From NCBI GenBank assembly GCA_009469675.1, contig SSSZ01000099.1, positions 1-64,000 on the forward strand: DNA of 64,000 bases, in the 5' to 3' direction. A program made the position numbers and the translations under genes. This DNA comes from Azonexaceae bacterium (lineage in GTDB: Bacteria > Pseudomonadota > Gammaproteobacteria > Burkholderiales > Rhodocyclaceae). The notes beneath the pieces are model-generated. The model had not been told where the DNA came from. It saw nothing but the letters and a program-made list of their open reading frames with translations, and ran no database searches. Below, in pieces: positions 1 to 64,000 of this stretch. The stretch's first letter is position 1. The number at the start of each line of letters is the position of its first letter.

Positions 1-108
1 CTTACGAGTCATCCAGCCATCGCGCTCGGCATCTGCCGCTCTGGCTGCATCAATACAACTGGCACAGACCTCATGCCAGCCTTCAATATCAGCCCCCCAT
101 CTCCCGCG
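1..108 (-). other. Open frame running off the left edge, possible gene remnant
   Basis: A 36-codon frame on the minus strand is open from a TGA at 109-111 to the window edge. It reads like protein, with a Cys-x2-Cys pair (VCASC) and an Ala/Asp/Glu/Arg-rich stretch ending in DGWMTRK. There is no ATG, GTG or TTG start before the Met near the edge, so it is either a degraded gene or a chance frame. I do not recognise a family. Confidence 0.2.
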
Positions 109-222
109 TCACCTTACTGAACAACCTGGTGGGTTTACACATCTAGGCCCTTCGGCAGGGGCGGAAAACCGGGCAAATGTGCTAGCATTCAGCCGCTTAG
201 CGAGACTCCAGGGGGGGTAGGG
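109..222. promoter_or_regulatory. Leader of the first Slam/FecR pair, weak extended -10
   Basis: Non-coding stretch before the first Slam-like gene. A possible extended -10 (TGC then TAGCAT) lies at 180-188, about 35 bases before the GTG start. No convincing -35 is visible. A G-run at 211-217 could serve as a poor ribosome binding site. Confidence 0.25.
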
Positions 223-1551
223 GTGGAAAGAAAGAACACATTGCGGGTGTCGGTTGCCGCCGTCTGGCTGGCGCTGGCCATTTCGCCGATGGCCGCCAGG
301 GCCGACGCCGTGACCGACCAGGCGCGGGGATTGATCGATCAGGGCAAAGGGGCCGAGGCCTATCGCCTCCTTGAGCCGCTCGAGGCGGACCGGGCCGGCG
401 ACACCACCTACGACCTGCTGCTCGGCATCGCGGCCCTTGAAGCCGGCCAGGGAACCCGCGGCATCTTTGCCCTGGAGCGCGTGCTGGCCCTGGAGCCGAA
501 CAACGTCCGGGCGCGGGCCGAAATCGCCCGAGCCTACATGGTGGTCGGCGAGGCCGACGCCGCCAAGGCCGAATTCGAAACCGCCAAGAAGCAGGGCGTG
601 CCGCCCGAAGTCGCCTCGACCATCGATAAGCTCATCGTCGCCATCGACCGCATGGCCGACGCCAGCCGCACGGCGATCAAGGGCTTCGTCGAAGCGAGCC
701 TGGGCTACGACACCAATATCAACGCCGCGCCCAACCGCGCCACCGTCGCCATTCCCGGCCTCGGCGGACTGCCCTTCGAGTTGTCGGCCAACAGCCGCAA
801 CGTCAAGGACGGTTTCGGTACCGTCGGCGCCGGCGTCAGCGTGCGCCACCCGCTGACCAAGGAGCTTGCCCTGGTGGGCGGGTTGGCCGGCAACCAGCGC
901 TGGAATTCCGCCCACCCCCGGTTCGACACCGGCAACGTCGACGCCCACGCCGGCCTGGTGCTGAGCCTCGACCGCAACGTCCTGTCGCTCACCGCCCAGT
1001 CGTCGACCCTCTACCTCGATGCCGACGACTACCGCCAGGCCGCCGGCCTCACCGCCCTCTGGCAGCACAACCTGGATGCCCGCAACCAGTTGAGCGCCTT
1101 CTTCCAGTATTCCGACCTCCAGTACACCCACCAGCCGATCCGTGACGCCGACCGCTACGTCCTGGGCGGCGCCTGGGCCCACGCCTTCCGCGACGGCCCC
1201 ATCACCTTCCTGAGCGCCTACGGCGCCCAGGAAAAGGAGCAGAAGGCCAACGTCCCCCATCTCGGCCACGACGCCTACGGCCTGCGGGCCGGCGGCCAGT
1301 GGGCCGTCGACGGCAAGACCACCCTGTTCGGCAGCGTGACCTACGAGCACCGGCGCTACGGCGGCATCGACCCTGCCTTCCTGGTGCGCCGCATCGACAA
1401 CCAGTACAACGTCAACGTCGGCGCCACCTACGCCCTGAGCAAGGAGTTGTCGGTGACGCCGCAAATCACCTATACCGACAACCAGTCCAACGCCGGCCTC
1501 AACGATTACCACCGGGAGATGTTCTCGGTGACGATCCGGCGCGAATTCTGA
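223..1551 (+). CDS. Slam-like outer-membrane protein (TPR + DUF560 barrel), copy 1
   Basis: Predicted outer-membrane translocon of the Slam type (surface lipoprotein assembly modulator; type XI secretion). The GTG start gives a signal peptide ending near ARA-DA (residue 28). Residues 30-150 form TPR-like helices (LLLGIAALEAGQGTRGI, VLALEPNNVRARAEIARAY). From about residue 155 the protein is a run of alternating, Tyr- and Asn-rich beta strands ending in VTIRREF. The C-terminal Phe is typical of BAM-inserted barrels, and the last part (QITYTDNQSNAGLND) matches the end of DUF560 proteins. It lies 12 bases before a FecR-domain protein, the presumed cargo. A paralogue lies near 6.2-7.5 kb. Barrel assignment is firm; the Slam function is inferred from family architecture and context. 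Confidence 0.8.
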   Translation: MERKNTLRVSVAAVWLALAISPMAARADAVTDQARGLIDQGKGAEAYRLLEPLEADRAGDTTYDLLLGIAALEAGQGTRGIFALERVLALEPNNVRARAEIARAYMVVGEADAAKAEFETAKKQGVPPEVASTIDKLIVAIDRMADASRTAIKGFVEASLGYDTNINAAPNRATVAIPGLGGLPFELSANSRNVKDGFGTVGAGVSVRHPLTKELALVGGLAGNQRWNSAHPRFDTGNVDAHAGLVLSLDRNVLSLTAQSSTLYLDADDYRQAAGLTALWQHNLDARNQLSAFFQYSDLQYTHQPIRDADRYVLGGAWAHAFRDGPITFLSAYGAQEKEQKANVPHLGHDAYGLRAGGQWAVDGKTTLFGSVTYEHRRYGGIDPAFLVRRIDNQYNVNVGATYALSKELSVTPQITYTDNQSNAGLNDYHREMFSVTIRREF

Positions 1552-1563
1552 CAGGGGGCCACC

Positions 1564-2940
1564 ATGGCGCAGAACCCGCTCCGTTTGAAAAACCACGTCC
1601 TCCTGATGGCCCTGGCCGCCGCCTATCCCGTCGTCTCCTACGGTGCTGCCGCGGCCCGCGTCGATTTCGCCGTCGGCACCGTGCAGGCGGTCGCCGCCGG
1701 GGGCGCCCAGCGGCCCCTCAGCAAGGGGGCCGAAATTTCCGCCGGCGAAACCATCCGCACCGGTGACGACGGCCGCGCCCAGCTGCGTTTCGCCGACGGC
1801 GCCCTGATGTCGCTTCAGCCCCGGACCGAATTCCGCATCGACGCCTACACCTACGCCAGCAAGGGCGAGGGTGAAGACAAGGGCTTCTTCAACCTCCTGA
1901 AGGGCGGCCTGCGCACCATCACCGGCCTGATCGGCCGCAGCAACCGCGACGCCTACCGGGTCACCACCCAGGTCGCCACCATCGGCATCCGCGGTACTGA
2001 ATACTCGGCCGGCTACACCAACGCCAACAACGATGCCCTGGTGGTGCACACCGGTGAGGGGCGCATCGAGGTCTGCAACGCCGGCGGCTGTGTTCTGATC
2101 GCGGGTGGCGAATCGGCCCTGGTCGGCGGTTCCAAGCAACCCCCGGCCCGTACCACGACGCCGCCCGTCCTGCGCCCGGCCCCGCCGGCGACGGCGGAGC
2201 AGGTGGTCTATGCGACCGGTGAAACCCGCTCCGCCAGCGGCGGATTGATTCCCCTGTCGACGCCGCTGCCCTCCGGCACCAATTACGCCGTGGCCCAGTT
2301 CGGCATCAAGGGCGGCTCGCCCTTCATCAACGCCATCTCGGCCCCGGGGTCGATCAACGCCACCTTCGGGCCGGCTTCCGAACTGCTGGGATTCAGCAAT
2401 TTCGCCAACAACTGGGCCGCCACCGAGATCGCCGGGACTTTCTCGACCGATGGCGTCATCGGCTGGGGCGTGTGGAAGACCGGCAACCTGGTGAATTCCG
2501 GGGTGGTCGATCCCCTGCAGAACATGCATTACGTCATCGGCGTGCCGACTTCGACCACCGATATGCTCTCCCTGGCCGGGATTACCGCCACCTTCGGCTT
2601 GGCGGGCTACACCTTCCCGACCACGCCGTCGGGTTTGGTTGGCGATGCGCCGGTGAGCGGCACCCTCACCGCTCAGTTCGGCGGCTCGCTGTCCACGCTG
2701 GTGGGCGTCGATATGACGGTGCCCGTTGCCGGCGTGACCCACAAGTTCAGCGGCACGATCTTCACGTCGGGCGTCGGGCCGGGGTTCTCGGGGACGGTGG
2801 CGTCCTGCGTCAATTGCAGCAGCACCTTCATCAACGGCTTCTTCGCCGGCCAGAACGCGTCCCATGCCGGCCTGACCTACCGCTTTGTTTCGACCCCACT
2901 GGGGGAACAGGTGGGCGGCGCCGCGGCCTTCAAACGCTAG
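1564..2940 (+). CDS. Exported FecR-domain protein with TbpB-like C-terminal domain, copy 1
   Basis: Likely a secreted or surface protein exported with the upstream Slam-like barrel. A signal peptide (to about residue 30) has no lipobox Cys, so the product would be soluble. Residues 33-190 are a FecR domain (GETIRTGDDGRAQLRFADG, VTTQVATIGIRGTEY). A Pro/Thr linker (about 195-215) leads to a beta-rich C-terminal half whose end (GFFAGQNASHAGLTYRF, then GGAAAFKR) resembles the closing strands of TbpB/fHbp/hemophilin-type barrels, which are known Slam substrates. A Cys415-x2-Cys418 pair precedes that signature. The FecR call is solid; the TbpB-like reading is my own motif comparison. There is no anti-sigma or transmembrane segment, so this is not a classical FecR regulator. 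The end overlaps the convergent glycosyltransferase by 11 bases. Confidence 0.78.
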   Translation: MAQNPLRLKNHVLLMALAAAYPVVSYGAAAARVDFAVGTVQAVAAGGAQRPLSKGAEISAGETIRTGDDGRAQLRFADGALMSLQPRTEFRIDAYTYASKGEGEDKGFFNLLKGGLRTITGLIGRSNRDAYRVTTQVATIGIRGTEYSAGYTNANNDALVVHTGEGRIEVCNAGGCVLIAGGESALVGGSKQPPARTTTPPVLRPAPPATAEQVVYATGETRSASGGLIPLSTPLPSGTNYAVAQFGIKGGSPFINAISAPGSINATFGPASELLGFSNFANNWAATEIAGTFSTDGVIGWGVWKTGNLVNSGVVDPLQNMHYVIGVPTSTTDMLSLAGITATFGLAGYTFPTTPSGLVGDAPVSGTLTAQFGGSLSTLVGVDMTVPVAGVTHKFSGTIFTSGVGPGFSGTVASCVNCSSTFINGFFAGQNASHAGLTYRFVSTPLGEQVGGAAAFKR

Positions 2941-3886
2941 CAGGGGCGGCCTGCAGCCAGGCCGCCAGGGCGGCCTGGACCGCCCTGCCGCCGAGGGCTT
3001 CGGCCCGGCTGCGGGCGGCCTCGCCCAAGCGCCGGCAGCGTTCGGGATGGCGGGCCAAATCGACGGCCTGCTCGTAAAGGCTTGCGCCGTCCCTGGCGAG
3101 CAGGCCGGTTTCGCCGTCGCTTATCCATTCGTCCAGGCCCTCGCCCGAGGCGACCACGGCACAGCCCGCGGCCATCGCCCGGCACAGGGGATGAAACGGC
3201 AGGCCACCGCCCGGGGCGGGGGCCGGCGTCACAAAAATGTCGGCGCCCGCCAGCCCGGCGGCAAACGCTTCTTCCGCCGGGGCCAGGGTGATGCCGGCCC
3301 ATTCCGCCGGCAGCTGCAGCCCGGGAATGGGCGGTAGGACGATGTCGATCCCGGCCAGACTCCAGGATTTATAGCGCGACCAATCGGCCGGTTCGACGCC
3401 GACCGCGGCAATCCGGGGGTAGGGGTTGGCACGCCTTGCCGGGACCGGGGGGACGGCCAGCAGGGGCGGGACGAGGCGGGCCTCGACACCGAGGGTTTCG
3501 CTGAGCTGGCGGCAGGACAGGGCGAGTTCGGCTTCCGGGAGCCGGCTGGCCCGCAGAACGCCGAGAAGACGGAAGAGCGCTTCGCCGTCGGCGCTATCGC
3601 TCCAAACAATGAGGCGCGCCGCCCGGCTGCGTTCGATCCAGGGCGAAAACGCCTGGCCGGGGCCGACGATGACCAGGGTGCCCCCCACCGGGTAGCTGCC
3701 GCCGAAGGCGCTCACCGTCTTGAGTCCCCCGGGGAACCCGGCAGCCGCCCGGGAGGGATGGCCGGTGTGCCAACCCTGGAGCGCGGCGCCGGCCAGGGCC
3801 TTCCCGAAGGCGATCGCCTGGGCACAGGCGCCGCCGCCTGTGCCAAAATCGGCGACGATATGAATCGGCTGCTTGTCTCCACCCAT
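2930..3886 (-). CDS. Putative GT4-like glycosyltransferase
   Basis: Predicted glycosyltransferase of GT-B fold, about 318 residues from the ATG at 3886. The C-terminal half carries the GT4-type nucleotide-sugar motif region: HPLCRAMAAGCAVVAS followed by GLDEWISDGETGLLARDG and a helical ARHPERCRRLGEAARSRAE tail. The N-terminal half starts MGGDKQPIHIVADFG and is more divergent. It is shorter than most GT4 enzymes. An in-frame extension upstream exists but is Arg/Pro-rich shadow sequence overlapping the divergent TPR gene, so I reject it. It diverges from the GT41-like gene with only 20 bases between starts, suggesting shared control. Donor and acceptor are unknown. Confidence 0.65.
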   Translation of the reverse strand: MGGDKQPIHIVADFGTGGGACAQAIAFGKALAGAALQGWHTGHPSRAAAGFPGGLKTVSAFGGSYPVGGTLVIVGPGQAFSPWIERSRAARLIVWSDSADGEALFRLLGVLRASRLPEAELALSCRQLSETLGVEARLVPPLLAVPPVPARRANPYPRIAAVGVEPADWSRYKSWSLAGIDIVLPPIPGLQLPAEWAGITLAPAEEAFAAGLAGADIFVTPAPAPGGGLPFHPLCRAMAAGCAVVASGEGLDEWISDGETGLLARDGASLYEQAVDLARHPERCRRLGEAARSRAEALGGRAVQAALAAWLQAAPASV

Positions 3887-3906
3887 GGACGGTCGGAATC
3901 TGCTTT

Positions 3907-6069
3907 GTGAACGATGAACGCATTCTAGCAATGGCCGCTTGCGGCCGCCTGCGCCTTGGCGAGTTCTGCCGCCGCCGCCTGGGGCTGGACGGCGCACCGG
4001 TAGGCGCCGGCGACTGGCTGGCGGCGGGGCAGCGCCTGCACGGCCTGGGGGAGCGCGAGGCGGCGCTGGCGGCCTTCGAGGCCGGCGCGGACCTGGAACC
4101 CGGCAACGCCGAGGCCTGGATGGCCGTCGCCACCCTGCGGGCCGAGCTGGACCGCCCCGAGGCGGCGCTGGCGGCGGCGCAGCGGGCACTCGCCCTGGCG
4201 CCGGCCCATCCGGGTGCCTGGCTCAACCTCGGCCTGCTGTGGCGGATCGCGGGCGACTTCGAAAAGGCATCGGCGTGCGTCGACCAAGCGCTCGCCGTAG
4301 AGCCCGCCCTGCCGGCGGCTTTGCTGACCCGCGGCCAAATTTTCGCCGCCCGGCAGCAACTCGACCTGGCGGCCGAGGCCTTTGCCGCCTGTCTCGACAG
4401 CGATCCCGCCCATGCCGATGCGGCCTTCGGCCTGGCCGACGTGGACTTGGCGCGGGGCGACTTCGCAGCGGCGGCGAGCCGCCTCGAAGCGCTGCTCGAG
4501 CTTCGACCGGATTGGGCGGAGGCGCGAATTGCCTTGGCCGTGGCGGCGGTCGGCCAGGGCGACGAAGACCGTGCCGACGCCCTGCTTGCCCAGGCCCGCC
4601 GGGACGATCCGGCGGCTTGCGCGGCCTATCGCCCGTTTTTTTCTGCCGACCGCCTGGGCGGCGTCGCCGTTCTCGATGCGTGGCGCTTTCGCGTCGCCAT
4701 GGAGTTCGCCACCCTGTACCAGTGCCGCTGGTCGCAGCGTTCGGCCTTTGTCGCCTGGCTGGAAAATACCCTTCTCGATGCCAGGCGGGGAGCACGCCTG
4801 GACGACCCGGACAGCCCCTTTCCAATTCTCAGCCTGGCCATCGACGGCCCGGCCCGCCTCAACCTGGCCCGCCACGTCGCCCGGCGGATCGCGGCGGCGG
4901 CCGGGCCGCCGCTGCGCCGGCCGGCCCGCCGGCCGGGCGGGCGCATCCGCCTGGGTTATCTCACGGGCGATCTGCGGGAACACCCCATCGGCCGGCTCGC
5001 CTCACGCCTCTTCGGTCTGCACGACCGGGAGCGCTTCGAAATCTTCGTCTATCACACCGGCCCGCGGGAAGATTGCGCGCCGCGCCGCCGCGCCGAGACC
5101 GAGGCCGATACCTTCCGCGACGTCGCCCGGCTGTCCGAGCGCGCCCTGGCGGCGCTGATCGCCGCCGACGGCATCGATATCGCCGTGGATCTTTCCGGCT
5201 ACACCCTGTTCAACCGCCTGGGTGCCCTGGCCCTCCGCCCGGCGCCGCTGCAGGTTGCCTACCTGGGCTATTTCGGCACCCTGGGGGCGGATTTCATCGA
5301 CTACACCCTGGCCGACCGCACCGTCCTGCTGCCCGCGGTGCGGCCCTTCTGGCAGGAGGCCGTCGCTTATCTGCCGGACTGTTTCTTCCTCTGCGACGAC
5401 ACCCTGCAGCCGCCGGCGGGAACCGTCAGCCGGGCAGATTTCGGCCTTCCCGGGACGGGATTCGTCTTCGCCTGCCTCAATTCGACCTGGAAAATCGAAC
5501 CCGCCGTTTTCGACGTCTGGATGCGCATTCTGGCGCGGGTGCCGGGCAGCGTCCTCTGGTTGTTCGATGGCGGATCACCTTTGGCCCGCCAGAACCTGGC
5601 GGCGGCCGCCCTGGCCCGGGGCATCGACGGAGGCCGCCTGGTCTTCGCCGACCACGCCCCCTATGAAGACTACCTGCGCCGCTACCAGGTGGTCGATCTG
5701 GTGCTCAACACCCTGACCTACAACGGCAACACGACGACGGTGGAGGCTCTGGCCATGGGGGTGCCGGTGCTCACCCTGGCCGGCGTCGAACTGCCGTCCC
5801 GCACCGCGGCGGGCCTCCTCCTCGCCCACGGGCTGCCCGATCTGGTGGTGGAAACCCTGGAAGCCTACGAGGCGCAGGCCGTGGGCCTGGCCGGGGACGG
5901 CACCGCCCGGGCCGAACTGCGGCGGCGTATCGGCGGCAACCGGTCCGCTTCCCGCCTGTTCTGCACGGAGCGCCGGGTGCGGGAGATCGAAAGCGCCCTG
6001 GCGGCGATGTGGGCGCGCCACCAGGCCGGCCTGCCGCCCGCCGATTTCGACGTGCCGCCGGTGGGGTGA
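3907..6069 (+). CDS. TPR-containing GT41 (O-GlcNAc transferase-like/SPINDLY) protein
   Basis: Predicted cytoplasmic protein glycosyltransferase. Residues 35-260 are repeated TPR helices (AHPGAWLNLGLLWRIAGDF and others). The catalytic region begins near residue 345 with RLGYLTGDLREHPIGR, the bacterial GT41 form of the conserved G-Y-x-S/T-x-D...H-P motif (His359). It continues with LQVAYLGYFGTLGADFIDY and the sugar-nucleotide site YNGNTTTVEALAMGVPVLTL (about 605-624), then SRTAAGLL. The 720-residue length fits TPR-GT41 fusions. Start is GTG, 20 bases from the divergent GT4 gene. It lies between two Slam/FecR pairs, which suggests modification of their products in the cytoplasm as HMW1C does for HMW1 adhesin. 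The substrate is inference. Confidence 0.85.
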   Translation: MNDERILAMAACGRLRLGEFCRRRLGLDGAPVGAGDWLAAGQRLHGLGEREAALAAFEAGADLEPGNAEAWMAVATLRAELDRPEAALAAAQRALALAPAHPGAWLNLGLLWRIAGDFEKASACVDQALAVEPALPAALLTRGQIFAARQQLDLAAEAFAACLDSDPAHADAAFGLADVDLARGDFAAAASRLEALLELRPDWAEARIALAVAAVGQGDEDRADALLAQARRDDPAACAAYRPFFSADRLGGVAVLDAWRFRVAMEFATLYQCRWSQRSAFVAWLENTLLDARRGARLDDPDSPFPILSLAIDGPARLNLARHVARRIAAAAGPPLRRPARRPGGRIRLGYLTGDLREHPIGRLASRLFGLHDRERFEIFVYHTGPREDCAPRRRAETEADTFRDVARLSERALAALIAADGIDIAVDLSGYTLFNRLGALALRPAPLQVAYLGYFGTLGADFIDYTLADRTVLLPAVRPFWQEAVAYLPDCFFLCDDTLQPPAGTVSRADFGLPGTGFVFACLNSTWKIEPAVFDVWMRILARVPGSVLWLFDGGSPLARQNLAAAALARGIDGGRLVFADHAPYEDYLRRYQVVDLVLNTLTYNGNTTTVEALAMGVPVLTLAGVELPSRTAAGLLLAHGLPDLVVETLEAYEAQAVGLAGDGTARAELRRRIGGNRSASRLFCTERRVREIESALAAMWARHQAGLPPADFDVPPVG

Positions 6070-6099
6070 GCGGCGGCGGGCCGGATGGGCTTGTCATGG

Positions 6100-6182
6100 C
6101 TGGATGGGGTGTTGTTGATTTTTTAGTTAAATTAGTGTGTTATGTAGGAAAATTAAAGTAATTGGTCAGGCGGGGTGTGGTG
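6100..6182 (+). promoter_or_regulatory. AT-rich promoter region of the second Slam/FecR pair
   Basis: An abrupt AT-rich stretch in otherwise very GC-rich DNA, rich in TTG/TTA/TAT steps. TTGATT (6115-6120) and TATGTA (6141-6146) are the best -35/-10 pair, although the 20-base spacing is long. AGGCGGGG at 6168-6175 can serve as ribosome binding site for the GTG at 6183. It suggests copy 2 has its own promoter rather than depending on the GT41 gene. Confidence 0.4.
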
Positions 6183-7499
6183 GTGAAAATTTTCTTGCGG
6201 GTTGTCTTGTCGGGTCTGGCCGCCACCTGGGGATCCCTAGCGCTGGCACAAAAGGCCCAGGAGGAAACCGAACTCCTGCGTAGCGGCCGCGCCAAGGAGG
6301 CCTACGAGCGGCTGCTGGGGGAAGAGGCGGCCCAGGCCGGGCAGGTCGATTTCGATTATCTTCTCGGGCGGGCCGCCCTCGATGCCGGAAATGCCGCCAA
6401 GGCGACCCTGGTCTTTGAGCGGGTACTGACCGTCGCCCCCAATCACGCTGGTGCGCGGCTCGACATGGGGCGGGCCTATTTCGCCCTGGGCGACTTCGAA
6501 CGCGCCCGCGCCGAGTTTGCGGCAGTGCAAGCCCTCGATCCCCCGCCGGCTGCCCGGGCGACCATCGACGAGTACCTGGCGGCCATGGAAAACCGGCCGC
6601 GGCAGGCCCGTTCCGCCGCCAGCGCCTATGTCGAGGCCGGCGTGGGCCGCGATAGCAACGTCACCGTCGGCCCCCGTAGCGCCACGGTCATGCTGCCTGT
6701 CTTCGGCCTCAGCTTCACCCTTTCGGACGGGGCGCGCGCCAAGGGCGACAGCTACCATGCGGTCAATGCCGGGGGCGAGGTGGTGCACCAGCTTGACGGT
6801 CAGCGGGCGGTTTTCGCCGGGGCCGACCTGCGGTTTCGCAATTACCCCAAGGTCGATGCCTTCGACCAGCTGAGCGGCGAGGTGCGGGGCGGCGTGATCT
6901 GGAACCGGGCCGAGGGGATTTATCGTGCCTATGTCTCGTTCAACGATTTCCGCCTGGGGGACGAGCGCTACCGCGAAGTGACCACCCTGGGCGGCGACTG
7001 GCGCCATGCCCTGGAGGCGCGCCACCAGCTTGCCGTTTTCGGGCAGTGGTCGGCCATTCGCCATGTGCAGCGGGCCATGCAGGCGAGCGACTACGACCAA
7101 TACCTATTCGGCGCCGGCTGGACCCTGCTGCCGGCGGCGACCGGCGGCTTGATGCTTTCCGGCGCCGTCTTCGGCGGCGGCGAAGTCGAGCAGGAGCGCC
7201 GCAGCGACGGCAACAAGCTGCTGGCTGGCGTGCGGGGCGGCGCCCAGTACGGCCCCCGCGCCGACACCGATGTTTTTGCCGGAGTCTCGTGGCAGTACGG
7301 TCGCTACGATCGTACCAATGCCCTCTACGGCGAGCGGCGCCGCGACAACCAGTTCGACCTCAACCTCGGGGCGGCCTGGCGTTTCGCGCCCAGCTGGAGC
7401 CTGCGCCCGACCGTGACGTGGACCCAGAACGAATCGAACACGTCGATCAACAAGTACCAGCGCGGCGAAGCGAGCGTCTTCGTGCGCCGGGATTTCTGA
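6183..7499 (+). CDS. Slam-like outer-membrane protein (TPR + DUF560 barrel), copy 2
   Basis: Paralogue of the barrel protein at the start of the window, same architecture. A signal peptide (MKIFLRVVLSGLAATWGSLA, cleavage after ALA) is followed by TPR-like helices (YLLGRAALDAGNAAKATLVF, LTVAPNHAGARLDMGRAYFA). From about residue 145 there is a beta-barrel domain beginning AYVEAGVGRDSNVTVGP and ending ASVFVRRDF with terminal Phe. The end (WTQNESNTSINKYQRGE) aligns with the corresponding end of copy 1 (YTDNQSNAGLNDYHREM). I chose the GTG preceded by AGGCGGGG; upstream in-frame TTG/GTG codons (6162, 6177, 6180) are possible. One base separates its stop from the FecR-domain cargo gene, indicating tight coupling. 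Predicted to translocate that cargo across the outer membrane. Confidence 0.8.
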   Translation: MKIFLRVVLSGLAATWGSLALAQKAQEETELLRSGRAKEAYERLLGEEAAQAGQVDFDYLLGRAALDAGNAAKATLVFERVLTVAPNHAGARLDMGRAYFALGDFERARAEFAAVQALDPPPAARATIDEYLAAMENRPRQARSAASAYVEAGVGRDSNVTVGPRSATVMLPVFGLSFTLSDGARAKGDSYHAVNAGGEVVHQLDGQRAVFAGADLRFRNYPKVDAFDQLSGEVRGGVIWNRAEGIYRAYVSFNDFRLGDERYREVTTLGGDWRHALEARHQLAVFGQWSAIRHVQRAMQASDYDQYLFGAGWTLLPAATGGLMLSGAVFGGGEVEQERRSDGNKLLAGVRGGAQYGPRADTDVFAGVSWQYGRYDRTNALYGERRRDNQFDLNLGAAWRFAPSWSLRPTVTWTQNESNTSINKYQRGEASVFVRRDF

Positions 7500-7500
7500 G

Positions 7501-9087
7501 ATGCGCGCCATGAGAATCCTGCCTTTTCTGTTCGCCCTGGCGGTGCTCCTGGGGCCGGTGGCGGCCTGGGCCGATGCCGGCGAGGTCCGTTTTGCCCAGG
7601 GCGATGTCCACATTCTGCGTGCCGGCGGCAAAGCCGAGAGCGCCGTGCGCGGAACCCGGCTGCACGAGGGGGACACCATCGTCACCGGCGCCGGGGGCTA
7701 TGCCCAGCTGACCATGGTGGACGACGCCATTGTCGCCGTCCGCCCCGATACCCGCCTGAAAGTCGAGACCTATCGCTATTCCGGCAAGGTCGACGGCAGC
7801 GAAAAGGGCGTCTGGGGGCTGGTGCGGGGCGGCTTCCGCACCCTGACCGGCTGGATCGGCCGCAACAACAAGGACGCCTACGCGGTCCGCACGCCCACCG
7901 CCACCATCGGCATCCGCGGCACCGACCACGAGCCGATGTACATTCCGCCGCCGGCGGCGGGCGAGATTCCCCTCGGCGAGCCTGGCACCTACAACAAGGT
8001 CAATTCCGGCCAGACCTACATCCAGACCGGCGGCGGGCGGCTCGAGCTGGGAGCCAATCAGGTGGGATTCGCCGCCGCCCGGGGCGACGCGCCGCCGGTG
8101 CGGCTGGCCCAGATGCCGTCCTTCATGAAGGTGACGCCACCCCTGCGGCCGGTGGGCAGCGGCCCCCGCGACAAGGAGCGGCAGGAACGCCAGGAGCGGG
8201 GCGATATCCTGCCGCAGCGTCCGCCGCCGCCCCCGGCGCTGGTGGCCATGGCGCTGGCGGAAGCGCCGGTCCCCCTGCTGCCGCCGGCGCTATTGCCGCC
8301 CGTCCAGGCCGGCACGGTGGATCCCCGCTATATCCCGCCCGGTTCGACGCCGGCCCCGCTGGGTTACGTGGCGGCGGGCGGCGATCTCAGTCCGGGCGTG
8401 CTCGACAACGGCGCCCTGGTGGTCGGCAACCCGCTGGAAAACGGCGCCGTGCTGCTCGGCCCGGCGGGGCTGCCCTTGGCCGTCGGCACCTCGGGAGGCT
8501 TCAATTACAGCAGCGATGGCGCTCCCGTGGTCGATGCCGGCACCACCACGGTGGGCAGCCATACCATCAACTGGGGCATCTACGCCGGAGGGACGATCAG
8601 CGACAACGCCGGGGTGCGCCATCCCCAGTATTTCTTCTTCATGGGGGGCGGCATTGCCAGCACGCCGGCCACCCTCGCCGCAACCTTGCCCGGGGCGGGG
8701 GCGACGCTGTCCTTCAGTTCCGTGGGGGGCTACACCAAGCCCATCACCGAGAGCGGTGCCGTTGGCGGCAGCGTGGGCAGCATTCTTGTCGAACTCAAGA
8801 ACGTGGGGGGCAACATCATGGTCTCCAAGTACAACCTCGGCGTGACCGACGCCCTGGGCCGCACCTGGTCGACTTCGATGCCGGCGCCGGTGCCCCTGGG
8901 AGCCTTCGTGATCGGTGGGACGGGAACCCCCAACCTGAGCGTCGGCTGTGCCGGTTGCACGGCTTCAACCGGCACCGGAAACGCCCGCGGGGCGCCCTTC
9001 GGCAACCCTGTGCCCCTGGGTGCCATCACCTCCTACTCGCTGCAAGCCGGCACCTCGGGAGTGGTCGGCGCCGTCCTCGCCAAGTAG
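7501..9087 (+). CDS. Exported FecR-domain protein with TbpB-like C-terminal domain, copy 2
   Basis: Presumed cargo of the preceding Slam-like barrel and paralogue of the FecR protein of copy 1. It has a signal peptide without lipobox (cleavage near AWA-DAG). The FecR domain covers residues 25-190 (GDTIVTGAGGYAQLTMVDD, VRTPTATIGIRGTDHE). A long Pro-rich linker follows (about 225-280, with runs of Pro). The beta-rich C-terminal domain starts near residue 330 and ends GNPVPLGAITSYSLQ then GVVGAVLAK. Cys483-x2-Cys486 sits 45 residues before the end, the same place as the CxxC of copy 1. ATG codons at 7501 and 7510 are both possible. The two cargo proteins share domain order but have diverged strongly in the C-terminal half. 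Confidence 0.78.
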   Translation: MRAMRILPFLFALAVLLGPVAAWADAGEVRFAQGDVHILRAGGKAESAVRGTRLHEGDTIVTGAGGYAQLTMVDDAIVAVRPDTRLKVETYRYSGKVDGSEKGVWGLVRGGFRTLTGWIGRNNKDAYAVRTPTATIGIRGTDHEPMYIPPPAAGEIPLGEPGTYNKVNSGQTYIQTGGGRLELGANQVGFAAARGDAPPVRLAQMPSFMKVTPPLRPVGSGPRDKERQERQERGDILPQRPPPPPALVAMALAEAPVPLLPPALLPPVQAGTVDPRYIPPGSTPAPLGYVAAGGDLSPGVLDNGALVVGNPLENGAVLLGPAGLPLAVGTSGGFNYSSDGAPVVDAGTTTVGSHTINWGIYAGGTISDNAGVRHPQYFFFMGGGIASTPATLAATLPGAGATLSFSSVGGYTKPITESGAVGGSVGSILVELKNVGGNIMVSKYNLGVTDALGRTWSTSMPAPVPLGAFVIGGTGTPNLSVGCAGCTASTGTGNARGAPFGNPVPLGAITSYSLQAGTSGVVGAVLAK

Positions 9088-9121
9088 GGGCCGGCGCCGG
9101 CAGGCCGCCGCGGGCTGGCGG

Positions 9122-9706
9122 TCAGAGATGGGCGATGGCCATGCCGCCCAGGACGAGGCCGCCGCCGGCCGCCAGATAAGTCGCGTAGGTCAGCCAGCGC
9201 TTGCGGGTGAGCAGGCTGATGGCCGCCATGGCGATGGAAATCTGGATGGCGGTCATGGCCTGGGCCCAGCGGTGGTGCAGGTGCATCGACTCGTCGCTTT
9301 TCTTTTCCAGCTCCTTGACCTCGGCCTCGAATTTCTCGGCTTCCTTCTTGATTTCGCCCTTTTCGCCCTTGTAGCGCTCGGCCTCCTGCTGGTACTTCTC
9401 CTTTTTTTCGCCTTCGTTGAGGGCGACGGCGAGTTCGGCCAGGTTCTGCTTGTTGCTCTTGGCCTGGTAGTAGTTCCACTGGTTGGAGGCCTCGGTCTTT
9501 TTGATCGCTGCGGCGTTCTTGTGCAGCATGGCGTCGTTCTGGGTGGCGCCGCCCTGGTAGCTGAAAAGGGCGCCGACGGTCGATAGCACCGCCGTCATCA
9601 CCGCGATACGCGAAGCGAAGCCGTCGTCGTTGTCGTGGCTGCCGTGGGCGTGGTGCTCGACGGCATGGTCGTGGGGGCCGTGAACATGAAAGCCGTGTCC
9701 GGACAT
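9122..9706 (-). CDS. DUF4337-like small membrane protein
   Basis: About 194 residues. The N-terminus is His-rich (HVHGPHDHAVEHHAHGSHD). A hydrophobic segment follows (about 33-50), then a Lys/Glu-rich coiled-coil-like middle (residues 75-135) and two closely spaced C-terminal membrane helices ending GLVLGGMAIAHL. This order is characteristic of DUF4337, a family of unknown function. The ATG at 9706 is preceded by a strong AAGGAG ribosome binding site; the longer upstream frame lacks one. It is convergent with the second FecR-domain gene and follows folA on the same strand. The His-rich N-terminus could bind metal, which is speculation. Confidence 0.7.
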   Translation of the reverse strand: MSGHGFHVHGPHDHAVEHHAHGSHDNDDGFASRIAVMTAVLSTVGALFSYQGGATQNDAMLHKNAAAIKKTEASNQWNYYQAKSNKQNLAELAVALNEGEKKEKYQQEAERYKGEKGEIKKEAEKFEAEVKELEKKSDESMHLHHRWAQAMTAIQISIAMAAISLLTRKRWLTYATYLAAGGGLVLGGMAIAHL

Positions 9707-9723
9707 GGGTAAAACTCCTTTTT

Positions 9724-10254
9724 CTAACGAATGCGAGTGTAGGTTTTGAATGCGAAACGGGTGCCGTCGGTCGCCGTGTGGTCCTCGCGCCCGGCTTCCC
9801 GCCACCGATCCGGGGCGATCGGAGGAAAAAGCGCGTCGCCGCGGGGCGCCAGATCCACCTCGGTGATGAGCAGTTGCTCGGCCAGCGGCAGGGCCTGAGC
9901 GTAGAGTTCGCCGCCGCCGACGACGAAGACGGGCGGTGTTTCCCCCAGATCGGGGCGGCTGTCGGCCATTTCAAGGGCGGCGGCAAGGGAGCCTGCAACC
10001 TCGGCGCCCGGCGCGTCGTAGTTGGTCTGGCGGCTGACCACGATGTTGCGCCGGCCGGGCAGGGGGCGAAAGCGCGGCGGGAGCGATTCCCAGGTCTTGC
10101 GGCCCATGACCACGGTGTGGCCCAGGGTGGCGGCCTTGAACCGCTGCATGTCGAGGGGGTCGCGCCATACTAAGTCGTTGCCGCGGCCGATCACCCGGTT
10201 TTTGGCGACGGCGGCGATGAGGATGAGGCGGTGGCGGGGGGGCGGATTTTCCAT
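9724..10254 (-). CDS. folA: Dihydrofolate reductase
   Basis: Reduces 7,8-dihydrofolate to tetrahydrofolate with NADPH, in the cytoplasm. About 176 residues, slightly longer than typical FolA. Family motifs appear in order: LILIAAVAKNRVIGRGNDLVW at the N-terminus, the cofactor segment VVMGRKTWESLP, the region GRRNIVVSRQ, the VFVVGGGELYAQALP motif and the C-terminal strand TRFAFKTYTRI. An ATG at 10263, three codons upstream, is an alternative start. It follows glgA by 1-10 bases on the same strand, so it is probably the last or second-last gene of the glycogen operon transcript, an odd partner for glycogen genes. thyA, its functional partner, is 18 kb away. Confidence 0.93.
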   Translation of the reverse strand: MENPPPRHRLILIAAVAKNRVIGRGNDLVWRDPLDMQRFKAATLGHTVVMGRKTWESLPPRFRPLPGRRNIVVSRQTNYDAPGAEVAGSLAAALEMADSRPDLGETPPVFVVGGGELYAQALPLAEQLLITEVDLAPRGDALFPPIAPDRWREAGREDHTATDGTRFAFKTYTRIR

Positions 10255-10264
10255 GGCCGCCATT

Positions 10265-11713
10265 TTACCGTTTGGCGGCGAGGGCATCCCGGTAGAGTTG
10301 CAGATAGGCCTGCGCTGCCGGTTTCCACGACCAGTCGCGGCGCATGCCGTTCTGCTGCAGGCGTCGCCAGGTGCGGCGGTCGTGCCAGGTGCGGGCGGCG
10401 CGTTCGAGGGCCAGCCAGAAGGCGTGGGGGTTTGCGTCGGCGAAGACGAAGCCGTTGGCGGAACCTTCGGCGAGGCTGGCTTCGCCCAGGTCCACCACCG
10501 TGTCGGCCAGGCCGCCTGTGGCCCGGACCAGGGGTGGCGTGCCGTAGGCCAGGCTGTACATCTGGTTGAGACCGCAGGGTTCGAAACGCGAGGGCATGAG
10601 AAAAATGTCGGCGCCGGCTTCGATGCGGTGGGCCAGGCGCTCGCTGAACCCCAGGGTAACCGCGACCTGCCCGGGGTGGGCGGCGGCGAGGGCTGTGAAC
10701 CCGGCTTCGAAGGCCTTGTCGCCGCTGCCCAGCACCACCAGTTGGGCGGGCAGGTGGGGCAGGCCGTGGCCGACGGTGAGCAGGAGATCGAGGCCCTTTT
10801 GCTGGGTGAGGCGGCTGACGACCCCGAAAATGGGCCGGTCGTCGCGAACTTCCAGGCCCATTTCCTCCTGCAGCGCCCGGCGGTTGCCCCGTTTTGCGGC
10901 GAGCCGGGCGGCCCCGTAGGGATAATCGAGGGCCGCATCCCGGGCCGGGTTCCAGATTGCGGTGTCGATGCCGTTGAGGATGCCGCGCAGGGCGGCGGCC
11001 CGATGGCGCAGAAGCGGCGCCAGACCGTAGCCGAAGGCTTCGTCCTGGATTTCCCGGGCGTAGGTGGGGCTGACCGTGGACAGCTGGTCGGCCAGTTGCA
11101 GGCCGGCCTTGAGAAAGGAGAGCTGGCCGTGGTATTCGACCCCGTCGAAGCGCCAGGCGGCTTCTGGCAGGCCGAGTCCGGCCCGCAGGCCGGCCGGGAA
11201 GCAGCCCTGGAAGGCGATGTTGTGTACCGTCACGACGCTGGCCGCCCCGCCTTCGTAATGCAGGTAGGCGGGCGCCAGGGCGGTCTGCCAGTCGTTGACA
11301 TGGACCACGTCGGGGCGCCAGTCGAGGGGCGAGCGGGCCTGGCCGAGGAGGGCGGCGAGGCGGGACAGGAGGCCGAAGCGCCGGTCGTTGTCGCCCCAGT
11401 CGTGACCGTGGGAGTCGAGGTAGGGGTTGCCCGGGCGGTCGTACAGTTCGGGGCAGTCGACAAGATACAGCGGCAGGCCGTCGGCCCCCGCCGCCAGCAG
11501 GCGGCAGGGTGGGAGCAGCGGGGCCAGGGAAGGCAGGGCGGCGGCCGGCCGGGCCTCGGGAAAGGCGGCGGCGAGGGCCGGGTAGCGCGGCACGAGCACC
11601 CGCACGTCCTGGCGGGCCTGCCGGAGGGCCGCCGGGAGGGCGGCGGCCACGTCGCCCAGGCCCCCGGTCTTGACCCAGGGGGCGATTTCCGAGGTGGCGA
11701 AGAGGATGTTCAT
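10265..11713 (-). CDS. glgA: Glycogen synthase (ADP-glucose)
   Basis: GT5 glycogen synthase that transfers glucose from ADP-glucose to the growing alpha-1,4-glucan. At 482 residues it has the normal bacterial GlgA size. The N-terminus MNILFATSEIAPWVKTGGLG contains the KTGGL ADP-glucose-binding motif. VHVNDWQTALAPAYL, VVTVHNIAFQG and the C-terminal PSRFEPCGLNQMYSLAYGT region (acidic plus Cys active-site segment) are all present. It is encoded in the minus-strand glycogen operon, 34 bases after the unknown exported protein and immediately before folA. Its substrate would be made by the glgC product at the head of the operon. Confidence 0.96.
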   Translation of the reverse strand: MNILFATSEIAPWVKTGGLGDVAAALPAALRQARQDVRVLVPRYPALAAAFPEARPAAALPSLAPLLPPCRLLAAGADGLPLYLVDCPELYDRPGNPYLDSHGHDWGDNDRRFGLLSRLAALLGQARSPLDWRPDVVHVNDWQTALAPAYLHYEGGAASVVTVHNIAFQGCFPAGLRAGLGLPEAAWRFDGVEYHGQLSFLKAGLQLADQLSTVSPTYAREIQDEAFGYGLAPLLRHRAAALRGILNGIDTAIWNPARDAALDYPYGAARLAAKRGNRRALQEEMGLEVRDDRPIFGVVSRLTQQKGLDLLLTVGHGLPHLPAQLVVLGSGDKAFEAGFTALAAAHPGQVAVTLGFSERLAHRIEAGADIFLMPSRFEPCGLNQMYSLAYGTPPLVRATGGLADTVVDLGEASLAEGSANGFVFADANPHAFWLALERAARTWHDRRTWRRLQQNGMRRDWSWKPAAQAYLQLYRDALAAKR

Positions 11714-11747
11714 GGCGCTATGGCGTGGACCAGCCGGACTTGGGCGA

Positions 11748-12665
11748 TCAGAAGGCGATCTCCCAGGATCCGGCCGGCGATTTGGCGACGACGAGCTGGG
11801 CCGGGTAGGCGATGGAGAGCGTCATGCCGGCGCAGAGCCGCAGGTTGTCGCCCTTGATGCGGGTGAAGGAATTCGGGTCGAGGGGGTAGAGGGGCTCGTT
11901 CTTGCGGCTCACCACCACGGCGGCGCTGCCGGTGGTGGCGAACTCGATGTCGGCGGCGGCCGGGGCGGTGATGCGTACGCCCGCCGCGTGGGCCTTGTCC
12001 AGGCATTTGGCCTTGCGGATTTCACCGAGCTGCAGTTCGGGGCGGCCGTCGAGAAGTTTGTAGAGCTTGTCGAAATTGGGCTTGAAGGCCGCAGCCCGCT
12101 CCGTGACCAGCCCGACGAGTTTTTGCCGGTCGTCGTCGGTCAGGGCGGTGACCGGCGGGTAGTGGTGCCAGGGGCGGTCGGCGGCAAAATCGGCGACGAA
12201 CTGCTTTTCCAGGACTATCTTGCCTTGGGATTTCTTCGTCTCCAGGCCCTGGTCGGCCTGGTTGGTGGCCGAGGTGGTGTTGCCGCTACTCTGCCGCGTC
12301 ACCTGGTCGGTGACGCTCGCCCACTGGAGGCGGGCCTGGTAGGCGAGCTTGGGGTCGCTCGGTTCGAATTCGATGCGGATGGTGTTTTTTCCCTTGCGTA
12401 CCGCGCCTCCGAGCGACTGGACGGGAACCCACACGGCGGGGGCGACCTCCCGCTGGGAGAAAAGGACCGGCAGGCTGCGCTTGCCGATTTCTTGTTCCGC
12501 CACCGGCACGTTGTTGAGAAAAACCCGTGCCTTGCCGGGGACGGACTCGACTTCAGGCTGGGCGACATCGCCGACAAAAGGGGTGAACTGATATTCGACG
12601 TTGAGTACGGCGGCCGGCGACAGGGCCGGCCAGAGCGCAGCGGCGAGAACGACGAACTTGTTCAT
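11748..12665 (-). CDS. Exported protein of unknown function in the glycogen operon
   Basis: About 305 residues with a clear signal peptide (MNKFVVLAAALWPALSPAAV). The mature part is mostly beta-rich and then helical. I recognise no domain. Features visible: LNVEYQFTPFVGDVAQPEVE at the mature N-terminus, a Gln/Asn/Thr-rich middle (about 130-145), and a C-terminal region with two Cys (KCLDKAH and LRLCAG) that could pair in the periplasm. The ATG is preceded by GGAGG. It sits between pgi and glgA on the same strand, spaced as an operon member, yet a periplasmic product has no obvious role in cytoplasmic glycogen metabolism. Confidence 0.65.
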   Translation of the reverse strand: MNKFVVLAAALWPALSPAAVLNVEYQFTPFVGDVAQPEVESVPGKARVFLNNVPVAEQEIGKRSLPVLFSQREVAPAVWVPVQSLGGAVRKGKNTIRIEFEPSDPKLAYQARLQWASVTDQVTRQSSGNTTSATNQADQGLETKKSQGKIVLEKQFVADFAADRPWHHYPPVTALTDDDRQKLVGLVTERAAAFKPNFDKLYKLLDGRPELQLGEIRKAKCLDKAHAAGVRITAPAAADIEFATTGSAAVVVSRKNEPLYPLDPNSFTRIKGDNLRLCAGMTLSIAYPAQLVVAKSPAGSWEIAF

Positions 12666-12759
12666 GGGGCCTCCGAGAAAGGGGGTTGGCGAAAGTTCAG
12701 CGGCAATCCGGTCAGCATAGTCCAAAGCGACGGGCCTCGATAGGACGATCGGCCTGGTG

Positions 12760-14343
12760 TCATGCGCTGCGAAGTATGGCCAGGAGACCCTCGGTCGAAG
12801 CGTCGAAGCCTGGGCCGCCCGATTCCCCGTTGAGTGCCGGGGCGAGGCGGCCGGCCAAGGTCTTGCCCAGTTCGACGCCCCACTGGTCGAAGGCGTTGAC
12901 CTGCCAGAGGACGCCCAGGCAGAACACCTTGTGTTCGTAGAGGGCGACCAGCTGGCCGAGGGTGAAGGGGGTGAGGCGGGGCAGGACGAGGGTGGTGGAC
13001 GGCTGGTTGCCGGGGAAGACCTTGTAGGCGACGAGGGGTTCGGCGGCGCCGGCGGCGCGGGCTTCGTCGGCGGTCTGGCCGAAGGCCAGGGCGGCCGACT
13101 GGGCGAGGCAGTTGGCGAGCAGTTGCGGGTGATGTCCGGGGAGGGGAAAGTCGGCCTCGCGCAGGGCGATGAAGTCGCAGGGGACGAGGCGCCCGCCCTG
13201 GTGGATGAGCTGGTAAAAGGAGTGCTGGCCGTTGGTGCCGGCTTCGCCCCAGACGATGGGGCAGGTGGCGGTGCCCGCTGGCTGGCCGGCCCGGTCGACT
13301 TGCTTGCCGGTGCTTTCCATTTCGAGCTGCTGCAGATGGGCCGGCAGGAGGGCCAGGGACTGGCTGTAGGGCAGAACGGCGTGGCTGGCGGCGCCGAGGA
13401 AGGAGGTGTTCCAGAGGCCGAGCAGGGCGAGGATGAGGGGTAGGTTGTCGCCCGCCGGGGCGCTGAGGAAATGGTCGTCCATGTCCCGGGCGCCGGCGAG
13501 AAGCTGCGCAAAATGCCGGAAGCCGACGGCCAGGGCGATGGGCAGGCCGATCGCCGACCATAAGGAGAAGCGGCCGCCCACCCAGTCCCAGAATTCGAAG
13601 ACGTTTTCCCGGGCGATGCCGAAGGCGCCGGTGGCGGCATGGTTGGTCGATACGGCGACGAAGTGCCTGGCCACCGCGCCGGTTTCCCCGGCGGCGGCGA
13701 GCAGCCAGTTGCGGGCGGTGCCGGCGTTGGCCATGGTTTCCAGGGTGGTGAAGGTCTTGCTGGCGACGATGAACAGGGTCGTGCGAGGGTTGAGGCCGGC
13801 CAGGGTGGTGGCGAGGTCGGCGCCGTCGACGTTGGCGACGAAATGGACGGCGAGGTCGGGCTGCTGCCAGGCGGCCAGCGCCTTGACCGCCATGCGCGGG
13901 CCGAGGTCGGAGCCGCCGATGCCGATATTGACGACGTCGGTGATGCACTCGCCGGAGAAACCGCGCCAGGCGCCGCCGTGGATGGCTTCGCAAAAGGCTT
14001 CGAGGCGGGCGAGGACGGCGCCGACTTCGGGCGGTGCGGCGGCTCCGGCCCGCAGCGCCATATGGCGGACGGCCCGGCCTTCCGTGTGGTTGATGGCTTC
14101 GCCCGCCGCCAGTCTGGCCTTCCAGCCGTCGAGGTCGGCCGCGGCGGCAAGGTCGGCGAGCAGCGCCAGGGTCCGGGCGGTGATCCGCTGCTTGGAAAAG
14201 TCGAGGAACAGGCCGCCCTGGTGCCGGGAAAAGCGCTCGAAGCGGCCGCCGTCTTCGGCAAAGAGCTGGCGCAGGTGGCGGTCCCGCAGGGCGTCGGCGT
14301 GGGCCGCCAGGGCCTGCCAGGCGGGGGAGGCGACCAGGCTCAT
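12760..14343 (-). CDS. pgi: Glucose-6-phosphate isomerase
   Basis: Interconverts glucose-6-phosphate and fructose-6-phosphate. 527 residues, close to the usual 545. Signature blocks are INHTEGRAVRHMALRAG, VNIGIGGSDLGPRM, FVANVDGADLATTL, FIVASKTFTTLETMANA, the PGI signature DWVGGRFSLWSAIGLPIAL and GTNGQHSFYQLIHQG, which holds the active-site His. The ATG overlaps the glgP stop (ATGA), so the two are translationally coupled; longer in-frame upstream sequence belongs to glgP antisense space and is rejected. Its place in the operon links glycogen turnover to the Embden-Meyerhof pathway. Confidence 0.96.
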   Translation of the reverse strand: MSLVASPAWQALAAHADALRDRHLRQLFAEDGGRFERFSRHQGGLFLDFSKQRITARTLALLADLAAAADLDGWKARLAAGEAINHTEGRAVRHMALRAGAAAPPEVGAVLARLEAFCEAIHGGAWRGFSGECITDVVNIGIGGSDLGPRMAVKALAAWQQPDLAVHFVANVDGADLATTLAGLNPRTTLFIVASKTFTTLETMANAGTARNWLLAAAGETGAVARHFVAVSTNHAATGAFGIARENVFEFWDWVGGRFSLWSAIGLPIALAVGFRHFAQLLAGARDMDDHFLSAPAGDNLPLILALLGLWNTSFLGAASHAVLPYSQSLALLPAHLQQLEMESTGKQVDRAGQPAGTATCPIVWGEAGTNGQHSFYQLIHQGGRLVPCDFIALREADFPLPGHHPQLLANCLAQSAALAFGQTADEARAAGAAEPLVAYKVFPGNQPSTTLVLPRLTPFTLGQLVALYEHKVFCLGVLWQVNAFDQWGVELGKTLAGRLAPALNGESGGPGFDASTEGLLAILRSA

Positions 14344-16907
14344 AACCAGACCATCAGCCCCAGTTCGAATTTGTGGGTGAGCAGCGGGTGCGACGGGAAG
14401 GCGCGCAGGCGGTATTCGAGCTTGCCGCATTGCTCGGGCGTCAGGTCGAGGGCGAAGAGCTGCTCGCCGCGGTCGGTGGTGCCGATGGGGCGCAATTCGT
14501 AGTGGCGGGCGCGGGAGTGGAAGTGGTCACTGGCGGGGCGGCCGAACAGGGCTTCGACGGTGATGTCGGAAGGGGAAAGTCCGTCGAGGTGGACGGCGAC
14601 CTCGAGGCGCAGCGATTGGCCGAATTTCAGGCGGCGGGCCGCGTTGTCCAGGCGGCGCAGCTGCACCGCCGGCCAGGCCTGGCGGATGCGGGCCTTCCAT
14701 TCCGCCACCTGGCGGGAGGGAGCGAAGTTCTCGGCGGCGTAGCGGCGCCCCTGGTGGGCGGCGGGGCCATAGAATTTCTGCGCGTATTCGCCGACCATGC
14801 GGGCGACGTTGAAGCGGGGCGTGATGCTGGCGATGGAGCGCTTGGCGATGGCCACCCATTCCGGCGAATACCCCATGGGGCCGGTCCGGTAGTAGGTCGG
14901 AATGATCTGGTCCTGGAGGATTTCGTACAGCGTGCGGGCTTCTTCGGCGTCGCGCCGGGCGTCGTCGAGGTGGGCGGGAGCGGGTTTGATGGCCCAGCCG
15001 TTGGGGGTGCCGCCTTCGTCGTCGTAACCTTCGCCCCACCAGCCGTCGAGGACCGAGAGGTTGACGGCGCCGTTCATCGCCGCCTTCATGCCCGAGGTGC
15101 CCGAGGCTTCGAGGGGGTAGATGGGGTTGTTGAGCCAGACGTCGACGCCGGCCACCAGGCGGCGGGAAAGGTGCAGGTCGTAACCCTCGACGAGCAGGAC
15201 GCGGCCCTCGAATTCCGGCCGCTTGGCCATCTGGGCGATGTTGCGGATGATCTCCTGGCCCGGCTGGTCGGCCGGATGGGCCTTGCCGGCGAAAAGGAAG
15301 AGCACCGGCCGTTCCGGGTCGGAAACGATTTCCTTGAGCCATTCGGGATCCTGGAAGAGCAGGGCGGCGCGCTTGTAGGTGGCGAAGCGGCGGGCGAAGC
15401 CAATGGTCAGGACGTTGGGTTTCTGCGGGTCGGCCAGTTTGAGGAGGCGGTCGAGGTGGGCCGGCGACCCCTGGTTGCGAGCGTGGTGTTCGCGGATGCG
15501 GGCGCGGACCAGGTGCAGGAGCTGGGACTTCAAGAGCTGGCGGATGCTCCAGAAGGTCTGGTCGGGGATGCGCTCGACCCCTTCCCAGCAGGTGGCGTCG
15601 GTCTGGCGCTGCTGCCAGCCGACCCCGAGGTAGCGGTCGAAGGTTTCGTGCCATTCGGTGGCCATGAAGGTCGGCATATGGACGCCGTTGGTGACGTAGT
15701 CCATGGGGTTTTCCTCGGGCGCCACCTGGGGCCAGAGGTGGCTGCAGATGCGCGCCGACACGTCGCCGTGGATGCGCGACACGCCGTTGTGGTGGCGCGA
15801 ACCGCGGATCGCCAGGGCGGTCATGTTGAAGTCCTGCTTGCCCGGTTCGAGGCCGAGCGCCACCACCTGGTCGCAGGGAATGCCGAGATCCTGGCACCAG
15901 TGCGAGAAGTAGTGGCGGATCATGTCTTCGGAGAAATGGTCGTGGCCGGCCGGCACCGGGGTGTGGGTGGTGAACACCACGTTGGCGGCGACGGCTTCGA
16001 GGGCGGCGGCGTATTCCAGGCCCCGCTTCATCAGGCCGCGGATGCGCTCGAGAATGAGGAAGGCGGCGTGGCCTTCGTTGACGTGCCAGACGGTGGGCTT
16101 CAGGCCCAGGGTTTCCAGGGCGCGGACGCCGCCGACGCCGAGGAGGATTTCCTGTTCGATGCGGGTCGTCTTGTCGCCGCCGTAGAGCCGGTGGGTGATG
16201 TCGCGGTCGTGTTCGGAGTTTTCCGGCAGCCACGTGTCGAGGAGAATGAGGCGGACGTGGCCGACCTTGACCTCCCAGACCTTGGCGTGCACGACCCGGC
16301 CCGGCATTTCGATAAGCACCCGCACGTCGTTGCCGTTGGCGTCAAGGAGCGGGGTCACCGGCAGGTCGTCGAAATCGGAGTCGCGGTAGGTCGGGTGCTG
16401 CCGGCCGTCGCCGTCGAGGGTTTGGTGGAAGTAGCCCTGGCGGTAGAGGAGGCCGATGCCGATGAAGGGCAGCCCGAGGTCGCTCGCCGCCTTGCAGTGG
16501 TCGCCGGCCAGGATGCCGAGGCCGCCGGAATAGATGGGCAGGCTTTCGTGGAAGCCGAACTCGGCGCAGAAGTAGGCGATCAGATCGTCTTCCTTGAACT
16601 GCCGGGCGTGCACATGGCTCATCACCGGCAGGTCGTGGTAGGTGTCGTAGGTGGACAACACCCGGTTGAAGCTCCCCAGGAAGACCGGGTTTTCCGCCGC
16701 GGCTTCAAGGCGCTTCTGGTCGGCCCGCTTGAGGAAGGCCTTGGGGTTGTGGCCGGTGGCCTGCCACAGGGCGCTGGAGAGGCTGGCGAAAAGCGCCCGG
16801 GTGGGGCGGTCCCAGCTGTACCAGAGGTTGTTGGCGAGTTCTTCCAGCCGCTCGATGCGCGCCGGAATCTCAGGATTGACTTCGAGCTTGTAGATGGTTC
16901 CGGTCAT
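14340..16907 (-). CDS. glgP: Alpha-glucan (glycogen) phosphorylase, long DUF3417 type
   Basis: Releases glucose-1-phosphate from alpha-1,4-glucans with phosphate. At 855 residues with an N-terminal DUF3417-like region (ANNLWYSWDRPTRALFASL), it belongs to the archaeal/actinobacterial-like long type, not the E. coli MalP/GlgP type. The pyridoxal-phosphate lysine is Lys608 in EASGTSGMKAAMNG. VWHVNEGHAAFLILERIR, VVFTTHTPVPAGHDHF and IGFARRFATYKRA are further family blocks. The start ATG overlaps the stop of the GH57 gene upstream by four bases, and its own stop overlaps the pgi start. This ATGA chain indicates a single coupled unit GH57-glgP-pgi. Confidence 0.95.
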   Translation of the reverse strand: MTGTIYKLEVNPEIPARIERLEELANNLWYSWDRPTRALFASLSSALWQATGHNPKAFLKRADQKRLEAAAENPVFLGSFNRVLSTYDTYHDLPVMSHVHARQFKEDDLIAYFCAEFGFHESLPIYSGGLGILAGDHCKAASDLGLPFIGIGLLYRQGYFHQTLDGDGRQHPTYRDSDFDDLPVTPLLDANGNDVRVLIEMPGRVVHAKVWEVKVGHVRLILLDTWLPENSEHDRDITHRLYGGDKTTRIEQEILLGVGGVRALETLGLKPTVWHVNEGHAAFLILERIRGLMKRGLEYAAALEAVAANVVFTTHTPVPAGHDHFSEDMIRHYFSHWCQDLGIPCDQVVALGLEPGKQDFNMTALAIRGSRHHNGVSRIHGDVSARICSHLWPQVAPEENPMDYVTNGVHMPTFMATEWHETFDRYLGVGWQQRQTDATCWEGVERIPDQTFWSIRQLLKSQLLHLVRARIREHHARNQGSPAHLDRLLKLADPQKPNVLTIGFARRFATYKRAALLFQDPEWLKEIVSDPERPVLFLFAGKAHPADQPGQEIIRNIAQMAKRPEFEGRVLLVEGYDLHLSRRLVAGVDVWLNNPIYPLEASGTSGMKAAMNGAVNLSVLDGWWGEGYDDEGGTPNGWAIKPAPAHLDDARRDAEEARTLYEILQDQIIPTYYRTGPMGYSPEWVAIAKRSIASITPRFNVARMVGEYAQKFYGPAAHQGRRYAAENFAPSRQVAEWKARIRQAWPAVQLRRLDNAARRLKFGQSLRLEVAVHLDGLSPSDITVEALFGRPASDHFHSRARHYELRPIGTTDRGEQLFALDLTPEQCGKLEYRLRAFPSHPLLTHKFELGLMVWL

Positions 16908-18925
16908 GGCTGGGGCAGGGTCTCGACGGTAAGTTGAAGGGTGATCCGCCAGTCGTCGGCGGGAATGGTCCAGGACAGGGTCAGTTCCGCCGCCTGCATG
17001 ATTTTCTCAAAGCCGGCTTCGGATTGGGAGACGGTCAGGTGAGGGCGGCCCGACACCCGCGCCGGTGGCGCCGCGGCGAGGGCCAGGCGGCCGCCCAGAA
17101 CGCCGTCTTCGAGGGCGAAGCCGGCGGCGGCGTCGAGTTCCAGGGGCTGGGCGAAGCCGCCGGGAATGCTGCCGTCGGACTCGACGTAGCGGCCGAGGAA
17201 GCCGTCGCAGCTCGGCATGGCCAGGTTGAGGACGGTGGCGAAACGCCGCCCCGCCAGGCCGGCGAAACGCCAGGTGACGGTAAGGGCGGCGCCTTCGAGG
17301 GCGTAGGTCTTGGCCACGCCCGGCCGGTTCAGGGCGAGGGGCGCAGCGGGGGCGGCGGCGTAGTCGGCGAGGGCGTCGTCGTCGAGGAAATCGAGGAAGA
17401 GGGCGCGGGGCAGCCGGTCGGGAACGATATCCTCGGGCGCCACCGGATGCTTGAAACGGATCACGTCGTGGGCCGAGGCGATGCCGTCGCCGTGGTGCTG
17501 GGTCGGTCCGCCGCCGATCTTGTCGTGGTAGTGCTCGTGGTAGCGGCAGAGGGTGTCGCCGAAATTGTGCGCCAGGGGGTAGGACGACAACTCCGCCAGG
17601 CCGCCCCGGCCGTCGTGGCGCAGAACGATCTGCAGGGCGGCGGTGCGGGCCGCCGTTTCGCTGCAGCCGTCCAGGTCGAAATCGCCGCTTTCCAGGGCGG
17701 GGCGGGGCGCCAGGCGGTCGAGGCCGGCCTCCAGGGCGGGGCGGGGCGCCAGGCGGTCGAGGCCGGCCTCCAGGGCGAGCAGGTTGTGCCACACGGCGCG
17801 CCGCAGGTGGGGCAGGTAGAGGCCGCCGAAAAGGCCGTGCCAGTAGGCGTCGTTGGCCTGGGCGCGGTAGAGGTCGGCGGTCAGCTCGGCCGGGGCGGCA
17901 GGGAGGCCGGCGAGGCGCTCGGAAAGCCCGAGCATGCGCTTGTGCATCCAGTTGGCCTCGGGGTAGCGCGACAGAAAGTTGCGCCAGATGCCGCCCCGCA
18001 GGAAGGGCCGGTGCAGGTCGCCGCGGCCGGCGTGTTTCTCCGCCGCCAGGAAGGCCGAATAGGTGCCGGCTGCCGGCATGGGCAGCGTCCATTCGTTCAT
18101 TTCGCTGTAGGACGTGGTCGGCAGGTAGACGACGCCCCGCGTCGCGTGGCGGGAATGGAAGTCGGCGTAGGTGGCGGTGCGGATCTTGGTGCTGGCCAGG
18201 ATGCCTTCGATGAAGGCCCGGAGCCAGCCGCGGTTGTACACCCAGTCGTAGGTCTCCGGCCAGATGCCGAATTTCTCGATGTCGTCGAAATAGACAGCGG
18301 CGGCGTGGCCCTGGTCGGCCAGGTGTTCAAGGTAGCCCACCACGTCGTGGGCCGGCGAGAAGGGCAGGCGGTAGCGCAGGGCTTCGGAAATGGGAAAGAG
18401 GTCGAGCCGGACGCCGCCCTCTTCGGTGCTGAAAAAGCCGTCGAGCTGGTCGGCGGTCTTGCCGGTACAGAAGAAGTGGTAGTCGTCGACCGTGACGTAG
18501 GCGATCCCCGTTTCCGCCAGGGCGGGCACCACCGCCGATTCCCAGACGCGCTCGGTGAGCCAGGCGCCGCTGGGCTGGACGCCGGTCCAGGCGGCGAGTT
18601 TGTCGTTGAGGACGCGGAGCTGGCCGACCCGGTCGCGGTGGGGAATGGCGGCCAGCACCGGTTCGGTGTCGCCGGAGCTGAAGAGTTCGACCTGGCCGCG
18701 GCGCACCATGGCGGCGAGGAGTTCCAGATCGGCCGGGTGACGCTGCCGCAGCCAATCGAGGAGCCAGCCGGAAAAATGGGCGGCGAAGCGGAAATCGGGA
18801 TAGGCGTGGAGGGTTTCGAGGAAGGGCTTGTAGCAGCGCTGATGGGCGTCTTCGATGACTTCCGGGAAATTGCCGACAGGCTGGTGGGCGTGGACGCCGA
18901 GGAGGAGGGTGACGGGCTGGGTCAT
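16904..18925 (-). CDS. GH57 4-alpha-glucanotransferase/alpha-amylase
   Basis: Glycoside hydrolase family 57 enzyme, 673 residues, similar in size to the Thermococcus litoralis 4-alpha-glucanotransferase. The N-terminus TLLLGVHAHQPVGNFPEV contains the GH57 motif HxHQP. The predicted nucleophile is Glu125 in GAWLTERVWE and the acid/base is Asp214 in YFDDIEKFG, practically the same positions as Glu123/Asp214 of the T. litoralis enzyme. Beta-sandwich C-terminal domains (DUF1925/DUF1926 style) follow from about residue 390. It would rearrange or trim malto-oligosaccharides for the phosphorylase next door. Odd feature: residues around 386-411 contain a perfect 13-residue tandem duplication (LEAGLDRLAPRPA twice). 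It is the first gene downstream of the toxin-antitoxin-like island. Confidence 0.9.
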   Translation of the reverse strand: MTQPVTLLLGVHAHQPVGNFPEVIEDAHQRCYKPFLETLHAYPDFRFAAHFSGWLLDWLRQRHPADLELLAAMVRRGQVELFSSGDTEPVLAAIPHRDRVGQLRVLNDKLAAWTGVQPSGAWLTERVWESAVVPALAETGIAYVTVDDYHFFCTGKTADQLDGFFSTEEGGVRLDLFPISEALRYRLPFSPAHDVVGYLEHLADQGHAAAVYFDDIEKFGIWPETYDWVYNRGWLRAFIEGILASTKIRTATYADFHSRHATRGVVYLPTTSYSEMNEWTLPMPAAGTYSAFLAAEKHAGRGDLHRPFLRGGIWRNFLSRYPEANWMHKRMLGLSERLAGLPAAPAELTADLYRAQANDAYWHGLFGGLYLPHLRRAVWHNLLALEAGLDRLAPRPALEAGLDRLAPRPALESGDFDLDGCSETAARTAALQIVLRHDGRGGLAELSSYPLAHNFGDTLCRYHEHYHDKIGGGPTQHHGDGIASAHDVIRFKHPVAPEDIVPDRLPRALFLDFLDDDALADYAAAPAAPLALNRPGVAKTYALEGAALTVTWRFAGLAGRRFATVLNLAMPSCDGFLGRYVESDGSIPGGFAQPLELDAAAGFALEDGVLGGRLALAAAPPARVSGRPHLTVSQSEAGFEKIMQAAELTLSWTIPADDWRITLQLTVETLPQP
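17692..17769. repeat. 39-bp perfect tandem duplication inside the GH57 gene
   Basis: Two identical 39-base units (17692-17730 and 17731-17769), followed by the first 8 bases of a third. The unit length is a multiple of three, so the frame is kept and 13 residues are duplicated. Perfect identity suggests a recent slippage or duplication. It sits between the catalytic domain and the C-terminal beta domains, in a likely linker. Confidence 0.95.
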
Positions 18926-18949
18926 GGCGCAGGGAGCTAAGTTTGGGCG

Positions 18950-19180
18950 TCGGGTTTCGCCCCGACGGGCGCCCTACTTTCTTTTGCGTCGCCAAAAGAA
19001 AGTAGGCAAAGAAAAGGCGACCCCACGGCAAGGGCCCTGCGGGCTGCCCTCACGCCGGCAAATACGGGCGGGCGAGGCGGCGAACTCGCCCCCGCGGGGC
19101 TCAGACAGCGGCCTCGCTTTTTCCGCCCGAGCTTGCCTCTGTTCGGCGTCGCCGAAGGGGAGAAAGGGTGGGGCGCCAAG
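18950..19180. repeat. Intergenic hairpin-rich element, probable dispersed repeat
   Basis: About 230 bases with no credible gene. It contains a perfect 14-base inverted repeat, CCTACTTTCTTTTG (18973-18986) and its complement (18993-19006), with a 6-base loop, followed by AAAGAAAAGGCGACCCC and further short GC-rich stems. From memory, closely similar 'CTACTTTCTTTTG..CAAAAGAAAGTAG' elements recur between genes in many beta- and gammaproteobacterial genomes; I cannot confirm copy number here. It separates the GH57 gene from the lower-GC toxin-antitoxin-like island and may mark the boundary of inserted DNA. Part of the stem could also act as a transcription attenuator. Confidence 0.55.
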
Positions 19181-19181
19181 C

Positions 19182-19589
19182 TCATAGGCAATGCTCGCGG
19201 AGCGCACTACGGAACCGCTGGTTGGGTGCGCCGGTGTGATAGCAACCCTTGACTCGCCACGAGGAAGTGGTCAGCCAAGGCGTCAGCGCTCCCGCAAGAC
19301 GAACGAGTGTGTCGTGCTCGATCAAATACCAGCGCAAATCGAGCGGGAATGCCATCCACAGGCCCTGACCAATGTATTTCCTGTCGATCGTGAGTCTCGA
19401 TTTCAACTGTACTTTAAGCGTATCTGTGCGATCTTTGTGGTAGGCAAGAAAGTCGGCGCCTTGCCAATCGTCAGCGAGCTTAATGCAGTTGAAACCATAG
19501 TCAGCCAACAGCCCGGCGATCTTCTGGAAGTTGAAAATCTCTTGCTGTCGAGGCGTGAGGGCCTCGTAAATAATTTTTTCCAGCTTCAT
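19182..19589 (-). CDS. Small PD-(D/E)xK-nuclease-like protein of the HEPN/MNT island
   Basis: About 135 residues from the ATG at 19589, which overlaps the HEPN stop (ATGA). I do not recognise a named family, but the layout GADFLAY, then about 11 residues, then LKVQLKSR resembles the D...(E/Q)xK core of PD-(D/E)xK nucleases, preceded by a helical region (FNFQKIAGLLADYGFNCIKL). The GC content is clearly lower than in flanking glycogen genes, a sign of transfer. As third gene of a coupled HEPN/MNT unit it may be an accessory effector or a regulator. Nuclease activity is inference from a short motif only. Confidence 0.5.
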   Translation of the reverse strand: MKLEKIIYEALTPRQQEIFNFQKIAGLLADYGFNCIKLADDWQGADFLAYHKDRTDTLKVQLKSRLTIDRKYIGQGLWMAFPLDLRWYLIEHDTLVRLAGALTPWLTTSSWRVKGCYHTGAPNQRFRSALREHCL

Positions 19590-19981
19590 GTCCCGCCTCC
19601 GGCGATGCCGGCCTCGACCCACGCCAGCAGTTGGTCGATCATCAACCTTGCCACGTCGATGCTCAGATTTGGGAGTACGGTATCGTCGTAGCGTACGGTG
19701 ACGGCGAAGGGGTTGAGAGCAATCAGCTCTGGCAAGGCGATTGGTGGCGGGTGTCCGGCATCGTTCAGGCTGTGCCAGAGCAAAGCGAGATCGTGGGATT
19801 TGCGGACCGGCGGGGCATGGAGTGCTTGGGCGGCTTTGAGTGCTTTTTCAGCGGCCTGCTGGGCATGAAACAGCGCCGTGGAGTCAAATTCCGGGCCGCC
19901 CCCGGCGAGCAGGTCGATGGCGCCGCGGTCGGTTCGGGCGAGGCGAAGAAACAGTTGTGCCGTTTCAATGCGGTCGTTCAT
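19586..19981 (-). CDS. HEPN-domain protein, toxin-like partner
   Basis: 131 residues, all alpha-helical in appearance. The family core is LFHAQQAAEKALKAAQALH followed by RKSHDLALLWHSL, and a later VRYDDTV segment, matching the PF05168-type HEPN domain usually encoded beside a minimal nucleotidyltransferase. The RNase motif R-x4-6-H typical of active HepT toxins is not obvious (only R-K-S-H is seen), so activity is uncertain. It overlaps the upstream MNT gene by 17 bases and the downstream gene by 4, indicating one transcript. Lower GC than the neighbourhood. Confidence 0.8.
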   Translation of the reverse strand: MNDRIETAQLFLRLARTDRGAIDLLAGGGPEFDSTALFHAQQAAEKALKAAQALHAPPVRKSHDLALLWHSLNDAGHPPPIALPELIALNPFAVTVRYDDTVLPNLSIDVARLMIDQLLAWVEAGIAGGGT

Positions 19982-20291
19982 AGACTACTCTGCCCTCTTG
20001 TTGCGCCCAATAAATCGGGGTCGCTGACCAGTTCTTTCGCCGCTCGAACTCCGCCTCAGAATAGACCAGGATATCGACGCCGACGCCAACCGAACCCACG
20101 GCTAGCCGCAATCTGGCCATCTCGTTGGCGACCTGGTCGGCTGGCAGATCGCGTTCGATGACCAGGAGGTCGAGGTCCGAATCCTCATTGGCCTCCCCCC
20201 GTGCGTAGGAGCCAAAGAGAATCACCCGGTTCGGTTGCGCCGCGGTGACGATTCGCTGAACCGCTTGTTGGATCGCTTCCGGAGTAAGCAT
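19965..20291 (-). CDS. MNT-type minimal nucleotidyltransferase, antitoxin-like
   Basis: 108 residues with the polymerase-beta-like signature GSYARGEANEDSDLDLLV (GS-x10-DxD) and a third acidic position in VDILVYS, so the catalytic triad is intact. In HepT/MntA systems such proteins silence the HEPN partner by nucleotidylation; that is family knowledge, and this pair has the PF05168-type HEPN rather than the best-studied DUF86 type. First gene of the three-gene island, overlapping the HEPN gene by 17 bases and starting 15 bases from the end of the second GH57 gene, so it may be read from the glycogen operon promoter. Confidence 0.85.
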   Translation of the reverse strand: MLTPEAIQQAVQRIVTAAQPNRVILFGSYARGEANEDSDLDLLVIERDLPADQVANEMARLRLAVGSVGVGVDILVYSEAEFERRKNWSATPIYWAQQEGRVVYERPH

Positions 20292-20306
20292 GGCCGGTTC
20301 CCCGTC

Positions 20307-21962
20307 TTAGTTTGCCCGGCGCATCGTACCACCGCTTTCCGGGCTGCCGCCGCCCTGGCTGACGGGATGGTCGAGGCTGACCGGTTCGGGCAGGCGGAGC
20401 AGGCGGTAGAGGGCCCGGAGGTTGTCGCGGAAGAGTTTGTCGAAGCATTCCACCGACTGGGGCGGGTTGTAGTCGCCGAACCACCAGAACCAGTCGGAGC
20501 TTTCGCAGACGGCCAGGCGCCGCAAGACGGCTTCGCGCTCTTCCGGCGTCAGGCGGCCGCTGTCCAGGCTGCGGTCGGCGCATTGCTTGGCGTCGCAGAG
20601 CATTTCCCAGGCCCGGTTCTTGTCGGCATCGCCGATCCAGGTCGATAGGGTGCCATAGACCCAGCTGCCGGCCGTCAGGCGGGGCAGGGGCTGGCGCCGG
20701 TCGGCGTGGCTGCGGGCGGCGGCGCCGAGGGTGGTGGTGGTGATGGTGGGGTGGCTTTCCAAGGCTTCGTAGAGATCCTCGAAGAAATACCAGGCGTTGT
20801 AGGGGTAGTACTCCCAGGCGTTTTCGCCGTCGAGAAAGACCGGCACCACGGCGTTCGGAGTGCGGTGGCCGACCACCTCGAGTTCGGCGACGAAATGCTG
20901 GGCGGCGTCGCGGCCGTGCCATTTGGCGTATTCGAAGCCGATCAGGTCGGAGAGGCGCTCGTTGCGGAAGAACAGCGTCAGGTCGCCGGGAACGCCGCCC
21001 GGGGCGGCCCAGGGGTGGTCGGTGCCGGCCTGGGGGCCGGCGGAATTCTTGAGGACGCTGTGGCTGCTGGCCGTCCACGCAAAGCCGGCTTCGGCGATCT
21101 GGTTGAGCACGGCGCCCGACAGGGCGCCTTCGGCCGGCCACAGCCCGGCCGGTGGTGTGCCGAAGCGGCGGGTGTGGCTCTCCCGGGCGGCGGCGATGTG
21201 GGCGGCGACCCGGGTACGCCCGCCGGGGTAGGCCGGGGCGGCGGGAAGCGGGCTGTCGGGGAGCGCTTCCCGGGCGCTGGCGAAATCGATGAGGAGGGGC
21301 GCCAGGGGGTGGCTGCCCGGGGTGCACGAAAGTTCGATCTGGCCCCGTTCGGCCAGGGCACGGTAGCGCGGAACGAGGTTGCGGACGACGCCGCCCAGGG
21401 TGGCGACGAGGCATTCCCGGTCGGCGTGGCCGAAGCGGTCGCCCCGGGCCATCAGGGCGGGGATGGTCGGTCCGTCGCGGCGCAGGGTCTCGCCCGTCCA
21501 GGCGAGGAGGAACCAGGTGGCGAGGTCGGCGAAGTACTGGCCGGAAAGGTAATCGAGACCCGCCCCGTCCTGGGCCTTGGCGAAGGCGTAGATGTCGCGC
21601 AGCCGCCGGTAGTGGGCGAAGGGTTCGAGCATGGTCGGGGCGTGGCAGCGGAAGGCCATGTCGAGGAGCCAGGCCCGTTGCGGGGCGGTGAGGCGTTCGG
21701 GGTTGTCTTCGCAGGCGATGGCGAGCAGCGGGTCGCGCCAGCGGCGGGTGGCGAACTGGTCGCCGTAATCCTCGATCTGGTCGAGCAGAACGGGGACGAA
21801 ATTGACCGTGCAGCGGATGGCCGGATGGCGTTCCAGGTGGCCCGCCATGTCGGCGTAGTCCTTGATGGCGTGGAGCAAGACCCAGGGCAGGACGAACTGG
21901 CCGGTTTCCGGATGGCGGTAGTCCGGCTGATGCATGTGCCAGAGGAAGGCGAGTTCGGCCAC
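20307..21962 (-). CDS. GH57 amylopullulanase/alpha-amylase-like enzyme
   Basis: Glycoside hydrolase family 57, 551 residues, a different subgroup from the 673-residue GH57 in the same operon. The N-terminus AELAFLWHMHQPDYRHPETG holds the HMHQPxY motif. The predicted nucleophile is Glu278 in GLWPAEGALS and the acid/base is Asp378 in FLDGENAWEYYP. C-terminal SSDWFWWFGDYN is typical of this group. It likely hydrolyses alpha-1,4 and/or alpha-1,6 bonds in glycogen and may replace GlgX/debranching enzyme, which is absent here. The GTG start lies 3 bases after the glgC stop. The TA-like island directly follows it. Confidence 0.88.
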   Translation of the reverse strand: MAELAFLWHMHQPDYRHPETGQFVLPWVLLHAIKDYADMAGHLERHPAIRCTVNFVPVLLDQIEDYGDQFATRRWRDPLLAIACEDNPERLTAPQRAWLLDMAFRCHAPTMLEPFAHYRRLRDIYAFAKAQDGAGLDYLSGQYFADLATWFLLAWTGETLRRDGPTIPALMARGDRFGHADRECLVATLGGVVRNLVPRYRALAERGQIELSCTPGSHPLAPLLIDFASAREALPDSPLPAAPAYPGGRTRVAAHIAAARESHTRRFGTPPAGLWPAEGALSGAVLNQIAEAGFAWTASSHSVLKNSAGPQAGTDHPWAAPGGVPGDLTLFFRNERLSDLIGFEYAKWHGRDAAQHFVAELEVVGHRTPNAVVPVFLDGENAWEYYPYNAWYFFEDLYEALESHPTITTTTLGAAARSHADRRQPLPRLTAGSWVYGTLSTWIGDADKNRAWEMLCDAKQCADRSLDSGRLTPEEREAVLRRLAVCESSDWFWWFGDYNPPQSVECFDKLFRDNLRALYRLLRLPEPVSLDHPVSQGGGSPESGGTMRRAN

Positions 21963-21965
21963 GGC

Positions 21966-23294
21966 TCAGACCGGTCCCTGGCCGGCGCCCTGGCCGAGCA
22001 TTTCCGGGGTAATGAGGGTGATGCCCTTGGGGCTGACGTGAAAGCGGCGGCGGTCGTCGGCGGCGTTGACGCCGGCCACCAGGCCCGGCGGGATCTTGCA
22101 GCGCTTGTCGACGACGCAGCGCTGCAAAACGGCGTGGCGGCCGACGTCCACCTGGGGCAGGATGACCGAATCCTCGACCCTGGCCCAGCTATGGACGTGG
22201 ACGTTGGAAAAGAGCATCGAGCGCTTGACGCTGGCGCCGGAGACGATGCAGCCGCCGGAAACCAGCGAATCGACGGCGCTGCCCCGGCGGTCGTCGTCGT
22301 CGAAGACGAATTTGGCGGGGGGCTGCTGCTCCTGGTAGGTCCAGATCGGCCAGTCCTTGTCGTAGAGGTTGAGTTCCGGCGTCACCTTGGTCATTTCCAT
22401 GTTCGCCTCCCAGTAGGCGTCGATGGTGCCGACGTCGCGCCAGTAGGGCACCTCGTCCTCGCTCATGCCGACGCAGGAATCGGCGAAACGGTGGGCGAAG
22501 ACGCGGTAGCGGGGAACGATGTGGGGGATGATGTCCTTGCCGAAGTCGCGGCTCGACCCGGAAACCAGGGCGTCGCGCTGGAGCTGTTCGAAGAGGAAGG
22601 CGGCGTTGAAGATGTAGATGCCCATCGACGCCAGGGCCCGGTCCGGGCGGCCGGGAAGGGCGGGTGGCCGGTCGGGCTTTTCGACGAACTCGACGACGCG
22701 GTCGTCGCCGTCGACGCCCATCACCCCGAATTCGCGGGCGTCGTCGAGGGGGACGTCGATGCAGCCGACGGTCATGTCGGCCTGGTGCTTGACGTGGAAG
22801 GCCAGCATGCGGCCGTAATCCATTTTGTAGATGTGGTCGCCGGCGACGATGAGGACGTATTCCGGGTTGTAGCGGCGCAGGAAGTGCATGTTCTGGTACA
22901 CCGCGTCGGCGGTGCCCTGGTACCACTGGGTTTCGTCGATCTGCTGCTGGGCCGGCAGGAGCTGGATGAATTCGTCGAAACGCCCGTCGAGGAAGCTCCA
23001 GCCCCGCTGGATGTGGCGGATCAGGCTGTGGGCCTTGTACTGCGTCGCCACCCCGATCTTGCGGATGCCCGAATTGACGCAGTTGGACAGGGTGAAGTCG
23101 ATGATGCGGAACTTGCCGGCAAAGGGCACGGCGGGTTTGGAGCGGTAGTCGGTGAGTTGCTTCAAGCGGCTGCCCCGCCCCCCGGCCAGGATGATGGCGA
23201 AGGTGTTGCGGGTGAGGTGGCTGATGAAGCGCATGTCGGTCTGCTCGCGCAACTCGCAGTAGGGTTGGTGCGGGCAGTTCACGGTAATGGACAT
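21966..23294 (-). CDS. glgC: Glucose-1-phosphate adenylyltransferase (ADP-glucose pyrophosphorylase)
   Basis: Makes ADP-glucose from ATP and glucose-1-phosphate, the committed step of bacterial glycogen synthesis. 442 residues. Motifs: FAIILAGGRGSRLKQLTDYR (nucleotide loop), SKPAVPFAGKFRIIDFTLSN, GTADAVYQNMHF, VLIVAGDHIYKMDYGRML (metal/catalytic Asp), FVEKPD (glucose-1-phosphate-binding Lys) and YWRDVGTIDAYWEANM, followed by left-handed beta-helix repeats. The ATG is preceded by GGAGG. First gene of the minus-strand glycogen operon and divergent from glgB across 53 bases. Confidence 0.97.
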   Translation of the reverse strand: MSITVNCPHQPYCELREQTDMRFISHLTRNTFAIILAGGRGSRLKQLTDYRSKPAVPFAGKFRIIDFTLSNCVNSGIRKIGVATQYKAHSLIRHIQRGWSFLDGRFDEFIQLLPAQQQIDETQWYQGTADAVYQNMHFLRRYNPEYVLIVAGDHIYKMDYGRMLAFHVKHQADMTVGCIDVPLDDAREFGVMGVDGDDRVVEFVEKPDRPPALPGRPDRALASMGIYIFNAAFLFEQLQRDALVSGSSRDFGKDIIPHIVPRYRVFAHRFADSCVGMSEDEVPYWRDVGTIDAYWEANMEMTKVTPELNLYDKDWPIWTYQEQQPPAKFVFDDDDRRGSAVDSLVSGGCIVSGASVKRSMLFSNVHVHSWARVEDSVILPQVDVGRHAVLQRCVVDKRCKIPPGLVAGVNAADDRRRFHVSPKGITLITPEMLGQGAGQGPV

Positions 23295-23347
23295 GATGAC
23301 CTCCCTGGTCGCTGTTTAAGCTTATGATACTGCGCTAGGGGGATCGC
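23295..23347. promoter_or_regulatory. glgC/glgB divergent intergenic region
   Basis: Only 53 bases separate the two starts. On the plus strand TATGAT (23323-23328) is a fair -10 for glgB, with transcription predicted to begin about 13 bases before its ATG, but no clear -35 is present. On the minus strand GGAGG lies next to the glgC start. Any shared operator must overlap these elements. Confidence 0.4.
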
Positions 23348-25210
23348 ATGCAGCTATCGGAAGCACTTTATCTCTTCAACGAAGGGCGAAATTTCCAGGC
23401 CTACCGCATCCTGGGGGCGCATCCCGGGCCGGGGGGGACGACCTTCCGGGTCTGGGCCCCCAATGCGGCGGGGGTTGCCGTGGTCGGCGACTTCAACGCC
23501 TGGGACGACACCGCCCACCCCCTGGCGAGCCTCGGCGCCTCCGGCGTCTGGGCGGGGACGGTGGCGGAGGCGAAGGTGGGCAGCCTCTACCGCTTCCGCG
23601 TCGCCCTGGCGGGGGGCGGTACGGCCCAGAAAAGCGACCCCTACGGCCGCGGTTTCGAATTGCGCCCGGGTTCCGCCGCCTACGTCGTGGCCCCCTCCGC
23701 CCACGCCTGGAACGACGCCGGCTGGCTCGCCGCCCGCGCCGGCTGGGACTGGCTGCACGCCCCGATGAGCATCTACGAGGTCCATCCCGGTTCCTGGATG
23801 CGCCATCCGGACGGCCGCCGCTACCTCTGGGCCGAGCTCGCCGAACGCCTCATCCCCTACGCCCTCGCCCAGGGCTACACCCACCTCGAACTGCTGCCGG
23901 TGACCGAGCACCCCCTCGACGAATCCTGGGGCTACCAGACCACCGGCTACTTCGCGCCGACCTCCCGCCATGGCTCGCCGGACGAACTCAAGGCCTTCGT
24001 CGACGCATGCCACCAGGCCGGCCTGGGGGTCATCCTCGACTGGGTGCCCGGCCATTTCCCCCAGGACGACTGGGCCCTGGCCCGCTACGACGGCACCGCC
24101 CTGTACGAACACGAAGACCCGCGGCTCGGCCTGCACGCCGACTGGGGCACCCACATCTTCAACTACGGCCGCCACGAGGTGCGGAGCTTCCTCCTCTCGT
24201 CGGCCCACTACTGGCTGGCCGAATTCCATTTCGACGGCCTGCGGGTCGACGCCGTCGCCTCGATGCTCTACCTCGACTACTCCCGCCAGGCCGGCGAATG
24301 GCTGCCCAACCGTTACGGCGGGCGGGAAAACCTGGAGGCCATCGACTTCCTCAAGGAACTTAACACCATGGTCCATGGCGAGTTCCCGGGGGCGCTCACG
24401 ATCGCCGAAGAATCCACCTCCTGGCCCCAGGTGTCGCGTCCGACCTGGTTGGGCGGCCTGGGTTTCGCCATGAAGTGGAACATGGGCTGGATGAACGACG
24501 GGCTGCGTTACTTCCACCGCGATTCGATCCACCGCCGCTGGCACCACGACGAGCTGACCTTCGGCCAGATGTACGCCTATACGGAAAACTTCGTCCTCCC
24601 CTTTTCCCACGACGAGGTCGTGCACGGCAAGGGATCGCTCCTCGGCAAGATGCCCGGGGACGCCTGGCAGCGTTTCGCCAACCTGCGCCTCCTCTACGCC
24701 TGGCAGGCCTGCAGCCCGGGCAAGAAGCTCATGTTCATGGGCGGCGAATTCGGCCAGCTGCGGGAATGGTCCGAGGCCCGCGAACTCGACTGGGGGCTGC
24801 TCGCCGACGACCGGCACGGCGGCTTGCAGCGCCTGGCCGCCGACCTCAACCACCTCTATCGCCGCCTGCCGGCCCTGCACGAACAGGATTTCGAAGCCGG
24901 CGGCTTCGCCTGGATCGACTGCCACGACAGCGAGCATTCGGTGCTTGCCTGGCTGCGCTGGGGGCGGGACGGCTCGTTTGCCGTGGTCGCCGCCAATTTC
25001 ACTCCGGTGCCCCAGCACGGCTACCGCCTCGGTGTTCCCCGGCCCGGCCCCTACGCCGAAGTGCTCAACAGCGATTCGGCTCTTTACGGCGGCGCCAACC
25101 TGGGCAACGGCGGCGGGGTCGAGGCCGTCCCCGGTGACTGGATGAACCAGCCCGCTTCCCTCTGTCTGACGCTGCCGCCCCTGGCCTGCGTCGTGCTCGT
25201 GCCGGCTTGA
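23348..25210 (+). CDS. glgB: 1,4-alpha-glucan branching enzyme
   Basis: GH13 branching enzyme that introduces alpha-1,6 branches into glycogen. 620 residues, about 100 shorter than E. coli GlgB because the extra N-terminal N1 domain is absent; the CBM48 domain is present ([19 protein letters not shown]). Catalytic residues by motif: Asp301 in [16 protein letters not shown], Glu354 in [10 protein letters not shown] and Asp422 in [12 protein letters not shown], with the same spacing as E. coli D405/E458/D526. Divergent from glgC, so synthesis and branching are probably co-regulated. Confidence 0.97.
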
Positions 25211-25312
25211 GCCGGGGCGGGTGCCCGGTCTGTGCCGGCGGGCCCGGCTCAAGTATGATGGTGCGGCGCGGCGCTCTGTCGCCGCAGCGTTGTCCATCCC
25301 GCCGATTGCCCG
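25211..25312 (+). promoter_or_regulatory. Leader of the hybrid kinase gene
   Basis: GC-rich spacer after glgB with one AT-richer patch holding TATGAT (25254-25259), a plausible -10 about 55 bases before the kinase ATG. No good -35 is visible. Confidence 0.25.
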
Positions 25313-27859
<2,547 letters not shown>

Positions 27860-27862
27860 AGT

Positions 27863-28813
27863 TCAGGCCGGGGTGGCGCGCTGGGCCAGGACCAGGGCGC
27901 CGAGCAGGCCCAGGCGTTCGTCGGTGACCAGGCTGATCGGCATGGCGGCGGCGATTTCGCTGTGTTCGCGCTTGCCGTCGAAGGCTTCGAGAAAGGGCCG
28001 GGGCGAGAGGCCGGGGATGAGCTTGGCGGCAATGCCGCCGGCGATGAAGACGCCGCCCCGGGCGAGCCAGTGCAAGGCCAGGTCGCCGGCAAAGGCGCCG
28101 TAGGCGGCGAGCCAGAAGTCCACCGTGCGCCGGGCGGCCGCGTCGCCGGCCAGGGCGGCGGCGCCGATCTCTTCGGCGGCGACCTCGCGGCCGGCGAGAA
28201 AGGCGTGGATGCGGCTCAGGCCGGGGCCGGAAACCACGTCCTCGACCGTCACCCGCCCCCGGCTTGCCGCCAGGTGGGCGGCGAAGGCCCGTTGTTCGGC
28301 GGTCTGGGGGGAAAAGCCCAGATGGCCGCCTTCCCCGGGGATCACCGTGTAGTGTTTGTCGCACCAGACCAGGCCGGCGACCCCCAGGCCGGTGCCGGCG
28401 CCGAGGATGACCCGCGGCGCCTGGCCCCGGGGAACGCCCCGGCGCAGGGTCAGCAGGCCACCGCCGCCCAGCCCGTCGAGCCCGTGGGCGGCGGCGGCGA
28501 AGTCGTTGACCAGGAGAACGCGGTTGATGCGGTGGCGCTTGGCGAGGAGCGGACCGTCGATTTCCCAGGGCAGGTAGGTGAGCTTGGCGCGCTGGCCGTC
28601 GGTGGGTCCGGCGAGGCCGAAGCAGGCGCAGCCGATGGGCTTGTCGTAGCCCTGGAGGAATTGCGCCAGGACGGCGTCGAAGCTGGCGAAATCCCGGCTG
28701 GCGAAACGTTCCTCGCGGATATTGACGGCGTAGCCCCGGCGGAACTCGGCCAGGGTGAGCAGGGTCTTGGTGCCGCCCAGATCGCCCGCCAGGAGGGTGG
28801 TGGAACTCGCCAT
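27863..28813 (-). CDS. glk: Glucokinase
   Basis: ATP-dependent phosphorylation of glucose to glucose-6-phosphate. 316 residues, the usual size for proteobacterial Glk. LLAGDLGGTKTLLTLAEF is the N-terminal phosphate-binding loop, VLLVNDFAAAAHG holds the catalytic Asp, LGAGTGLGVAGLVW the adenosine/phosphate motif and IPGEGGHLGF the conserved glucose-binding Glu/His segment. Convergent with the hybrid kinase (3-base gap), and 8 bases after thyA begins the same strand. It complements pgi and the glycogen genes functionally. Confidence 0.95.
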   Translation of the reverse strand: MASSTTLLAGDLGGTKTLLTLAEFRRGYAVNIREERFASRDFASFDAVLAQFLQGYDKPIGCACFGLAGPTDGQRAKLTYLPWEIDGPLLAKRHRINRVLLVNDFAAAAHGLDGLGGGGLLTLRRGVPRGQAPRVILGAGTGLGVAGLVWCDKHYTVIPGEGGHLGFSPQTAEQRAFAAHLAASRGRVTVEDVVSGPGLSRIHAFLAGREVAAEEIGAAALAGDAAARRTVDFWLAAYGAFAGDLALHWLARGGVFIAGGIAAKLIPGLSPRPFLEAFDGKREHSEIAAAMPISLVTDERLGLLGALVLAQRATPA

Positions 28814-28821
28814 GGCGGCGG

Positions 28822-29616
28822 CTAGACGGCCACGGGGGCGGCGATGTGGGGGTGGGGGTCGTAGCCTTCGAGGCGGAAATCCTCGAAGCGGAAGGCCAAG
28901 ATGTCGCGTACCTCGGGGTTGATCGCCATGGTCGGCCAGGGGCGCGGCTGCCGCGTCAACTGCAGGCGGGCCTGCTCGAAATGGTTCGAGTAGAGATGGG
29001 CGTCGCCGAAGGTATGGATGAATTCGCCCGGGCGATAGCCGCAGACCTGGGCGACCATCAGGGTGAGCAGGGCGTAGGAGGCGATGTTGAAGGGCACGCC
29101 GAGGAAGATGTCGGCGCTGCGCTGATAGAGCTGGCAGGACAGCCGGGCGTCGGCGACGTAGAACTGGAAGAGGCAGTGGCAGGGGGGCAGGGCCATGCGC
29201 TCCACATCCGCCGGGTTCCAGGCCGAAACCAGATGGCGACGGGAATCGGGATTATTCTTGAGGCCAGCGACGAGCTGGCCGATCTGGTCGATCACCCGGC
29301 CGTCGGCGGTTTCCCAGCGCCGCCACTGCTTGCCGTACACCGGCCCGAGGTCGCCGTCGGGGGCGGCCCATTCGTCCCAGATGCGGACGCCGTTTTCCTG
29401 CAGGTAGCGAATATTGGTGTCGCCCTGGAGAAACCACAGCAACTCGTGGATGATCGATTTGAGGTGGAGTTTCTTGGTGGTCACCATGGGAAAGCCCCGG
29501 GCCAGGTCGAAGCGCATCTGCCAGCCGAAGACCGAGCGGGTTCCGGTGCCGGTCCGGTCCGACTTGTCGTTGCCCTGTTCCAGGACGTGGCGCATGAGGT
29601 CGAGGTACTGCTGCAT
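28822..29616 (-). CDS. thyA: Thymidylate synthase
   Basis: Methylates dUMP to dTMP using methylenetetrahydrofolate. Exactly 264 residues from the ATG at 29616, the same length as E. coli ThyA, which settles the start against a longer upstream frame. Catalytic Cys146 lies in [12 protein letters not shown]. The N-terminal [19 protein letters not shown] loop and the dUMP/folate motif [20 protein letters not shown] are intact. It reads into glk on the same strand. Its start is only 20 bases from the divergent aminopeptidase start. Confidence 0.97.
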
Positions 29617-29636
29617 GGCTATAATGCCCAACCAAG
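29617..29636 (+). promoter_or_regulatory. Perfect TATAAT in the thyA/pepA divergent gap
   Basis: TATAAT at 29620-29625 on the plus strand is a consensus -10, 12 bases before the aminopeptidase ATG, implying a very short or leaderless transcript. The matching -35 would fall inside thyA and is not obvious. On the minus strand the same bases read ATTATA. Confidence 0.4.
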
Positions 29637-31142
29637 ATGAAAACCGGATTCTACATGCTCGCCGACCTGGAAACGATCGCTGCCCTGCCCGACCCCGGCC
29701 AACTCGCCGGCCTCGCCCACGTGCTGGTCGTCCTCCCGGCTGCCGATGCCCTGCCGCCGGTCTGCCCCGACGGCGCCGGCCTGGCGGCAAGCCTGGCGCG
29801 GCGAGGCAAGGGCGTCGAGGCCTTGCGCTCCGGCCCCCTTGCCGCCACCGTCGGCGGCGGGCTGCGGGCCTGGCTCATGCTCGACCCGGGCAAACCCCGC
29901 TTCGCGCAGTTGACCGCCTTGCGCAAGGCCTTCGCCCTGCTGCTCGAAGAGCAGCCCGCGGCCATCGACGTGCTGATCGACGGCGACAGCGCCTTCGTCG
30001 CCCTGGCCGCCGAACTCGCCGCCTACGTCGGCCTGGCCAACGGCGCTCCCCTGCCGACGCGCAAGAAAAAGGACGCCCCCAAGGCCCTGGCCCGGCTGAC
30101 CTTGTGGGGTTGCGGCGGCCGGCCCGAAACCGCCGTCGCCCTGGCCGAGGCCAGCCTGGTGGCGCGCAGCCTCACCGCCCTGCCGCCCAACGTCCTCACC
30201 CCCGGCGCCTACCGCGACCGGCTGGCCGACATGGCCGACGAGATGGGTTGGGACAGCGAGGAGTTCGACGGCCAGCGCCTCGCCGGTCTGGGCGCCGGGG
30301 CCTTTCTCGCCGTGGTTCAGGGCAGCAGCGAGGACGATGCCGCCATCGTCCGCCTGTCCTACGAACCCGCCGACGCCGTGGAAACCGTCGCCCTGGTCGG
30401 CAAGGGCATCTGTTTCGACAGCGGCGGCCACAACCTCAAACCCGCCAAATACATGGCGGGCATGCACGAGGACATGGCCGGTTCGGCCGTCGTCCTCGGC
30501 ATCCTGCTGGCCGCGACGCGGCTCCGCCTGCCGCTTGCCATCGACGCCTGGCTGGCCCTGGCCCGCAACGACATCTCCGCCGCCGCCTACCGCCAGGGGG
30601 ACATCGTCACCGCCCTCGACGGCACCACCATCGAGGTCGTCCACACCGACGCCGAGGGCCGCATGGTCCTGGCCGACGCCCTGGCCCTGGCGGTGCGGGA
30701 CGACCCCGACCTGGTCATCGATTTCGCCACCCTGACCGGCAGCATGGTCACCGCCCTGGGCACCCGCTACGCCGGCGTTCTCACCGAGGACGCGGGGCTG
30801 GCGACGGCGGCGGTGGCGGCCGGGCGGCTGGCCGGCGAGCGGGTCTGCGCCTTTCCCATGGACGACGATTACGAAAGCGAACTGGAGAGCAAGGTGGCCG
30901 ACGTCAAGCAATGCACCCTGGACGGCGAGGCCGACCATATCCTGGCGGCCCGTTTCCTCAAGCGCTTCGTCGGCGACCTGCCCTGGCTCCATGTGGACCT
31001 GGCGGCGGCGGCCTGCAAGGGCGGTTTGGGGGCGATCGGCAGCGACCAGACCGGTTTTGGCGTCGCCTGGGGGCTGAAATTTCTCACCGAAAGGCTACAA
31101 TCGCGTAATCGGGCTATCCCTGGGTCGAATCCCGCGACCTGA
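29637..31142 (+). CDS. M17 leucyl aminopeptidase-family protein
   Basis: Dinuclear-zinc aminopeptidase of peptidase family M17, 501 residues. The C-terminal catalytic domain has [20 protein letters not shown] (metal-binding Lys and Asp), [11 protein letters not shown] (metal Asp) and the signature [14 protein letters not shown] with metal-binding Asp and Glu and the catalytic Arg. The signature normally reads NTDAEGR; here His replaces Asn. The N-terminal domain is divergent. It may be a PepA paralogue rather than PepA itself, so I give no symbol. Divergent from thyA and followed 35 bases later by a PilZ-like gene on the same strand. Confidence 0.88.
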
Positions 31143-31177
31143 CTACCGGGTTCCTCGAACCCGCAAGGAGTGGCGGC

Positions 31178-32713
31178 ATGCTGGACGCGATCGGCGGCAA
31201 ACTGGGAGGACTGTTCGGGCAGGCCAAGTCGGAACACCCGCTGGCCGACGCCAAGGAATTCCGGCGGATTCTCGGCGAACTGCCCAGCGACAACGCCCAC
31301 AAGGCCCTGGAGGAAATCGCCGGCTGGCTGGAATCGGTGCGCGGCGCCGACGACATTCCCGGCGACAAACTCTTCGACATCGTCCGCCAGCTCGACGACG
31401 CCGCCCAGTGGCCGGTCTTGCGCCTGGCGCGGGAATACCTCCATTCCCACCGCCTGGCCAAGGCCGACGAGAAGAAGCTCTGGCAGGCGGTGAGCGGCTT
31501 CTGGTCGGAAGCCGCAGCCGCCTACGAAAAGTGCGTCGCCCGCAGCGTGCAGAAGGACCGCGTCGCCGATACCCTGCGCGCCGCCCTGCCCATGCTCAGC
31601 GCACGGCTCATCGCCTGTCTCGGCAATATCCTGAAGTGGGAGCTTTTCCGCTACGGTCCCTGTTCCGATGCGGTCTGGCTGCGCCTCGGCCTGGCCTATT
31701 CGACGGCCGAGCAGGCCGGCGTCGCCACCAAGTCGATCCAACTCTACCCCAAGACTACCGGCACCACGTCGCCGCAGCAGGAATACCTGCGTATCGCCGT
31801 GCTCCACACGTCGGCGGTGGACAGCCTCCTGCCCGGGGAAATCGAGCTGGCGGAGAAGCTGGTGGGCTATTTCCTCACCGGCTTCGTCTTTGCCAAGGAA
31901 AGCTCCAAGGCCAGCGTCTATTGGGTCGACCTCGCCCGGGCCCAGCCCCCCTGGCGCCTGGCCCGCATGCCCAAACGCCTGGTGCCGTCGCTGCGCTTCT
32001 TCCACCCCTCCCGCGCCTACGACAACGCGTGTGCACTGGTGGGCGAACTCGAGCGGGGCAGCGGCCTGCCCGCCGACATCAATCTCGGCAACCAGTACCA
32101 CGCCAAGACCGTGCTGCCGGTGGTCAAGCACCTCGCCGCCTACTGGGCCCCGGTGCCCCCCCAGCGCAAACACGCCCGCCACCCGGTGAAGCACCGCATG
32201 GCGGTGCTCTCCGGCCTGCCCAACGCCCTGCTGGCGCTTTCCGGGCCGGCCGGCGCCGAAGGCCTGCCGGTCGAATCCTGGGTGGTGGAGAACGTCAGCC
32301 GGGGCGGCTTCGGCACCTTGGTCGCCGAACCCCGGGCCGACTGGCTCAAGGTTGGCAGCCTTCTTGCCATGCAGCCCGAAGGCGGCGACAACTGGCTGCT
32401 CGGCATCGTCCGCCGCTACCATCGGAGCAGCGAATCCGAGGCCCAGGTCGGCATCCTCACCATCGCCCGCCAGACCGCCCTGATCGCCATGAAACCGCGC
32501 AAGACCACCGGCTATGTTGCGGCGGCGCCGGTGCAGGGGCTGTGGATCCAGGATGGCAACGAAAGCGGCGAACTGCGGGTCGTCGTGCCGCTCGCCACCT
32601 TTGATCTGCGCGAATCGATGGAGGTCGTCATCGACGGCAGCCCCCGCCTAGTCGCACCGGTGGCCCTGGTCGAGCAGACCGGGGATTACGAGATCGCCCG
32701 CTACCGCTTCTGA
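31178..32713 (+). CDS. Large protein with a C-terminal PilZ-like (c-di-GMP) domain
   Basis: 511 residues. Residues 1-320 are mostly helical and match nothing I recognise (LGELPSDNAHKALEEIAGWL; later QYHAKTVLPVVKHLAAYW). From residue 330 a PilZ-like domain is suggested by Arg330-x3-Arg334 (RKHARHPV) and Asn372-V-S-R-G-G (ENVSRGGFG), the two c-di-GMP-contacting motifs RxxxR and (D/N)xSxxG at roughly the normal distance (38 residues). Strand-rich sequence follows (WLLGIVRRYHRSSES). Likely a cytoplasmic c-di-GMP effector; the N-terminal part may be its output or partner surface. The domain call rests on motif reading. Confidence 0.6.
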   Translation: MLDAIGGKLGGLFGQAKSEHPLADAKEFRRILGELPSDNAHKALEEIAGWLESVRGADDIPGDKLFDIVRQLDDAAQWPVLRLAREYLHSHRLAKADEKKLWQAVSGFWSEAAAAYEKCVARSVQKDRVADTLRAALPMLSARLIACLGNILKWELFRYGPCSDAVWLRLGLAYSTAEQAGVATKSIQLYPKTTGTTSPQQEYLRIAVLHTSAVDSLLPGEIELAEKLVGYFLTGFVFAKESSKASVYWVDLARAQPPWRLARMPKRLVPSLRFFHPSRAYDNACALVGELERGSGLPADINLGNQYHAKTVLPVVKHLAAYWAPVPPQRKHARHPVKHRMAVLSGLPNALLALSGPAGAEGLPVESWVVENVSRGGFGTLVAEPRADWLKVGSLLAMQPEGGDNWLLGIVRRYHRSSESEAQVGILTIARQTALIAMKPRKTTGYVAAAPVQGLWIQDGNESGELRVVVPLATFDLRESMEVVIDGSPRLVAPVALVEQTGDYEIARYRF

Positions 32714-32833
32714 TACCCATGCGCGTGCAAGCCGATCCTTTGTCGACTTCGCCCTGCCGTGCTGCGGCGCTGTTTTCGGCTCGCCTTCCCGTCCCGCTTT
32801 GACAATGAATCGGCAGGAGGCGGGGGCCGCCGT

Positions 32834-33430
32834 TCAGCGTGGCGGCCGCTGCGCCGATTTGGGGCGGAAGGCCTGGATGACCGCCGGATCGGTTTCGACG
32901 TAGGGCGCGCCGATCAGGTCGAGGCAATAGGGCACGGCGGCGAAGATGCCGGTGTGGGTCACGGCGCCGGCGGCATCGCGCACCCCTTCGAGGGTTTCGC
33001 GGATCGATTTGGGTTGCCCCGGCAGGTTGACGATGAGGGCGCCGCCGCGGATCACCGCCACCTGCCGCGAGAGGATCGCCGTCGGGACGAAGTTGAGGCT
33101 GATCCGCCGCATTTCCTCGCCGAAACCCGGCATCAGCTTGTCCGCCACGGCCAGGGTGGCTTCCGGCGTAACGTCCCGCCGGGCCGGGCCGGTGCCGCCG
33201 GTGGTCAGGACCAGATGGCAGCCCGCCGCGTCCACCAGTTCCTTCAAGGTCGCCTCGATGGTCGGCTGTTCGTCCGGGATGACCCGGACTTCGGCCCGCC
33301 AGGGCGTGGTCAGGGCGCGGCCCAGCCATTCTTCCAGGGCGGGGATGCCCTGATCCTGGTAAACGCCGGTGGAGGCGCGGTCGCTGATCGACACCAGGCC
33401 GATCAGCAGCGGGTCATGGGGAGAGGTCAT
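32834..33430 (-). CDS. mog: Molybdopterin adenylyltransferase
   Basis: Activates molybdopterin by adenylylation before molybdate insertion (Mog/MogA). 198 residues, normal length. LLIGLVSISDRASTGVYQDQ is the N-terminal strand-loop, LVLTTGGTGPARRDVTPEAT is the MoCF signature with the nucleotide-binding TGGTG loop, and ALIVNLPGQPKSIRETL is the second conserved block. The 5' end overlaps darP by 17 bases on the same strand. I chose the ATG at 33430 because the longer frame overlaps darP extensively. Confidence 0.95.
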   Translation of the reverse strand: MTSPHDPLLIGLVSISDRASTGVYQDQGIPALEEWLGRALTTPWRAEVRVIPDEQPTIEATLKELVDAAGCHLVLTTGGTGPARRDVTPEATLAVADKLMPGFGEEMRRISLNFVPTAILSRQVAVIRGGALIVNLPGQPKSIRETLEGVRDAAGAVTHTGIFAAVPYCLDLIGAPYVETDPAVIQAFRPKSAQRPPR

Positions 33431-33944
33431 GGGGCGCGTCCTTTTGGGCGTCGAGTTCCTGCAGGATCTGGAATATCGCACGGAAACTCCGGGGCGGCTT
33501 GTTGGCTTCCTGCTCCTTGAGGGCATTGCGCCGCAGTTGCCGCAATTGGGTGAGATCGGCGCCGGGCCAGGCGGCGGCGATTTCGGCAAGCCCCTTTTCG
33601 TCTTCCAGGAGGCGGCTGCGCAGGCGCTCCAGGCGGTGCAGCCGGGCCGTCTCGGCGGCGGATTCGCCGCGCAGCAGGGCGAGGCCGGCACGGATCGGTG
33701 CGGGGTCGGCGTGACGCATGAGCTTGCCGAGGTACTGGAGCTGGCGGCGTTTGGCTTCGTGTTTGGTAAAGCGCTGCCAGTCCCGCACCGCCTCGAAAAT
33801 TTCTTCCGGCAGGGCGATGCGCTTCAATTGCCCGGGGGAAAGCGCGACCAGGGCGGCACCCAGTTCCTGCAGTTCGTGCATGGCCTCCTTGACGCGGGTC
33901 TTGGAGGGGCGGCGGTCGCTGTCGGTGAAATCTTCGTCGGGCAT
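33414..33944 (-). CDS. darP: Ribosome-associated protein DarP/YjgA (DUF615)
   Basis: 176-residue, highly charged helical protein of the DUF615 family, which helps late 50S ribosomal subunit assembly (family knowledge from E. coli YjgA/DarP). Features are KTRVKEAMHELQELGAALVA near the N-terminus, ALPEEIFEAVRDWQRFTKHE and RRQLQYLGKLMRHAD, which are very characteristic. It is divergent from pmbA, exactly the arrangement seen in other beta- and gammaproteobacteria, and overlaps mog. Confidence 0.93.
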   Translation of the reverse strand: MPDEDFTDSDRRPSKTRVKEAMHELQELGAALVALSPGQLKRIALPEEIFEAVRDWQRFTKHEAKRRQLQYLGKLMRHADPAPIRAGLALLRGESAAETARLHRLERLRSRLLEDEKGLAEIAAAWPGADLTQLRQLRRNALKEQEANKPPRSFRAIFQILQELDAQKDAPHDLSP

Positions 33945-34003
33945 GGGGAGGCTCTCTGCGCAGGGCTGCTATGATAACTACTTTCCTGTCCCGACGCGCT
34001 GCC
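33945..34003 (+). promoter_or_regulatory. darP/pmbA divergent promoter region
   Basis: TATGAT at 33970-33975 is a good -10 for pmbA. It overlaps an in-frame ATG at 33971, which argues that the real pmbA start is the ATG at 34004. No strong -35 is seen. Confidence 0.4.
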
Positions 34004-35347
34004 ATGGCCGACTCCACCCGCTTTTCCTATCCCTTCGCCACCCTCCAGCAACTCGCCCGGGACGTTCTCGCCGACGCCAAGGCCAAGGGGGCGACGGCCT
34101 GCGAGGTCGATGTCTCCGAGGGGTTCGGCCAGTCGGTGACGGTGCGTTGCGGCGAGGTTGAGACCATCGAGTACAACCGCGACAAGGGCATCGGCGTCAC
34201 CATCTACGCCGGGCAGCGCAAGGGCTACGCCAGCACTTCCGATTTTTCTCCCCAGGCCTTGAAGGATACCGTCGAGGCCGCCCTCAATATCGCCCGCTTC
34301 ACCGCCGAGGATGATTGCGCCGGCCTCGCCGAACTCGGCGAATTGGCCCGCGACTGCCCCGACCTCGCCCTGCACCACCCCTGGGATCTGCCGGTGGAAA
34401 CCGCCATCGACATCGCCAATCGCTGCGAGCAGGCCGCCTTCGACGCGAATTCCCGGATCAGCAATTCCGAAGGGGCGACGGTGTCCACCCAGGAAGCCCA
34501 GTTCGTCGCCGCCAACAGCCTGGGCTTTCTCGGGGGCTACCCGACTTCGCGCCATTACATCGCCTGTTCGGTGATCGCCGGCGAGCAGGACGAAATGCAG
34601 CGCGACGACTGGTACACCACGCGCCGCCTGGCCGGGGAACTCGATTCCGCCGAACGGGTCGGTGCCACGGCGGCCGAGCGCGCCGTGGCACGCCTGGGCG
34701 GGCGCAAGGTCAAGACGGCGGAAGTCCCGGTTCTCTTCGAAGCCCCGCTCGCCGCCGGCCTGCTCGGCAGTTTCGTCCACGCCGCCAGCGGCGGTTCCCT
34801 CTACCGCAAGGCGTCCTTCCTGGTCGATCATCTGGGCCAGCGGCTTTTTCCGGAATTCGTGAACATCGGCGAGCGGCCCTTCATCGCCCGCGGCCTGGGC
34901 AGCGCGCCCTTCGACAACGACGGTGTCGCCACCCGCGACCGCGAAGTAGTGAGAAACGGCGTCCTCGAAGGCTATTTCCTCGGCGTCTACACCGCCCGCA
35001 AGCTCGGCCTGAAGAGCACCGCCAACGCCGGCGGCAGCCACAATCTCATCATCGAACCCGGGGAACGCGACTTCGCCGGCCTCCTCAAGCTCATGGGGCG
35101 CGGCCTGGTGGTCACCGAACTCCTCGGCCACGGCATCAACTACGTCACCGGCGACTACTCCCGGGGCGCCGCCGGTTTCTGGGTAGAAAACGGCGAGATC
35201 GCCTATCCCGTCGAGGAAATCACCATCGCCGGCAACCTCAAGGCCATGTTCGCCGGCATCGTCGCCGTGGGCAACGACGTGCTGGCCCGCGGCTCGAAGC
35301 AGACGGGTTCGATCCTCATCGACCGCATGACCGTCGCCGGCGAATAG
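34004..35347 (+). CDS. pmbA: Metalloprotease PmbA/TldE
   Basis: TldE/PmbA subunit of the TldD/TldE protease, which processes modified peptides and degrades the CcdA antitoxin in E. coli (family knowledge). 447 residues, matching the usual 446-450. The N-terminal domain has VTVRCGEVETIEYNRDKGIG, and the C-terminal part VLFEAPLAAGLLGSFVHAAS, SAPFDNDGVATRDREVV, GGSHNLIIEPG and GDYSRGAAGFWVENGEI, all typical. The HExxH protease motif belongs to TldD and is absent here, as expected. Confidence 0.95.
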   Translation: MADSTRFSYPFATLQQLARDVLADAKAKGATACEVDVSEGFGQSVTVRCGEVETIEYNRDKGIGVTIYAGQRKGYASTSDFSPQALKDTVEAALNIARFTAEDDCAGLAELGELARDCPDLALHHPWDLPVETAIDIANRCEQAAFDANSRISNSEGATVSTQEAQFVAANSLGFLGGYPTSRHYIACSVIAGEQDEMQRDDWYTTRRLAGELDSAERVGATAAERAVARLGGRKVKTAEVPVLFEAPLAAGLLGSFVHAASGGSLYRKASFLVDHLGQRLFPEFVNIGERPFIARGLGSAPFDNDGVATRDREVVRNGVLEGYFLGVYTARKLGLKSTANAGGSHNLIIEPGERDFAGLLKLMGRGLVVTELLGHGINYVTGDYSRGAAGFWVENGEIAYPVEEITIAGNLKAMFAGIVAVGNDVLARGSKQTGSILIDRMTVAGE

Positions 35348-35385
35348 GGGATAAGGGTTTACCGCAACTCGCCAAGATCGGCGGC

Positions 35386-35414
35386 TTGATTAAAATGATA
35401 CGAGCCGATATAGG
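35386..35414 (+). promoter_or_regulatory. Sigma-70-like promoter of the TRAP binding-protein gene
   Basis: TTGATT (35386-35391) and TATAGG (35409-35414) are separated by exactly 17 bases, in an AT-richer stretch after pmbA. The predicted leader is about 25 bases and includes a strong AAGGAG ribosome binding site just before the ATG at 35448. Confidence 0.55.
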
Positions 35415-35447
35415 CTTGACGTGACCAATTAACGTGAAGGAGACACT

Positions 35448-36584
35448 ATGCAACGTCGCAATTTCCTTGCGAAAGCAACCGTTGGTGCTGCGGCCGCAGC
35501 CGCGCTGGCAGCCTGTGGGAAAAAGGAAGAATCCAAGGCGCCGGCTCCAACCTCTTCCCCCGCTGCCCCTGCGGTGCAAGGGGGGCTGCCGGAGATTAAG
35601 TGGCGCCTGACGTCAAGTTTTCCCAAGAGCCTGGACACCATCTACGGCGGCGCCGAGGTGCTGGCCAACCGTGTGCGCGCCATGACCAACGGCAAGTTCG
35701 ACATCCGCGTCTTCGCCGGCGGTGAGATCGTCCCCGGCTTGCAGGCCCTGGATGCCGTGCAGCAGGGCACCGTCGAGTGCTGCCACACCTGCTCCTACTA
35801 CTACGTCGGCAAGGACAAGACCTTCGGCTTCGGCACCGCCGTCCCCTTCGGTATGAATGCCCGCCAGATGAACGCCTGGATTTACTACGGCGGTGGCCAG
35901 AAGCTCCTCGACGAGTTCTATTCCAACTACAACATCGTCTCCTTCATGGGCGGCAATACCGGGGTCCAGATGGGCGGCTGGTTCCGCAAGGAAGTCAAGA
36001 CCCTGGCCGACCTGAACGGCCTCAAGATGCGTATCGCGGGCCTCGGCGGCAACGTTTTTGCCGCCCTGGGCGCGGTGCCGCAGCAGATCGCCGGGGGTGA
36101 CATCTACCCGGCCCTGGAAAAGGGCACCATCGACGCCGCCGAATGGGTCGGCCCCTACGACGACGAAAAACTCGGCTTCTACAAGGTCGCCAAGAACTAC
36201 TACTACCCCGGCTGGTGGGAACCCGGTCCGGTCATCCACTTCTTCGTCAACAAGAAGGAATGGGACAAGCTGCCCAAGGAATACCAGGAGGCCTTCCAGG
36301 CCGCCGCCTATGAGGCCAACGTGACGATGATGGCCGAATACGACCACAAGAACCCGGCGGCCCTCTCCAAGCTCCTGCAGAACGGTGTCAAGTTGCAGGC
36401 CTATTCCCAGGAAATCCTGGAGGCCGCCTACAAGGCGGCGCAGCAGATTTATTCCGACGAAGCGGCCAAGAACCCGGCGTTCAAGAAGATTCACGCCGAG
36501 TTCGACAAGTACCGCAAGACCCAGAACGCCTGGTTCAGCGTTGCCGAACTGCGCATGGATTCCTTCCTGCAAAGCCACAAGTAA
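35448..36584 (+). CDS. TRAP transporter substrate-binding protein (DctP/FcbT1 type)
   Basis: Periplasmic binding component of a TRAP transporter, 378 residues. The N-terminus QRRNFLAKATVG has a twin-arginine motif and is followed by the lipobox LAAC (Cys23), so this is a predicted Tat-exported lipoprotein. The mature part (IKWRLTSSFPKSLDTIYGGA, AGGEIVPGLQALDAVQQGT, LKMRIAGLGGNVFAALG, GGDIYPALEKGTIDAAEWVG) is typical of the mannitol/chloroaromatic-type DctP subgroup (COG4663). True substrates of this subgroup are often carboxylates; the ligand cannot be told here. The membrane subunits of the matching type lie 2.5-4.7 kb away on the other strand. Confidence 0.9.
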   Translation: MQRRNFLAKATVGAAAAAALAACGKKEESKAPAPTSSPAAPAVQGGLPEIKWRLTSSFPKSLDTIYGGAEVLANRVRAMTNGKFDIRVFAGGEIVPGLQALDAVQQGTVECCHTCSYYYVGKDKTFGFGTAVPFGMNARQMNAWIYYGGGQKLLDEFYSNYNIVSFMGGNTGVQMGGWFRKEVKTLADLNGLKMRIAGLGGNVFAALGAVPQQIAGGDIYPALEKGTIDAAEWVGPYDDEKLGFYKVAKNYYYPGWWEPGPVIHFFVNKKEWDKLPKEYQEAFQAAAYEANVTMMAEYDHKNPAALSKLLQNGVKLQAYSQEILEAAYKAAQQIYSDEAAKNPAFKKIHAEFDKYRKTQNAWFSVAELRMDSFLQSHK

Positions 36585-36608
36585 GCCCGCCTGCGGCACC
36601 CCCCCAAG

Positions 36609-36633
36609 CCCGCCCGCCGGCGGGTTTTTTTTT
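36609..36633 (+). terminator. Rho-independent terminator after the TRAP binding protein
   Basis: A GC-only inverted repeat (CCCGCC at 36613-36618 meeting GGCGGG at 36619-36624, so the inner bases form the loop) followed by nine T residues (36625-36633), 25 bases after the stop codon. Confidence 0.8.
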
Positions 36634-36644
36634 ACGGGCGGGGC

Positions 36645-37571
36645 TCAGGCTACCGTCGGCAGGTCGATGTCGTCGCTGTAGGCGGCGCCGGCGGTTTTTT
36701 CCCGGCACAGGGCGAGGAATTCCCGCATCGCCCGGGTCTGGAATTTCTGACGGTGCCAGACGAAGGAAAACTGCCTTTCCAGGTCGATCTCCGGACAGGC
36801 CACCGGCACCAGGGAACCGCGGCGGAAGGCGTCGCGCAGCGCCAGGCGGGAGATGCAGCCGATCCCCAGCCCGGCTTCGACGGCCCGCTTGATGGCCTCG
36901 GTATGTTCGAGTTCGAGCCGCACCTTGAGGCGCGGAAAGTCGGCGCCGAACGCGGTTTCGCAGGCGCGCCGGGTGCCCGACCCGGGTTCCCGCAGAATCC
37001 AGGTCGCGGCGAGGAGTTCTTCCCGGCTCGCCGGCTGCTGCCCGGCCAGGGGATGGGTGGGGGCGCAGAAGACGGTGAGCCGGTCGGCCAGCCAGGGTTC
37101 GACGGCGAGATCGGGGTCGAGGCAGGGGCCTTCGATGAGGCCGAGGTCGAGTTCCTGGCGCGCCAGATCGTGCAGGATGGTGGCGGTGTTGCGCACCTCG
37201 AGCCGGATTTGGCTGTCGGGATGGCGCTGCAGGAATTCGGCGACGATGAGGGTGGCGAGGTAGTTGCCGATGGTCAGGGTGGCGCCGATTTCCAGGGCGC
37301 CGAAGGCGCCGCCGCCGCTCGCGAGAGCTTCGAGTTCGGCGGCGCGGTCGAGGATTTCCCGGGCCCGGGGGAGGAGTTGCCGGCCCAGGGCGTTCAAGTG
37401 GAGCGACTTGCCCACCCGGTCGAAGACCTGGATGCCCAGTTGCCGTTCGAATTCGCCGAGGGCGGTGCTGGCTGCCGATTGCGACAGGGCGACGCTCTCG
37501 GCAGCGCGGGACAGGCTCCCTTGGCGGGCCGTGGCGACAAAGACCTCAAGCTGGCGATAGGAGTGTTTCAT
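36645..37571 (-). CDS. finR: LysR-type regulator, FinR-like
   Basis: LysR family transcription factor, 308 residues. The N-terminal winged helix-turn-helix is SYRQLEVFVATARQGSLSRA through LSQSAASTALGEFERQLG. The C-terminal effector domain begins near residue 90 (GALEIGATLTIGNYL). It is divergent from a ferredoxin-NADP reductase gene, the arrangement of finR/fpr in Pseudomonas and Azotobacter, where FinR activates fpr under oxidative stress. The symbol rests on this context as much as on sequence. Its start codon lies within an AT-rich palindrome that looks like its own operator, suggesting autorepression. Confidence 0.8.
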   Translation of the reverse strand: MKHSYRQLEVFVATARQGSLSRAAESVALSQSAASTALGEFERQLGIQVFDRVGKSLHLNALGRQLLPRAREILDRAAELEALASGGGAFGALEIGATLTIGNYLATLIVAEFLQRHPDSQIRLEVRNTATILHDLARQELDLGLIEGPCLDPDLAVEPWLADRLTVFCAPTHPLAGQQPASREELLAATWILREPGSGTRRACETAFGADFPRLKVRLELEHTEAIKRAVEAGLGIGCISRLALRDAFRRGSLVPVACPEIDLERQFSFVWHRQKFQTRAMREFLALCREKTAGAAYSDDIDLPTVA

Positions 37572-37588
37572 ATCGATATTATAGATAT
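37570..37588. promoter_or_regulatory. Putative LysR operator between finR and fpr
   Basis: Perfect inverted repeat ATATC-N9-GATAT, which contains the LysR T-N11-A pattern (TATC...GATA). It covers the finR start codon and lies 82 bases upstream of the fpr start. The whole 37570-37620 stretch is AT-rich and includes TAGGAT (37612-37617), a possible fpr -10. Confidence 0.6.
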
Positions 37589-37669
37589 GAGTAATCGTAA
37601 TTATCCGCTTTTAGGATATGCACCTTCCTTCTAGACTGCTGCCATGGAAAGATGCGAAAGGAAGCGATC

Positions 37670-38446
37670 GTGAGCCAACTCAGTACCGAATCGGTCATCA
37701 GCGTGCACCACTGGAACGACCGCCTGTTCAGTTTCCGCACCACCCGCGGCAACGGCCTGCGTTTCGAGAGCGGGCAGTTCGTCATGATCGGCATCGAAGT
37801 CGAGGGGCGGCCGGTCACCCGCGCCTACAGCGTCGCCAGCCCCCACTACGAGGAGCATCTCGAATTTTTCAGCATCAAGGTGCCCCAGGGGCCGCTGACT
37901 TCCCGGCTGCAGCACCTCAGGGCCGGCGACCCCATTCTGGTCAGCAAAAAGCCGACGGGAACCCTGGTTCTCCACGACCTTCTGCCGGGCAAGCGCCTCT
38001 ACCTCTTTGCCACGGGGACGGGGCTGGCCCCCTTCTTGAGCGTCATTCAGGATCCCGAGGTCTACGAGCGCTTCGAGCAGGTCGTCCTGGTCCACGGCGT
38101 ACGCACCGTCGCCGAACTGGCCTACCGGGATTTCATCACCGAAGCGCTGCCCGGCAACGAGTTTTTCGGCCAGGCGGTACGGCAGAAGTTGGTCTACTAC
38201 CCCACCGTCACCCGCGAACCCTTCGTGACCCAGGGGCGCCTCACCGAGTTGGTGGAGAGCGGCCGGCTGGGGGCCGATCTCGGCCTGCCGCCCCTCGATC
38301 CGGCCGTCGACCGGGCGATGATCTGCGGCAGCCCGCCCATGCTCAAGGACTGCTGCGCCATGCTCGACCGGCGCGGCTTCAGGATTTCGCGCCACATCGG
38401 CGATGCGGGCGACTACGTCATCGAGCGGGCCTTCGTGGAAAAATGA
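37670..38446 (+). CDS. fpr: Ferredoxin/flavodoxin-NADP(+) reductase
   Basis: FAD-containing reductase exchanging electrons between NADPH and ferredoxin or flavodoxin. From the GTG at 37670 (preceded by AGGAAG) it has 258 residues, the size of the Azotobacter/Pseudomonas-type enzyme; an in-frame ATG six codons upstream lacks a ribosome binding site at the right place. FAD motif RAYSVASPHYEEHLEFF, NADP motif LFATGTGLAPFLSVIQDPE and ICGSPPMLKDCC are seen, ending VEK as in the bacterial class with a short C-terminus. Probably controlled by the divergent LysR gene. Confidence 0.93.
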   Translation: MSQLSTESVISVHHWNDRLFSFRTTRGNGLRFESGQFVMIGIEVEGRPVTRAYSVASPHYEEHLEFFSIKVPQGPLTSRLQHLRAGDPILVSKKPTGTLVLHDLLPGKRLYLFATGTGLAPFLSVIQDPEVYERFEQVVLVHGVRTVAELAYRDFITEALPGNEFFGQAVRQKLVYYPTVTREPFVTQGRLTELVESGRLGADLGLPPLDPAVDRAMICGSPPMLKDCCAMLDRRGFRISRHIGDAGDYVIERAFVEK

Positions 38447-38480
38447 CCGGGGCGGGAGGGCGTCCGCCCTCCCGCCCCGG
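38447..38480. terminator. Perfect 16-bp GC hairpin between fpr and dps
   Basis: CCGGGGCGGGAGGGCG (38447-38462), a two-base loop and its exact complement (38465-38480), starting at the base after the fpr stop. dps is convergent with fpr, so one hairpin can serve both directions. No T-tract is present, so intrinsic termination is uncertain; it may instead protect 3' ends. Confidence 0.5.
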
Positions 38481-38494
38481 GGTTGCCGCCGGCC

Positions 38495-38959
38495 TCAGCC
38501 TTCGAGCAGGCTGCGCAGCATCCAGGCGTTTTTCTCGTGGATCTGCATGCGCTGGGTCAGCAGGTCGGCGGTCGGTTCGTCGCCCGCCTTGTCCACCACG
38601 GGAAAGATGCTGCGGGCGGTCTTGACCACCGCTTCCTGGCCGGCCACCAGTTGCCGGATCATGTCCTCGGCGCCGACCTTGCCTTCGCTTTCCTTGATGA
38701 CCGTGAGCTTGGCGAATTCCCGGTAGGTGCCCGGCGCTGCCACGCCCAGGGCGCGGATGCGCTCGGCGATGAGGTCGAGGGCGTTCCACAATTCGGTGTA
38801 CTGGTCCATGAACATCACATGCAGCGTGTTGAACATGGGGCCGGTGACGTTCCAGTGGAAATTGTGGGTCTTCAAATACAGGGTGAAGGAATCCGCCAGA
38901 AGGCGCGACAGCCCCTCCGCGATCTTTTCCCGTTCTTTCTTGCCGATGCCGATATCCAT
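38495..38959 (-). CDS. dps: Dps-family DNA-protecting ferritin
   Basis: Mini-ferritin that oxidises and stores iron and protects DNA from peroxide, 154 residues. The ferroxidase region is [13 protein letters not shown] (His35), LHVMFMDQY (His47) and [13 protein letters not shown] (Asp62, Glu66). The acidic ligand normally four residues after the second His is Met51 here, with Asp52 beside it, which may change iron chemistry. RBS is a strong AAGGAGG. An OxyR-like ATAG-N7-CTAT site lies about 90 bases upstream. The convergent fpr and the nearby finR make this a small oxidative-stress block. Confidence 0.93.
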
Positions 38960-39030
38960 GGTGCCCTCCTTGCGAGCTTGTTATTGAACCCGAGCCTATT
39001 CTGGACCCGGAACGCCCGGGCGTCGAATTG

Positions 39031-39045
39031 ATTCTTGCCAAGAAT
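39031..39045. promoter_or_regulatory. 15-bp palindrome upstream of dps
   Basis: ATTCTTG-C-CAAGAAT, a perfect 7-1-7 inverted repeat about 72 bases upstream of the dps start, next to the OxyR-like site. Possible second regulator site; the identity of the regulator is unknown. Confidence 0.45.
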
Positions 39046-39048
39046 TCG

Positions 39049-39063
39049 ATAGTCGGATTCTAT
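39049..39063. promoter_or_regulatory. OxyR-type binding motif upstream of dps
   Basis: ATAGTCGGATTCTAT matches the ATAG-N7-CTAT core of the OxyR consensus. It lies 90 bases before the dps ATG on the minus strand, a suitable activator position, and dps is a classical OxyR target. Confidence 0.6.
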
Positions 39064-39064
39064 G

Positions 39065-39090
39065 AAAAAAAACGGAACCCGCGGGTTCCG
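39065..39090 (-). terminator. Rho-independent terminator of the TRAP membrane-subunit operon
   Basis: On the minus strand CGGAACCCG-CGGGTTCCG (39073-39090) is followed by eight T residues (39065-39072). It lies 35 bases after the dctM stop and directly adjoins the dps regulatory region. Confidence 0.85.
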
Positions 39091-39125
39091 TTGGCAAGGC
39101 ATGGCCGTAAAGCCGCGCTAAGGGA

Positions 39126-40688
39126 TCACTTTTTGCCCTGCAACTGCTTGAGGAGGTCGGCGTTGGGGTCGGCCGGAGCCTTGCCTTCGGCGGGTTTGCC
39201 GTCGCCGGAACTGCCGCCCTGCAGTTGCTTGAGGAGGTCGCTGTTGCTGTCTGCGGGCTTGGCGGCGCCCGACTCGCCGCCGTTCTGGCGCATCAGCGAG
39301 TCGAGGTCGGCGGGGGGCGGGCCGCCGCCTTCGCGCTCCAGGCGTGCCGCTTCCCGCTGGGCGTCGTCGCCGTAACTGACGATCCCGGGGAAGATGATGA
39401 TGAGGGCCACCATGATGATCTGGATGCAAACGAAGGGGATGGCGCCCCAGTAGATGTCGGTGGTCTTGATCGAGGCCGGCGCCACCGAACGCAGATAGAA
39501 AAGCGCGAAGCCGAAGGGCGGGTGCATGAAGGAGGTCTGCATGTTCACCCCGAGCAGGACGCCGAACCAGATCAGGTCGATGCCGAGTTTTTCCGCCACC
39601 GGCCCGAGCAGCGGCACGATGATGAAGGACAGCTCGAAGAAATCGAGGAAGAAGGCCAGCAGGAAGACCAGCACGTTGACCACGATGAGGAAGCCGAGCT
39701 GGCCGCCGGGCAGGCCGAGGAGCAGGTGCTCCACCCAGAGGTCGCCGTTGACCGCCCGGAAGACCAAGCCGAACACCGTCGAGCCGACGAGGATGAAGAC
39801 CACGAAGGAGGAAAGCTTGCCCGTCGTCTCCATGGCCTGCTTGAGCAGCTTGAGGCTCAGGCGGCGGCGGGCGATGGCCAGGATCAGGGCGCCGGCGGCC
39901 CCCATGGCGCCGCCCTCGGTAGGGGTGGCGATGCCCAGGAAGATGGTGCCCAGCACGAGGAAGATGAGCACCAGGGGCGGTACCAGCGTGGTCAGAACCC
40001 GCAGCATCAGCTTGAATCCGCGCAGGCTGCGGGCTTCCGGCGGCAGAGCTGGGGCGGCCTTGGGCTTGAGCAGGGTGAGGATGAAGACGTAGCCCACGTA
40101 GAGCCCGGTGAGGACCAGGCCGGGAACCATGGCCCCCTCGTACATGTCGCCCACCGACTTGCCCAACTGGTCGGCCATGATGATCAGCACCAGCGACGGC
40201 GGAATGATCTGGGCCAGGGTGCCCGAGGCGGCGATGACGCCCGAGGCGAGCCGCTTGTCGTAGCCGTAACGCAACATGATGGGCAGGGAGATGAGGCCCA
40301 TGGAAATCACCGAGGCGGCGACCACCCCGGTGGTGGCGGCGAGCAGGGCGCCGACGAAAATGACGGCATAGGCCAGACCGCCGCGCAAGGGGCCGAAGAG
40401 CTGGCCGATGGTGTCGAGGAGATCCTCGGCCATACCCGAGCGTTCGAGAATCAGCCCCATGAAGGTGAAGAAGGGGATGGCCAGGAGCGTGTCGTTGGCC
40501 ATGATGCCGAAGATGCGCTCCGGCAAGGCCTGAAAGAGCTGGGGTTGAAGTAGGCCGAGTTCGATGCCGATGAGGCCGAAGACGATGCCGTTGGCGGCCA
40601 GGGCGAAGGCCACCGGGTAGCCGAAGAGGAGGAAGAGAACGAGGGCCCCGAACATCAGGGGCGCCATGTTGGCGATGACCCATTCCAT
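39126..40688 (-). CDS. TRAP transporter large membrane subunit (DctM/FcbT3 type)
   Basis: Polytopic inner-membrane protein that forms the transport channel of a Na+-coupled TRAP transporter, 520 residues, with about 12 hydrophobic segments (for example LMFGALVLFLLFGYPVAFAL, VNVLVFLLAFFLDFFELSFI). GIATPTEGGAMGAAGALILA is the DctM signature. The sequence fits the COG4664 subgroup that pairs with the COG4663 binding protein. Odd feature: a roughly 75-residue soluble C-terminal tail with Gly/Pro/Asp-rich linkers and two near-identical units (SDLLKQLQG and ADLLKQLQG), preceded by a weaker one (LDSLMRQNGG). The ATG shares one base with the dctQ stop (TAATG). Confidence 0.92.
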   Translation of the reverse strand: MEWVIANMAPLMFGALVLFLLFGYPVAFALAANGIVFGLIGIELGLLQPQLFQALPERIFGIMANDTLLAIPFFTFMGLILERSGMAEDLLDTIGQLFGPLRGGLAYAVIFVGALLAATTGVVAASVISMGLISLPIMLRYGYDKRLASGVIAASGTLAQIIPPSLVLIIMADQLGKSVGDMYEGAMVPGLVLTGLYVGYVFILTLLKPKAAPALPPEARSLRGFKLMLRVLTTLVPPLVLIFLVLGTIFLGIATPTEGGAMGAAGALILAIARRRLSLKLLKQAMETTGKLSSFVVFILVGSTVFGLVFRAVNGDLWVEHLLLGLPGGQLGFLIVVNVLVFLLAFFLDFFELSFIIVPLLGPVAEKLGIDLIWFGVLLGVNMQTSFMHPPFGFALFYLRSVAPASIKTTDIYWGAIPFVCIQIIMVALIIIFPGIVSYGDDAQREAARLEREGGGPPPADLDSLMRQNGGESGAAKPADSNSDLLKQLQGGSSGDGKPAEGKAPADPNADLLKQLQGKK

Positions 40689-41293
40689 TATTTGGCCTCC
40701 TTGGCTTTGGCGGCGGCGCTTTGGGCTGCAATCGCGGCGGCCAGTTCTTCTTCCGGGGTCGGTTCCTTGTGTTTGGCGTTGGGGTCGTCGATGCGACCGG
40801 CCAGGAAGGCGACGCGCTTGATGAGTTCGGAAATCCCCTGCAGCGCCAGGAGGGTGAAGCCGATGGGCAGCACCGCCTTGACCGGCCAGCGGATGAGGCC
40901 GCCGGCGTTGGCCGAGTATTCCTGGATCTTGTAGGACTCGGCGACCAGCGGCAGCGACAGCCAGAGAACCGCGATCACCATGGGCAGGAGGAAGAAGACG
41001 GTGCCGATGATGTCGATGACGGCCTGGCCCCGGGGCGAGAACTTGCCGGACAAGACGTCGATGCGGACGTGTTCGTTTTTCTGCAGGGTATACGCCGCGC
41101 AGAGCAGAAAAACCGCAGCGAACAGGTACCACTGGATCTCCAGCAGGCCGTTCGAACTGTAGTTGAACACGAAACGCACACTGGCGTTGCCGGCGCTGAT
41201 GACGGTCATCACCAGGACGAGCCAGAAGGCCGATCGGCCTACCCAGGCGGTGATCGCGTCGATAAGCCGGGACAGCTTGAGCAGAGAGGTCAC
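40688..41293 (-). CDS. TRAP transporter small membrane subunit (DctQ/FcbT2 type)
   Basis: Four-helix membrane subunit of the TRAP transporter, 201 residues. Hydrophobic segments are around AFWLVLVMTVISAGNASVRF, WYLFAAVFLLCAAYTLQKNE, GTVFFLLPMVIAVLWLSLPL and AVLPIGFTLLALQGISELI, and NEHVRIDVLSGKFSPRGQA is the typical DctQ loop. The GTG start is chosen because AGGAGGAG lies just upstream. It ends in a charged Ala/Lys/Glu tail (EEELAAAIAAQSAAAKAKEA). Co-transcribed with dctM, whose start overlaps its stop. Confidence 0.9.
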   Translation of the reverse strand: MTSLLKLSRLIDAITAWVGRSAFWLVLVMTVISAGNASVRFVFNYSSNGLLEIQWYLFAAVFLLCAAYTLQKNEHVRIDVLSGKFSPRGQAVIDIIGTVFFLLPMVIAVLWLSLPLVAESYKIQEYSANAGGLIRWPVKAVLPIGFTLLALQGISELIKRVAFLAGRIDDPNAKHKEPTPEEELAAAIAAQSAAAKAKEAK

Positions 41294-41443
41294 AGTACTC
41301 CTCCTAAGGTTGATAAAATGCCGGACTTCTCGGTTGCAGGCGGGGCAAGCCTTCTGCCGCAACCTTCCGCCGGCTTGATGGGGCGCCAAGGCGCTCCTGT
41401 CGATTGGTGCCGGCAATTTACACCCGAGGTCTCCCTGCGCGAA
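41294..41443. promoter_or_regulatory. Divergent spacer between dctQ and the phosphatase gene
   Basis: 150 bases between divergent starts. The dctQ side has the strong AGGAGGAG ribosome binding site and an AT-richer patch (GATAAAATG at about 41312-41320). No clear operator was found. Confidence 0.3.
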
Positions 41444-42112
41444 ATGGTGGAAATCCCTACCACAGCCGAAACCCGCCTCTGCCTGGTGCGCCACAGCGAA
41501 ACCGAATGGAACGCCGAACGCCGCATCCAAGGCCAGATCGATATCGCCCTCAACGCCGTCGGGCTGGCCCAGGCCGACGCGGCCGGCCGCTGGCTCCGCT
41601 CATCCGGTGCCGCCGCGCTCTACAGCAGCGATCTGCAACGGGCCTGGACGACAGCCGGGCGCATCGGCGCCGCCCTCGGCCTCGCCCCGATTGCCGCTCC
41701 CGAACTGCGGGAGCGGCGCTACGGCCTCTTCGAGGGGCTGACCTACGATGAGGCCAAGACCCGCCATCCCCGGGGCTACGCCGCCTTCGAGGCGCGGCAG
41801 GCGGACTACGCCTTCGAGACCGGCGAAAGCCTGCGCCAGATGTACGCCCGGGTGACCGCCAAGCTTGCCGCCCTGGCCGCCGTCCATGCCGGCCAGACGG
41901 TGGTGGTGGTCGTCCATGGCGGCGTGCTCGACATCGTCAACCGCTTCGTCCGCGGCAATCCCCTGGAGGCCCCGCGGGATTTCCTCATCCCCAACGCCGG
42001 CCTCAACTGGCTGAGTCTGCGGGACGGAATATGGCGCATCGCAACCTGGGGCGACACGGCCCATCTCGAACTTGCCGCCCTGGACGAACTGCCCGACCCC
42101 GGGATGTGTTAA
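41444..42112 (+). CDS. Histidine phosphatase family protein (phosphoglycerate-mutase-like)
   Basis: 222-residue member of the histidine phosphatase superfamily. The catalytic motif is LCLVRHSETEWNAERRIQGQ (RHxE form with the phospho-His), and VVVVVHGGVLDIVNRF holds the second catalytic His. YSSDLQRAWTTAGRIGAALG and LRERRYGLFEGLTYDEA are conserved in GpmB/CobC-like enzymes. The substrate is not determinable; both phosphoglycerate mutase-like and alpha-ribazole phosphatase roles are possible. A longer upstream frame exists but lacks homology. Its end contains the glyA promoter. Confidence 0.88.
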   Translation: MVEIPTTAETRLCLVRHSETEWNAERRIQGQIDIALNAVGLAQADAAGRWLRSSGAAALYSSDLQRAWTTAGRIGAALGLAPIAAPELRERRYGLFEGLTYDEAKTRHPRGYAAFEARQADYAFETGESLRQMYARVTAKLAALAAVHAGQTVVVVVHGGVLDIVNRFVRGNPLEAPRDFLIPNAGLNWLSLRDGIWRIATWGDTAHLELAALDELPDPGMC

Positions 42113-42115
42113 AAT
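42107..42115 (+). promoter_or_regulatory. Extended -10 of glyA
   Basis: TGTTAAAAT fits the extended -10 pattern TG-N-TAnAAT and overlaps the stop codon of the phosphatase gene, 34 bases before the glyA ATG. No good -35 accompanies it, which is usual for extended -10 promoters. Confidence 0.45.
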
Positions 42116-42148
42116 TTCACCCTTTTTCAAAGGCTTGAGGCATCTCAA

Positions 42149-43399
42149 ATGTTTTCCGCGAAAGACACCCTGGCGAAAGTCGACCCCGAACTGTGCAAGG
42201 CCATCGAGGCCGAAGTCAAACGTCAGGAAGACCACATCGAACTGATCGCGTCCGAAAACTACGTGAGCAAGGCGGTCATGGAAGCCCAGGGCTCCCAGCT
42301 CACCAACAAATACGCCGAAGGCTACCCCGGCAAGCGCTACTACGGCGGCTGCGAATACGTTGACGTCGCCGAGCAGCTCGCCATCGACCGCCTGAAGAAG
42401 CTCTTCGGCGCCGAGGCGGCCAACGTCCAGCCCAATTCCGGCTCCCAGGCTAACCAGGCCGTCCTCATGGCCTTCTGCAAGCCCGGTGACACCATTATGG
42501 GCATGAGCCTGGCCGAAGGCGGCCACCTTACCCACGGCATGGCGCTCAACATGTCGGGCAAGTGGTTCAATGTCGTCTCCTACGGCCTCGACGCCAAGGA
42601 AGAGATCGACTACGACCGGATGGAAGCCCTGGCCCGCGAGCATAAGCCGCGGCTCATCATCGCCGGCGCCTCGGCCTATGCGCTACGTATCGATTTCGAG
42701 CGCTTCGCCAAGGTCGCCAAGGAAGTCGGCGCCATCTTCATGGTCGACATGGCCCACTACGCCGGCCTCATCGCCGCCGGCTACTACCCCAATCCGGTGC
42801 CCCACGCCGACGTCGTCACCTCGACCACCCACAAGACCCTGCGCGGCCCCCGCGGCGGCATCATCCTGATGAAGGCCGAACACGAGAAGGCGATCAATTC
42901 CGCCATTTTCCCCGGGCTGCAGGGCGGCCCGCTGATGCACGTCATCGCCGCCAAGGCGGTGGCCTTCAAGGAAGCCGCCACCTCGGGCTTTCGCCAGTAC
43001 CAGGAACAGGTCATCGCCAACGCCCGCGTCATGAGCCGCGTCCTCGGCGAGGAGCGCGGACTGCGCATCGTCTCGGGCCGCACCGAGAGCCACGTCTTCC
43101 TCGTCGATCTGCAGGCCAAGAACATCACCGGCAAGGACGCCGAGGCGGCCCTGGGCCGGGCCCACATCACGGTGAACAAGAACGCCATCCCCAACGATCC
43201 CCAGAAGCCCTTCGTCACCTCCGGCATCCGCATCGGCTCGCCGGCCATGACCACCCGCGGCTTCACCGAGATCGAGGCGGAAATCGTCGCCCACCTCATC
43301 GCCGACGTTCTCGACGCCCCCAACGATGCGGCGGTCACCGAGAAGGTCAAGGCCAAGGTCGCCGAGTTGTGCAAGAAGTTCCCGGTGTACGGCGCCTGA
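42149..43399 (+). CDS. glyA: Serine hydroxymethyltransferase
   Basis: Converts serine and tetrahydrofolate to glycine and methylenetetrahydrofolate, pyridoxal-phosphate dependent. 416 residues, almost the same as E. coli GlyA (417). The PLP lysine is Lys229 in [14 protein letters not shown], the identical position to E. coli Lys229. [20 protein letters not shown] and [20 protein letters not shown] are classic N-terminal signatures. Followed by nrdR and ribD on the same strand, a common proteobacterial order. Supplies the cofactor used by thyA. Confidence 0.98.
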
Positions 43400-43416
43400 G
43401 GGAGGTTGGGCGTGCT

Positions 43417-43460
43417 GATCGGGGATCGGCCACGGCTTGCCGGGGCGCCGATCGCCGATC
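43417..43460 (+). promoter_or_regulatory. Stem-loop between glyA and nrdR
   Basis: GATCGGGGATCGG (43417-43429) pairs with CCGATCGCCGATC (43448-43460) in 12 of 13 positions, with an 18-base loop. No T-tract follows, so it is more likely an mRNA-processing or stability element than a terminator; nrdR starts 20 bases later. Confidence 0.4.
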
Positions 43461-43479
43461 CTGAATCCCGACCGCAACC

Positions 43480-43935
43480 ATGAAATGCCCCTTCTGCGGC
43501 ACCGACGATACCGCCGTCGTTGACACCCGGCTCAACGACGAGGGCGACATCGTGCGCCGCCGCCGGAAGTGCAACGCCTGCGACAAGCGGTTTACCACCT
43601 ACGAGCGGGCGGAAATCCGCCTGCCCCAGGTGGTCAAGAAGAACGGCTCGCGCACCGAGTTCAACCGGGACAAACTCCGGGCCAGCCTCGAACTCGCTTT
43701 GCGCAAGCGGCCCGTCTCCACCGAATCGGTGGACGGAGCGATTGCCGACATCGAGGAAAAGCTGCTCTCGTCCGGGGAACGCGAAGTCACCTCGCAGCAG
43801 GTCGGCGAACTGGTGATGCGCGAATTGAAGAAACTCGACAAGGTGGCCTACATCCGCTTCGCCTCGGTGTACCGCAATTTCGAGGACGTGGATGCCTTCT
43901 CCCGGGCCATCCGCGAAGTTTCCCCCAAAAAGTAG
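43480..43935 (+). CDS. nrdR: Transcriptional repressor NrdR
   Basis: Nucleotide-sensing repressor of ribonucleotide reductase genes, 151 residues, the normal length. The N-terminal zinc ribbon is [10 protein letters not shown] and [16 protein letters not shown] (four Cys), followed by the ATP-cone domain ([20 protein letters not shown] to [11 protein letters not shown]). Lies between glyA and ribD, the usual neighbourhood. Confidence 0.97.
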
Positions 43936-43945
43936 CGGCGGGGGC

Positions 43946-45034
43946 GTGGCTTTTTCCGCCGCCGACCACGCCTTCATGGCCGCAGCCCTGCGCCTGGCCG
44001 AACGGGGCTTGACCACCACCAGCCCCAACCCGCGGGTCGGCTGCGTCCTGGTCAAGGACGGCGCCGTGGTCGGCCAGGGCTGGCACGAGCGGGCCGGCCT
44101 CCCCCATGCCGAACCCCTGGCGCTGCAGGCGGCCGGCGCCGCCGCCCGGGGCGCCACCGCCTACGTCACCCTGGAACCCTGCAGCCACCACGGCCGCACC
44201 CCGCCCTGCGCCGACGCTCTGATCGCCGCCGGCGTCGTCCGCGTCGTCGCCGCCATGGCCGACCCCAACCCGCTGGTGGCCGGGCAGGGCTTCGACAAGC
44301 TGCGCCGGGCCGGGGTCGAGACGGCCTGCGGCCTGCTCGAAAACGAAGCGCGGGAACTCAATATCGGCTTCGTGTCCCGCATGACCCGGGGGCGGCCCTG
44401 GGTGCGCCTCAAGGCGGCGGCCAGTCTGGACGGCAAGACGGCCCTCAACAACGGGGTCAGCCAGTGGATCACCGGCCCCGAGGCCCGCCGCGACGGCCAT
44501 CGTTGGCGGGCCCGCGCCTGCGCCATCCTGACCGGTATCGGCACGGTCCGCGACGACGATCCGCAACTCACCGTGCGCGAGGTCGAAACGACCCGCCAGC
44601 CCCTGCGCGTGGTGGTGGACAGCAAGCTCGAAACGCCGCTTACCGCCCGCCTTCTCCAGGGCGGCAACGTCCTTGTGGCGGGGGCGGTGGACGATCGGGT
44701 CCGCATCGCCGCCCTGGGTGCCGCCGGCGCCGAAGTCTTCGTCCAGCCCAACGCCGGCGGCAAGGTGGACCTCGCTGCCCTGATGGCCGAACTGGCCCGG
44801 CGCGGCATCAACGAAGTGCACGCCGAGGCCGGCTGCAAGTTGAACGGCTCCCTGCTGCGGGAGGGTTTGGTCGATGAACTGCTGCTTTACCTGGCGCCCT
44901 GCCTGATCGGCGACGACGCCCAGGGCTTGTTCAACCTGGCGGCCCTGACCAGCCTCGCCGATCGGCGGCACCTGGCGATCCGCGACCTGCGCCAGATCGG
45001 CGGCGACATCCGGGTGCTGGCCCGCCTGGGTTGA
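43946..45034 (+). CDS. ribD: Bifunctional riboflavin biosynthesis deaminase/reductase
   Basis: Second and third steps of riboflavin synthesis: deamination then side-chain reduction. About 362 residues from the GTG at 43946. N-terminal deaminase: TTSPNPRVGCVLVKDG, LPHAEPLALQAAG (zinc His, catalytic Glu) and LEPCSHHGRTPPCADALIAA (zinc Cys pair). C-terminal reductase: RPWVRLKAAASLDGKTALN, SQWITGPEARRDGHRWRAR and EVHAEAGCKLNGSLL. An in-frame upstream extension overlaps nrdR and lacks similarity, so I start at the GTG 10 bases after the nrdR stop. Confidence 0.95.
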   Translation: MAFSAADHAFMAAALRLAERGLTTTSPNPRVGCVLVKDGAVVGQGWHERAGLPHAEPLALQAAGAAARGATAYVTLEPCSHHGRTPPCADALIAAGVVRVVAAMADPNPLVAGQGFDKLRRAGVETACGLLENEARELNIGFVSRMTRGRPWVRLKAAASLDGKTALNNGVSQWITGPEARRDGHRWRARACAILTGIGTVRDDDPQLTVREVETTRQPLRVVVDSKLETPLTARLLQGGNVLVAGAVDDRVRIAALGAAGAEVFVQPNAGGKVDLAALMAELARRGINEVHAEAGCKLNGSLLREGLVDELLLYLAPCLIGDDAQGLFNLAALTSLADRRHLAIRDLRQIGGDIRVLARLG

Positions 45035-45205
45035 GGCGGGAAAGTCGGATTGCTATGAACCCTTGCGGCACAGCGGCGCCGGGGGCGGAGAAAACCGGAT
45101 TGCGGCGTCAGTGATTCGTCCGATGCCGGGTGGGCCGGCCGCGGTGCCACGGGTTTCTTCGGATTTTCTCCGGGCCTCGGCGGAGCGCGTCGAGGCAGAC
45201 CGGCA

Positions 45206-45994
45206 TTAGCCGCAGGTCCGGCCCGGGGCCGGGGCGGCGGCGACGGGGTGGGGGCCGCAGACGGCGCAGCCGGCGTCTTTCTTGAAGCGGACGCTGCGCC
45301 ATTCCATTTCCAGGGCGTCGAGGAGGAGCAGCCGGCCGGTCAAGGCTTCGCCGATTCCCGCCACCACCTTCAGGGCCTCGGCCGCCTGCAGGGTGCCGAT
45401 GATGCCGGTGATCGGCGCGAAGACGCCCATGACGGCACAGCGTACCTCCTCGACATCGTCCCCTTCGGGAAAGAGGCAGTGGTAGCAGGGCGAATCGTCC
45501 CGCCGCAGGTCGTAGACGCTGATCTGCCCGTCAAAGCGGATGGCCGCCCCGGACACCAGAGGTTTGCGGTGGCGGACGCAGGCCCGGTTGATGGCGTGGC
45601 GGGTGGCGAAGTTGTCGCTGCAGTCGAGAACCACGTCGGCGGCGGCGACGAGGGCGTCAAGCCGGTCGCCGGCGAGGCGCTCGTTGATGGTTTCGACCCG
45701 CACTTCAGGGTTGATCGCGGCGAGGGCGATCTTGCCCGATTCGGCCTTGGCTATGTCCACCCGCGCCTGGGTGTGGAGGATCTGGCGCTGCAGGTTGGTG
45801 AAATCGACGGTGTCGCCGTCCACCAGCGTCAGCCGTCCGATTCCCGCCGAGGCGAGGTAAAGGGCCGCCGGCGAACCCAGGCCGCCGGCCCCGACAATCA
45901 CGGCGTGGGCGCCGAGAATGCGCTCCTGGCCTTCGATGCCGAGGGCGTCGAGGAGGATGTGCCGGCTATAGCGGAGAAGCTGCTGGTCGTTCAA
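45206..45994 (-). CDS. moeB: E1-like sulfur-carrier adenylyltransferase (MoeB/ThiF)
   Basis: Activates the C-terminus of a ubiquitin-like sulfur carrier (MoaD or ThiS) by adenylylation. 262 residues. VIVGAGGLGSPAALYLASAG is the ATP-binding Rossmann loop, LVDGDTVDFTNLQRQILH and DIAKAESGKIALAAINP are conserved E1 blocks, VVLDCSDNFATRHAINRAC holds the catalytic Asp region, and two Cys pairs (CYHC and CAVC) bind zinc. MoeB and ThiF cannot be separated by reading; mog elsewhere in the window makes a molybdenum-cofactor role plausible. A spacer of 171 bases without visible features separates its end from ribD. Confidence 0.9.
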   Translation of the reverse strand: MNDQQLLRYSRHILLDALGIEGQERILGAHAVIVGAGGLGSPAALYLASAGIGRLTLVDGDTVDFTNLQRQILHTQARVDIAKAESGKIALAAINPEVRVETINERLAGDRLDALVAAADVVLDCSDNFATRHAINRACVRHRKPLVSGAAIRFDGQISVYDLRRDDSPCYHCLFPEGDDVEEVRCAVMGVFAPITGIIGTLQAAEALKVVAGIGEALTGRLLLLDALEMEWRSVRFKKDAGCAVCGPHPVAAAPAPGRTCG

Positions 45995-46076
45995 GGTAGG
46001 GAGGCGGCGTGCGGAGGCGCGGGAGCCTTACGGGCGCGCCGAAGTGCCCGCCGCCGAAGGCCCGGTCGCCACGCGC

Positions 46077-46478
46077 TTATTTGTATTCCCGCCACTCCGG
46101 CGGCGTATCGTCGTGGTCGCCGTGGGGATGGTGCTCCCAGGCCTGCCCGTAGGCCTCCTGGGACGAGCGCTTGAGGCGTTTTTCCGGGGCGCCCAGGTTG
46201 TGCAACTGGGTATCCTCGACGTAGTGGATGAGGGCGCGGGTGAGCTTGCTCATGAGCGTGTTGTCGAGGTGGTAGCCCTTGTCTTCCAGGTGGTGTTCGA
46301 GTTCCTCCAGGGTATGCCGGGTCAGCTCGTAGGTGACGCCGACCGCCCGCTTTTCGACCTTGGGGGCGACTTCGAGTTCGTCCAGGCGCTCGAGGTCGTC
46401 GGCGGCTTCCGGCACCTGGCCGGGGGGGAACTTGGCGAACAGGATTTCGCGGTTTTTCTTCAGATCCGGGTGGCCCAT
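46077..46478 (-). CDS. Conserved small protein of unknown function
   Basis: 133 residues, hydrophilic and helical, starting MGHPDLKKNREILFAKFPPG and ending DHDDTPPEWREYK. The middle has LTRHTLEELEHHLEDKGYHL. No signal peptide or membrane segment and no domain I recognise. The ATG follows a GGGGAGGA ribosome binding site. Twenty bases after ctpA ends on the same strand, so likely in the envC-ctpA transcript. Confidence 0.6.
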   Translation of the reverse strand: MGHPDLKKNREILFAKFPPGQVPEAADDLERLDELEVAPKVEKRAVGVTYELTRHTLEELEHHLEDKGYHLDNTLMSKLTRALIHYVEDTQLHNLGAPEKRLKRSSQEAYGQAWEHHPHGDHDDTPPEWREYK

Positions 46479-46497
46479 TTTTCCTCCCCTGGGAACG

Positions 46498-47931
46498 CTA
46501 CTGGGTCTTATTCTGCATGATCTGCAGACCCTTGAGAAGATTGAGCGCCTGGGCGAACTGGTAGTCGTTCTTGCCGGCGTATTCGATGCGCTGGGGCTGG
46601 TCCTCGTCGGCCTCGTCCTTCTTTTCGCCGTCCTTGCCCTTGCCCGGCTTGGCCGGGGTCTTGGCGTGGGGTTTGGCCTCGGGCTTGGGTGCTTCTTTGC
46701 CTGCTTCGCCATCCTTGTCGTTGGTCAGGTGGCGTTCCAGGTCGGCCTCCCGCAGGCGACCGGCGTTGGCCGGGCTGCCGTTGGCGGTCTCCTCGACGAG
46801 AATGTCGGGGACGATGCCCTTGGCCTGGATCGAGCGGCCGCTCGGCGTGTAGTAGCGGGCCGTGGTGAGCTTGATGGCGGTATTGCCCGGGAGCGGCAGG
46901 ACGGTCTGGACCGAACCCTTGCCGAAGGTCTGGGTGCCCATGATGACGGCGCGCTTGTGGTCCTGCAGCGCCCCGGCAACGATCTCCGAGGCCGAGGCCG
47001 AGCCGCTATTGACCAGCACCACCATCGGCACCTGCTTGATTTCGGCGGGCAGCGCCTTGAGGTAGTCGTCCTTGCTGCCCCGCAGGTAGTCCGAGGGGCG
47101 GGCGAGGAATTCCTGCTTGGCATCCTCGGTGCGGCCGTCGGTCGACACCACCTTGGCGTTGGCCGGGAGGAAGGCCGCCGAGACGCCCACGGCGCCGTTG
47201 AGCAGGCCGCCCGGATCGTTGCGCAGATCGAGGACGAGGCCCTTGAGGCTGCCGCCCTTGGTCAGGTCGCCCAGGTGCTTGACCAGGTTGGCGCCGGTGT
47301 TTTCCTGGAACTGGGTGATGCGCACCCAGCCGAACCCCGGTTCGACGAGCTTGGACTTGACGCTCTGGACCTTGATGACTTCGCGGATCAGGGTGACCTC
47401 GATGGGCTTGGTTTCGCCCTTGCGGATGATCGAAAGCTTGATCGGGGTCTTGGGTTTGCCGCGCATTTTCTTGACGGCGTCGTTGAGGGTCAGGCCCTTG
47501 ACCGGCGTGTCGTCGAGCTTGAAGATCAGGTCGCCGGCCTTGAGTCCGGCGCGGTAGGCGGGGGTGTCCTCGATGGGGGAAACGACCTTGACGAGGCCGT
47601 CTTCCATGCCGACCTCGATGCCCAGGCCACCGAATTCGCCCTGGGTGCCGACCTGCAGATCCTTGAAGGCGTCGGCGTCGAGGTAGGCTGAGTGGGGGTC
47701 GAGGTTGGAAAGGAGGCCGGAGATCGCGTTGGCGATCATCTTCTTGTCCTCGACCGGTTCGACGTAACCCTGCTTCACCGCATTGTAGACTTCGGCGAAG
47801 GTGCGCAGCTCCTCGATGGGCAGACCGGGCTTGCCGGCTTCCTTGTCGGCCAGGGCCGGAATATGCAGGCTGATAAGGGCACCGGCGACGAAGCCGCCGA
47901 GCGTCAGGCTGATGGTCTTGATTTTGCTCAT
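46498..47931 (-). CDS. ctpA: Carboxy-terminal processing protease (S41 family)
   Basis: Periplasmic PDZ-containing serine protease, 477 residues. A signal anchor (about 8-28) is followed by an N-terminal helical part, a PDZ domain (FGGLGIEVGMEDGLVKVV, AGLKAGDLIFKLDDTPVKG) and the S41 core. The Ser-Lys dyad is predicted as Ser313 in NSGSASASEIVAGAL and Lys338 in GTQTFGKGSVQT, 25 residues apart as in known CtpA. A charged Lys/Glu/Pro-rich segment (about 415-450) precedes the C-terminus. The ATG overlaps the envC stop (ATGA), typical of envC-ctpA operons that control cell-wall hydrolysis. Confidence 0.95.
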   Translation of the reverse strand: MSKIKTISLTLGGFVAGALISLHIPALADKEAGKPGLPIEELRTFAEVYNAVKQGYVEPVEDKKMIANAISGLLSNLDPHSAYLDADAFKDLQVGTQGEFGGLGIEVGMEDGLVKVVSPIEDTPAYRAGLKAGDLIFKLDDTPVKGLTLNDAVKKMRGKPKTPIKLSIIRKGETKPIEVTLIREVIKVQSVKSKLVEPGFGWVRITQFQENTGANLVKHLGDLTKGGSLKGLVLDLRNDPGGLLNGAVGVSAAFLPANAKVVSTDGRTEDAKQEFLARPSDYLRGSKDDYLKALPAEIKQVPMVVLVNSGSASASEIVAGALQDHKRAVIMGTQTFGKGSVQTVLPLPGNTAIKLTTARYYTPSGRSIQAKGIVPDILVEETANGSPANAGRLREADLERHLTNDKDGEAGKEAPKPEAKPHAKTPAKPGKGKDGEKKDEADEDQPQRIEYAGKNDYQFAQALNLLKGLQIMQNKTQ

Positions 47932-49268
47932 TTCAAACTGGCCCATTTCAAGGGATCGAGGGGTTGCCCCTGGTGACGGAGTTCGAAGTATAAACCGGAT
48001 TCCGGATTGCCCCCGCTGTTGCCCACGGTGGCTACCGTTTCTCCGCCCTTTACCGCGTCGCCCACCTGTTTCAACAGCGAATCGTTGTTGCCGTAGATGG
48101 TGAGGTAGGAATCGCCGTGGTCGACGATGAGCAGATTGCCGAAGCCCCGCATCCATTCGGCGAAGACCACGCGGCCGCCGGCCACCGCCTTGACCTCGCT
48201 GCCGCTGCCGGCCTTGATGAAGAGGCCTTTCCAGATGCCGCCGCCTTCGCGGGGGGCGCCGAAGCGCCCGGCCAGGGCGCCCCGTACCGGCAGGCGCAGG
48301 TTGCCCTTGTGACGGGCGAAAGCGCCGCTGGTCGCCACCGGTTCGTGGTGGTTTTCGATTTCCCGAGGGCGGGCGGCGGGTTCGCCCGCCCCCTCGCGCT
48401 CCCGGGGTGGCGGTGCGACCCGCGCCGTGCGGGCCTGGGCCGCCTTCGCCTCCTGGGCCGCCTTGGCGGCTCGGGCGGCGAGAAGCTTGGACAGGCGGTC
48501 GATCAGTTGCGACAGGCGCTTTTCATTGTGCTGCAGGCTGCCGATTTCCCGCCGCTGCTTGTTGACCCGGTCCGAAACCTGGGCCAGCACCGCCTTGCGC
48601 TCTTCGCGCTGCTGCTGCAATTCGGCGTGCTGCGCTTGCTGTTCGCCCTCGACCTCGGCCAGTTCCTCGGCCCGGGACTTGGCGTCGGCGGCCAGGGTCT
48701 TCTTGCGCTCCAGGGTGGCGTTGATCTCCCCCAGCAACTCGGCCCGGCTGCGGGCGATGGCGGCGAGGTAGTGGAGGTCGCGGGCCGTCTGGTTGGGGTC
48801 GTCGCCGTTCAGCACCAGTTGCAGCGAATCCGGGTTGCCCCGCAGGTATTGGCGGTAAAGGAGCTTCTCCAACTGGCTTTGCTGCTGGCCGAGGGTGGTT
48901 TCGAGCTCCTGCGACTGGCGGGCCAGGTCGCGCAGGCGGGCCTGCAGTTCGTTGCGCTGGCTGGTCAGGCGGTGCAGGCTGCGTTGCAGGTTGGAGATGT
49001 GGCGTTCCGATTCGCGCAGCCGGTCGGCGGCGTCGGCCCGGTCTTCCTCGCTGCTGGCCAGTTCCTTGCGCAGGGATTCGATGCGCCCGCGCAATTCTTT
49101 GAGGTCGGCTTCCTTGTCGGCGATTTCCGGGGCGGCGGCGGCCTCGGCCGGACGCGGTGGGGCGGCCGGGCGGTGCGGCCGGGCAGCCCCGGCGGGGGCC
49201 GCCGCCAGGCTTGCCGCCAGCAGGAAGGCCGCGACGGACAGCGTGGCGGAGCGGGGCGGCCGGGTCAT
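47928..49268 (-). CDS. envC: EnvC-like murein hydrolase activator (degenerate LytM)
   Basis: Periplasmic activator of cell-division amidases, 446 residues. Signal peptide to about residue 28, then a long coiled coil (about 48-260; ISNLQRSLHRLTSQRNELQA and onward), a basic/Pro linker and a C-terminal LytM/M23 domain (LRLPVRGALAGRFGAPREGG to the end). The zinc ligands of active M23 enzymes are lost: the HxGxD segment reads WKGLFI and the final HxH reads YGNN. This is the EnvC pattern, a regulator rather than an enzyme. Coupled to ctpA. Confidence 0.93.
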   Translation of the reverse strand: MTRPPRSATLSVAAFLLAASLAAAPAGAARPHRPAAPPRPAEAAAAPEIADKEADLKELRGRIESLRKELASSEEDRADAADRLRESERHISNLQRSLHRLTSQRNELQARLRDLARQSQELETTLGQQQSQLEKLLYRQYLRGNPDSLQLVLNGDDPNQTARDLHYLAAIARSRAELLGEINATLERKKTLAADAKSRAEELAEVEGEQQAQHAELQQQREERKAVLAQVSDRVNKQRREIGSLQHNEKRLSQLIDRLSKLLAARAAKAAQEAKAAQARTARVAPPPREREGAGEPAARPREIENHHEPVATSGAFARHKGNLRLPVRGALAGRFGAPREGGGIWKGLFIKAGSGSEVKAVAGGRVVFAEWMRGFGNLLIVDHGDSYLTIYGNNDSLLKQVGDAVKGGETVATVGNSGGNPESGLYFELRHQGQPLDPLKWASLK

Positions 49269-49308
49269 GCTCCCCGGCCCGGTGACCGGTACGAAGTCAA
49301 TTAAAGGT

Positions 49309-49337
49309 CTGCCAAAACTAATCCTCTATTTTATAAT
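49309..49337 (+). promoter_or_regulatory. Sigma-70-like promoter of the ArsR-rhodanese-grxC operon
   Basis: CTGCCA (49309-49314), a 17-base spacer and a perfect TATAAT (49332-49337), 30 bases before the ArsR GTG start. The region is AT-rich relative to its surroundings and could also hold the ArsR operator. Confidence 0.6.
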
Positions 49338-49366
49338 GATCCATTCATCCGTAACGAGGGTTTCCC

Positions 49367-49687
49367 GTGGATAAGCCGGCCTTCAACCTCATCGAGAAGC
49401 AGGAGCACATCGAAACCGCAGCCCGTGCGCTGAAGGCGATCGCCCATCCCCTGCGGCTCAAGATCCTTTGCGTCGTCGGCGACCAGGAAGCCTGCGTCCA
49501 GGAAATCGTCGATGCGGTGGGGACTTCCCAGAGCAACATCTCCCAGCACCTGGCCATCCTGCGGGAAAAAGGCGTCCTGCTTACCCGCAAGGACGCCAAC
49601 CGGGTCTACTACCGCGTCGGCGACGCCCGCACCCTGCAGCTCATCGGCATGATGCGCGAGGTCTTCTGCGGCGTCCCGGCCAACTGA
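49367..49687 (+). CDS. ArsR-family regulator, BigR/SqrR-like (predicted persulfide sensor)
   Basis: 106-residue winged-helix repressor. HPLRLKILCVVG, then QSNISQHLAILREKGVLLTR (recognition helix and wing) and RVYYRV are typical. Cys35 in ILCVV and Cys101 in VFCG lie 66 residues apart, the same spacing as the redox pair of BigR (Cys42/Cys108) and SqrR (Cys41/Cys107), which form a tetrasulfide link with reactive sulfur and leave DNA. A third Cys43 is present. It is the first gene before a membrane rhodanese and a glutaredoxin, consistent with sulfur-responsive control. GTG start with GAGGG upstream. Confidence 0.8.
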   Translation: MDKPAFNLIEKQEHIETAARALKAIAHPLRLKILCVVGDQEACVQEIVDAVGTSQSNISQHLAILREKGVLLTRKDANRVYYRVGDARTLQLIGMMREVFCGVPAN

Positions 49688-49695
49688 ATCGAACC

Positions 49696-50115
49696 ATGGA
49701 ATTCATCAACCAAAACATCCTGCTCGTCGCCGTCGTCGTCACCAGCGGCCTCGGTCTACTCTGGCCCATGCTCGTCAAGGGCGGCGGCGCTGCCGTCAAT
49801 CCCAGCCAGGCGACGCTCCTCATCAATCGCGAAGACGCCCACGTGGTCGATGTCCGCGAGGTGGGCGAATTCGCCGCCGGCCACCTGCCCGAAGCCCGCA
49901 ACATTCCCGTCGCCAAGCTCGCCGACCGGGTGAGCGAAATCGAAAAATACAAGGACAAGCCGCTGATCGTCTGCTGCGCCTCGGGGGTGCGCTCGTCCAA
50001 GGCCTGCGGCGAATTGAAGAAACTCGGCTTCAACCGGCTCTACACCCTGGCCGGCGGCGTCGATGCCTGGCTCCAGGCCGGCCTGCCCCTCAAGAAGGGA
50101 AGCCGCGTCAAATGA
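49696..50115 (+). CDS. Membrane-anchored rhodanese-like sulfurtransferase
   Basis: 139 residues: one N-terminal membrane helix (about 8-26, ILLVAVVVTSGLGLLWPM) and a single rhodanese domain. DAHVVDVREVGEFAAGHLPE is the conserved start and the active-site loop is C94-A-S-G-V-R, with an extra Cys93 before it. It carries persulfide sulfur between donors and acceptors; substrate unknown. Eight bases after the ArsR gene, overlapping grxC by 4 bases, so the three form one unit. Confidence 0.9.
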   Translation: MEFINQNILLVAVVVTSGLGLLWPMLVKGGGAAVNPSQATLLINREDAHVVDVREVGEFAAGHLPEARNIPVAKLADRVSEIEKYKDKPLIVCCASGVRSSKACGELKKLGFNRLYTLAGGVDAWLQAGLPLKKGSRVK

Positions 50116-50384
50116 CGGCCCGCCGCGTCCTCATGTATACCACGGCGGTCTGCCCCTACTGCGTGCGCGCCAAGCAACTGCTCTCGGCCCGGGGCGTCAG
50201 CCAGATCGAGGAGGTGCGCGTCGACCTCGATCCCGCCCAGCGCGAGGCCATGATGGAAAAGACCAAGCGCCGCACCGTGCCGCAAATCTATATCGGCGAC
50301 ACCCATGTCGGCGGCTGCGACGAACTTGTCGCCCTCGACGCGGCCGGCAAGCTCATCCCGCTCCTGGCCGGCGAAACCGCCTGA
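50112..50384 (+). CDS. grxC: Glutaredoxin 3
   Basis: 90-residue dithiol glutaredoxin. Active site Cys14-Pro-Tyr-Cys17, the cis-Pro motif RTVPQIYIG and the glutathione-binding GGCDEL are all present. ATGA overlap with the rhodanese gene, and secB follows after 27 bases, the grxC-secB-gpsA order common in proteobacteria. Confidence 0.96.
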   Translation: MTARRVLMYTTAVCPYCVRAKQLLSARGVSQIEEVRVDLDPAQREAMMEKTKRRTVPQIYIGDTHVGGCDELVALDAAGKLIPLLAGETA

Positions 50385-50411
50385 ATCGACTACTCAACCT
50401 GAAAGAAGACA

Positions 50412-50870
50412 ATGGATCAGAATCAGCAACCGGTGTTCAGCATCGAAAAACTCTACGTCAAGGATCTCTCCGTCGAAGTGCCGAACGCGCCGCAAATCTA
50501 CCTCGAGCGCGAGGCGCCCAATGTCGAAGTCCAGCTCAACACCCAGGGCACCGGCATCGGCGACGGCGTTTTCGAAGTGATCCTCACCGTCACCGTCACC
50601 GCCAAGCTCGAAGACAAGACCGTCTTCCTGGTCGAGGTGGGCCAGGGCGGCATCTTCCGCATCCAGAACGTGCCCGACGACCAGATGGAACCCCTGGTCG
50701 CCATCGCCTGCCCCAACATCCTCTTCCCCTACGCCCGCGAAGTCGTCGCCGACGCCGTCACCCGCGCCGGCTTCTCGCCCATCGTCCTGCAGCCGGTCAA
50801 TTTCGAAGCCATGTACATGTCCCGCCTGCAGCAGGAACAGCAGGCTCCGGCTGAAGTGCCCATCCAGTAA
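50412..50870 (+). CDS. secB: Protein-export chaperone SecB
   Basis: Tetrameric cytoplasmic chaperone that keeps preproteins unfolded for SecA. 152 residues, normal size. VFSIEKLYVKDLSVEVPNAP at the N-terminus and LVEVGQGGIFRIQNVPDDQM plus CPNILFPYAREVVADAVTRAG are the family signatures. It ends in a Gln-rich tail. The AAAGAAG before the ATG is a fair ribosome binding site. Confidence 0.97.
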   Translation: MDQNQQPVFSIEKLYVKDLSVEVPNAPQIYLEREAPNVEVQLNTQGTGIGDGVFEVILTVTVTAKLEDKTVFLVEVGQGGIFRIQNVPDDQMEPLVAIACPNILFPYAREVVADAVTRAGFSPIVLQPVNFEAMYMSRLQQEQQAPAEVPIQ

Positions 50871-50877
50871 GGCCGCC

Positions 50878-51312
50878 GTGCGCCGCTTCGCCTTCGCTCT
50901 TGTGGCCGCCTGGGCCTTGCCCGCCCAGGCCCTCGACTACCGCTCGGTGGAGGCGCCGGTCGCCGTGATGTACGACTCGCCCTCGCAAAAGGGCAAGAAG
51001 CTGTATCTCCTGAAGCAATACGCGCCGGTCGAGGTGGTCGTCCGCCTCGACGGCTGGACCAAGGTCCGCGACGCCGAAGGCAGCCTCGCCTGGGTCGAGA
51101 ACAAGACCCTGGGCGAGCGCCGGACGGTGGTCGTCACCGCCGCCCGGGCCGACGTGCGCCAGGCCGACAAGGCCGATGCGCCGCTGGCCTTCGAGGCCGA
51201 CAAGTGGGTCGCCCTCGACTACCTGGAGGCCGCCGCCCCCGGCTGGGTCAAGGTGCGCCACAAGGATGGCGCCACCGGCTTCGTGCGCGCCACCCAGATC
51301 TGGGGCCTATGA
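50878..51312 (+). CDS. Exported SH3-domain protein
   Basis: 144 residues with a signal peptide (ALVAAWALPAQA-LDY) and two bacterial SH3-like units: VAVMYDSPSQKGKKLYLLKQ to GSLAWVENKTL, and VTAARADVRQADKADAPL to ATGFVRATQIWGL. Such proteins bind peptidoglycan or other envelope ligands. GTG start 8 bases after secB; its stop overlaps the gpsA start (ATGA). Confidence 0.85.
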   Translation: MRRFAFALVAAWALPAQALDYRSVEAPVAVMYDSPSQKGKKLYLLKQYAPVEVVVRLDGWTKVRDAEGSLAWVENKTLGERRTVVVTAARADVRQADKADAPLAFEADKWVALDYLEAAAPGWVKVRHKDGATGFVRATQIWGL

Positions 51313-52298
51313 ACGTCACCGTCCTCGCCGCCGGCGCCTGGGGTACCGCGCTGGCCATCGCCTTTGCCGGCAACCACCGGGTCACCCTGTGGTCGCGGGA
51401 GGCCGACGTGGCCGCCGAAATCCTCGCCGAGCGCGAGAATCGGCGCTTCCTGCCGGGCTATCGCCTGCCCCCCGGCGTCGCCGTCACCACCGACCTGGCG
51501 GCGGCCGTCCAGGACGCCGAACTTCTGGTGGTCGCCACCCCCATCGCCGGCCTGCGCCCCACCGCCGAAGCCCTCAAGGCCCTGGGCAACGCCGTGCCGC
51601 TGGTCTGGGTGTGCAAGGGTTTTGAAGCCGGCAGCGGCCGCCTGCCCCACCAGGTGGTGGCCGAGGTGCTGGGGGAGGGTTTCGTCTGCGGCGTCCTTTC
51701 CGGCCCCAGCTTCGCCGAGGAGGTGGCCGGCGCCCAGCCGACCGCCGTCGCTCTCGCCGCCACCGACGGCGAATTCGCCCGCCGCATGGCGCGGGAGCTT
51801 CACACCACCCGCCTGCGCATCTACGCCAACGACGACCTGATCGGCGTCGAGGTCGGCGGAGCCGTCAAGAACGTGCTCGCCATCGCCACCGGCGTCTGCG
51901 ACGGCCTGGGCCTTGGGCTCAACTCCCGGGCCGCCCTGATGACCCGCGGCCTGGCCGAGATCGCCCGCCTCGGGCTGGCCCTCGGCGCCCGCCGCGACAC
52001 CTTCATGGGCCTGGCCGGCATGGGCGACCTCATCCTCACCTGCACCGGCGACCTCTCCCGCAACCGCCGGGTCGGCCTCGGGCTGGCCCAGGGCAAAACC
52101 CTGCCCCAGATCCTCGACGAACTCGGCCACGTCGCCGAAGGCGTCTATACCGCCCGGGAGGTGGCGCGGCTGGCCACCCGGCTGGGCATCGAAATGCCCA
52201 TCTCGACGGCGGTGGCGGCGGTTCTCGACGGCCGCATCTCAGCCGGCCAGGCCGTCGAGCAGTTGATGGCCCGCGACCCCAAGGAAGAAGTCGCCTAG
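51309..52298 (+). CDS. gpsA: Glycerol-3-phosphate dehydrogenase [NAD(P)+]
   Basis: Makes sn-glycerol-3-phosphate for phospholipid synthesis, 329 residues. The N-terminal Rossmann loop reads LAAGAWGTALAIAFAG; the first Gly of the GxGxxG pattern (usually GAGAWG) is Ala. VWVCKGFE, GVLSGPSFAEEVAGAQPTAV, GVEVGGAVKNVLAIATGVCD (catalytic Lys) and MGLAGMGDLILTCTGDLSRN are intact, so the enzyme is probably active. Start overlaps the SH3-protein stop. Confidence 0.96.
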   Translation: MNVTVLAAGAWGTALAIAFAGNHRVTLWSREADVAAEILAERENRRFLPGYRLPPGVAVTTDLAAAVQDAELLVVATPIAGLRPTAEALKALGNAVPLVWVCKGFEAGSGRLPHQVVAEVLGEGFVCGVLSGPSFAEEVAGAQPTAVALAATDGEFARRMARELHTTRLRIYANDDLIGVEVGGAVKNVLAIATGVCDGLGLGLNSRAALMTRGLAEIARLGLALGARRDTFMGLAGMGDLILTCTGDLSRNRRVGLGLAQGKTLPQILDELGHVAEGVYTAREVARLATRLGIEMPISTAVAAVLDGRISAGQAVEQLMARDPKEEVA

Positions 52299-52306
52299 AA
52301 CCGGGG

Positions 52307-52380
52307 GCGGGTGCCCCGGGGCGCCGTAGGGCTGCTCCGCCGGAGCTTCCCGGGGCGCCGGGAAGGCCGGTGACACCCGC
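52307..52380. terminator. GC-rich nested inverted repeats between gpsA and trmL
   Basis: GCGGGTG (52307-52313) pairs with CACCCGC (52374-52380). Inside are two CGGGGCGCC copies and a GCTCC-GCC-GGAGC hairpin. The genes on either side converge, so this is a likely bidirectional transcription-stop or mRNA 3'-end structure. No T-tract is seen. Confidence 0.35.
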
Positions 52381-52449
52381 GGCAGCGCCGGGGCGCGACG
52401 AACATCCGGCTTCGCCGTCGGCGCAACCGTCGTTCCGCCCCAATCCCGC

Positions 52450-52914
52450 CTACACCGAGCCGGCGAAACCCGTCTGACGCCAGGCTTCGAAAACCGTGAC
52501 GGCGACGGCGTTGGAAAGATTGAGGCTGCGCTGGCCGGACCGCATGGGCAGGCGGAGCTGGGCGGCAGGGGCGAATTCGGCCAGCACCTCGGGCGGCAGG
52601 CCCGCCGTTTCCCGGCCGAAGACGAAGACGTCGCCGGCTGCGAGGGGCAGGTCGTAGGGGCTGGCGCCGCCCCGGGTGGTCATGGCGAAGAGGCGCCGCC
52701 CGGCCAGGGCCGCCCGGCACTCGGCCCAGCCGGGGTGGCGATGGACCCGGGCGGTTTCGTGGTAGTCGAGGCCGGCCCGGCGCAGGGCCTTGTCGCTGAA
52801 ATCGAAGCCCAGGGGTTCGACCAGGTGCAGTTCGGCGCCCGTGTTGGCGCACAGGCGGATGACGTTGCCCGTGTTGGGCGGAATTTCAGGCTGGTAGAGG
52901 ACGACGGCAAACAC
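52450..52914 (-). CDS. trmL: tRNA (cytidine/uridine-2'-O-)-methyltransferase TrmL
   Basis: SPOUT-class methylase of the tRNA wobble position 34, 154 residues. [20 protein letters not shown] and [20 protein letters not shown] open the protein. The knot that binds S-adenosylmethionine contains [11 protein letters not shown] and [23 protein letters not shown] start. Divergent from mshE across an AT-rich region of about 100 bases. Confidence 0.96.
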
Positions 52915-53011
52915 TTGTCAGGGCGGGTAAAAAGGCGTAAGTTCCGCTGGTATTAAAATCCATTTAATTCAGCGGATTAAAACAATAAGTTAAGGTTGGT
53001 TGGAGGGAGAG
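52915..53011. promoter_or_regulatory. AT-rich divergent region trmL/mshE with alternating half-sites
   Basis: Contains ATTAAA (52952-52957), TTTAAT (52963-52968) and ATTAAA (52976-52981), giving two overlapping inverted repeats with 5- and 7-base spacers. This is unusual in so GC-rich a genome and is a candidate operator/promoter for the MSHA operon. No consensus -35/-10 pair is evident. GGAGGGAG precedes the mshE ATG. Confidence 0.45.
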
Positions 53012-54721
53012 ATGCCACCCCCGCAAAAAGTCCGTCTCGGTGATCTGTTGATTCAGCAGGGGTTGCTCAGCGATGAGCAGCTCAAGCTCGCCCTCGACCA
53101 GCAAAAGGCCACCGGGCGCAAACTCGGCCGTATTTTCGTCGAAAGCGGTTACGTCACGGAAGAGGGCATTTCCCAGGCCCTGGCCCGGCAGTTGCGTATT
53201 CCCTACCTCGACCTGCGGCAGTTTACCCCCAAGCCCGATCTCATCAAGCTGCTGCCCGAAGCCCAGGCCCGCCGCTTCCGCGCCCTCGTCCTCGACCAAC
53301 TGTCCGACGGCCGCCTCCAGATCGGCCTTTCCGACCCCACCGACCTGCAGGCCTACGACGAGATCACCCGCGTCCTCAAGCGGGAAATCGATCTCGCCGT
53401 GGTCACCGAAAGCCAGCTCCTCGGCTTTATCGACCGGGTCTACCACCGGGGCGAGCAGATCACCGGCCTGGCCAAGGAGCTGACCGCCGAGCTGGGCGAC
53501 ATTCCCGTCGAATTCGGCGACCTCCTCGGCCTGACCCCGGGGGCGGAAGATGCCCCGGTGGTCAAGCTGCTCCAGACCGTCTTCGAGGAAGCCATCCGCC
53601 TGCGGGCCTCCGACATCCACTTCGAGCCGCAGGAAAGGGGCCTGCGCATCCGCTTCCGCATCGACGGCGTCCTCCACATCCAGACCGAAGCCGACGCCAA
53701 GATCGCCAGCGCCGTGGCGCTGCGCCTGAAGCTCATGTCGGGCCTCGACATTTCGGAAAAACGCCTGCCCCAGGACGGCCGCTTCAACATCAAGGTGCGC
53801 GGCAACTCGGTGGATGTGCGTATTTCGACGCTCCCCGCCCAGTACGGCGAATCGGTGGTGATGCGGCTCCTCAACCAGAACACGGGCCTCCTGTCCCTCG
53901 ACAAGATCGGCATGGCGCCGCGGGTGCTCGAACGCTTCCGCCATTCGCTCTCGCGGCCGAGCGGCATGGTGCTGGTCACCGGCCCCACCGGCTCGGGCAA
54001 GACTACCACCCTCTACGCCGCCTTGAACGAGCTGAACAGCACGGAAAAGAAGGTCATCACCGTCGAAGACCCGGTCGAATACCGCCTGGGCGGCCTCAAC
54101 CAGGTGCAGGTCCACGAAAAGATCGACCTCTCCTTCTCGCGGGTCTTGCGCACCGTGTTGCGCCAGGATCCCGACATCGTCCTGATCGGCGAAATGCGCG
54201 ACCAGGAAACCGCCGAAATCGGCATGCGCGCTGCCATGACCGGCCACCTGGTGCTGTCCACCCTGCACACCAACGACGCCATCACCACCCCCATCCGCCT
54301 GCTCGACATGGGGGTGCCGCGTTACATGGTGGCCCTCTCGGTGCATATGGTGATGGCCCAGCGGCTGGTGCGGGTGATCTGCGGCAACTGCGCCGAACCC
54401 TACGCGCCGACGCCGGGGGAGCGCGAATGGCTGCGCTTCGAACTGGGGGACCACGTGGACGGCCGCCCCTACCGCCACGGCCGGGGCTGCTCCCACTGCA
54501 ACGCCACGGGCTACCAGGGGCGGATCGGGGTGTACGAATTCCTCGAAATGAGCAACGAACTGGTCGAAGCGATCAACCACGACGACCCCGGCGTCTTCAT
54601 GCAGGCCGCCCGCCGCCAGATGGCCGGCGAAACCCTGCGCCGCGACGCGGTGCGCCTGGTCCTCGCCGGCACCACCACGGTGGCCGAGGCCATGCGCATC
54701 AGCAACCAGTTCGAGGACTAG
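53012..54721 (+). CDS. mshE: MSHA pilus assembly ATPase MshE
   Basis: Hexameric extension ATPase of the MSHA type IV pilus, 569 residues. The N-terminus has two tandem MshEN c-di-GMP motifs, RLGDLLIQQGLLSDEQLKLA and KLGRIFVESGYVTEEGISQA, each of the RLGxxL-x-G-x-L pattern. The GspE core has Walker A GPTGSGKTT (Lys330), the Asp box HEKIDLSFSRVLRTVLRQDP, Walker B PDIVLIGEMRD and the His box HLVLSTLHTNDA, plus a four-Cys zinc motif (ICGNCAEP; CSHCNATGYQGR). I start at the ATG with GGAGGGAG upstream; an in-frame TTG four codons earlier is less likely. First gene of the pilus operon. Confidence 0.95.
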   Translation: MPPPQKVRLGDLLIQQGLLSDEQLKLALDQQKATGRKLGRIFVESGYVTEEGISQALARQLRIPYLDLRQFTPKPDLIKLLPEAQARRFRALVLDQLSDGRLQIGLSDPTDLQAYDEITRVLKREIDLAVVTESQLLGFIDRVYHRGEQITGLAKELTAELGDIPVEFGDLLGLTPGAEDAPVVKLLQTVFEEAIRLRASDIHFEPQERGLRIRFRIDGVLHIQTEADAKIASAVALRLKLMSGLDISEKRLPQDGRFNIKVRGNSVDVRISTLPAQYGESVVMRLLNQNTGLLSLDKIGMAPRVLERFRHSLSRPSGMVLVTGPTGSGKTTTLYAALNELNSTEKKVITVEDPVEYRLGGLNQVQVHEKIDLSFSRVLRTVLRQDPDIVLIGEMRDQETAEIGMRAAMTGHLVLSTLHTNDAITTPIRLLDMGVPRYMVALSVHMVMAQRLVRVICGNCAEPYAPTPGEREWLRFELGDHVDGRPYRHGRGCSHCNATGYQGRIGVYEFLEMSNELVEAINHDDPGVFMQAARRQMAGETLRRDAVRLVLAGTTTVAEAMRISNQFED

Positions 54722-54781
54722 ATGCGCTGTCCCGCCCCGTTCTTTCTGACACCCCACTGCCGGCGGGGGGGCTGAACCGGC

Positions 54782-55996
54782 ATGCCCCATTTCGCCTACA
54801 AAGGCCGCCGTGGCGGCGGTGAACTGGTCCAGGGCGTCCTCGAGGGCGCCAGCGCCGGCGCCGTCGCCGAAATGCTCCAGGGGCAGGGGGTGGTGCCCCT
54901 GGAAATCCAGGCCAGCAACCCCGGGGTCGCGTTCGAGCTGACCCTCTTCAAACCCCGGGTCGGCCACATCGACCTCCTGCTCTTCTCCCGCCAGATCCAC
55001 ACCCTCTTGAAGGCCGGCGTGCCCATCCTGCGCGCCCTCACCGGCCTGCAGGAATCGGCCATCAACCCGGCCATGAAGGCGGTCATCAAGGACGTGCGCG
55101 AGAGCCTCGAGGCCGGCCGCGAACTGTCGGTCTCCCTGGCCCGCCACCCCAAGGTGTTTTCCTCCTTCTATCTTTCCATGGTGCGGGTCGGCGAAGCCAC
55201 CGGCCTGCTCGAGGAAATCTTCCTGCGCCTCTTCGAACACCTGGAATTCGAGCGTTTCATGCGCGAACAGGTCAAGTCGGCGCTGCGCTACCCGATGTTC
55301 GTCGTCATCGCCATGGCCGCCGCCATCGTCGTCATCAACCTTTTCGTCATCCCGGCCTTCGCCAAGGTGTTCAAGGGGTTCGGCGCCGAATTGCCGCTCA
55401 TGACCCAGTTCCTCATCGGTTTTTCCGACTTCATGGTCGCCAACTGGCCCTGGCTGCTCCTCGCCCTGGTCGGCGCCATCGCCGCCTTCAGGAGCTGGGT
55501 TGGCACCGCCGCCGGGCGCTACCGCTGGGAGGCCATGACCCTGCGCTTCCCCATCGCCGGCAAGATTCTCCAGAAGGCCGCCCTGGCCCGCTTCGCCCGC
55601 AGCTTCGCCCTCGGTACCCGGAGCGGCGTGCCAGTCATGCAGGCCCTGTCCAACTCGGCCCAGACCGTCGACAACAGCTACATCGCCAGCCGCATCGAAG
55701 GCATGCGCGACAGCGTCGAGCGGGGCGAAAGCGTCCTGCGGGCGGGCATCGCCACCGCCATCTTCACCCCCGTGGTGCTGCAGATGATCGCCGTCGGCGA
55801 AGAATCCGGGGCGCTGGACGACATGATGGAAGAAATCGGTCAGATGTATCAGGCCGAAGTCGAATACGAACTCAAGACCCTCGGCCAGCAGATCGAACCC
55901 ATCCTCATCGTCGCCCTGGGCATCCTCGTCCTCATCCTGGCCCTGGGCGTCTTCCTGCCGATGTGGGATCTCGGCAAGGCGGCGTTCAAGAAATAG
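54782..55996 (+). CDS. mshG: MSHA pilus platform protein MshG (GspF/PilC family)
   Basis: Inner-membrane platform protein, 404 residues, with two T2SSF repeats: about 68-190 (LLFSRQIHTLLKAGVPILRA) and 270-395 (ALARFARSFALGTRSGVPVM). Three hydrophobic segments are near 168-195, 218-235 and 372-395 (ILIVALGILVLILALGVFLP). Interacts with the MshE ATPase. 60 bases after mshE and 8 bases before the first pseudopilin. Confidence 0.93.
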   Translation: MPHFAYKGRRGGGELVQGVLEGASAGAVAEMLQGQGVVPLEIQASNPGVAFELTLFKPRVGHIDLLLFSRQIHTLLKAGVPILRALTGLQESAINPAMKAVIKDVRESLEAGRELSVSLARHPKVFSSFYLSMVRVGEATGLLEEIFLRLFEHLEFERFMREQVKSALRYPMFVVIAMAAAIVVINLFVIPAFAKVFKGFGAELPLMTQFLIGFSDFMVANWPWLLLALVGAIAAFRSWVGTAAGRYRWEAMTLRFPIAGKILQKAALARFARSFALGTRSGVPVMQALSNSAQTVDNSYIASRIEGMRDSVERGESVLRAGIATAIFTPVVLQMIAVGEESGALDDMMEEIGQMYQAEVEYELKTLGQQIEPILIVALGILVLILALGVFLPMWDLGKAAFKK

Positions 55997-56004
55997 GCGG
56001 GGAG

Positions 56005-56517
56005 ATGAAACGATGCCACGTCCAGCGCGGATTCACCCTTCTCGAACTGATCGTCGTCATCTCCCTGGTGGCGATCCTGGTCGCGGTCGGCCTGGATCGC
56101 CTGCGCAACTATCAGGAACTGGCCGAAGCGGCGGCGGCGGAAAGCAACCTCGCCATGCTCAAGAGCGCCCTCCTCATCCGCTCGGCCGAACTGGCCGCCG
56201 GCAACCGCTGGAACGAACTGCGCCGCCTGCCGCGCCACGACCCCTTCGAACTCTTCGCCGACAAGCCGGCCAACTTCGACGGCTACCTGAGCCGCAGCAG
56301 TCAACCCGGGCGCTGGTATTTCGACGAAGTGAGCGCCAGCGTCGTCTATCGCGTCGAACGGGGCGAGGCCTTCTATGCCAGCGACGGCAGCCGGGAAATG
56401 CGCTTCAACCTGGTGGGCCGCGGCGCCTTCGGCGAAGCATCGGCCGGCGGGGCGGTGGCTTACGTCGCCTTGCGCCCCCAGGCCGAATACCGGTGGTTCA
56501 ATCGTCTGATTCGTTAA
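56005..56517 (+). CDS. MSHA minor pseudopilin (between mshG and the major pilins)
   Basis: 170 residues with a short prepilin leader and class III methylation motif (QRGFTLLELIVVISLVAILV; Glu at +5 of the mature protein). The globular part has no Cys pair at its end and finishes in ALRPQAEYRWFNRLIR. In gammaproteobacterial loci the gene here is mshF or mshB; this one has a full pilin N-terminus, so mshB-like is likelier, but I give no symbol. RBS GGCGGGGAG. Confidence 0.8.
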   Translation: MKRCHVQRGFTLLELIVVISLVAILVAVGLDRLRNYQELAEAAAAESNLAMLKSALLIRSAELAAGNRWNELRRLPRHDPFELFADKPANFDGYLSRSSQPGRWYFDEVSASVVYRVERGEAFYASDGSREMRFNLVGRGAFGEASAGGAVAYVALRPQAEYRWFNRLIR

Positions 56518-56558
56518 GTTTGATCGTCCGATTTGTCAAAGAAAGCGGTTTTAACATC

Positions 56559-56586
56559 TTGTTCTTGTTCTGACGTTTGTTATAGT
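56559..56586 (+). promoter_or_regulatory. Internal promoter upstream of the major pilin genes
   Basis: TTGTTC (56559-56564), 16-base spacer, TATAGT (56581-56586), in the only AT-rich segment within the operon (about 56520-56600). The leader of about 50 bases ends with the ribosome binding site AGGAGAAA before the first pilin ATG. High pilin expression from its own promoter is the obvious reading. Confidence 0.55.
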
Positions 56587-56642
56587 TATTCAGTTTTATG
56601 CGAAGGTGCCGATAACGCCCTATCGCCTAGGAGAAAGCAACC

Positions 56643-57158
56643 ATGCCCATGCGCGCCCGCGGTTTCACCCTGATCGAACTGATCGTCGTCATCATCATTC
56701 TCGGCATCCTCGCCGCCGTGGCCCTGCCGCGCTTCGTGGATCTGCAGGTCCAGGCCCGCCAGGCCAAGCTCCAGGGCGCCGTCGGCGCCGTGCGGGCCGG
56801 CGCCGTCCTCTACCACGCCCAGTGCCTGGCCTCCCTGGGCAGCCCGACGCCGCCCGCCAACTGCGACACCCTGTCGATGGAAGGCCTCTCGGTCACCGGC
56901 ATCAACCAGTATCCCACCGCCAACGCCGCCGGCATCGTCGCCGCGGCCGGGATCAACGCCGGGGCGGCCGGCTCCGGCGCCGACTACATCCTCATCAACG
57001 GCGGGGCCGGCGCCGCCGCCGTGCTCACCATCGGCGTCCCGGCACCGACCAACAATTCCTGCCAATTCACCTACACCGCCGCCACCACCGCCGGCACCAC
57101 CATCGTCGCCCCGGTGGTCAGCCTTTCCGGCGCCGGCACCTCGACGGTGTGCAACTGA
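56643..57158 (+). CDS. MSHA pilin-like protein, copy 1
   Basis: Type IV pilin, 171 residues. Short leader MPMRARG, then [20 protein letters not shown] with Glu at +5 and [19 protein letters not shown], a strong MshA/MshB hallmark. A Cys pair near the end ([11 protein letters not shown] and TVCN) would close the C-terminal disulfide loop. An additional Cys pair ([15 protein letters not shown]) is typical too. Ala/Gly-rich globular domain. Either MshB or one of two MshA-type major pilins. Confidence 0.85.
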
Positions 57159-57190
57159 TTTCGAATTCCTGACCAAGAAAGGACCACTCC

Positions 57191-57616
57191 ATGTCACAAC
57201 AACGCGGTTTCACCCTCATCGAACTGATCGTCGTCATCGTCATCCTGGGGATTCTGGCGGCGACGGCGCTGCCGAAATTTGTCGATTTTTCCACCGATGC
57301 CCGCCGTGCAGTTCTTGGCGGGATCGAGGCTTCCATGCGCGGTGCCAATACCATGATCTACGGCAAGGCGGCGGCGCAAGGAGCGTTGACTGGTACGGGT
57401 GTGAGCGTAACTGCGACGCCAACGATTACCGTGCTGGCGACCAATGGCTATGCTGCAAACGGTACGGAACTGGCGAAGGTGATGGATATATCGGGTGGCG
57501 GTATTACCCAGCCAAGCGCCAATCAGTTCCAAGTCCAGACCAATTGCTTCATAACCTACACAGCAGCCGGGGTGGGCGGAGTTCCCGGGTATAGTCAGAC
57601 CCTTAGCGGCTGCTGA
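57191..57616 (+). CDS. mshA: MSHA pilin-like protein, copy 2 (probable MshA)
   Basis: Type IV pilin, 141 residues. Leader MSQQRG, then [20 protein letters not shown] and PKFVDFSTDARRAVLGGIEA. C-terminal disulfide pair Cys at TNCFITYTAAG and the final SGC. The downstream two-thirds of the gene has visibly lower GC and different codon use from its neighbours, fitting fast diversification or gene exchange of an exposed major subunit. Good ribosome binding site AAAGGA. The symbol is a best guess between the two tandem pilins. Confidence 0.82.
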   Translation: MSQQRGFTLIELIVVIVILGILAATALPKFVDFSTDARRAVLGGIEASMRGANTMIYGKAAAQGALTGTGVSVTATPTITVLATNGYAANGTELAKVMDISGGGITQPSANQFQVQTNCFITYTAAGVGGVPGYSQTLSGC

Positions 57617-57709
57617 CGCCGTGCCCGGTTCCCCCGGGCAAGAGGGCGCCGCGGGCGCCCGGCACCGAGGCCCGGGCGATCGTCCGGGCTTTGTTCATTG
57701 GAGTGGGAT

Positions 57710-58159
57710 TTGCACCAACGCGGCTTCACCCTCGTCGAACTGATCGTCGTCGTCGTCGTCGCCGGCATCCTGGCGGCGGTGGCCTTGCCGCGCTGGACCG
57801 GCGACAGCGGCTTCGAGACCCGGCAGTTCCGGGACGACACGGTGGGCCTGCTGCGCCTCGGGCAGAAATCGGCCATCGCCGCCCGGCGCACGGTGTGCGC
57901 CAACTTTACGGCGAACACGGCGACCCTGACCATTTCCCCCCTCAATGGCGCTGCCGATTGCACCGGCGGCGCCAATCTCAACCATCCCCAGGGCGGCGTC
58001 GCCCAGGTCACGGCGCCGGCCGGCGTCACCTACGTCGGCGTGCCCGCCGCCATCGTTTTCGACGGCGCCGGCCAGACCGTTGCCGGGGCGGTCATCACGG
58101 TGACCGGGCTGGCGGCGCTGCCCGTCACCGTCGAGGCGCAAACCGGCTATGTGCGCTAG
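57710..58159 (+). CDS. mshC: MSHA minor pilin MshC-like
   Basis: 149 residues from the TTG at 57710 (GGAG six bases upstream). Leader MHQRG then FTLVELIVVVVVAGILAAVA with Glu +5 and the GspH/FimT-type SAIAARRTVCANFTANTATL segment, typical of MshC. No ATG is available in this frame. An alternative TTG lies at 57698. Its end overlaps the next gene by 11 bases. Confidence 0.8.
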   Translation: MHQRGFTLVELIVVVVVAGILAAVALPRWTGDSGFETRQFRDDTVGLLRLGQKSAIAARRTVCANFTANTATLTISPLNGAADCTGGANLNHPQGGVAQVTAPAGVTYVGVPAAIVFDGAGQTVAGAVITVTGLAALPVTVEAQTGYVR

Positions 58160-58766
58160 GCGATCGGCTGCCCGCCAGGGCGGCATCACCCTGGTCGAGC
58201 AGATCATCTTCATCGTCGTCGTCGGCGTCGGCGTGGTGGGGCTGCTGGCCAGCCTGCGCACGTCGCTCTTCTTCAGCGCCGACCCCCAGGTCAAGAAGCA
58301 GCAGATCGCGGTGGCCGAAGCCGTGCTCGCCGAAATCCTGCACCAGCCCTTCACCTACTGTGATCCCGACGACGCCAACGCCGCGACGGCGACGATCTCC
58401 GGCACCCTGCCCACCTGCGCCCTGGTGGCCGCCGACCAGGACCGGGGAGGCGACCCGAATCCGCTGACCGCCCCCACTGCCCATTCGGCGGCCTTCGTCG
58501 AAACCCGCAACGGCGTCGCCCCCGGCACCCAGTTCGACAACGTGGCCGATTACGGCGGTTACACCCAGGTCGGCGTGACCGGCATTTCCGGCACCAACCC
58601 CCTGGCCAACTACCGGGTTGACGTCGCCGTCACCCGCATCGGCGCCACCTACGGCCTGCCGCCCGGGGCGGCCCTGCAGATCGCCGTCACCGTCACCGAC
58701 CTGCGTGATGCGACGCCCGCCTTCGTCCTCACCGGTTTCCGCTTCCGCTATGCGCCCCGCACCTGA
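58149..58766 (+). CDS. mshD: MSHA minor pilin MshD-like
   Basis: 205 residues. Type IV pilin-like N-terminus GGITLVEQIIFIVVVGVGVV with Glu +5, preceded by a basic leader (MCARRSAARQG). TSLFFSADPQVKKQQIAVAE and later DYGGYTQVGVTG are typical of MshD. Overlaps both neighbours, so translation is coupled. Confidence 0.82.
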   Translation: MCARRSAARQGGITLVEQIIFIVVVGVGVVGLLASLRTSLFFSADPQVKKQQIAVAEAVLAEILHQPFTYCDPDDANAATATISGTLPTCALVAADQDRGGDPNPLTAPTAHSAAFVETRNGVAPGTQFDNVADYGGYTQVGVTGISGTNPLANYRVDVAVTRIGATYGLPPGAALQIAVTVTDLRDATPAFVLTGFRFRYAPRT

Positions 58767-59586
58767 CCGCCAAGCCGGGCTGACCCTGGTGGAGATGATC
58801 GTCTCCATCGTCATCAGCGGCATCCTCATCGCCCTCGTGGCGATGTTCGGCCGCTGGCAGATCGAGTCCTATTTCGACATCGCCAACCGGGCCGCCCTGG
58901 TGGATGCCGGCGACCTGGCCCTGCGCCGCCTCAGCCGCGACCTCCAGGCGGCGCTCCCCAACAGCGTCCGGGTCGACGCCACGGGCACCTTCATCGAATT
59001 CATTCCCGTCGTCGCCGCCGGCCGCTACCGGGCCGAATCCGGCGGCGGCGCCGGCGATCTGCCGCTTGATTTCGGCCTGTCCGCCACGGCGGCGAGTTTC
59101 GACGTCCTCGGCCCGACCGTCGATGTCGCCGCCGGCCAGCCGGTGGTCGTCTTCAACCTCGGCATTCCCGGTGCCGACGCCTACGCCGGCACCAACCGGC
59201 GGGCCGTCACTGCCGGAACCGGCCTCGCCGTCCTGGCGGCGGCCGCGCCCCCCTTCGCCTTTCCTTTCGCCTCGCCCGCCAACCGCTTCCAGGTCGTCGG
59301 TCCGCCGGTGACCTACCAGTGCAACGGGGCGGCGGGGGAAATCCGCCGCTACACCGGCTACGGCTTTCTCGCCGCCCAGACCACCAACACCGCGGCCGGG
59401 GCCGGCAACCTGGGGGCCGGCACCTCGGCCATGCTGGTCAACAACGTGGCCAACTGTGCCAACGTCTTTACCTACACCCCGGGGGTCTTCCAGCGCAACG
59501 GCCTGGTTTCCATCCGCTTCGACCTCGCCGCCAACGGCGAAACGGTGCAGTTGATGGACCAGGTGGAGGTGCTCAACACGCCATGA
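58750..59586 (+). CDS. mshO: MSHA minor pilin MshO-like
   Basis: 278 residues. Prepilin-type N-terminus AGLTLVEMIVSIVISGILIA with Glu +5. The helix continues through YFDIANRAALVDAGDLALRR and LSRDLQAALPNSVRVD, the MshO hallmark, followed by a large Gly/Ala-rich globular part with Cys in TYQCNGAAGEIRRYTGYG and VANCANVFTYTPGVFQR. Overlaps mshD by 17 bases and mshP by 4. Confidence 0.83.
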   Translation: MRPAPDRQAGLTLVEMIVSIVISGILIALVAMFGRWQIESYFDIANRAALVDAGDLALRRLSRDLQAALPNSVRVDATGTFIEFIPVVAAGRYRAESGGGAGDLPLDFGLSATAASFDVLGPTVDVAAGQPVVVFNLGIPGADAYAGTNRRAVTAGTGLAVLAAAAPPFAFPFASPANRFQVVGPPVTYQCNGAAGEIRRYTGYGFLAAQTTNTAAGAGNLGAGTSAMLVNNVANCANVFTYTPGVFQRNGLVSIRFDLAANGETVQLMDQVEVLNTP

Positions 59587-60062
59587 CCAGCCCCGCTTCC
59601 CGCCGATGCCGCCAGGGCGGCGTGTCGATCTTCACGGCTTTGTTTTTCCTCGTTCTCTTCGGCGTCCTGGCCGCCCTCATGGCCCGGATGACTGCCGTTT
59701 CCCACGCCACGGCGAGCGAGGACATCCTCGCCGCCCGCGCCTACCAGGCGGCCCGGGGCGGGGCGGAGTGGGGCCTCTACCAGGTGCTGCGGCCCGACCT
59801 CGTGCCGCCGGTGCTGCAAGCCTGCTTCGCCGCCGCCAACCCGCCGGGCCTGGGAGCGAACGTGGCGGTGGGCTGCGAATCCTTTCCCCTTGCCGCCCCC
59901 GGCGATTACTTCGAAGGCAGCCGGCAGTTCCGCATCTACCGCATCACCGCCACCGCCCAGATCCCGGGGCCGGGGCTGACGGTCGAGCGGCAGTTCCGGG
60001 TAGTGGTGGAAAAATGCATCGACAACGCCGTCCCCGGGGCGCCGATGGAATGCCTGCGTTAG
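59583..60062 (+). CDS. mshP: MSHA biogenesis protein MshP-like
   Basis: 159 residues with one N-terminal membrane helix, GGVSIFTALFFLVLFGVLAA, which resembles a pilin helix but lacks the +5 Glu, as usual for MshP/PilX-like proteins. AARAYQAARGGAEWGLYQVL is the conserved segment after the helix. Four Cys occur in the globular part (QACFA, VGCES, EKCID, MECLR). ATGA overlap with mshO. Confidence 0.82.
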   Translation: MTSPASRRCRQGGVSIFTALFFLVLFGVLAALMARMTAVSHATASEDILAARAYQAARGGAEWGLYQVLRPDLVPPVLQACFAAANPPGLGANVAVGCESFPLAAPGDYFEGSRQFRIYRITATAQIPGPGLTVERQFRVVVEKCIDNAVPGAPMECLR

Positions 60063-60077
60063 CATGAAGGAGAGGCC

Positions 60078-63000
60078 ATGAACCGCGATCAGCCCATCGT
60101 CCGCCGGGGGCCGGCCCTCCTCGCCGCCGGGTTGCTGACCCTCGCCCTGTCGGCCGGGGCGGCGGTCACCGAACTCAACCCGAACGGCGGCACCTCCGCC
60201 GCCAACGGCCTGCACATCTACCTGGAGAGCACCTCCAAGATACAGGTGCGCCGCCTCAACAACACCGGCCAGGTCTATAGCCCGACCGTCACGCCGGCCA
60301 GCAACAACCTGGACAACGGCATCTTCCTGCGCGCCAACGGCACGGTCTACGGGCCTTCCCACACAGTGGGGGGCACCTTTTCCCCCACCGCCTACAACAC
60401 CCAGACGATTTCCGCCGCCTCCCCCGCCGGCAACATCACCGACGGCACCACCCAGACCGCCACCGGCACCTACGGCATCACCAACGGGCCGCAGCTTTCG
60501 GTGGTGTACACCTACCTGCGGCCCTTCGATTTCGTCACCCTGTCGGTCACCCTGACCATCCCCGCCGGCTACCCGGTGGCCGCCAACAACCCGGTGCGCT
60601 ACTACCACGCCGTCGACACCTACCTGGGCGGCAGCGACAACGGCTGCGGCGTCACTTTCACCGACTCCAACGGCCACCGGGTGGTCGGCACCTATCCCCC
60701 GGCGTCGGGGACGACTTGCCCCTCGAGCACGGCGATACCGGCCGGCGTGAGCATCATCGAATCGTTCCGGGAACGGGGCGGCTTGCCGTTCAGCCGGTAT
60801 TGCACCGCCCTGTGGAGCGATTTCTGGGATACCTCCAATCCGTTCAAGGCCTGTGCCGTCAGCAATCCGACCCAGTTGCCCAATACGGTGACGACGACCT
60901 ACCAGGATACCGGCATGGCTATCGAATACGATTTCACCGCCCCCGGCACCTACACCTTCGATTACGATTTCGTCATCGGCTCCCCCGCCGTCCCCCCCTA
61001 CGACCACCTCGAACTGCGCTACGACCCGGGGTCCAACCTCTGCCCCTTCAATATCACGGTCCTCGGCTGCCTCTCGTCGACGGTGCCCTGCCCCTCCGGC
61101 AGCGAGGTCAATGCAAGTTTCACCGGCAACGTCACCGCCAGCGGCGGCAGCACGACGCTGACCCCGGCTAGCGGCGCCTTTTCCATCGCCGCCGGCACCC
61201 CCACCGCTTCGGTCACGGCCCAGGTGGGCACGGTCAGCGCCAGCGTCACCCTGGGGGCCAATAACCTGAGTGCCGTGCCGTTCAACGGGGTCAAGTGCTG
61301 GAACGGCAGCAGCGCCACCTGCACCTTCACGGCGCCGGCCTCGTCGTGTTTTGCCGCCGACCTCGACGCCTGCAGCAACCTCACCGGCAGCCCGGCGCGC
61401 TGCGGGGCCACGGGCAACCGGCTGTACACCAAGGTGGCCGGCCAGGGCTTCAATTTCGATCTGGTGGCTTTGAAGGGCTCCCCCAAAACCGTCGATACCG
61501 CCTTTACCGGCACGGTCAGCGTCGACCTGGTGAGCAGCACGGGGACGGCAACCGGAAGCAACAAGTGCCCGACCACGTCACCGGCCACGGTGGCCGGGGT
61601 GAGCGCCCAGAACATCAGTTTCTCAGCGGGCCGGCCGGCCACCGCCACCACCTATGCCGTTCTGGCCGGCCAGAACACCCAGGCCGGGCGGAACGTCTGG
61701 GTGCGCTTCACCCAGGGCAGCGGCCCGAGTGCTACCACCGTCTGTTCGAGCGACCGCTTCGCCATCCGGCCGGCCGCGCTCACCGTCACCTCCACCGACG
61801 CCACGGCCGACGCCAGCGGCGCCAGCGCCACCGCCTTGCCCCGGCTCGCCGCCGGCGCCAACTTCAACCTCACCGCCGCCAGCGGCACGCCGGGTTACGA
61901 CGGGACGCCGACCATCAGCGCCGCCCCCATCAACGCCACCCCCATCGAGTGGCTGGCCGCCCCGGCGGGCGTCGGCACCCTGGGGGGCAGCTTCACCGCC
62001 GCCGCGCCGCTTGATGGTACGGCCAGCGGCACCTTCACCTACAGCGAGGTGGGCTATTTCCGCTTCCAGGCCAGGGGGGTGGCCGACGCAACCTACACCG
62101 CCGCCTACCAGGATGGCAGCGACACGGTCTGCCAGAAGAACGCCGCCGGTGCCGACGCCTTCGCCAACACCGCCAACGCCGCCGGCAAGGTCGGCTGCCT
62201 GTTCGGCAATACGGCGGCGACTAACCATTTCGGGCGCTTCTTCCCCGATCATTTCGACGTGGCCGTCACCGAGGGCTGCGCCGCCGGCACCTTCACCTAC
62301 TCCGGCCAGCCCTTCGGGGCGACGGTCACGGCCCGCAACGCCGCCGGCGGGGCCACCGCCAACTACCAGGGGGCGAGCTACGCCCGCGCTACCACCCTGA
62401 CCGCCCGCAATGCCGGCGATACCGCCGCCAACCCCGGGGCCGGCGCCCTCGCCGGGGAGGCCATCGGGGCTGCGGCCTTCACGGGCGGCGTGGCGACCAT
62501 CACCGCGGCGACGGTGCCGGCGCTGACCTATACCGTCCCCACTGCCACGACGCCGACGGTCGTTCGCCTGCGGGCCACGGAAAATGCGCCGGGCGGCGAC
62601 GGCGTCACCTCGTTGCGGGCCCCGCCGGCGGCGACCGTCGAAGGCACTACCACCGTCCGCAGCGGCCGGCTTGCCATCGGCAACGCCTACGGCAGCGAAT
62701 TCATCGCCCTGCCGGTGCGGTCTGAAACCCAGTTCTGGACGGCCACCGGCTGGCAGCGCAATGTGAACGACAGTTGCACAGCCCTCACGGTGCCGACCAG
62801 CGCCAATGCCGGCCTGACCTTCGCCACCCAGACGCCGTCCAACCAGCTGGCGGCCGGCGAAACGGCAGCGGCCTTCGGGGTGGTCGCCGATGCTTTTGGC
62901 CGCGCCCCGGTGGTTGCCGGCAACGCCGGCCTGCGTTTTTCCGCCCCCGGCGCCGGAAATTTCGGCTATGTCGACGTGGTCGGCAACATCGTGCGTGGGG

Positions 63001-63098
63001 CCAATACCTGGCTGCTCTTGGCAACGCCGACTTCGCGGGTGTGTTTCGGCAGTTGCGGTCCGCGCAACTCGATTATCTATTCGCAGGAGCGTTTTTGA
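60078..63098 (+). CDS. mshQ: MSHA locus large exported protein MshQ-like (DUF6701)
   Basis: 1006 residues. A signal peptide (ALLAAGLLTLALSAGAAV) is followed by an N-terminal beta-rich domain of about 300 residues (TYLRPFDFVTLSVTLTIPAG) and then the MshQ/DUF6701 region: DRFAIRPAALTVTSTDATAD, FGRFFPDHFDVAVTEGCAAG, FTYSGQPFGATVTARNAAGG, near the end GLRFSAPGAGNFGYVDV. Many Cys suggest disulfides. MshQ proteins often carry an N-terminal LamG-type domain; I do not see its motifs here. Thought to be exposed at the pilus or cell surface; the exact role is unknown. A possible start of the next transcript lies in the AT-rich 66 bases after the stop. Confidence 0.85.
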   Translation: MNRDQPIVRRGPALLAAGLLTLALSAGAAVTELNPNGGTSAANGLHIYLESTSKIQVRRLNNTGQVYSPTVTPASNNLDNGIFLRANGTVYGPSHTVGGTFSPTAYNTQTISAASPAGNITDGTTQTATGTYGITNGPQLSVVYTYLRPFDFVTLSVTLTIPAGYPVAANNPVRYYHAVDTYLGGSDNGCGVTFTDSNGHRVVGTYPPASGTTCPSSTAIPAGVSIIESFRERGGLPFSRYCTALWSDFWDTSNPFKACAVSNPTQLPNTVTTTYQDTGMAIEYDFTAPGTYTFDYDFVIGSPAVPPYDHLELRYDPGSNLCPFNITVLGCLSSTVPCPSGSEVNASFTGNVTASGGSTTLTPASGAFSIAAGTPTASVTAQVGTVSASVTLGANNLSAVPFNGVKCWNGSSATCTFTAPASSCFAADLDACSNLTGSPARCGATGNRLYTKVAGQGFNFDLVALKGSPKTVDTAFTGTVSVDLVSSTGTATGSNKCPTTSPATVAGVSAQNISFSAGRPATATTYAVLAGQNTQAGRNVWVRFTQGSGPSATTVCSSDRFAIRPAALTVTSTDATADASGASATALPRLAAGANFNLTAASGTPGYDGTPTISAAPINATPIEWLAAPAGVGTLGGSFTAAAPLDGTASGTFTYSEVGYFRFQARGVADATYTAAYQDGSDTVCQKNAAGADAFANTANAAGKVGCLFGNTAATNHFGRFFPDHFDVAVTEGCAAGTFTYSGQPFGATVTARNAAGGATANYQGASYARATTLTARNAGDTAANPGAGALAGEAIGAAAFTGGVATITAATVPALTYTVPTATTPTVVRLRATENAPGGDGVTSLRAPPAATVEGTTTVRSGRLAIGNAYGSEFIALPVRSETQFWTATGWQRNVNDSCTALTVPTSANAGLTFATQTPSNQLAAGETAAAFGVVADAFGRAPVVAGNAGLRFSAPGAGNFGYVDVVGNIVRGANTWLLLATPTSRVCFGSCGPRNSIIYSQERF

Positions 63099-63164
63099 GA
63101 AAAAGCCGTTGTAATTTAATGTGTTGCGGGATATCCTTCGTGAAATACTTTAGTTGATGGTGCG

Positions 63165-64000
63165 ATGCTGCCAAAACTGCGGGCAAAAAACACAAAAGGC
63201 TGGATGGCGGTGGTGTGCCGGGGAGGGCGCATCGACCTGGCCTATGCCGTCCGTGCCCGGGACGAGCGGCCGCTCATCGAACGCCTCGATTCCTTCCGCG
63301 TCGAGGCCGGCGAGGCCGACGCCCTGCAGCGCCTGCGGGCGTCGCACCAGCTCAAGGCCTACGCCTGCACCACCCTGCTGCCGGAAAGCGATTATCGCCT
63401 GCTCCAGGTCGATGCACCCGCCGTGGCGGCGGAAGAACGCACTTCGGCGGTGCGCTGGCGCCTGAAGGACATGGTGGACTTTCCCATCGATACCGCCGCC
63501 GTCGGCGTCCTCGACATTCCCTTGAAGGACAGCGCCGCCGGCCGCCAGCCCAGCGTCTTCGCGGTGACCGCCGGAGCCGAGGCGGTGGGCCGCTGCATGC
63601 GCCTCTTCGACGGCGCCAGGGTGCCGCTCGCCGCCATCGACATTCCCGAGCTGGCCCAGCGCAACGTCGCCGCCCTCTTCGAAGAGGCCAACCGCGGCCT
63701 GGCTTTCCTCAGCCTGGGCGAAGCCGACAGCCTGCTCACCATCACCTACGGCGGCGAGCTTTATCTCGCCCGCCGCATCGAGGTTTCCGCCCGCACCCTG
63801 GCAGAGGCCGAGGGCGAGCGGCGCCAGGTCTTGGTCGAGCGCCTCGTCCTCGAACTGCAGCGCACCCTCGACAATTTCGACCGCCAGTACAATTTTATTT
63901 CCGTCGTCCGCCTGGTGCTTGCCAGCGAGCAGCCCGCCGACTGGCTCCTCGCCGCCCTCGGCGAAAACCTCTACGTCCCGGTGCAGGCCATGGATCTGGC
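63165..64000 (+). CDS. mshI: MSHA biogenesis protein MshI (partial, runs off the right edge)
   Basis: The frame is open from the ATG at 63165 to the end of the window (278 codons seen, no stop). It encodes a PilM/MshI-like actin-fold protein: TKGWMAVVCRGGRIDLAYAV at the N-terminus, SAVRWRLKDMVDFPIDTAAV, PLAAIDIPELAQRNVAALFE, GLAFLSLGEADSLLTITYGG and LQRTLDNFDRQYNFISVVR are all characteristic of MshI. It would sit in the cytoplasm and link to MshJ/K, expected to follow outside the window. Small overlapping frames in this stretch are shadows of it. Confidence 0.85.
   Translation, partial: MLPKLRAKNTKGWMAVVCRGGRIDLAYAVRARDERPLIERLDSFRVEAGEADALQRLRASHQLKAYACTTLLPESDYRLLQVDAPAVAAEERTSAVRWRLKDMVDFPIDTAAVGVLDIPLKDSAAGRQPSVFAVTAGAEAVGRCMRLFDGARVPLAAIDIPELAQRNVAALFEEANRGLAFLSLGEADSLLTITYGGELYLARRIEVSARTLAEAEGERRQVLVERLVLELQRTLDNFDRQYNFISVVRLVLASEQPADWLLAALGENLYVPVQAMDL

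What the first reader, a model, noticed from the sequence alone, without database searches (positions are those of the whole stretch)
223..9087. Two tandem Slam-like/FecR-cargo pairs: a candidate duplicated type XI secretion locus
Each copy has a TPR+DUF560 outer-membrane barrel directly followed (12 bases and 1 base) by an exported protein with a FecR domain and a TbpB-like C-terminal domain. Slam proteins are known to move TbpB/fHbp/hemophilin-type cargo to the surface. A FecR domain in front of the cargo barrel, with no lipobox, is not the textbook arrangement and could define a new cargo class.
Basis: partly seen in the sequence, partly recalled or inferred. Interest (0 to 1): 0.8.

Follow-up and report, generated by a model that had tools for sequence, protein, structure and literature searches.

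The report
FecR-anchored type XI surface proteins
This bacterium has two copies of a gene pair: a predicted outer-membrane export protein, and a predicted exported protein with a FecR domain where some relatives carry a lipid-attachment signal; the FecR domain likely serves as a lipid-free anchor, and the pairing recurs in many other bacteria.

Summary
Two Slam-family (SlipAM/DUF560) genes (223-1551, 6162-7499) are each followed, after 12 and 1 bases, by a predicted exported protein with an N-terminal FecR domain and no lipobox. The pairs are old paralogues, not a recent duplication. The layout is widespread: 91 of 101 Slam-family genes in a Slam-first survey have a FecR gene beside them, as do 23 of 29 genes found with the plain Pfam model in the bacterium's own family. 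Lipobox-like motifs occur in 10 of 14 FecR-less relatives with an intact N-terminus against 5 of 92 FecR-bearing partners (relaxed pattern 14 of 14 against 11 of 92). The FecR domain co-diverges with Slam more closely than the barrel does and partly resembles an RTX-adhesin anchoring domain. I infer that FecR holds the cargo at Slam in place of a lipid. In part of this family an OGT-type glycosyltransferase follows the cargo, as in the window. Secretion and anchoring are untested. My searches found no description of FecR cargo.

The parts
223..1551 (+). Slam1: TPR + SlipAM/DUF560 outer-membrane barrel, 442 aa
   Evidence: PF04575 47.1 bits (cut-off 22), TPR_19 38.8 bits; GC by codon position 0.67/0.46/0.91
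1564..2940 (+). Cargo1, 458 aa: signal peptide without lipobox, FecR domain, linker, TbpB-like barrel
   Evidence: PF04773 47.8 bits; AlphaFold2 model pLDDT 83.8
1654..2154 (+). Cargo1 FecR-fold domain (residues 31-197)
2155..2274 (+). Cargo1 Pro-rich low-confidence linker (residues 198-237)
   Evidence: 36-74 residues in 67 of 67 aligned sequences, median Pro 0.15 against 0.045 overall
2275..2937 (+). Cargo1 TbpB-like C-terminal domain (residues 238-458)
2930..3886 (-). GT4-type glycosyltransferase, convergent with cargo1
   Evidence: PF13692 32.3 bits; homologues in 13 fetched loci (three contigs counted twice), in 12 of the 13 between cargo and GT41
3907..6069 (+). TPR + GT41 (OGT/SPINDLY-type) glycosyltransferase, 720 aa
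   Evidence: PF13844 238 bits; the only GT41 gene found in the genome assembly; closest solved relatives human OGT E 7.8e-87, SPINDLY, XcOGT
6162..7499 (+). Slam2: TPR + SlipAM/DUF560 outer-membrane barrel, 445 aa
   Evidence: PF04575 31.4 bits, TPR_19 41.6 bits; 32% identical to Slam1
7501..9087 (+). Cargo2, 528 aa: signal peptide without lipobox, FecR domain, linker, TbpB-like barrel
   Evidence: PF04773 31.6 bits; AlphaFold2 model pLDDT 87.6
7573..8130 (+). Cargo2 FecR-fold domain (residues 25-210)
8131..8355 (+). Cargo2 Pro-rich linker (residues 211-285)
   Evidence: pLDDT under 50 at 214-240 and 245-264; 52-134 residues in 73 of 73 aligned sequences
8356..9084 (+). Cargo2 TbpB-like C-terminal domain (residues 286-528)

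Best explanation
The window holds two Slam-family (type XI secretion) outer-membrane protein genes, each directly followed by a gene for a predicted exported protein with a FecR domain, a proline-rich linker and a C-terminal domain predicted to fold like the TbpB barrel; Slam likely moves the barrel to the cell surface while the FecR domain likely folds on the periplasmic side and serves as the anchor that a lipid provides in known surface cargo. Shown by calls: the gene pairs, their recurrence, the domain order, the predicted folds, the lack of a lipobox in the window copies, and lipobox-like motifs in FecR-less relatives. Inferred: Sec export, translocation of the unfolded barrel through Slam, arrest by the folded FecR domain with the linker lying in the pore, and display of a diversified barrel at the surface. 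Also inferred: the GT41 enzyme glycosylates the cargo in the cytoplasm before export in the lineages that have it.
For: (1) Both outer-membrane proteins pass the SlipAM cut-off, and 50 of 51 members of the Slam alignment match the model. (2) The cargo C-termini match the TbpB, NHBA, fHbp and HphA folds. (3) The pairing recurs: 23 of 29 Pfam SlipAM matches in 121 family genomes (22 of the 27 over the Pfam cut-off) and 91 of 101 in the profile survey. (4) FecR and a lipid anchor look like alternatives: with one pattern applied to both groups, a lipobox-like motif is found in 10 of 14 FecR-less relatives with an intact N-terminus and in 5 of 92 FecR-bearing Slam neighbours (Fisher p 7.8e-8); with a relaxed pattern, 14 of 14 against 11 of 92 (p 4.2e-11). 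The cysteine is invariant in the 13 FecR-less proteins aligned. (5) FecR distance tracks Slam distance better than barrel distance does: rho 0.80 against 0.62, partial 0.69 against 0.30, over 105 pairs, also with only the 80 most variable FecR columns (0.71 against 0.62). (6) FecR is better conserved than the barrel (0.71 against 0.53 in A1). (7) The cargo profiles find 5ix9, an RTX-adhesin anchoring domain (E 3.6e-4 and 1.5e-3), with a fold match for cargo2. (8) The linker is never shorter than 36 residues and is Pro-rich. (9) In vitro Slam translocated only urea-unfolded TbpB (PMC9090332, passages), so a folded domain could stall.
Confidence: 0.55

Rival explanations
1. Soluble type XI cargo: the whole protein, FecR domain included, is released into the medium like hemophilin, and the FecR domain is just an N-terminal effector that binds a ligand.
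For: Known non-lipidated cargo of subcluster 1B has an SPI signal peptide and a single C-terminal barrel and is predicted to be secreted as soluble protein (PMC8406197, passages). The window cargos likewise have one C-terminal barrel and no lipobox.
Against: The FecR domain is the better conserved and more Slam-tracking part, while the barrel diversifies; an effector domain would be expected to vary most. The FecR-less relatives are lipoprotein-like.
Confidence: 0.25
2. The outer-membrane protein is not a protein translocon but a TPR-plus-porin exporter or assembly factor, for example for a polysaccharide, with the FecR protein as a periplasmic partner.
For: Weak matches to EpsL and another PEP-CTERM-associated outer-membrane protein (Slam1) and to BBP2_2 over its cut-off (Slam1); glycosyltransferases nearby; in 31 of 91 FecR neighbourhoods no barrel was detected.
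Against: SlipAM matches span most of the barrel and pass the cut-off, whereas the EpsL match is far below its own (35.2 against 275). The partner carries the TbpB-type domain seen in known T11SS cargo.
Confidence: 0.12
3. FecR-type iron signalling: the FecR domain relays a signal from a TonB-dependent receptor to a sigma factor, and the Slam neighbour is incidental.
Against: Among the 8 genes scanned in the first 12 kb there is no sigma factor, TonB receptor or anti-sigma domain. The cargos start with a signal peptide directly before the FecR domain, and the Slam pairing recurs.
Confidence: 0.03

Closest known systems
Type XI secretion (Slam/DUF560) with TbpB, fHbp and hemophilin cargo
   Same: TPR + SlipAM barrel next to a predicted exported protein with a C-terminal TbpB-like domain
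   Different: Cargo has an N-terminal FecR domain and, in the window, no lipobox; no TonB receptor among the 8 scanned genes; 'FecR' does not occur in the main texts of PMC12282271 and PMC8406197
LapA-type RTX adhesins with an N-terminal retention module
   Same: N-terminal domain before a linker; profile and partial fold match to 5ix9; LapA stays anchored in its TolC-like outer-membrane subunit, with a stable N-terminal retention domain (PMC6890996, passages)
   Different: Different translocon; retention-module cut-off not reached; no conserved LapG-type motif; no RTX family in the Pfam scan of the two cargos
FecR/PupR cell-surface signalling regulators
   Same: Same FecR fold
   Different: Signal peptide in place of a cytoplasmic anti-sigma part; fused to a TbpB-like barrel; paired with Slam
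GT41 protein glycosyltransferases (OGT, SPINDLY, HMW1C)
   Same: TPR + GT41 domains; HMW1C-like enzymes are linked to adhesion (start of abstract in the listing); that they modify exported adhesins is recalled
   Different: Closer to OGT than to HMW1C (E 7.8e-87 against 8.4e-11); the neighbouring cargo belongs to type XI, not two-partner, secretion

Membership tests
Type XI secretion system (Slam/DUF560) | SlipAM/DUF560 barrel | tested here: met
   47.1 and 31.4 bits against cut-off 22; 50 of 51 alignment members match at E 0.001 or better
Type XI secretion system (Slam/DUF560) | N-terminal TPR domain | tested here: met
   TPR_19 38.8 and 41.6 bits; the specific TPR_Slam model matched only 1 of 51 alignment members
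Type XI secretion system (Slam/DUF560) | Neighbouring exported cargo with a C-terminal TbpB-like barrel | tested here: met
   By predicted fold; not by Pfam TbpB_B_D in the window proteins (1 of 67 alignment members at E 0.036)
Type XI secretion system (Slam/DUF560) | Slam-dependent movement of the cargo across the outer membrane | not testable with these tools
   Needs an experiment
Slam-dependent surface lipoproteins | Lipobox cysteine | tested here: not met
   No cysteine in the signal region of cargo1 or cargo2 (sequence)
LapA-type retention module (NF033682) | Curated model cut-off of 50 bits | tested here: not met
   32.8 and 22.0 bits
LapA-type retention module (NF033682) | Di-alanine LapG site after the domain | tested here: not met
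   [TPAV]AAG in the linker region of 1 of 67 and 7 of 73 aligned sequences
FecR domain (PF04773) | Pfam cut-off of 24 bits | tested here: met
   47.8 and 31.6 bits; 67 of 67 members of alignment A1 match the model
FecR-type anti-sigma regulator | Linked sigma factor or TonB receptor | tested here: not met
   None among the 8 genes scanned; the contig starts at window base 1, so upstream is unseen
HMW1C-type N-glycosyltransferase (NF049992) | Curated cut-off of 1000 bits | tested here: not met
   42.3 bits; the enzyme is OGT/SPINDLY-like

The most novel reading that the evidence does not exclude
A lipid-free branch of type XI secretion: Slam stays occupied by its cargo, whose FecR domain plugs the periplasmic side as the retention module of LapA plugs a TolC-type channel, so that Slam is both exporter and permanent surface mount for a fast-diversifying TbpB-like display domain, decorated in one lineage by a dedicated OGT-type glycosyltransferase.
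Probability: 0.42. Interest if true: 0.87.

Novelty: new variant of a known kind. Interest (0 to 1): 0.73.

Why it matters
Most Slam/DUF560 clusters have no verified cargo; [quoted passage not shown] A branch found in 62 of 369 genomes of the class, with a cargo class recognisable by a FecR domain, opens that gap to direct tests. If FecR replaces the lipid, it shows a second way to keep type XI cargo at the surface, and it would give a role to FecR domains that sit outside iron signalling. The recurrent GT41 gene also makes the survey authors' suggestion that other T11SS cargo may be glycosylated (passages) testable.

Tried and rejected
Recent tandem duplication: rejected. Slam1 and Slam2 are only 32% identical. 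Window pair 2 is closest to L088, L023 and L102 for FecR and barrel, and to L088, L023 and then L101 for Slam, while pair 1 is closest to a different set.

TbpB_B_D by sequence: not found in the window proteins; 1 of 67 members of A1 at E 0.036 and one further relative, P0262, at E 0.016, both short of the Pfam cut-off or of significance. The barrel claim rests on predicted structure.

Control with weaker or outlying Slam-like genes: 3 of 10 (L121, L123, L126) had a FecR neighbour and 7 did not, so the link is a property of a branch, not of every Slam-like gene. Alignment A3 was built from Slams found next to FecR cargo, so the 91 of 101 figure is partly circular; the 23 of 29 figure uses Pfam's own model.

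Cargo-first gene order under a strict 400-base rule: Slam directly upstream of the best cargo ORF in 62 of 76 loci, downstream only in 5, neither in 9; of the 9, L014 and L019 have a second cargo between, L022 and L079 have over-called ORFs, and L056, L069, L071, L074 and L075 show no Slam in the stretch held.

First lipobox count: 6 of 92 FecR-bearing ORFs by pattern, 2 of them upstream of the likely start, set against 14 of 14 FecR-less proteins of which 4 were judged by eye (Fisher). That was uneven, so applied the same strict and relaxed patterns to both groups; its figures are the ones used.

Glycosylation signal in the cargo: serine plus threonine after the FecR domain is slightly higher with GT41 (0.23 against 0.21; 0.24 against 0.20), and sequons show no consistent difference. 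Not corrected for relatedness; not used as evidence. No GT41 gene was found in the 64 class-level loci with Slam (stretches of about 4 kb each side).

Search for more FecR-less cargo: 8 of 395 family genomes matched profile A4, one (G015) over its full length and seven in part; in 369 class genomes the single match was partial, in the FecR-bearing locus L128.

A viral fold library search gave two phage proteins named FecR; not pursued.

Full report
WHAT IS THERE. The first 9.1 kb of the window (which starts at base 1 of its contig) carry six genes: Slam1 (223-1551 +), cargo1 (1564-2940 +), a GT4-type glycosyltransferase (3886 to 2930, minus strand), a TPR-GT41 glycosyltransferase (3907-6069 +), Slam2 (6162-7499 +) and cargo2 (7501-9087 +). 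Codon-position GC fits these reading frames. Slam1 and Slam2 pass the SlipAM cut-off at 47.1 and 31.4 bits against 22, with TPR repeats in front; a search of the held genome assembly finds no others. Both cargos pass the FecR cut-off, and the sequence shows a signal-peptide-like start without a cysteine in each (read by eye; no predictor was available).

HOW WIDESPREAD. Three surveys were made; they overlap in genomes and must not be added. Cargo-first: a profile of cargo1 (alignment A1) gave 76 distinct loci, the tool's capped best list out of 328 confirmed stretches, and 71 of them hold a Slam gene scoring over 160 bits. Pfam-first: in 121 genomes of the own family PF04575 finds 29 matches at E 0.001 or better, 27 of them over the cut-off, in 24 genomes. 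Reading each neighbourhood, 23 of the 29 (22 of the 27) have a FecR gene beside them, one (L109) has a lipoprotein-like barrel protein without FecR, and five have neither by my profiles. Slam-first with profile A3: 64 of 121 family genomes match at E 0.001 or better, 26 of them at E below 1e-60 (31 genes), and 62 of 369 class genomes at 1e-30. I fetched the 29 and 72 genes outside the window. Of these 101, 91 have a FecR ORF within 500 bases on the same strand (overlaps of up to 1000 bases allowed, since ORFs are called mechanically; a few lie upstream), 1 has a barrel without FecR, and 9 have neither; five of the nine lie at a contig end and four are low scorers of 108-126 bits. A barrel was detected in 60 of the 91. 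Ten weaker or outlying Slam-like genes served as control: 3 have a FecR neighbour.

ANCIENT PAIRS. Slam1 and Slam2 share 32% identity, the cargos 37% over the FecR part. Over 105 Slam-cargo pairs, window pair 2 lies closest to the pair-2 forms in L023, L088 and L102 for FecR and barrel, and to L088 and L023 for Slam, while pair 1 lies closest to other loci. L023 and L088 carry both types side by side. This fits partners that have stayed together.

MECHANISM. The cargo would pass Sec, its barrel would be threaded unfolded through Slam (as shown in vitro for TbpB, PMC9090332, passages) and fold outside, and the FecR domain, folded and perhaps disulfide-locked in cargo1 (Cys171 and Cys176 are invariant in A1), would stop at the periplasmic mouth. 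LapA is held in its outer-membrane channel by a stable N-terminal domain in a similar manner (PMC6890996, passages). All of this is inference.

GLYCOSYLTRANSFERASE. The GT41 gene is the only one found in the genome assembly. A GT41 gene starts within 1.5 kb downstream of the cargo on the same strand in 25 of 71 cargo-first loci (5 more have one elsewhere in the stretch) and in 8 of 28 family loci (1 more elsewhere), but in 0 of 64 class loci. Across the family GT41 itself is common (71 of 121 genomes), so the position, not the presence, is the point. Homologues of the window's minus-strand GT4 occur in 13 fetched loci, three of them contigs fetched twice; in 12 of the 13 the gene lies between cargo and GT41, on the strand opposite to the cargo, as in the window, and L009 has no GT41 in the stretch held. 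The GT41 protein is OGT/SPINDLY-like. Cargo modification is likely but untested.

PRIOR WORK. Searches for DUF560 with FecR, FecR domain with Slam and FecR with T11SS, TXISS or SlipAM listed no paper holding both, and the main texts of the two T11SS surveys contain no 'FecR'. Supplementary tables, preprints and most subscription journals were not searched. The layout is therefore probably undescribed, but I cannot exclude that these genes sit unlabelled inside a published DUF560 cluster.

Noticed in passing
L101:795-6002 (minus strand): A 1735-residue cargo with a FecR domain, a long Ala-rich stretch and four detected barrel domains next to Slam; L060, L067, L087 and L110 have two or three barrels.
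   Followed up: partly
L010:4824-5615, L009:382-1143, L012:10490-11227 and others: Short exported FecR-only proteins of about 245-280 residues with Pro-rich tails, directly upstream of Slam (14 cases in the cargo-first set) or after GT41.
   Followed up: partly
L106, L107, L108, L113, L141, L142, L144: Slam partners with a FecR domain but no detected barrel; in L106, L107 and L108 a second FecR protein follows.
   Followed up: partly
L116:4434-5339 (own genome, C70): Another FecR protein of this genome carries a C-terminal SPOR domain.
   Followed up: no
window:9122-9805 (minus strand): A DUF4337 protein next to cargo2, 141.9 bits; function unknown.
   Followed up: no
window:6070-6161: An AT-rich stretch in a 68% GC window directly before Slam2, a candidate promoter region.
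   Followed up: no
L076: A contig titled Klebsiella pneumoniae (a MAG) carries the Slam-cargo-GT41 order seen mainly in Rhodocyclaceae here; possibly a mislabelled or mixed bin.
   Followed up: no
viral fold library (BFVD): Two uncultured Caudovirales proteins named FecR match the cargo1 model (E 7.9e-13 and 2.8e-10).
   Followed up: no
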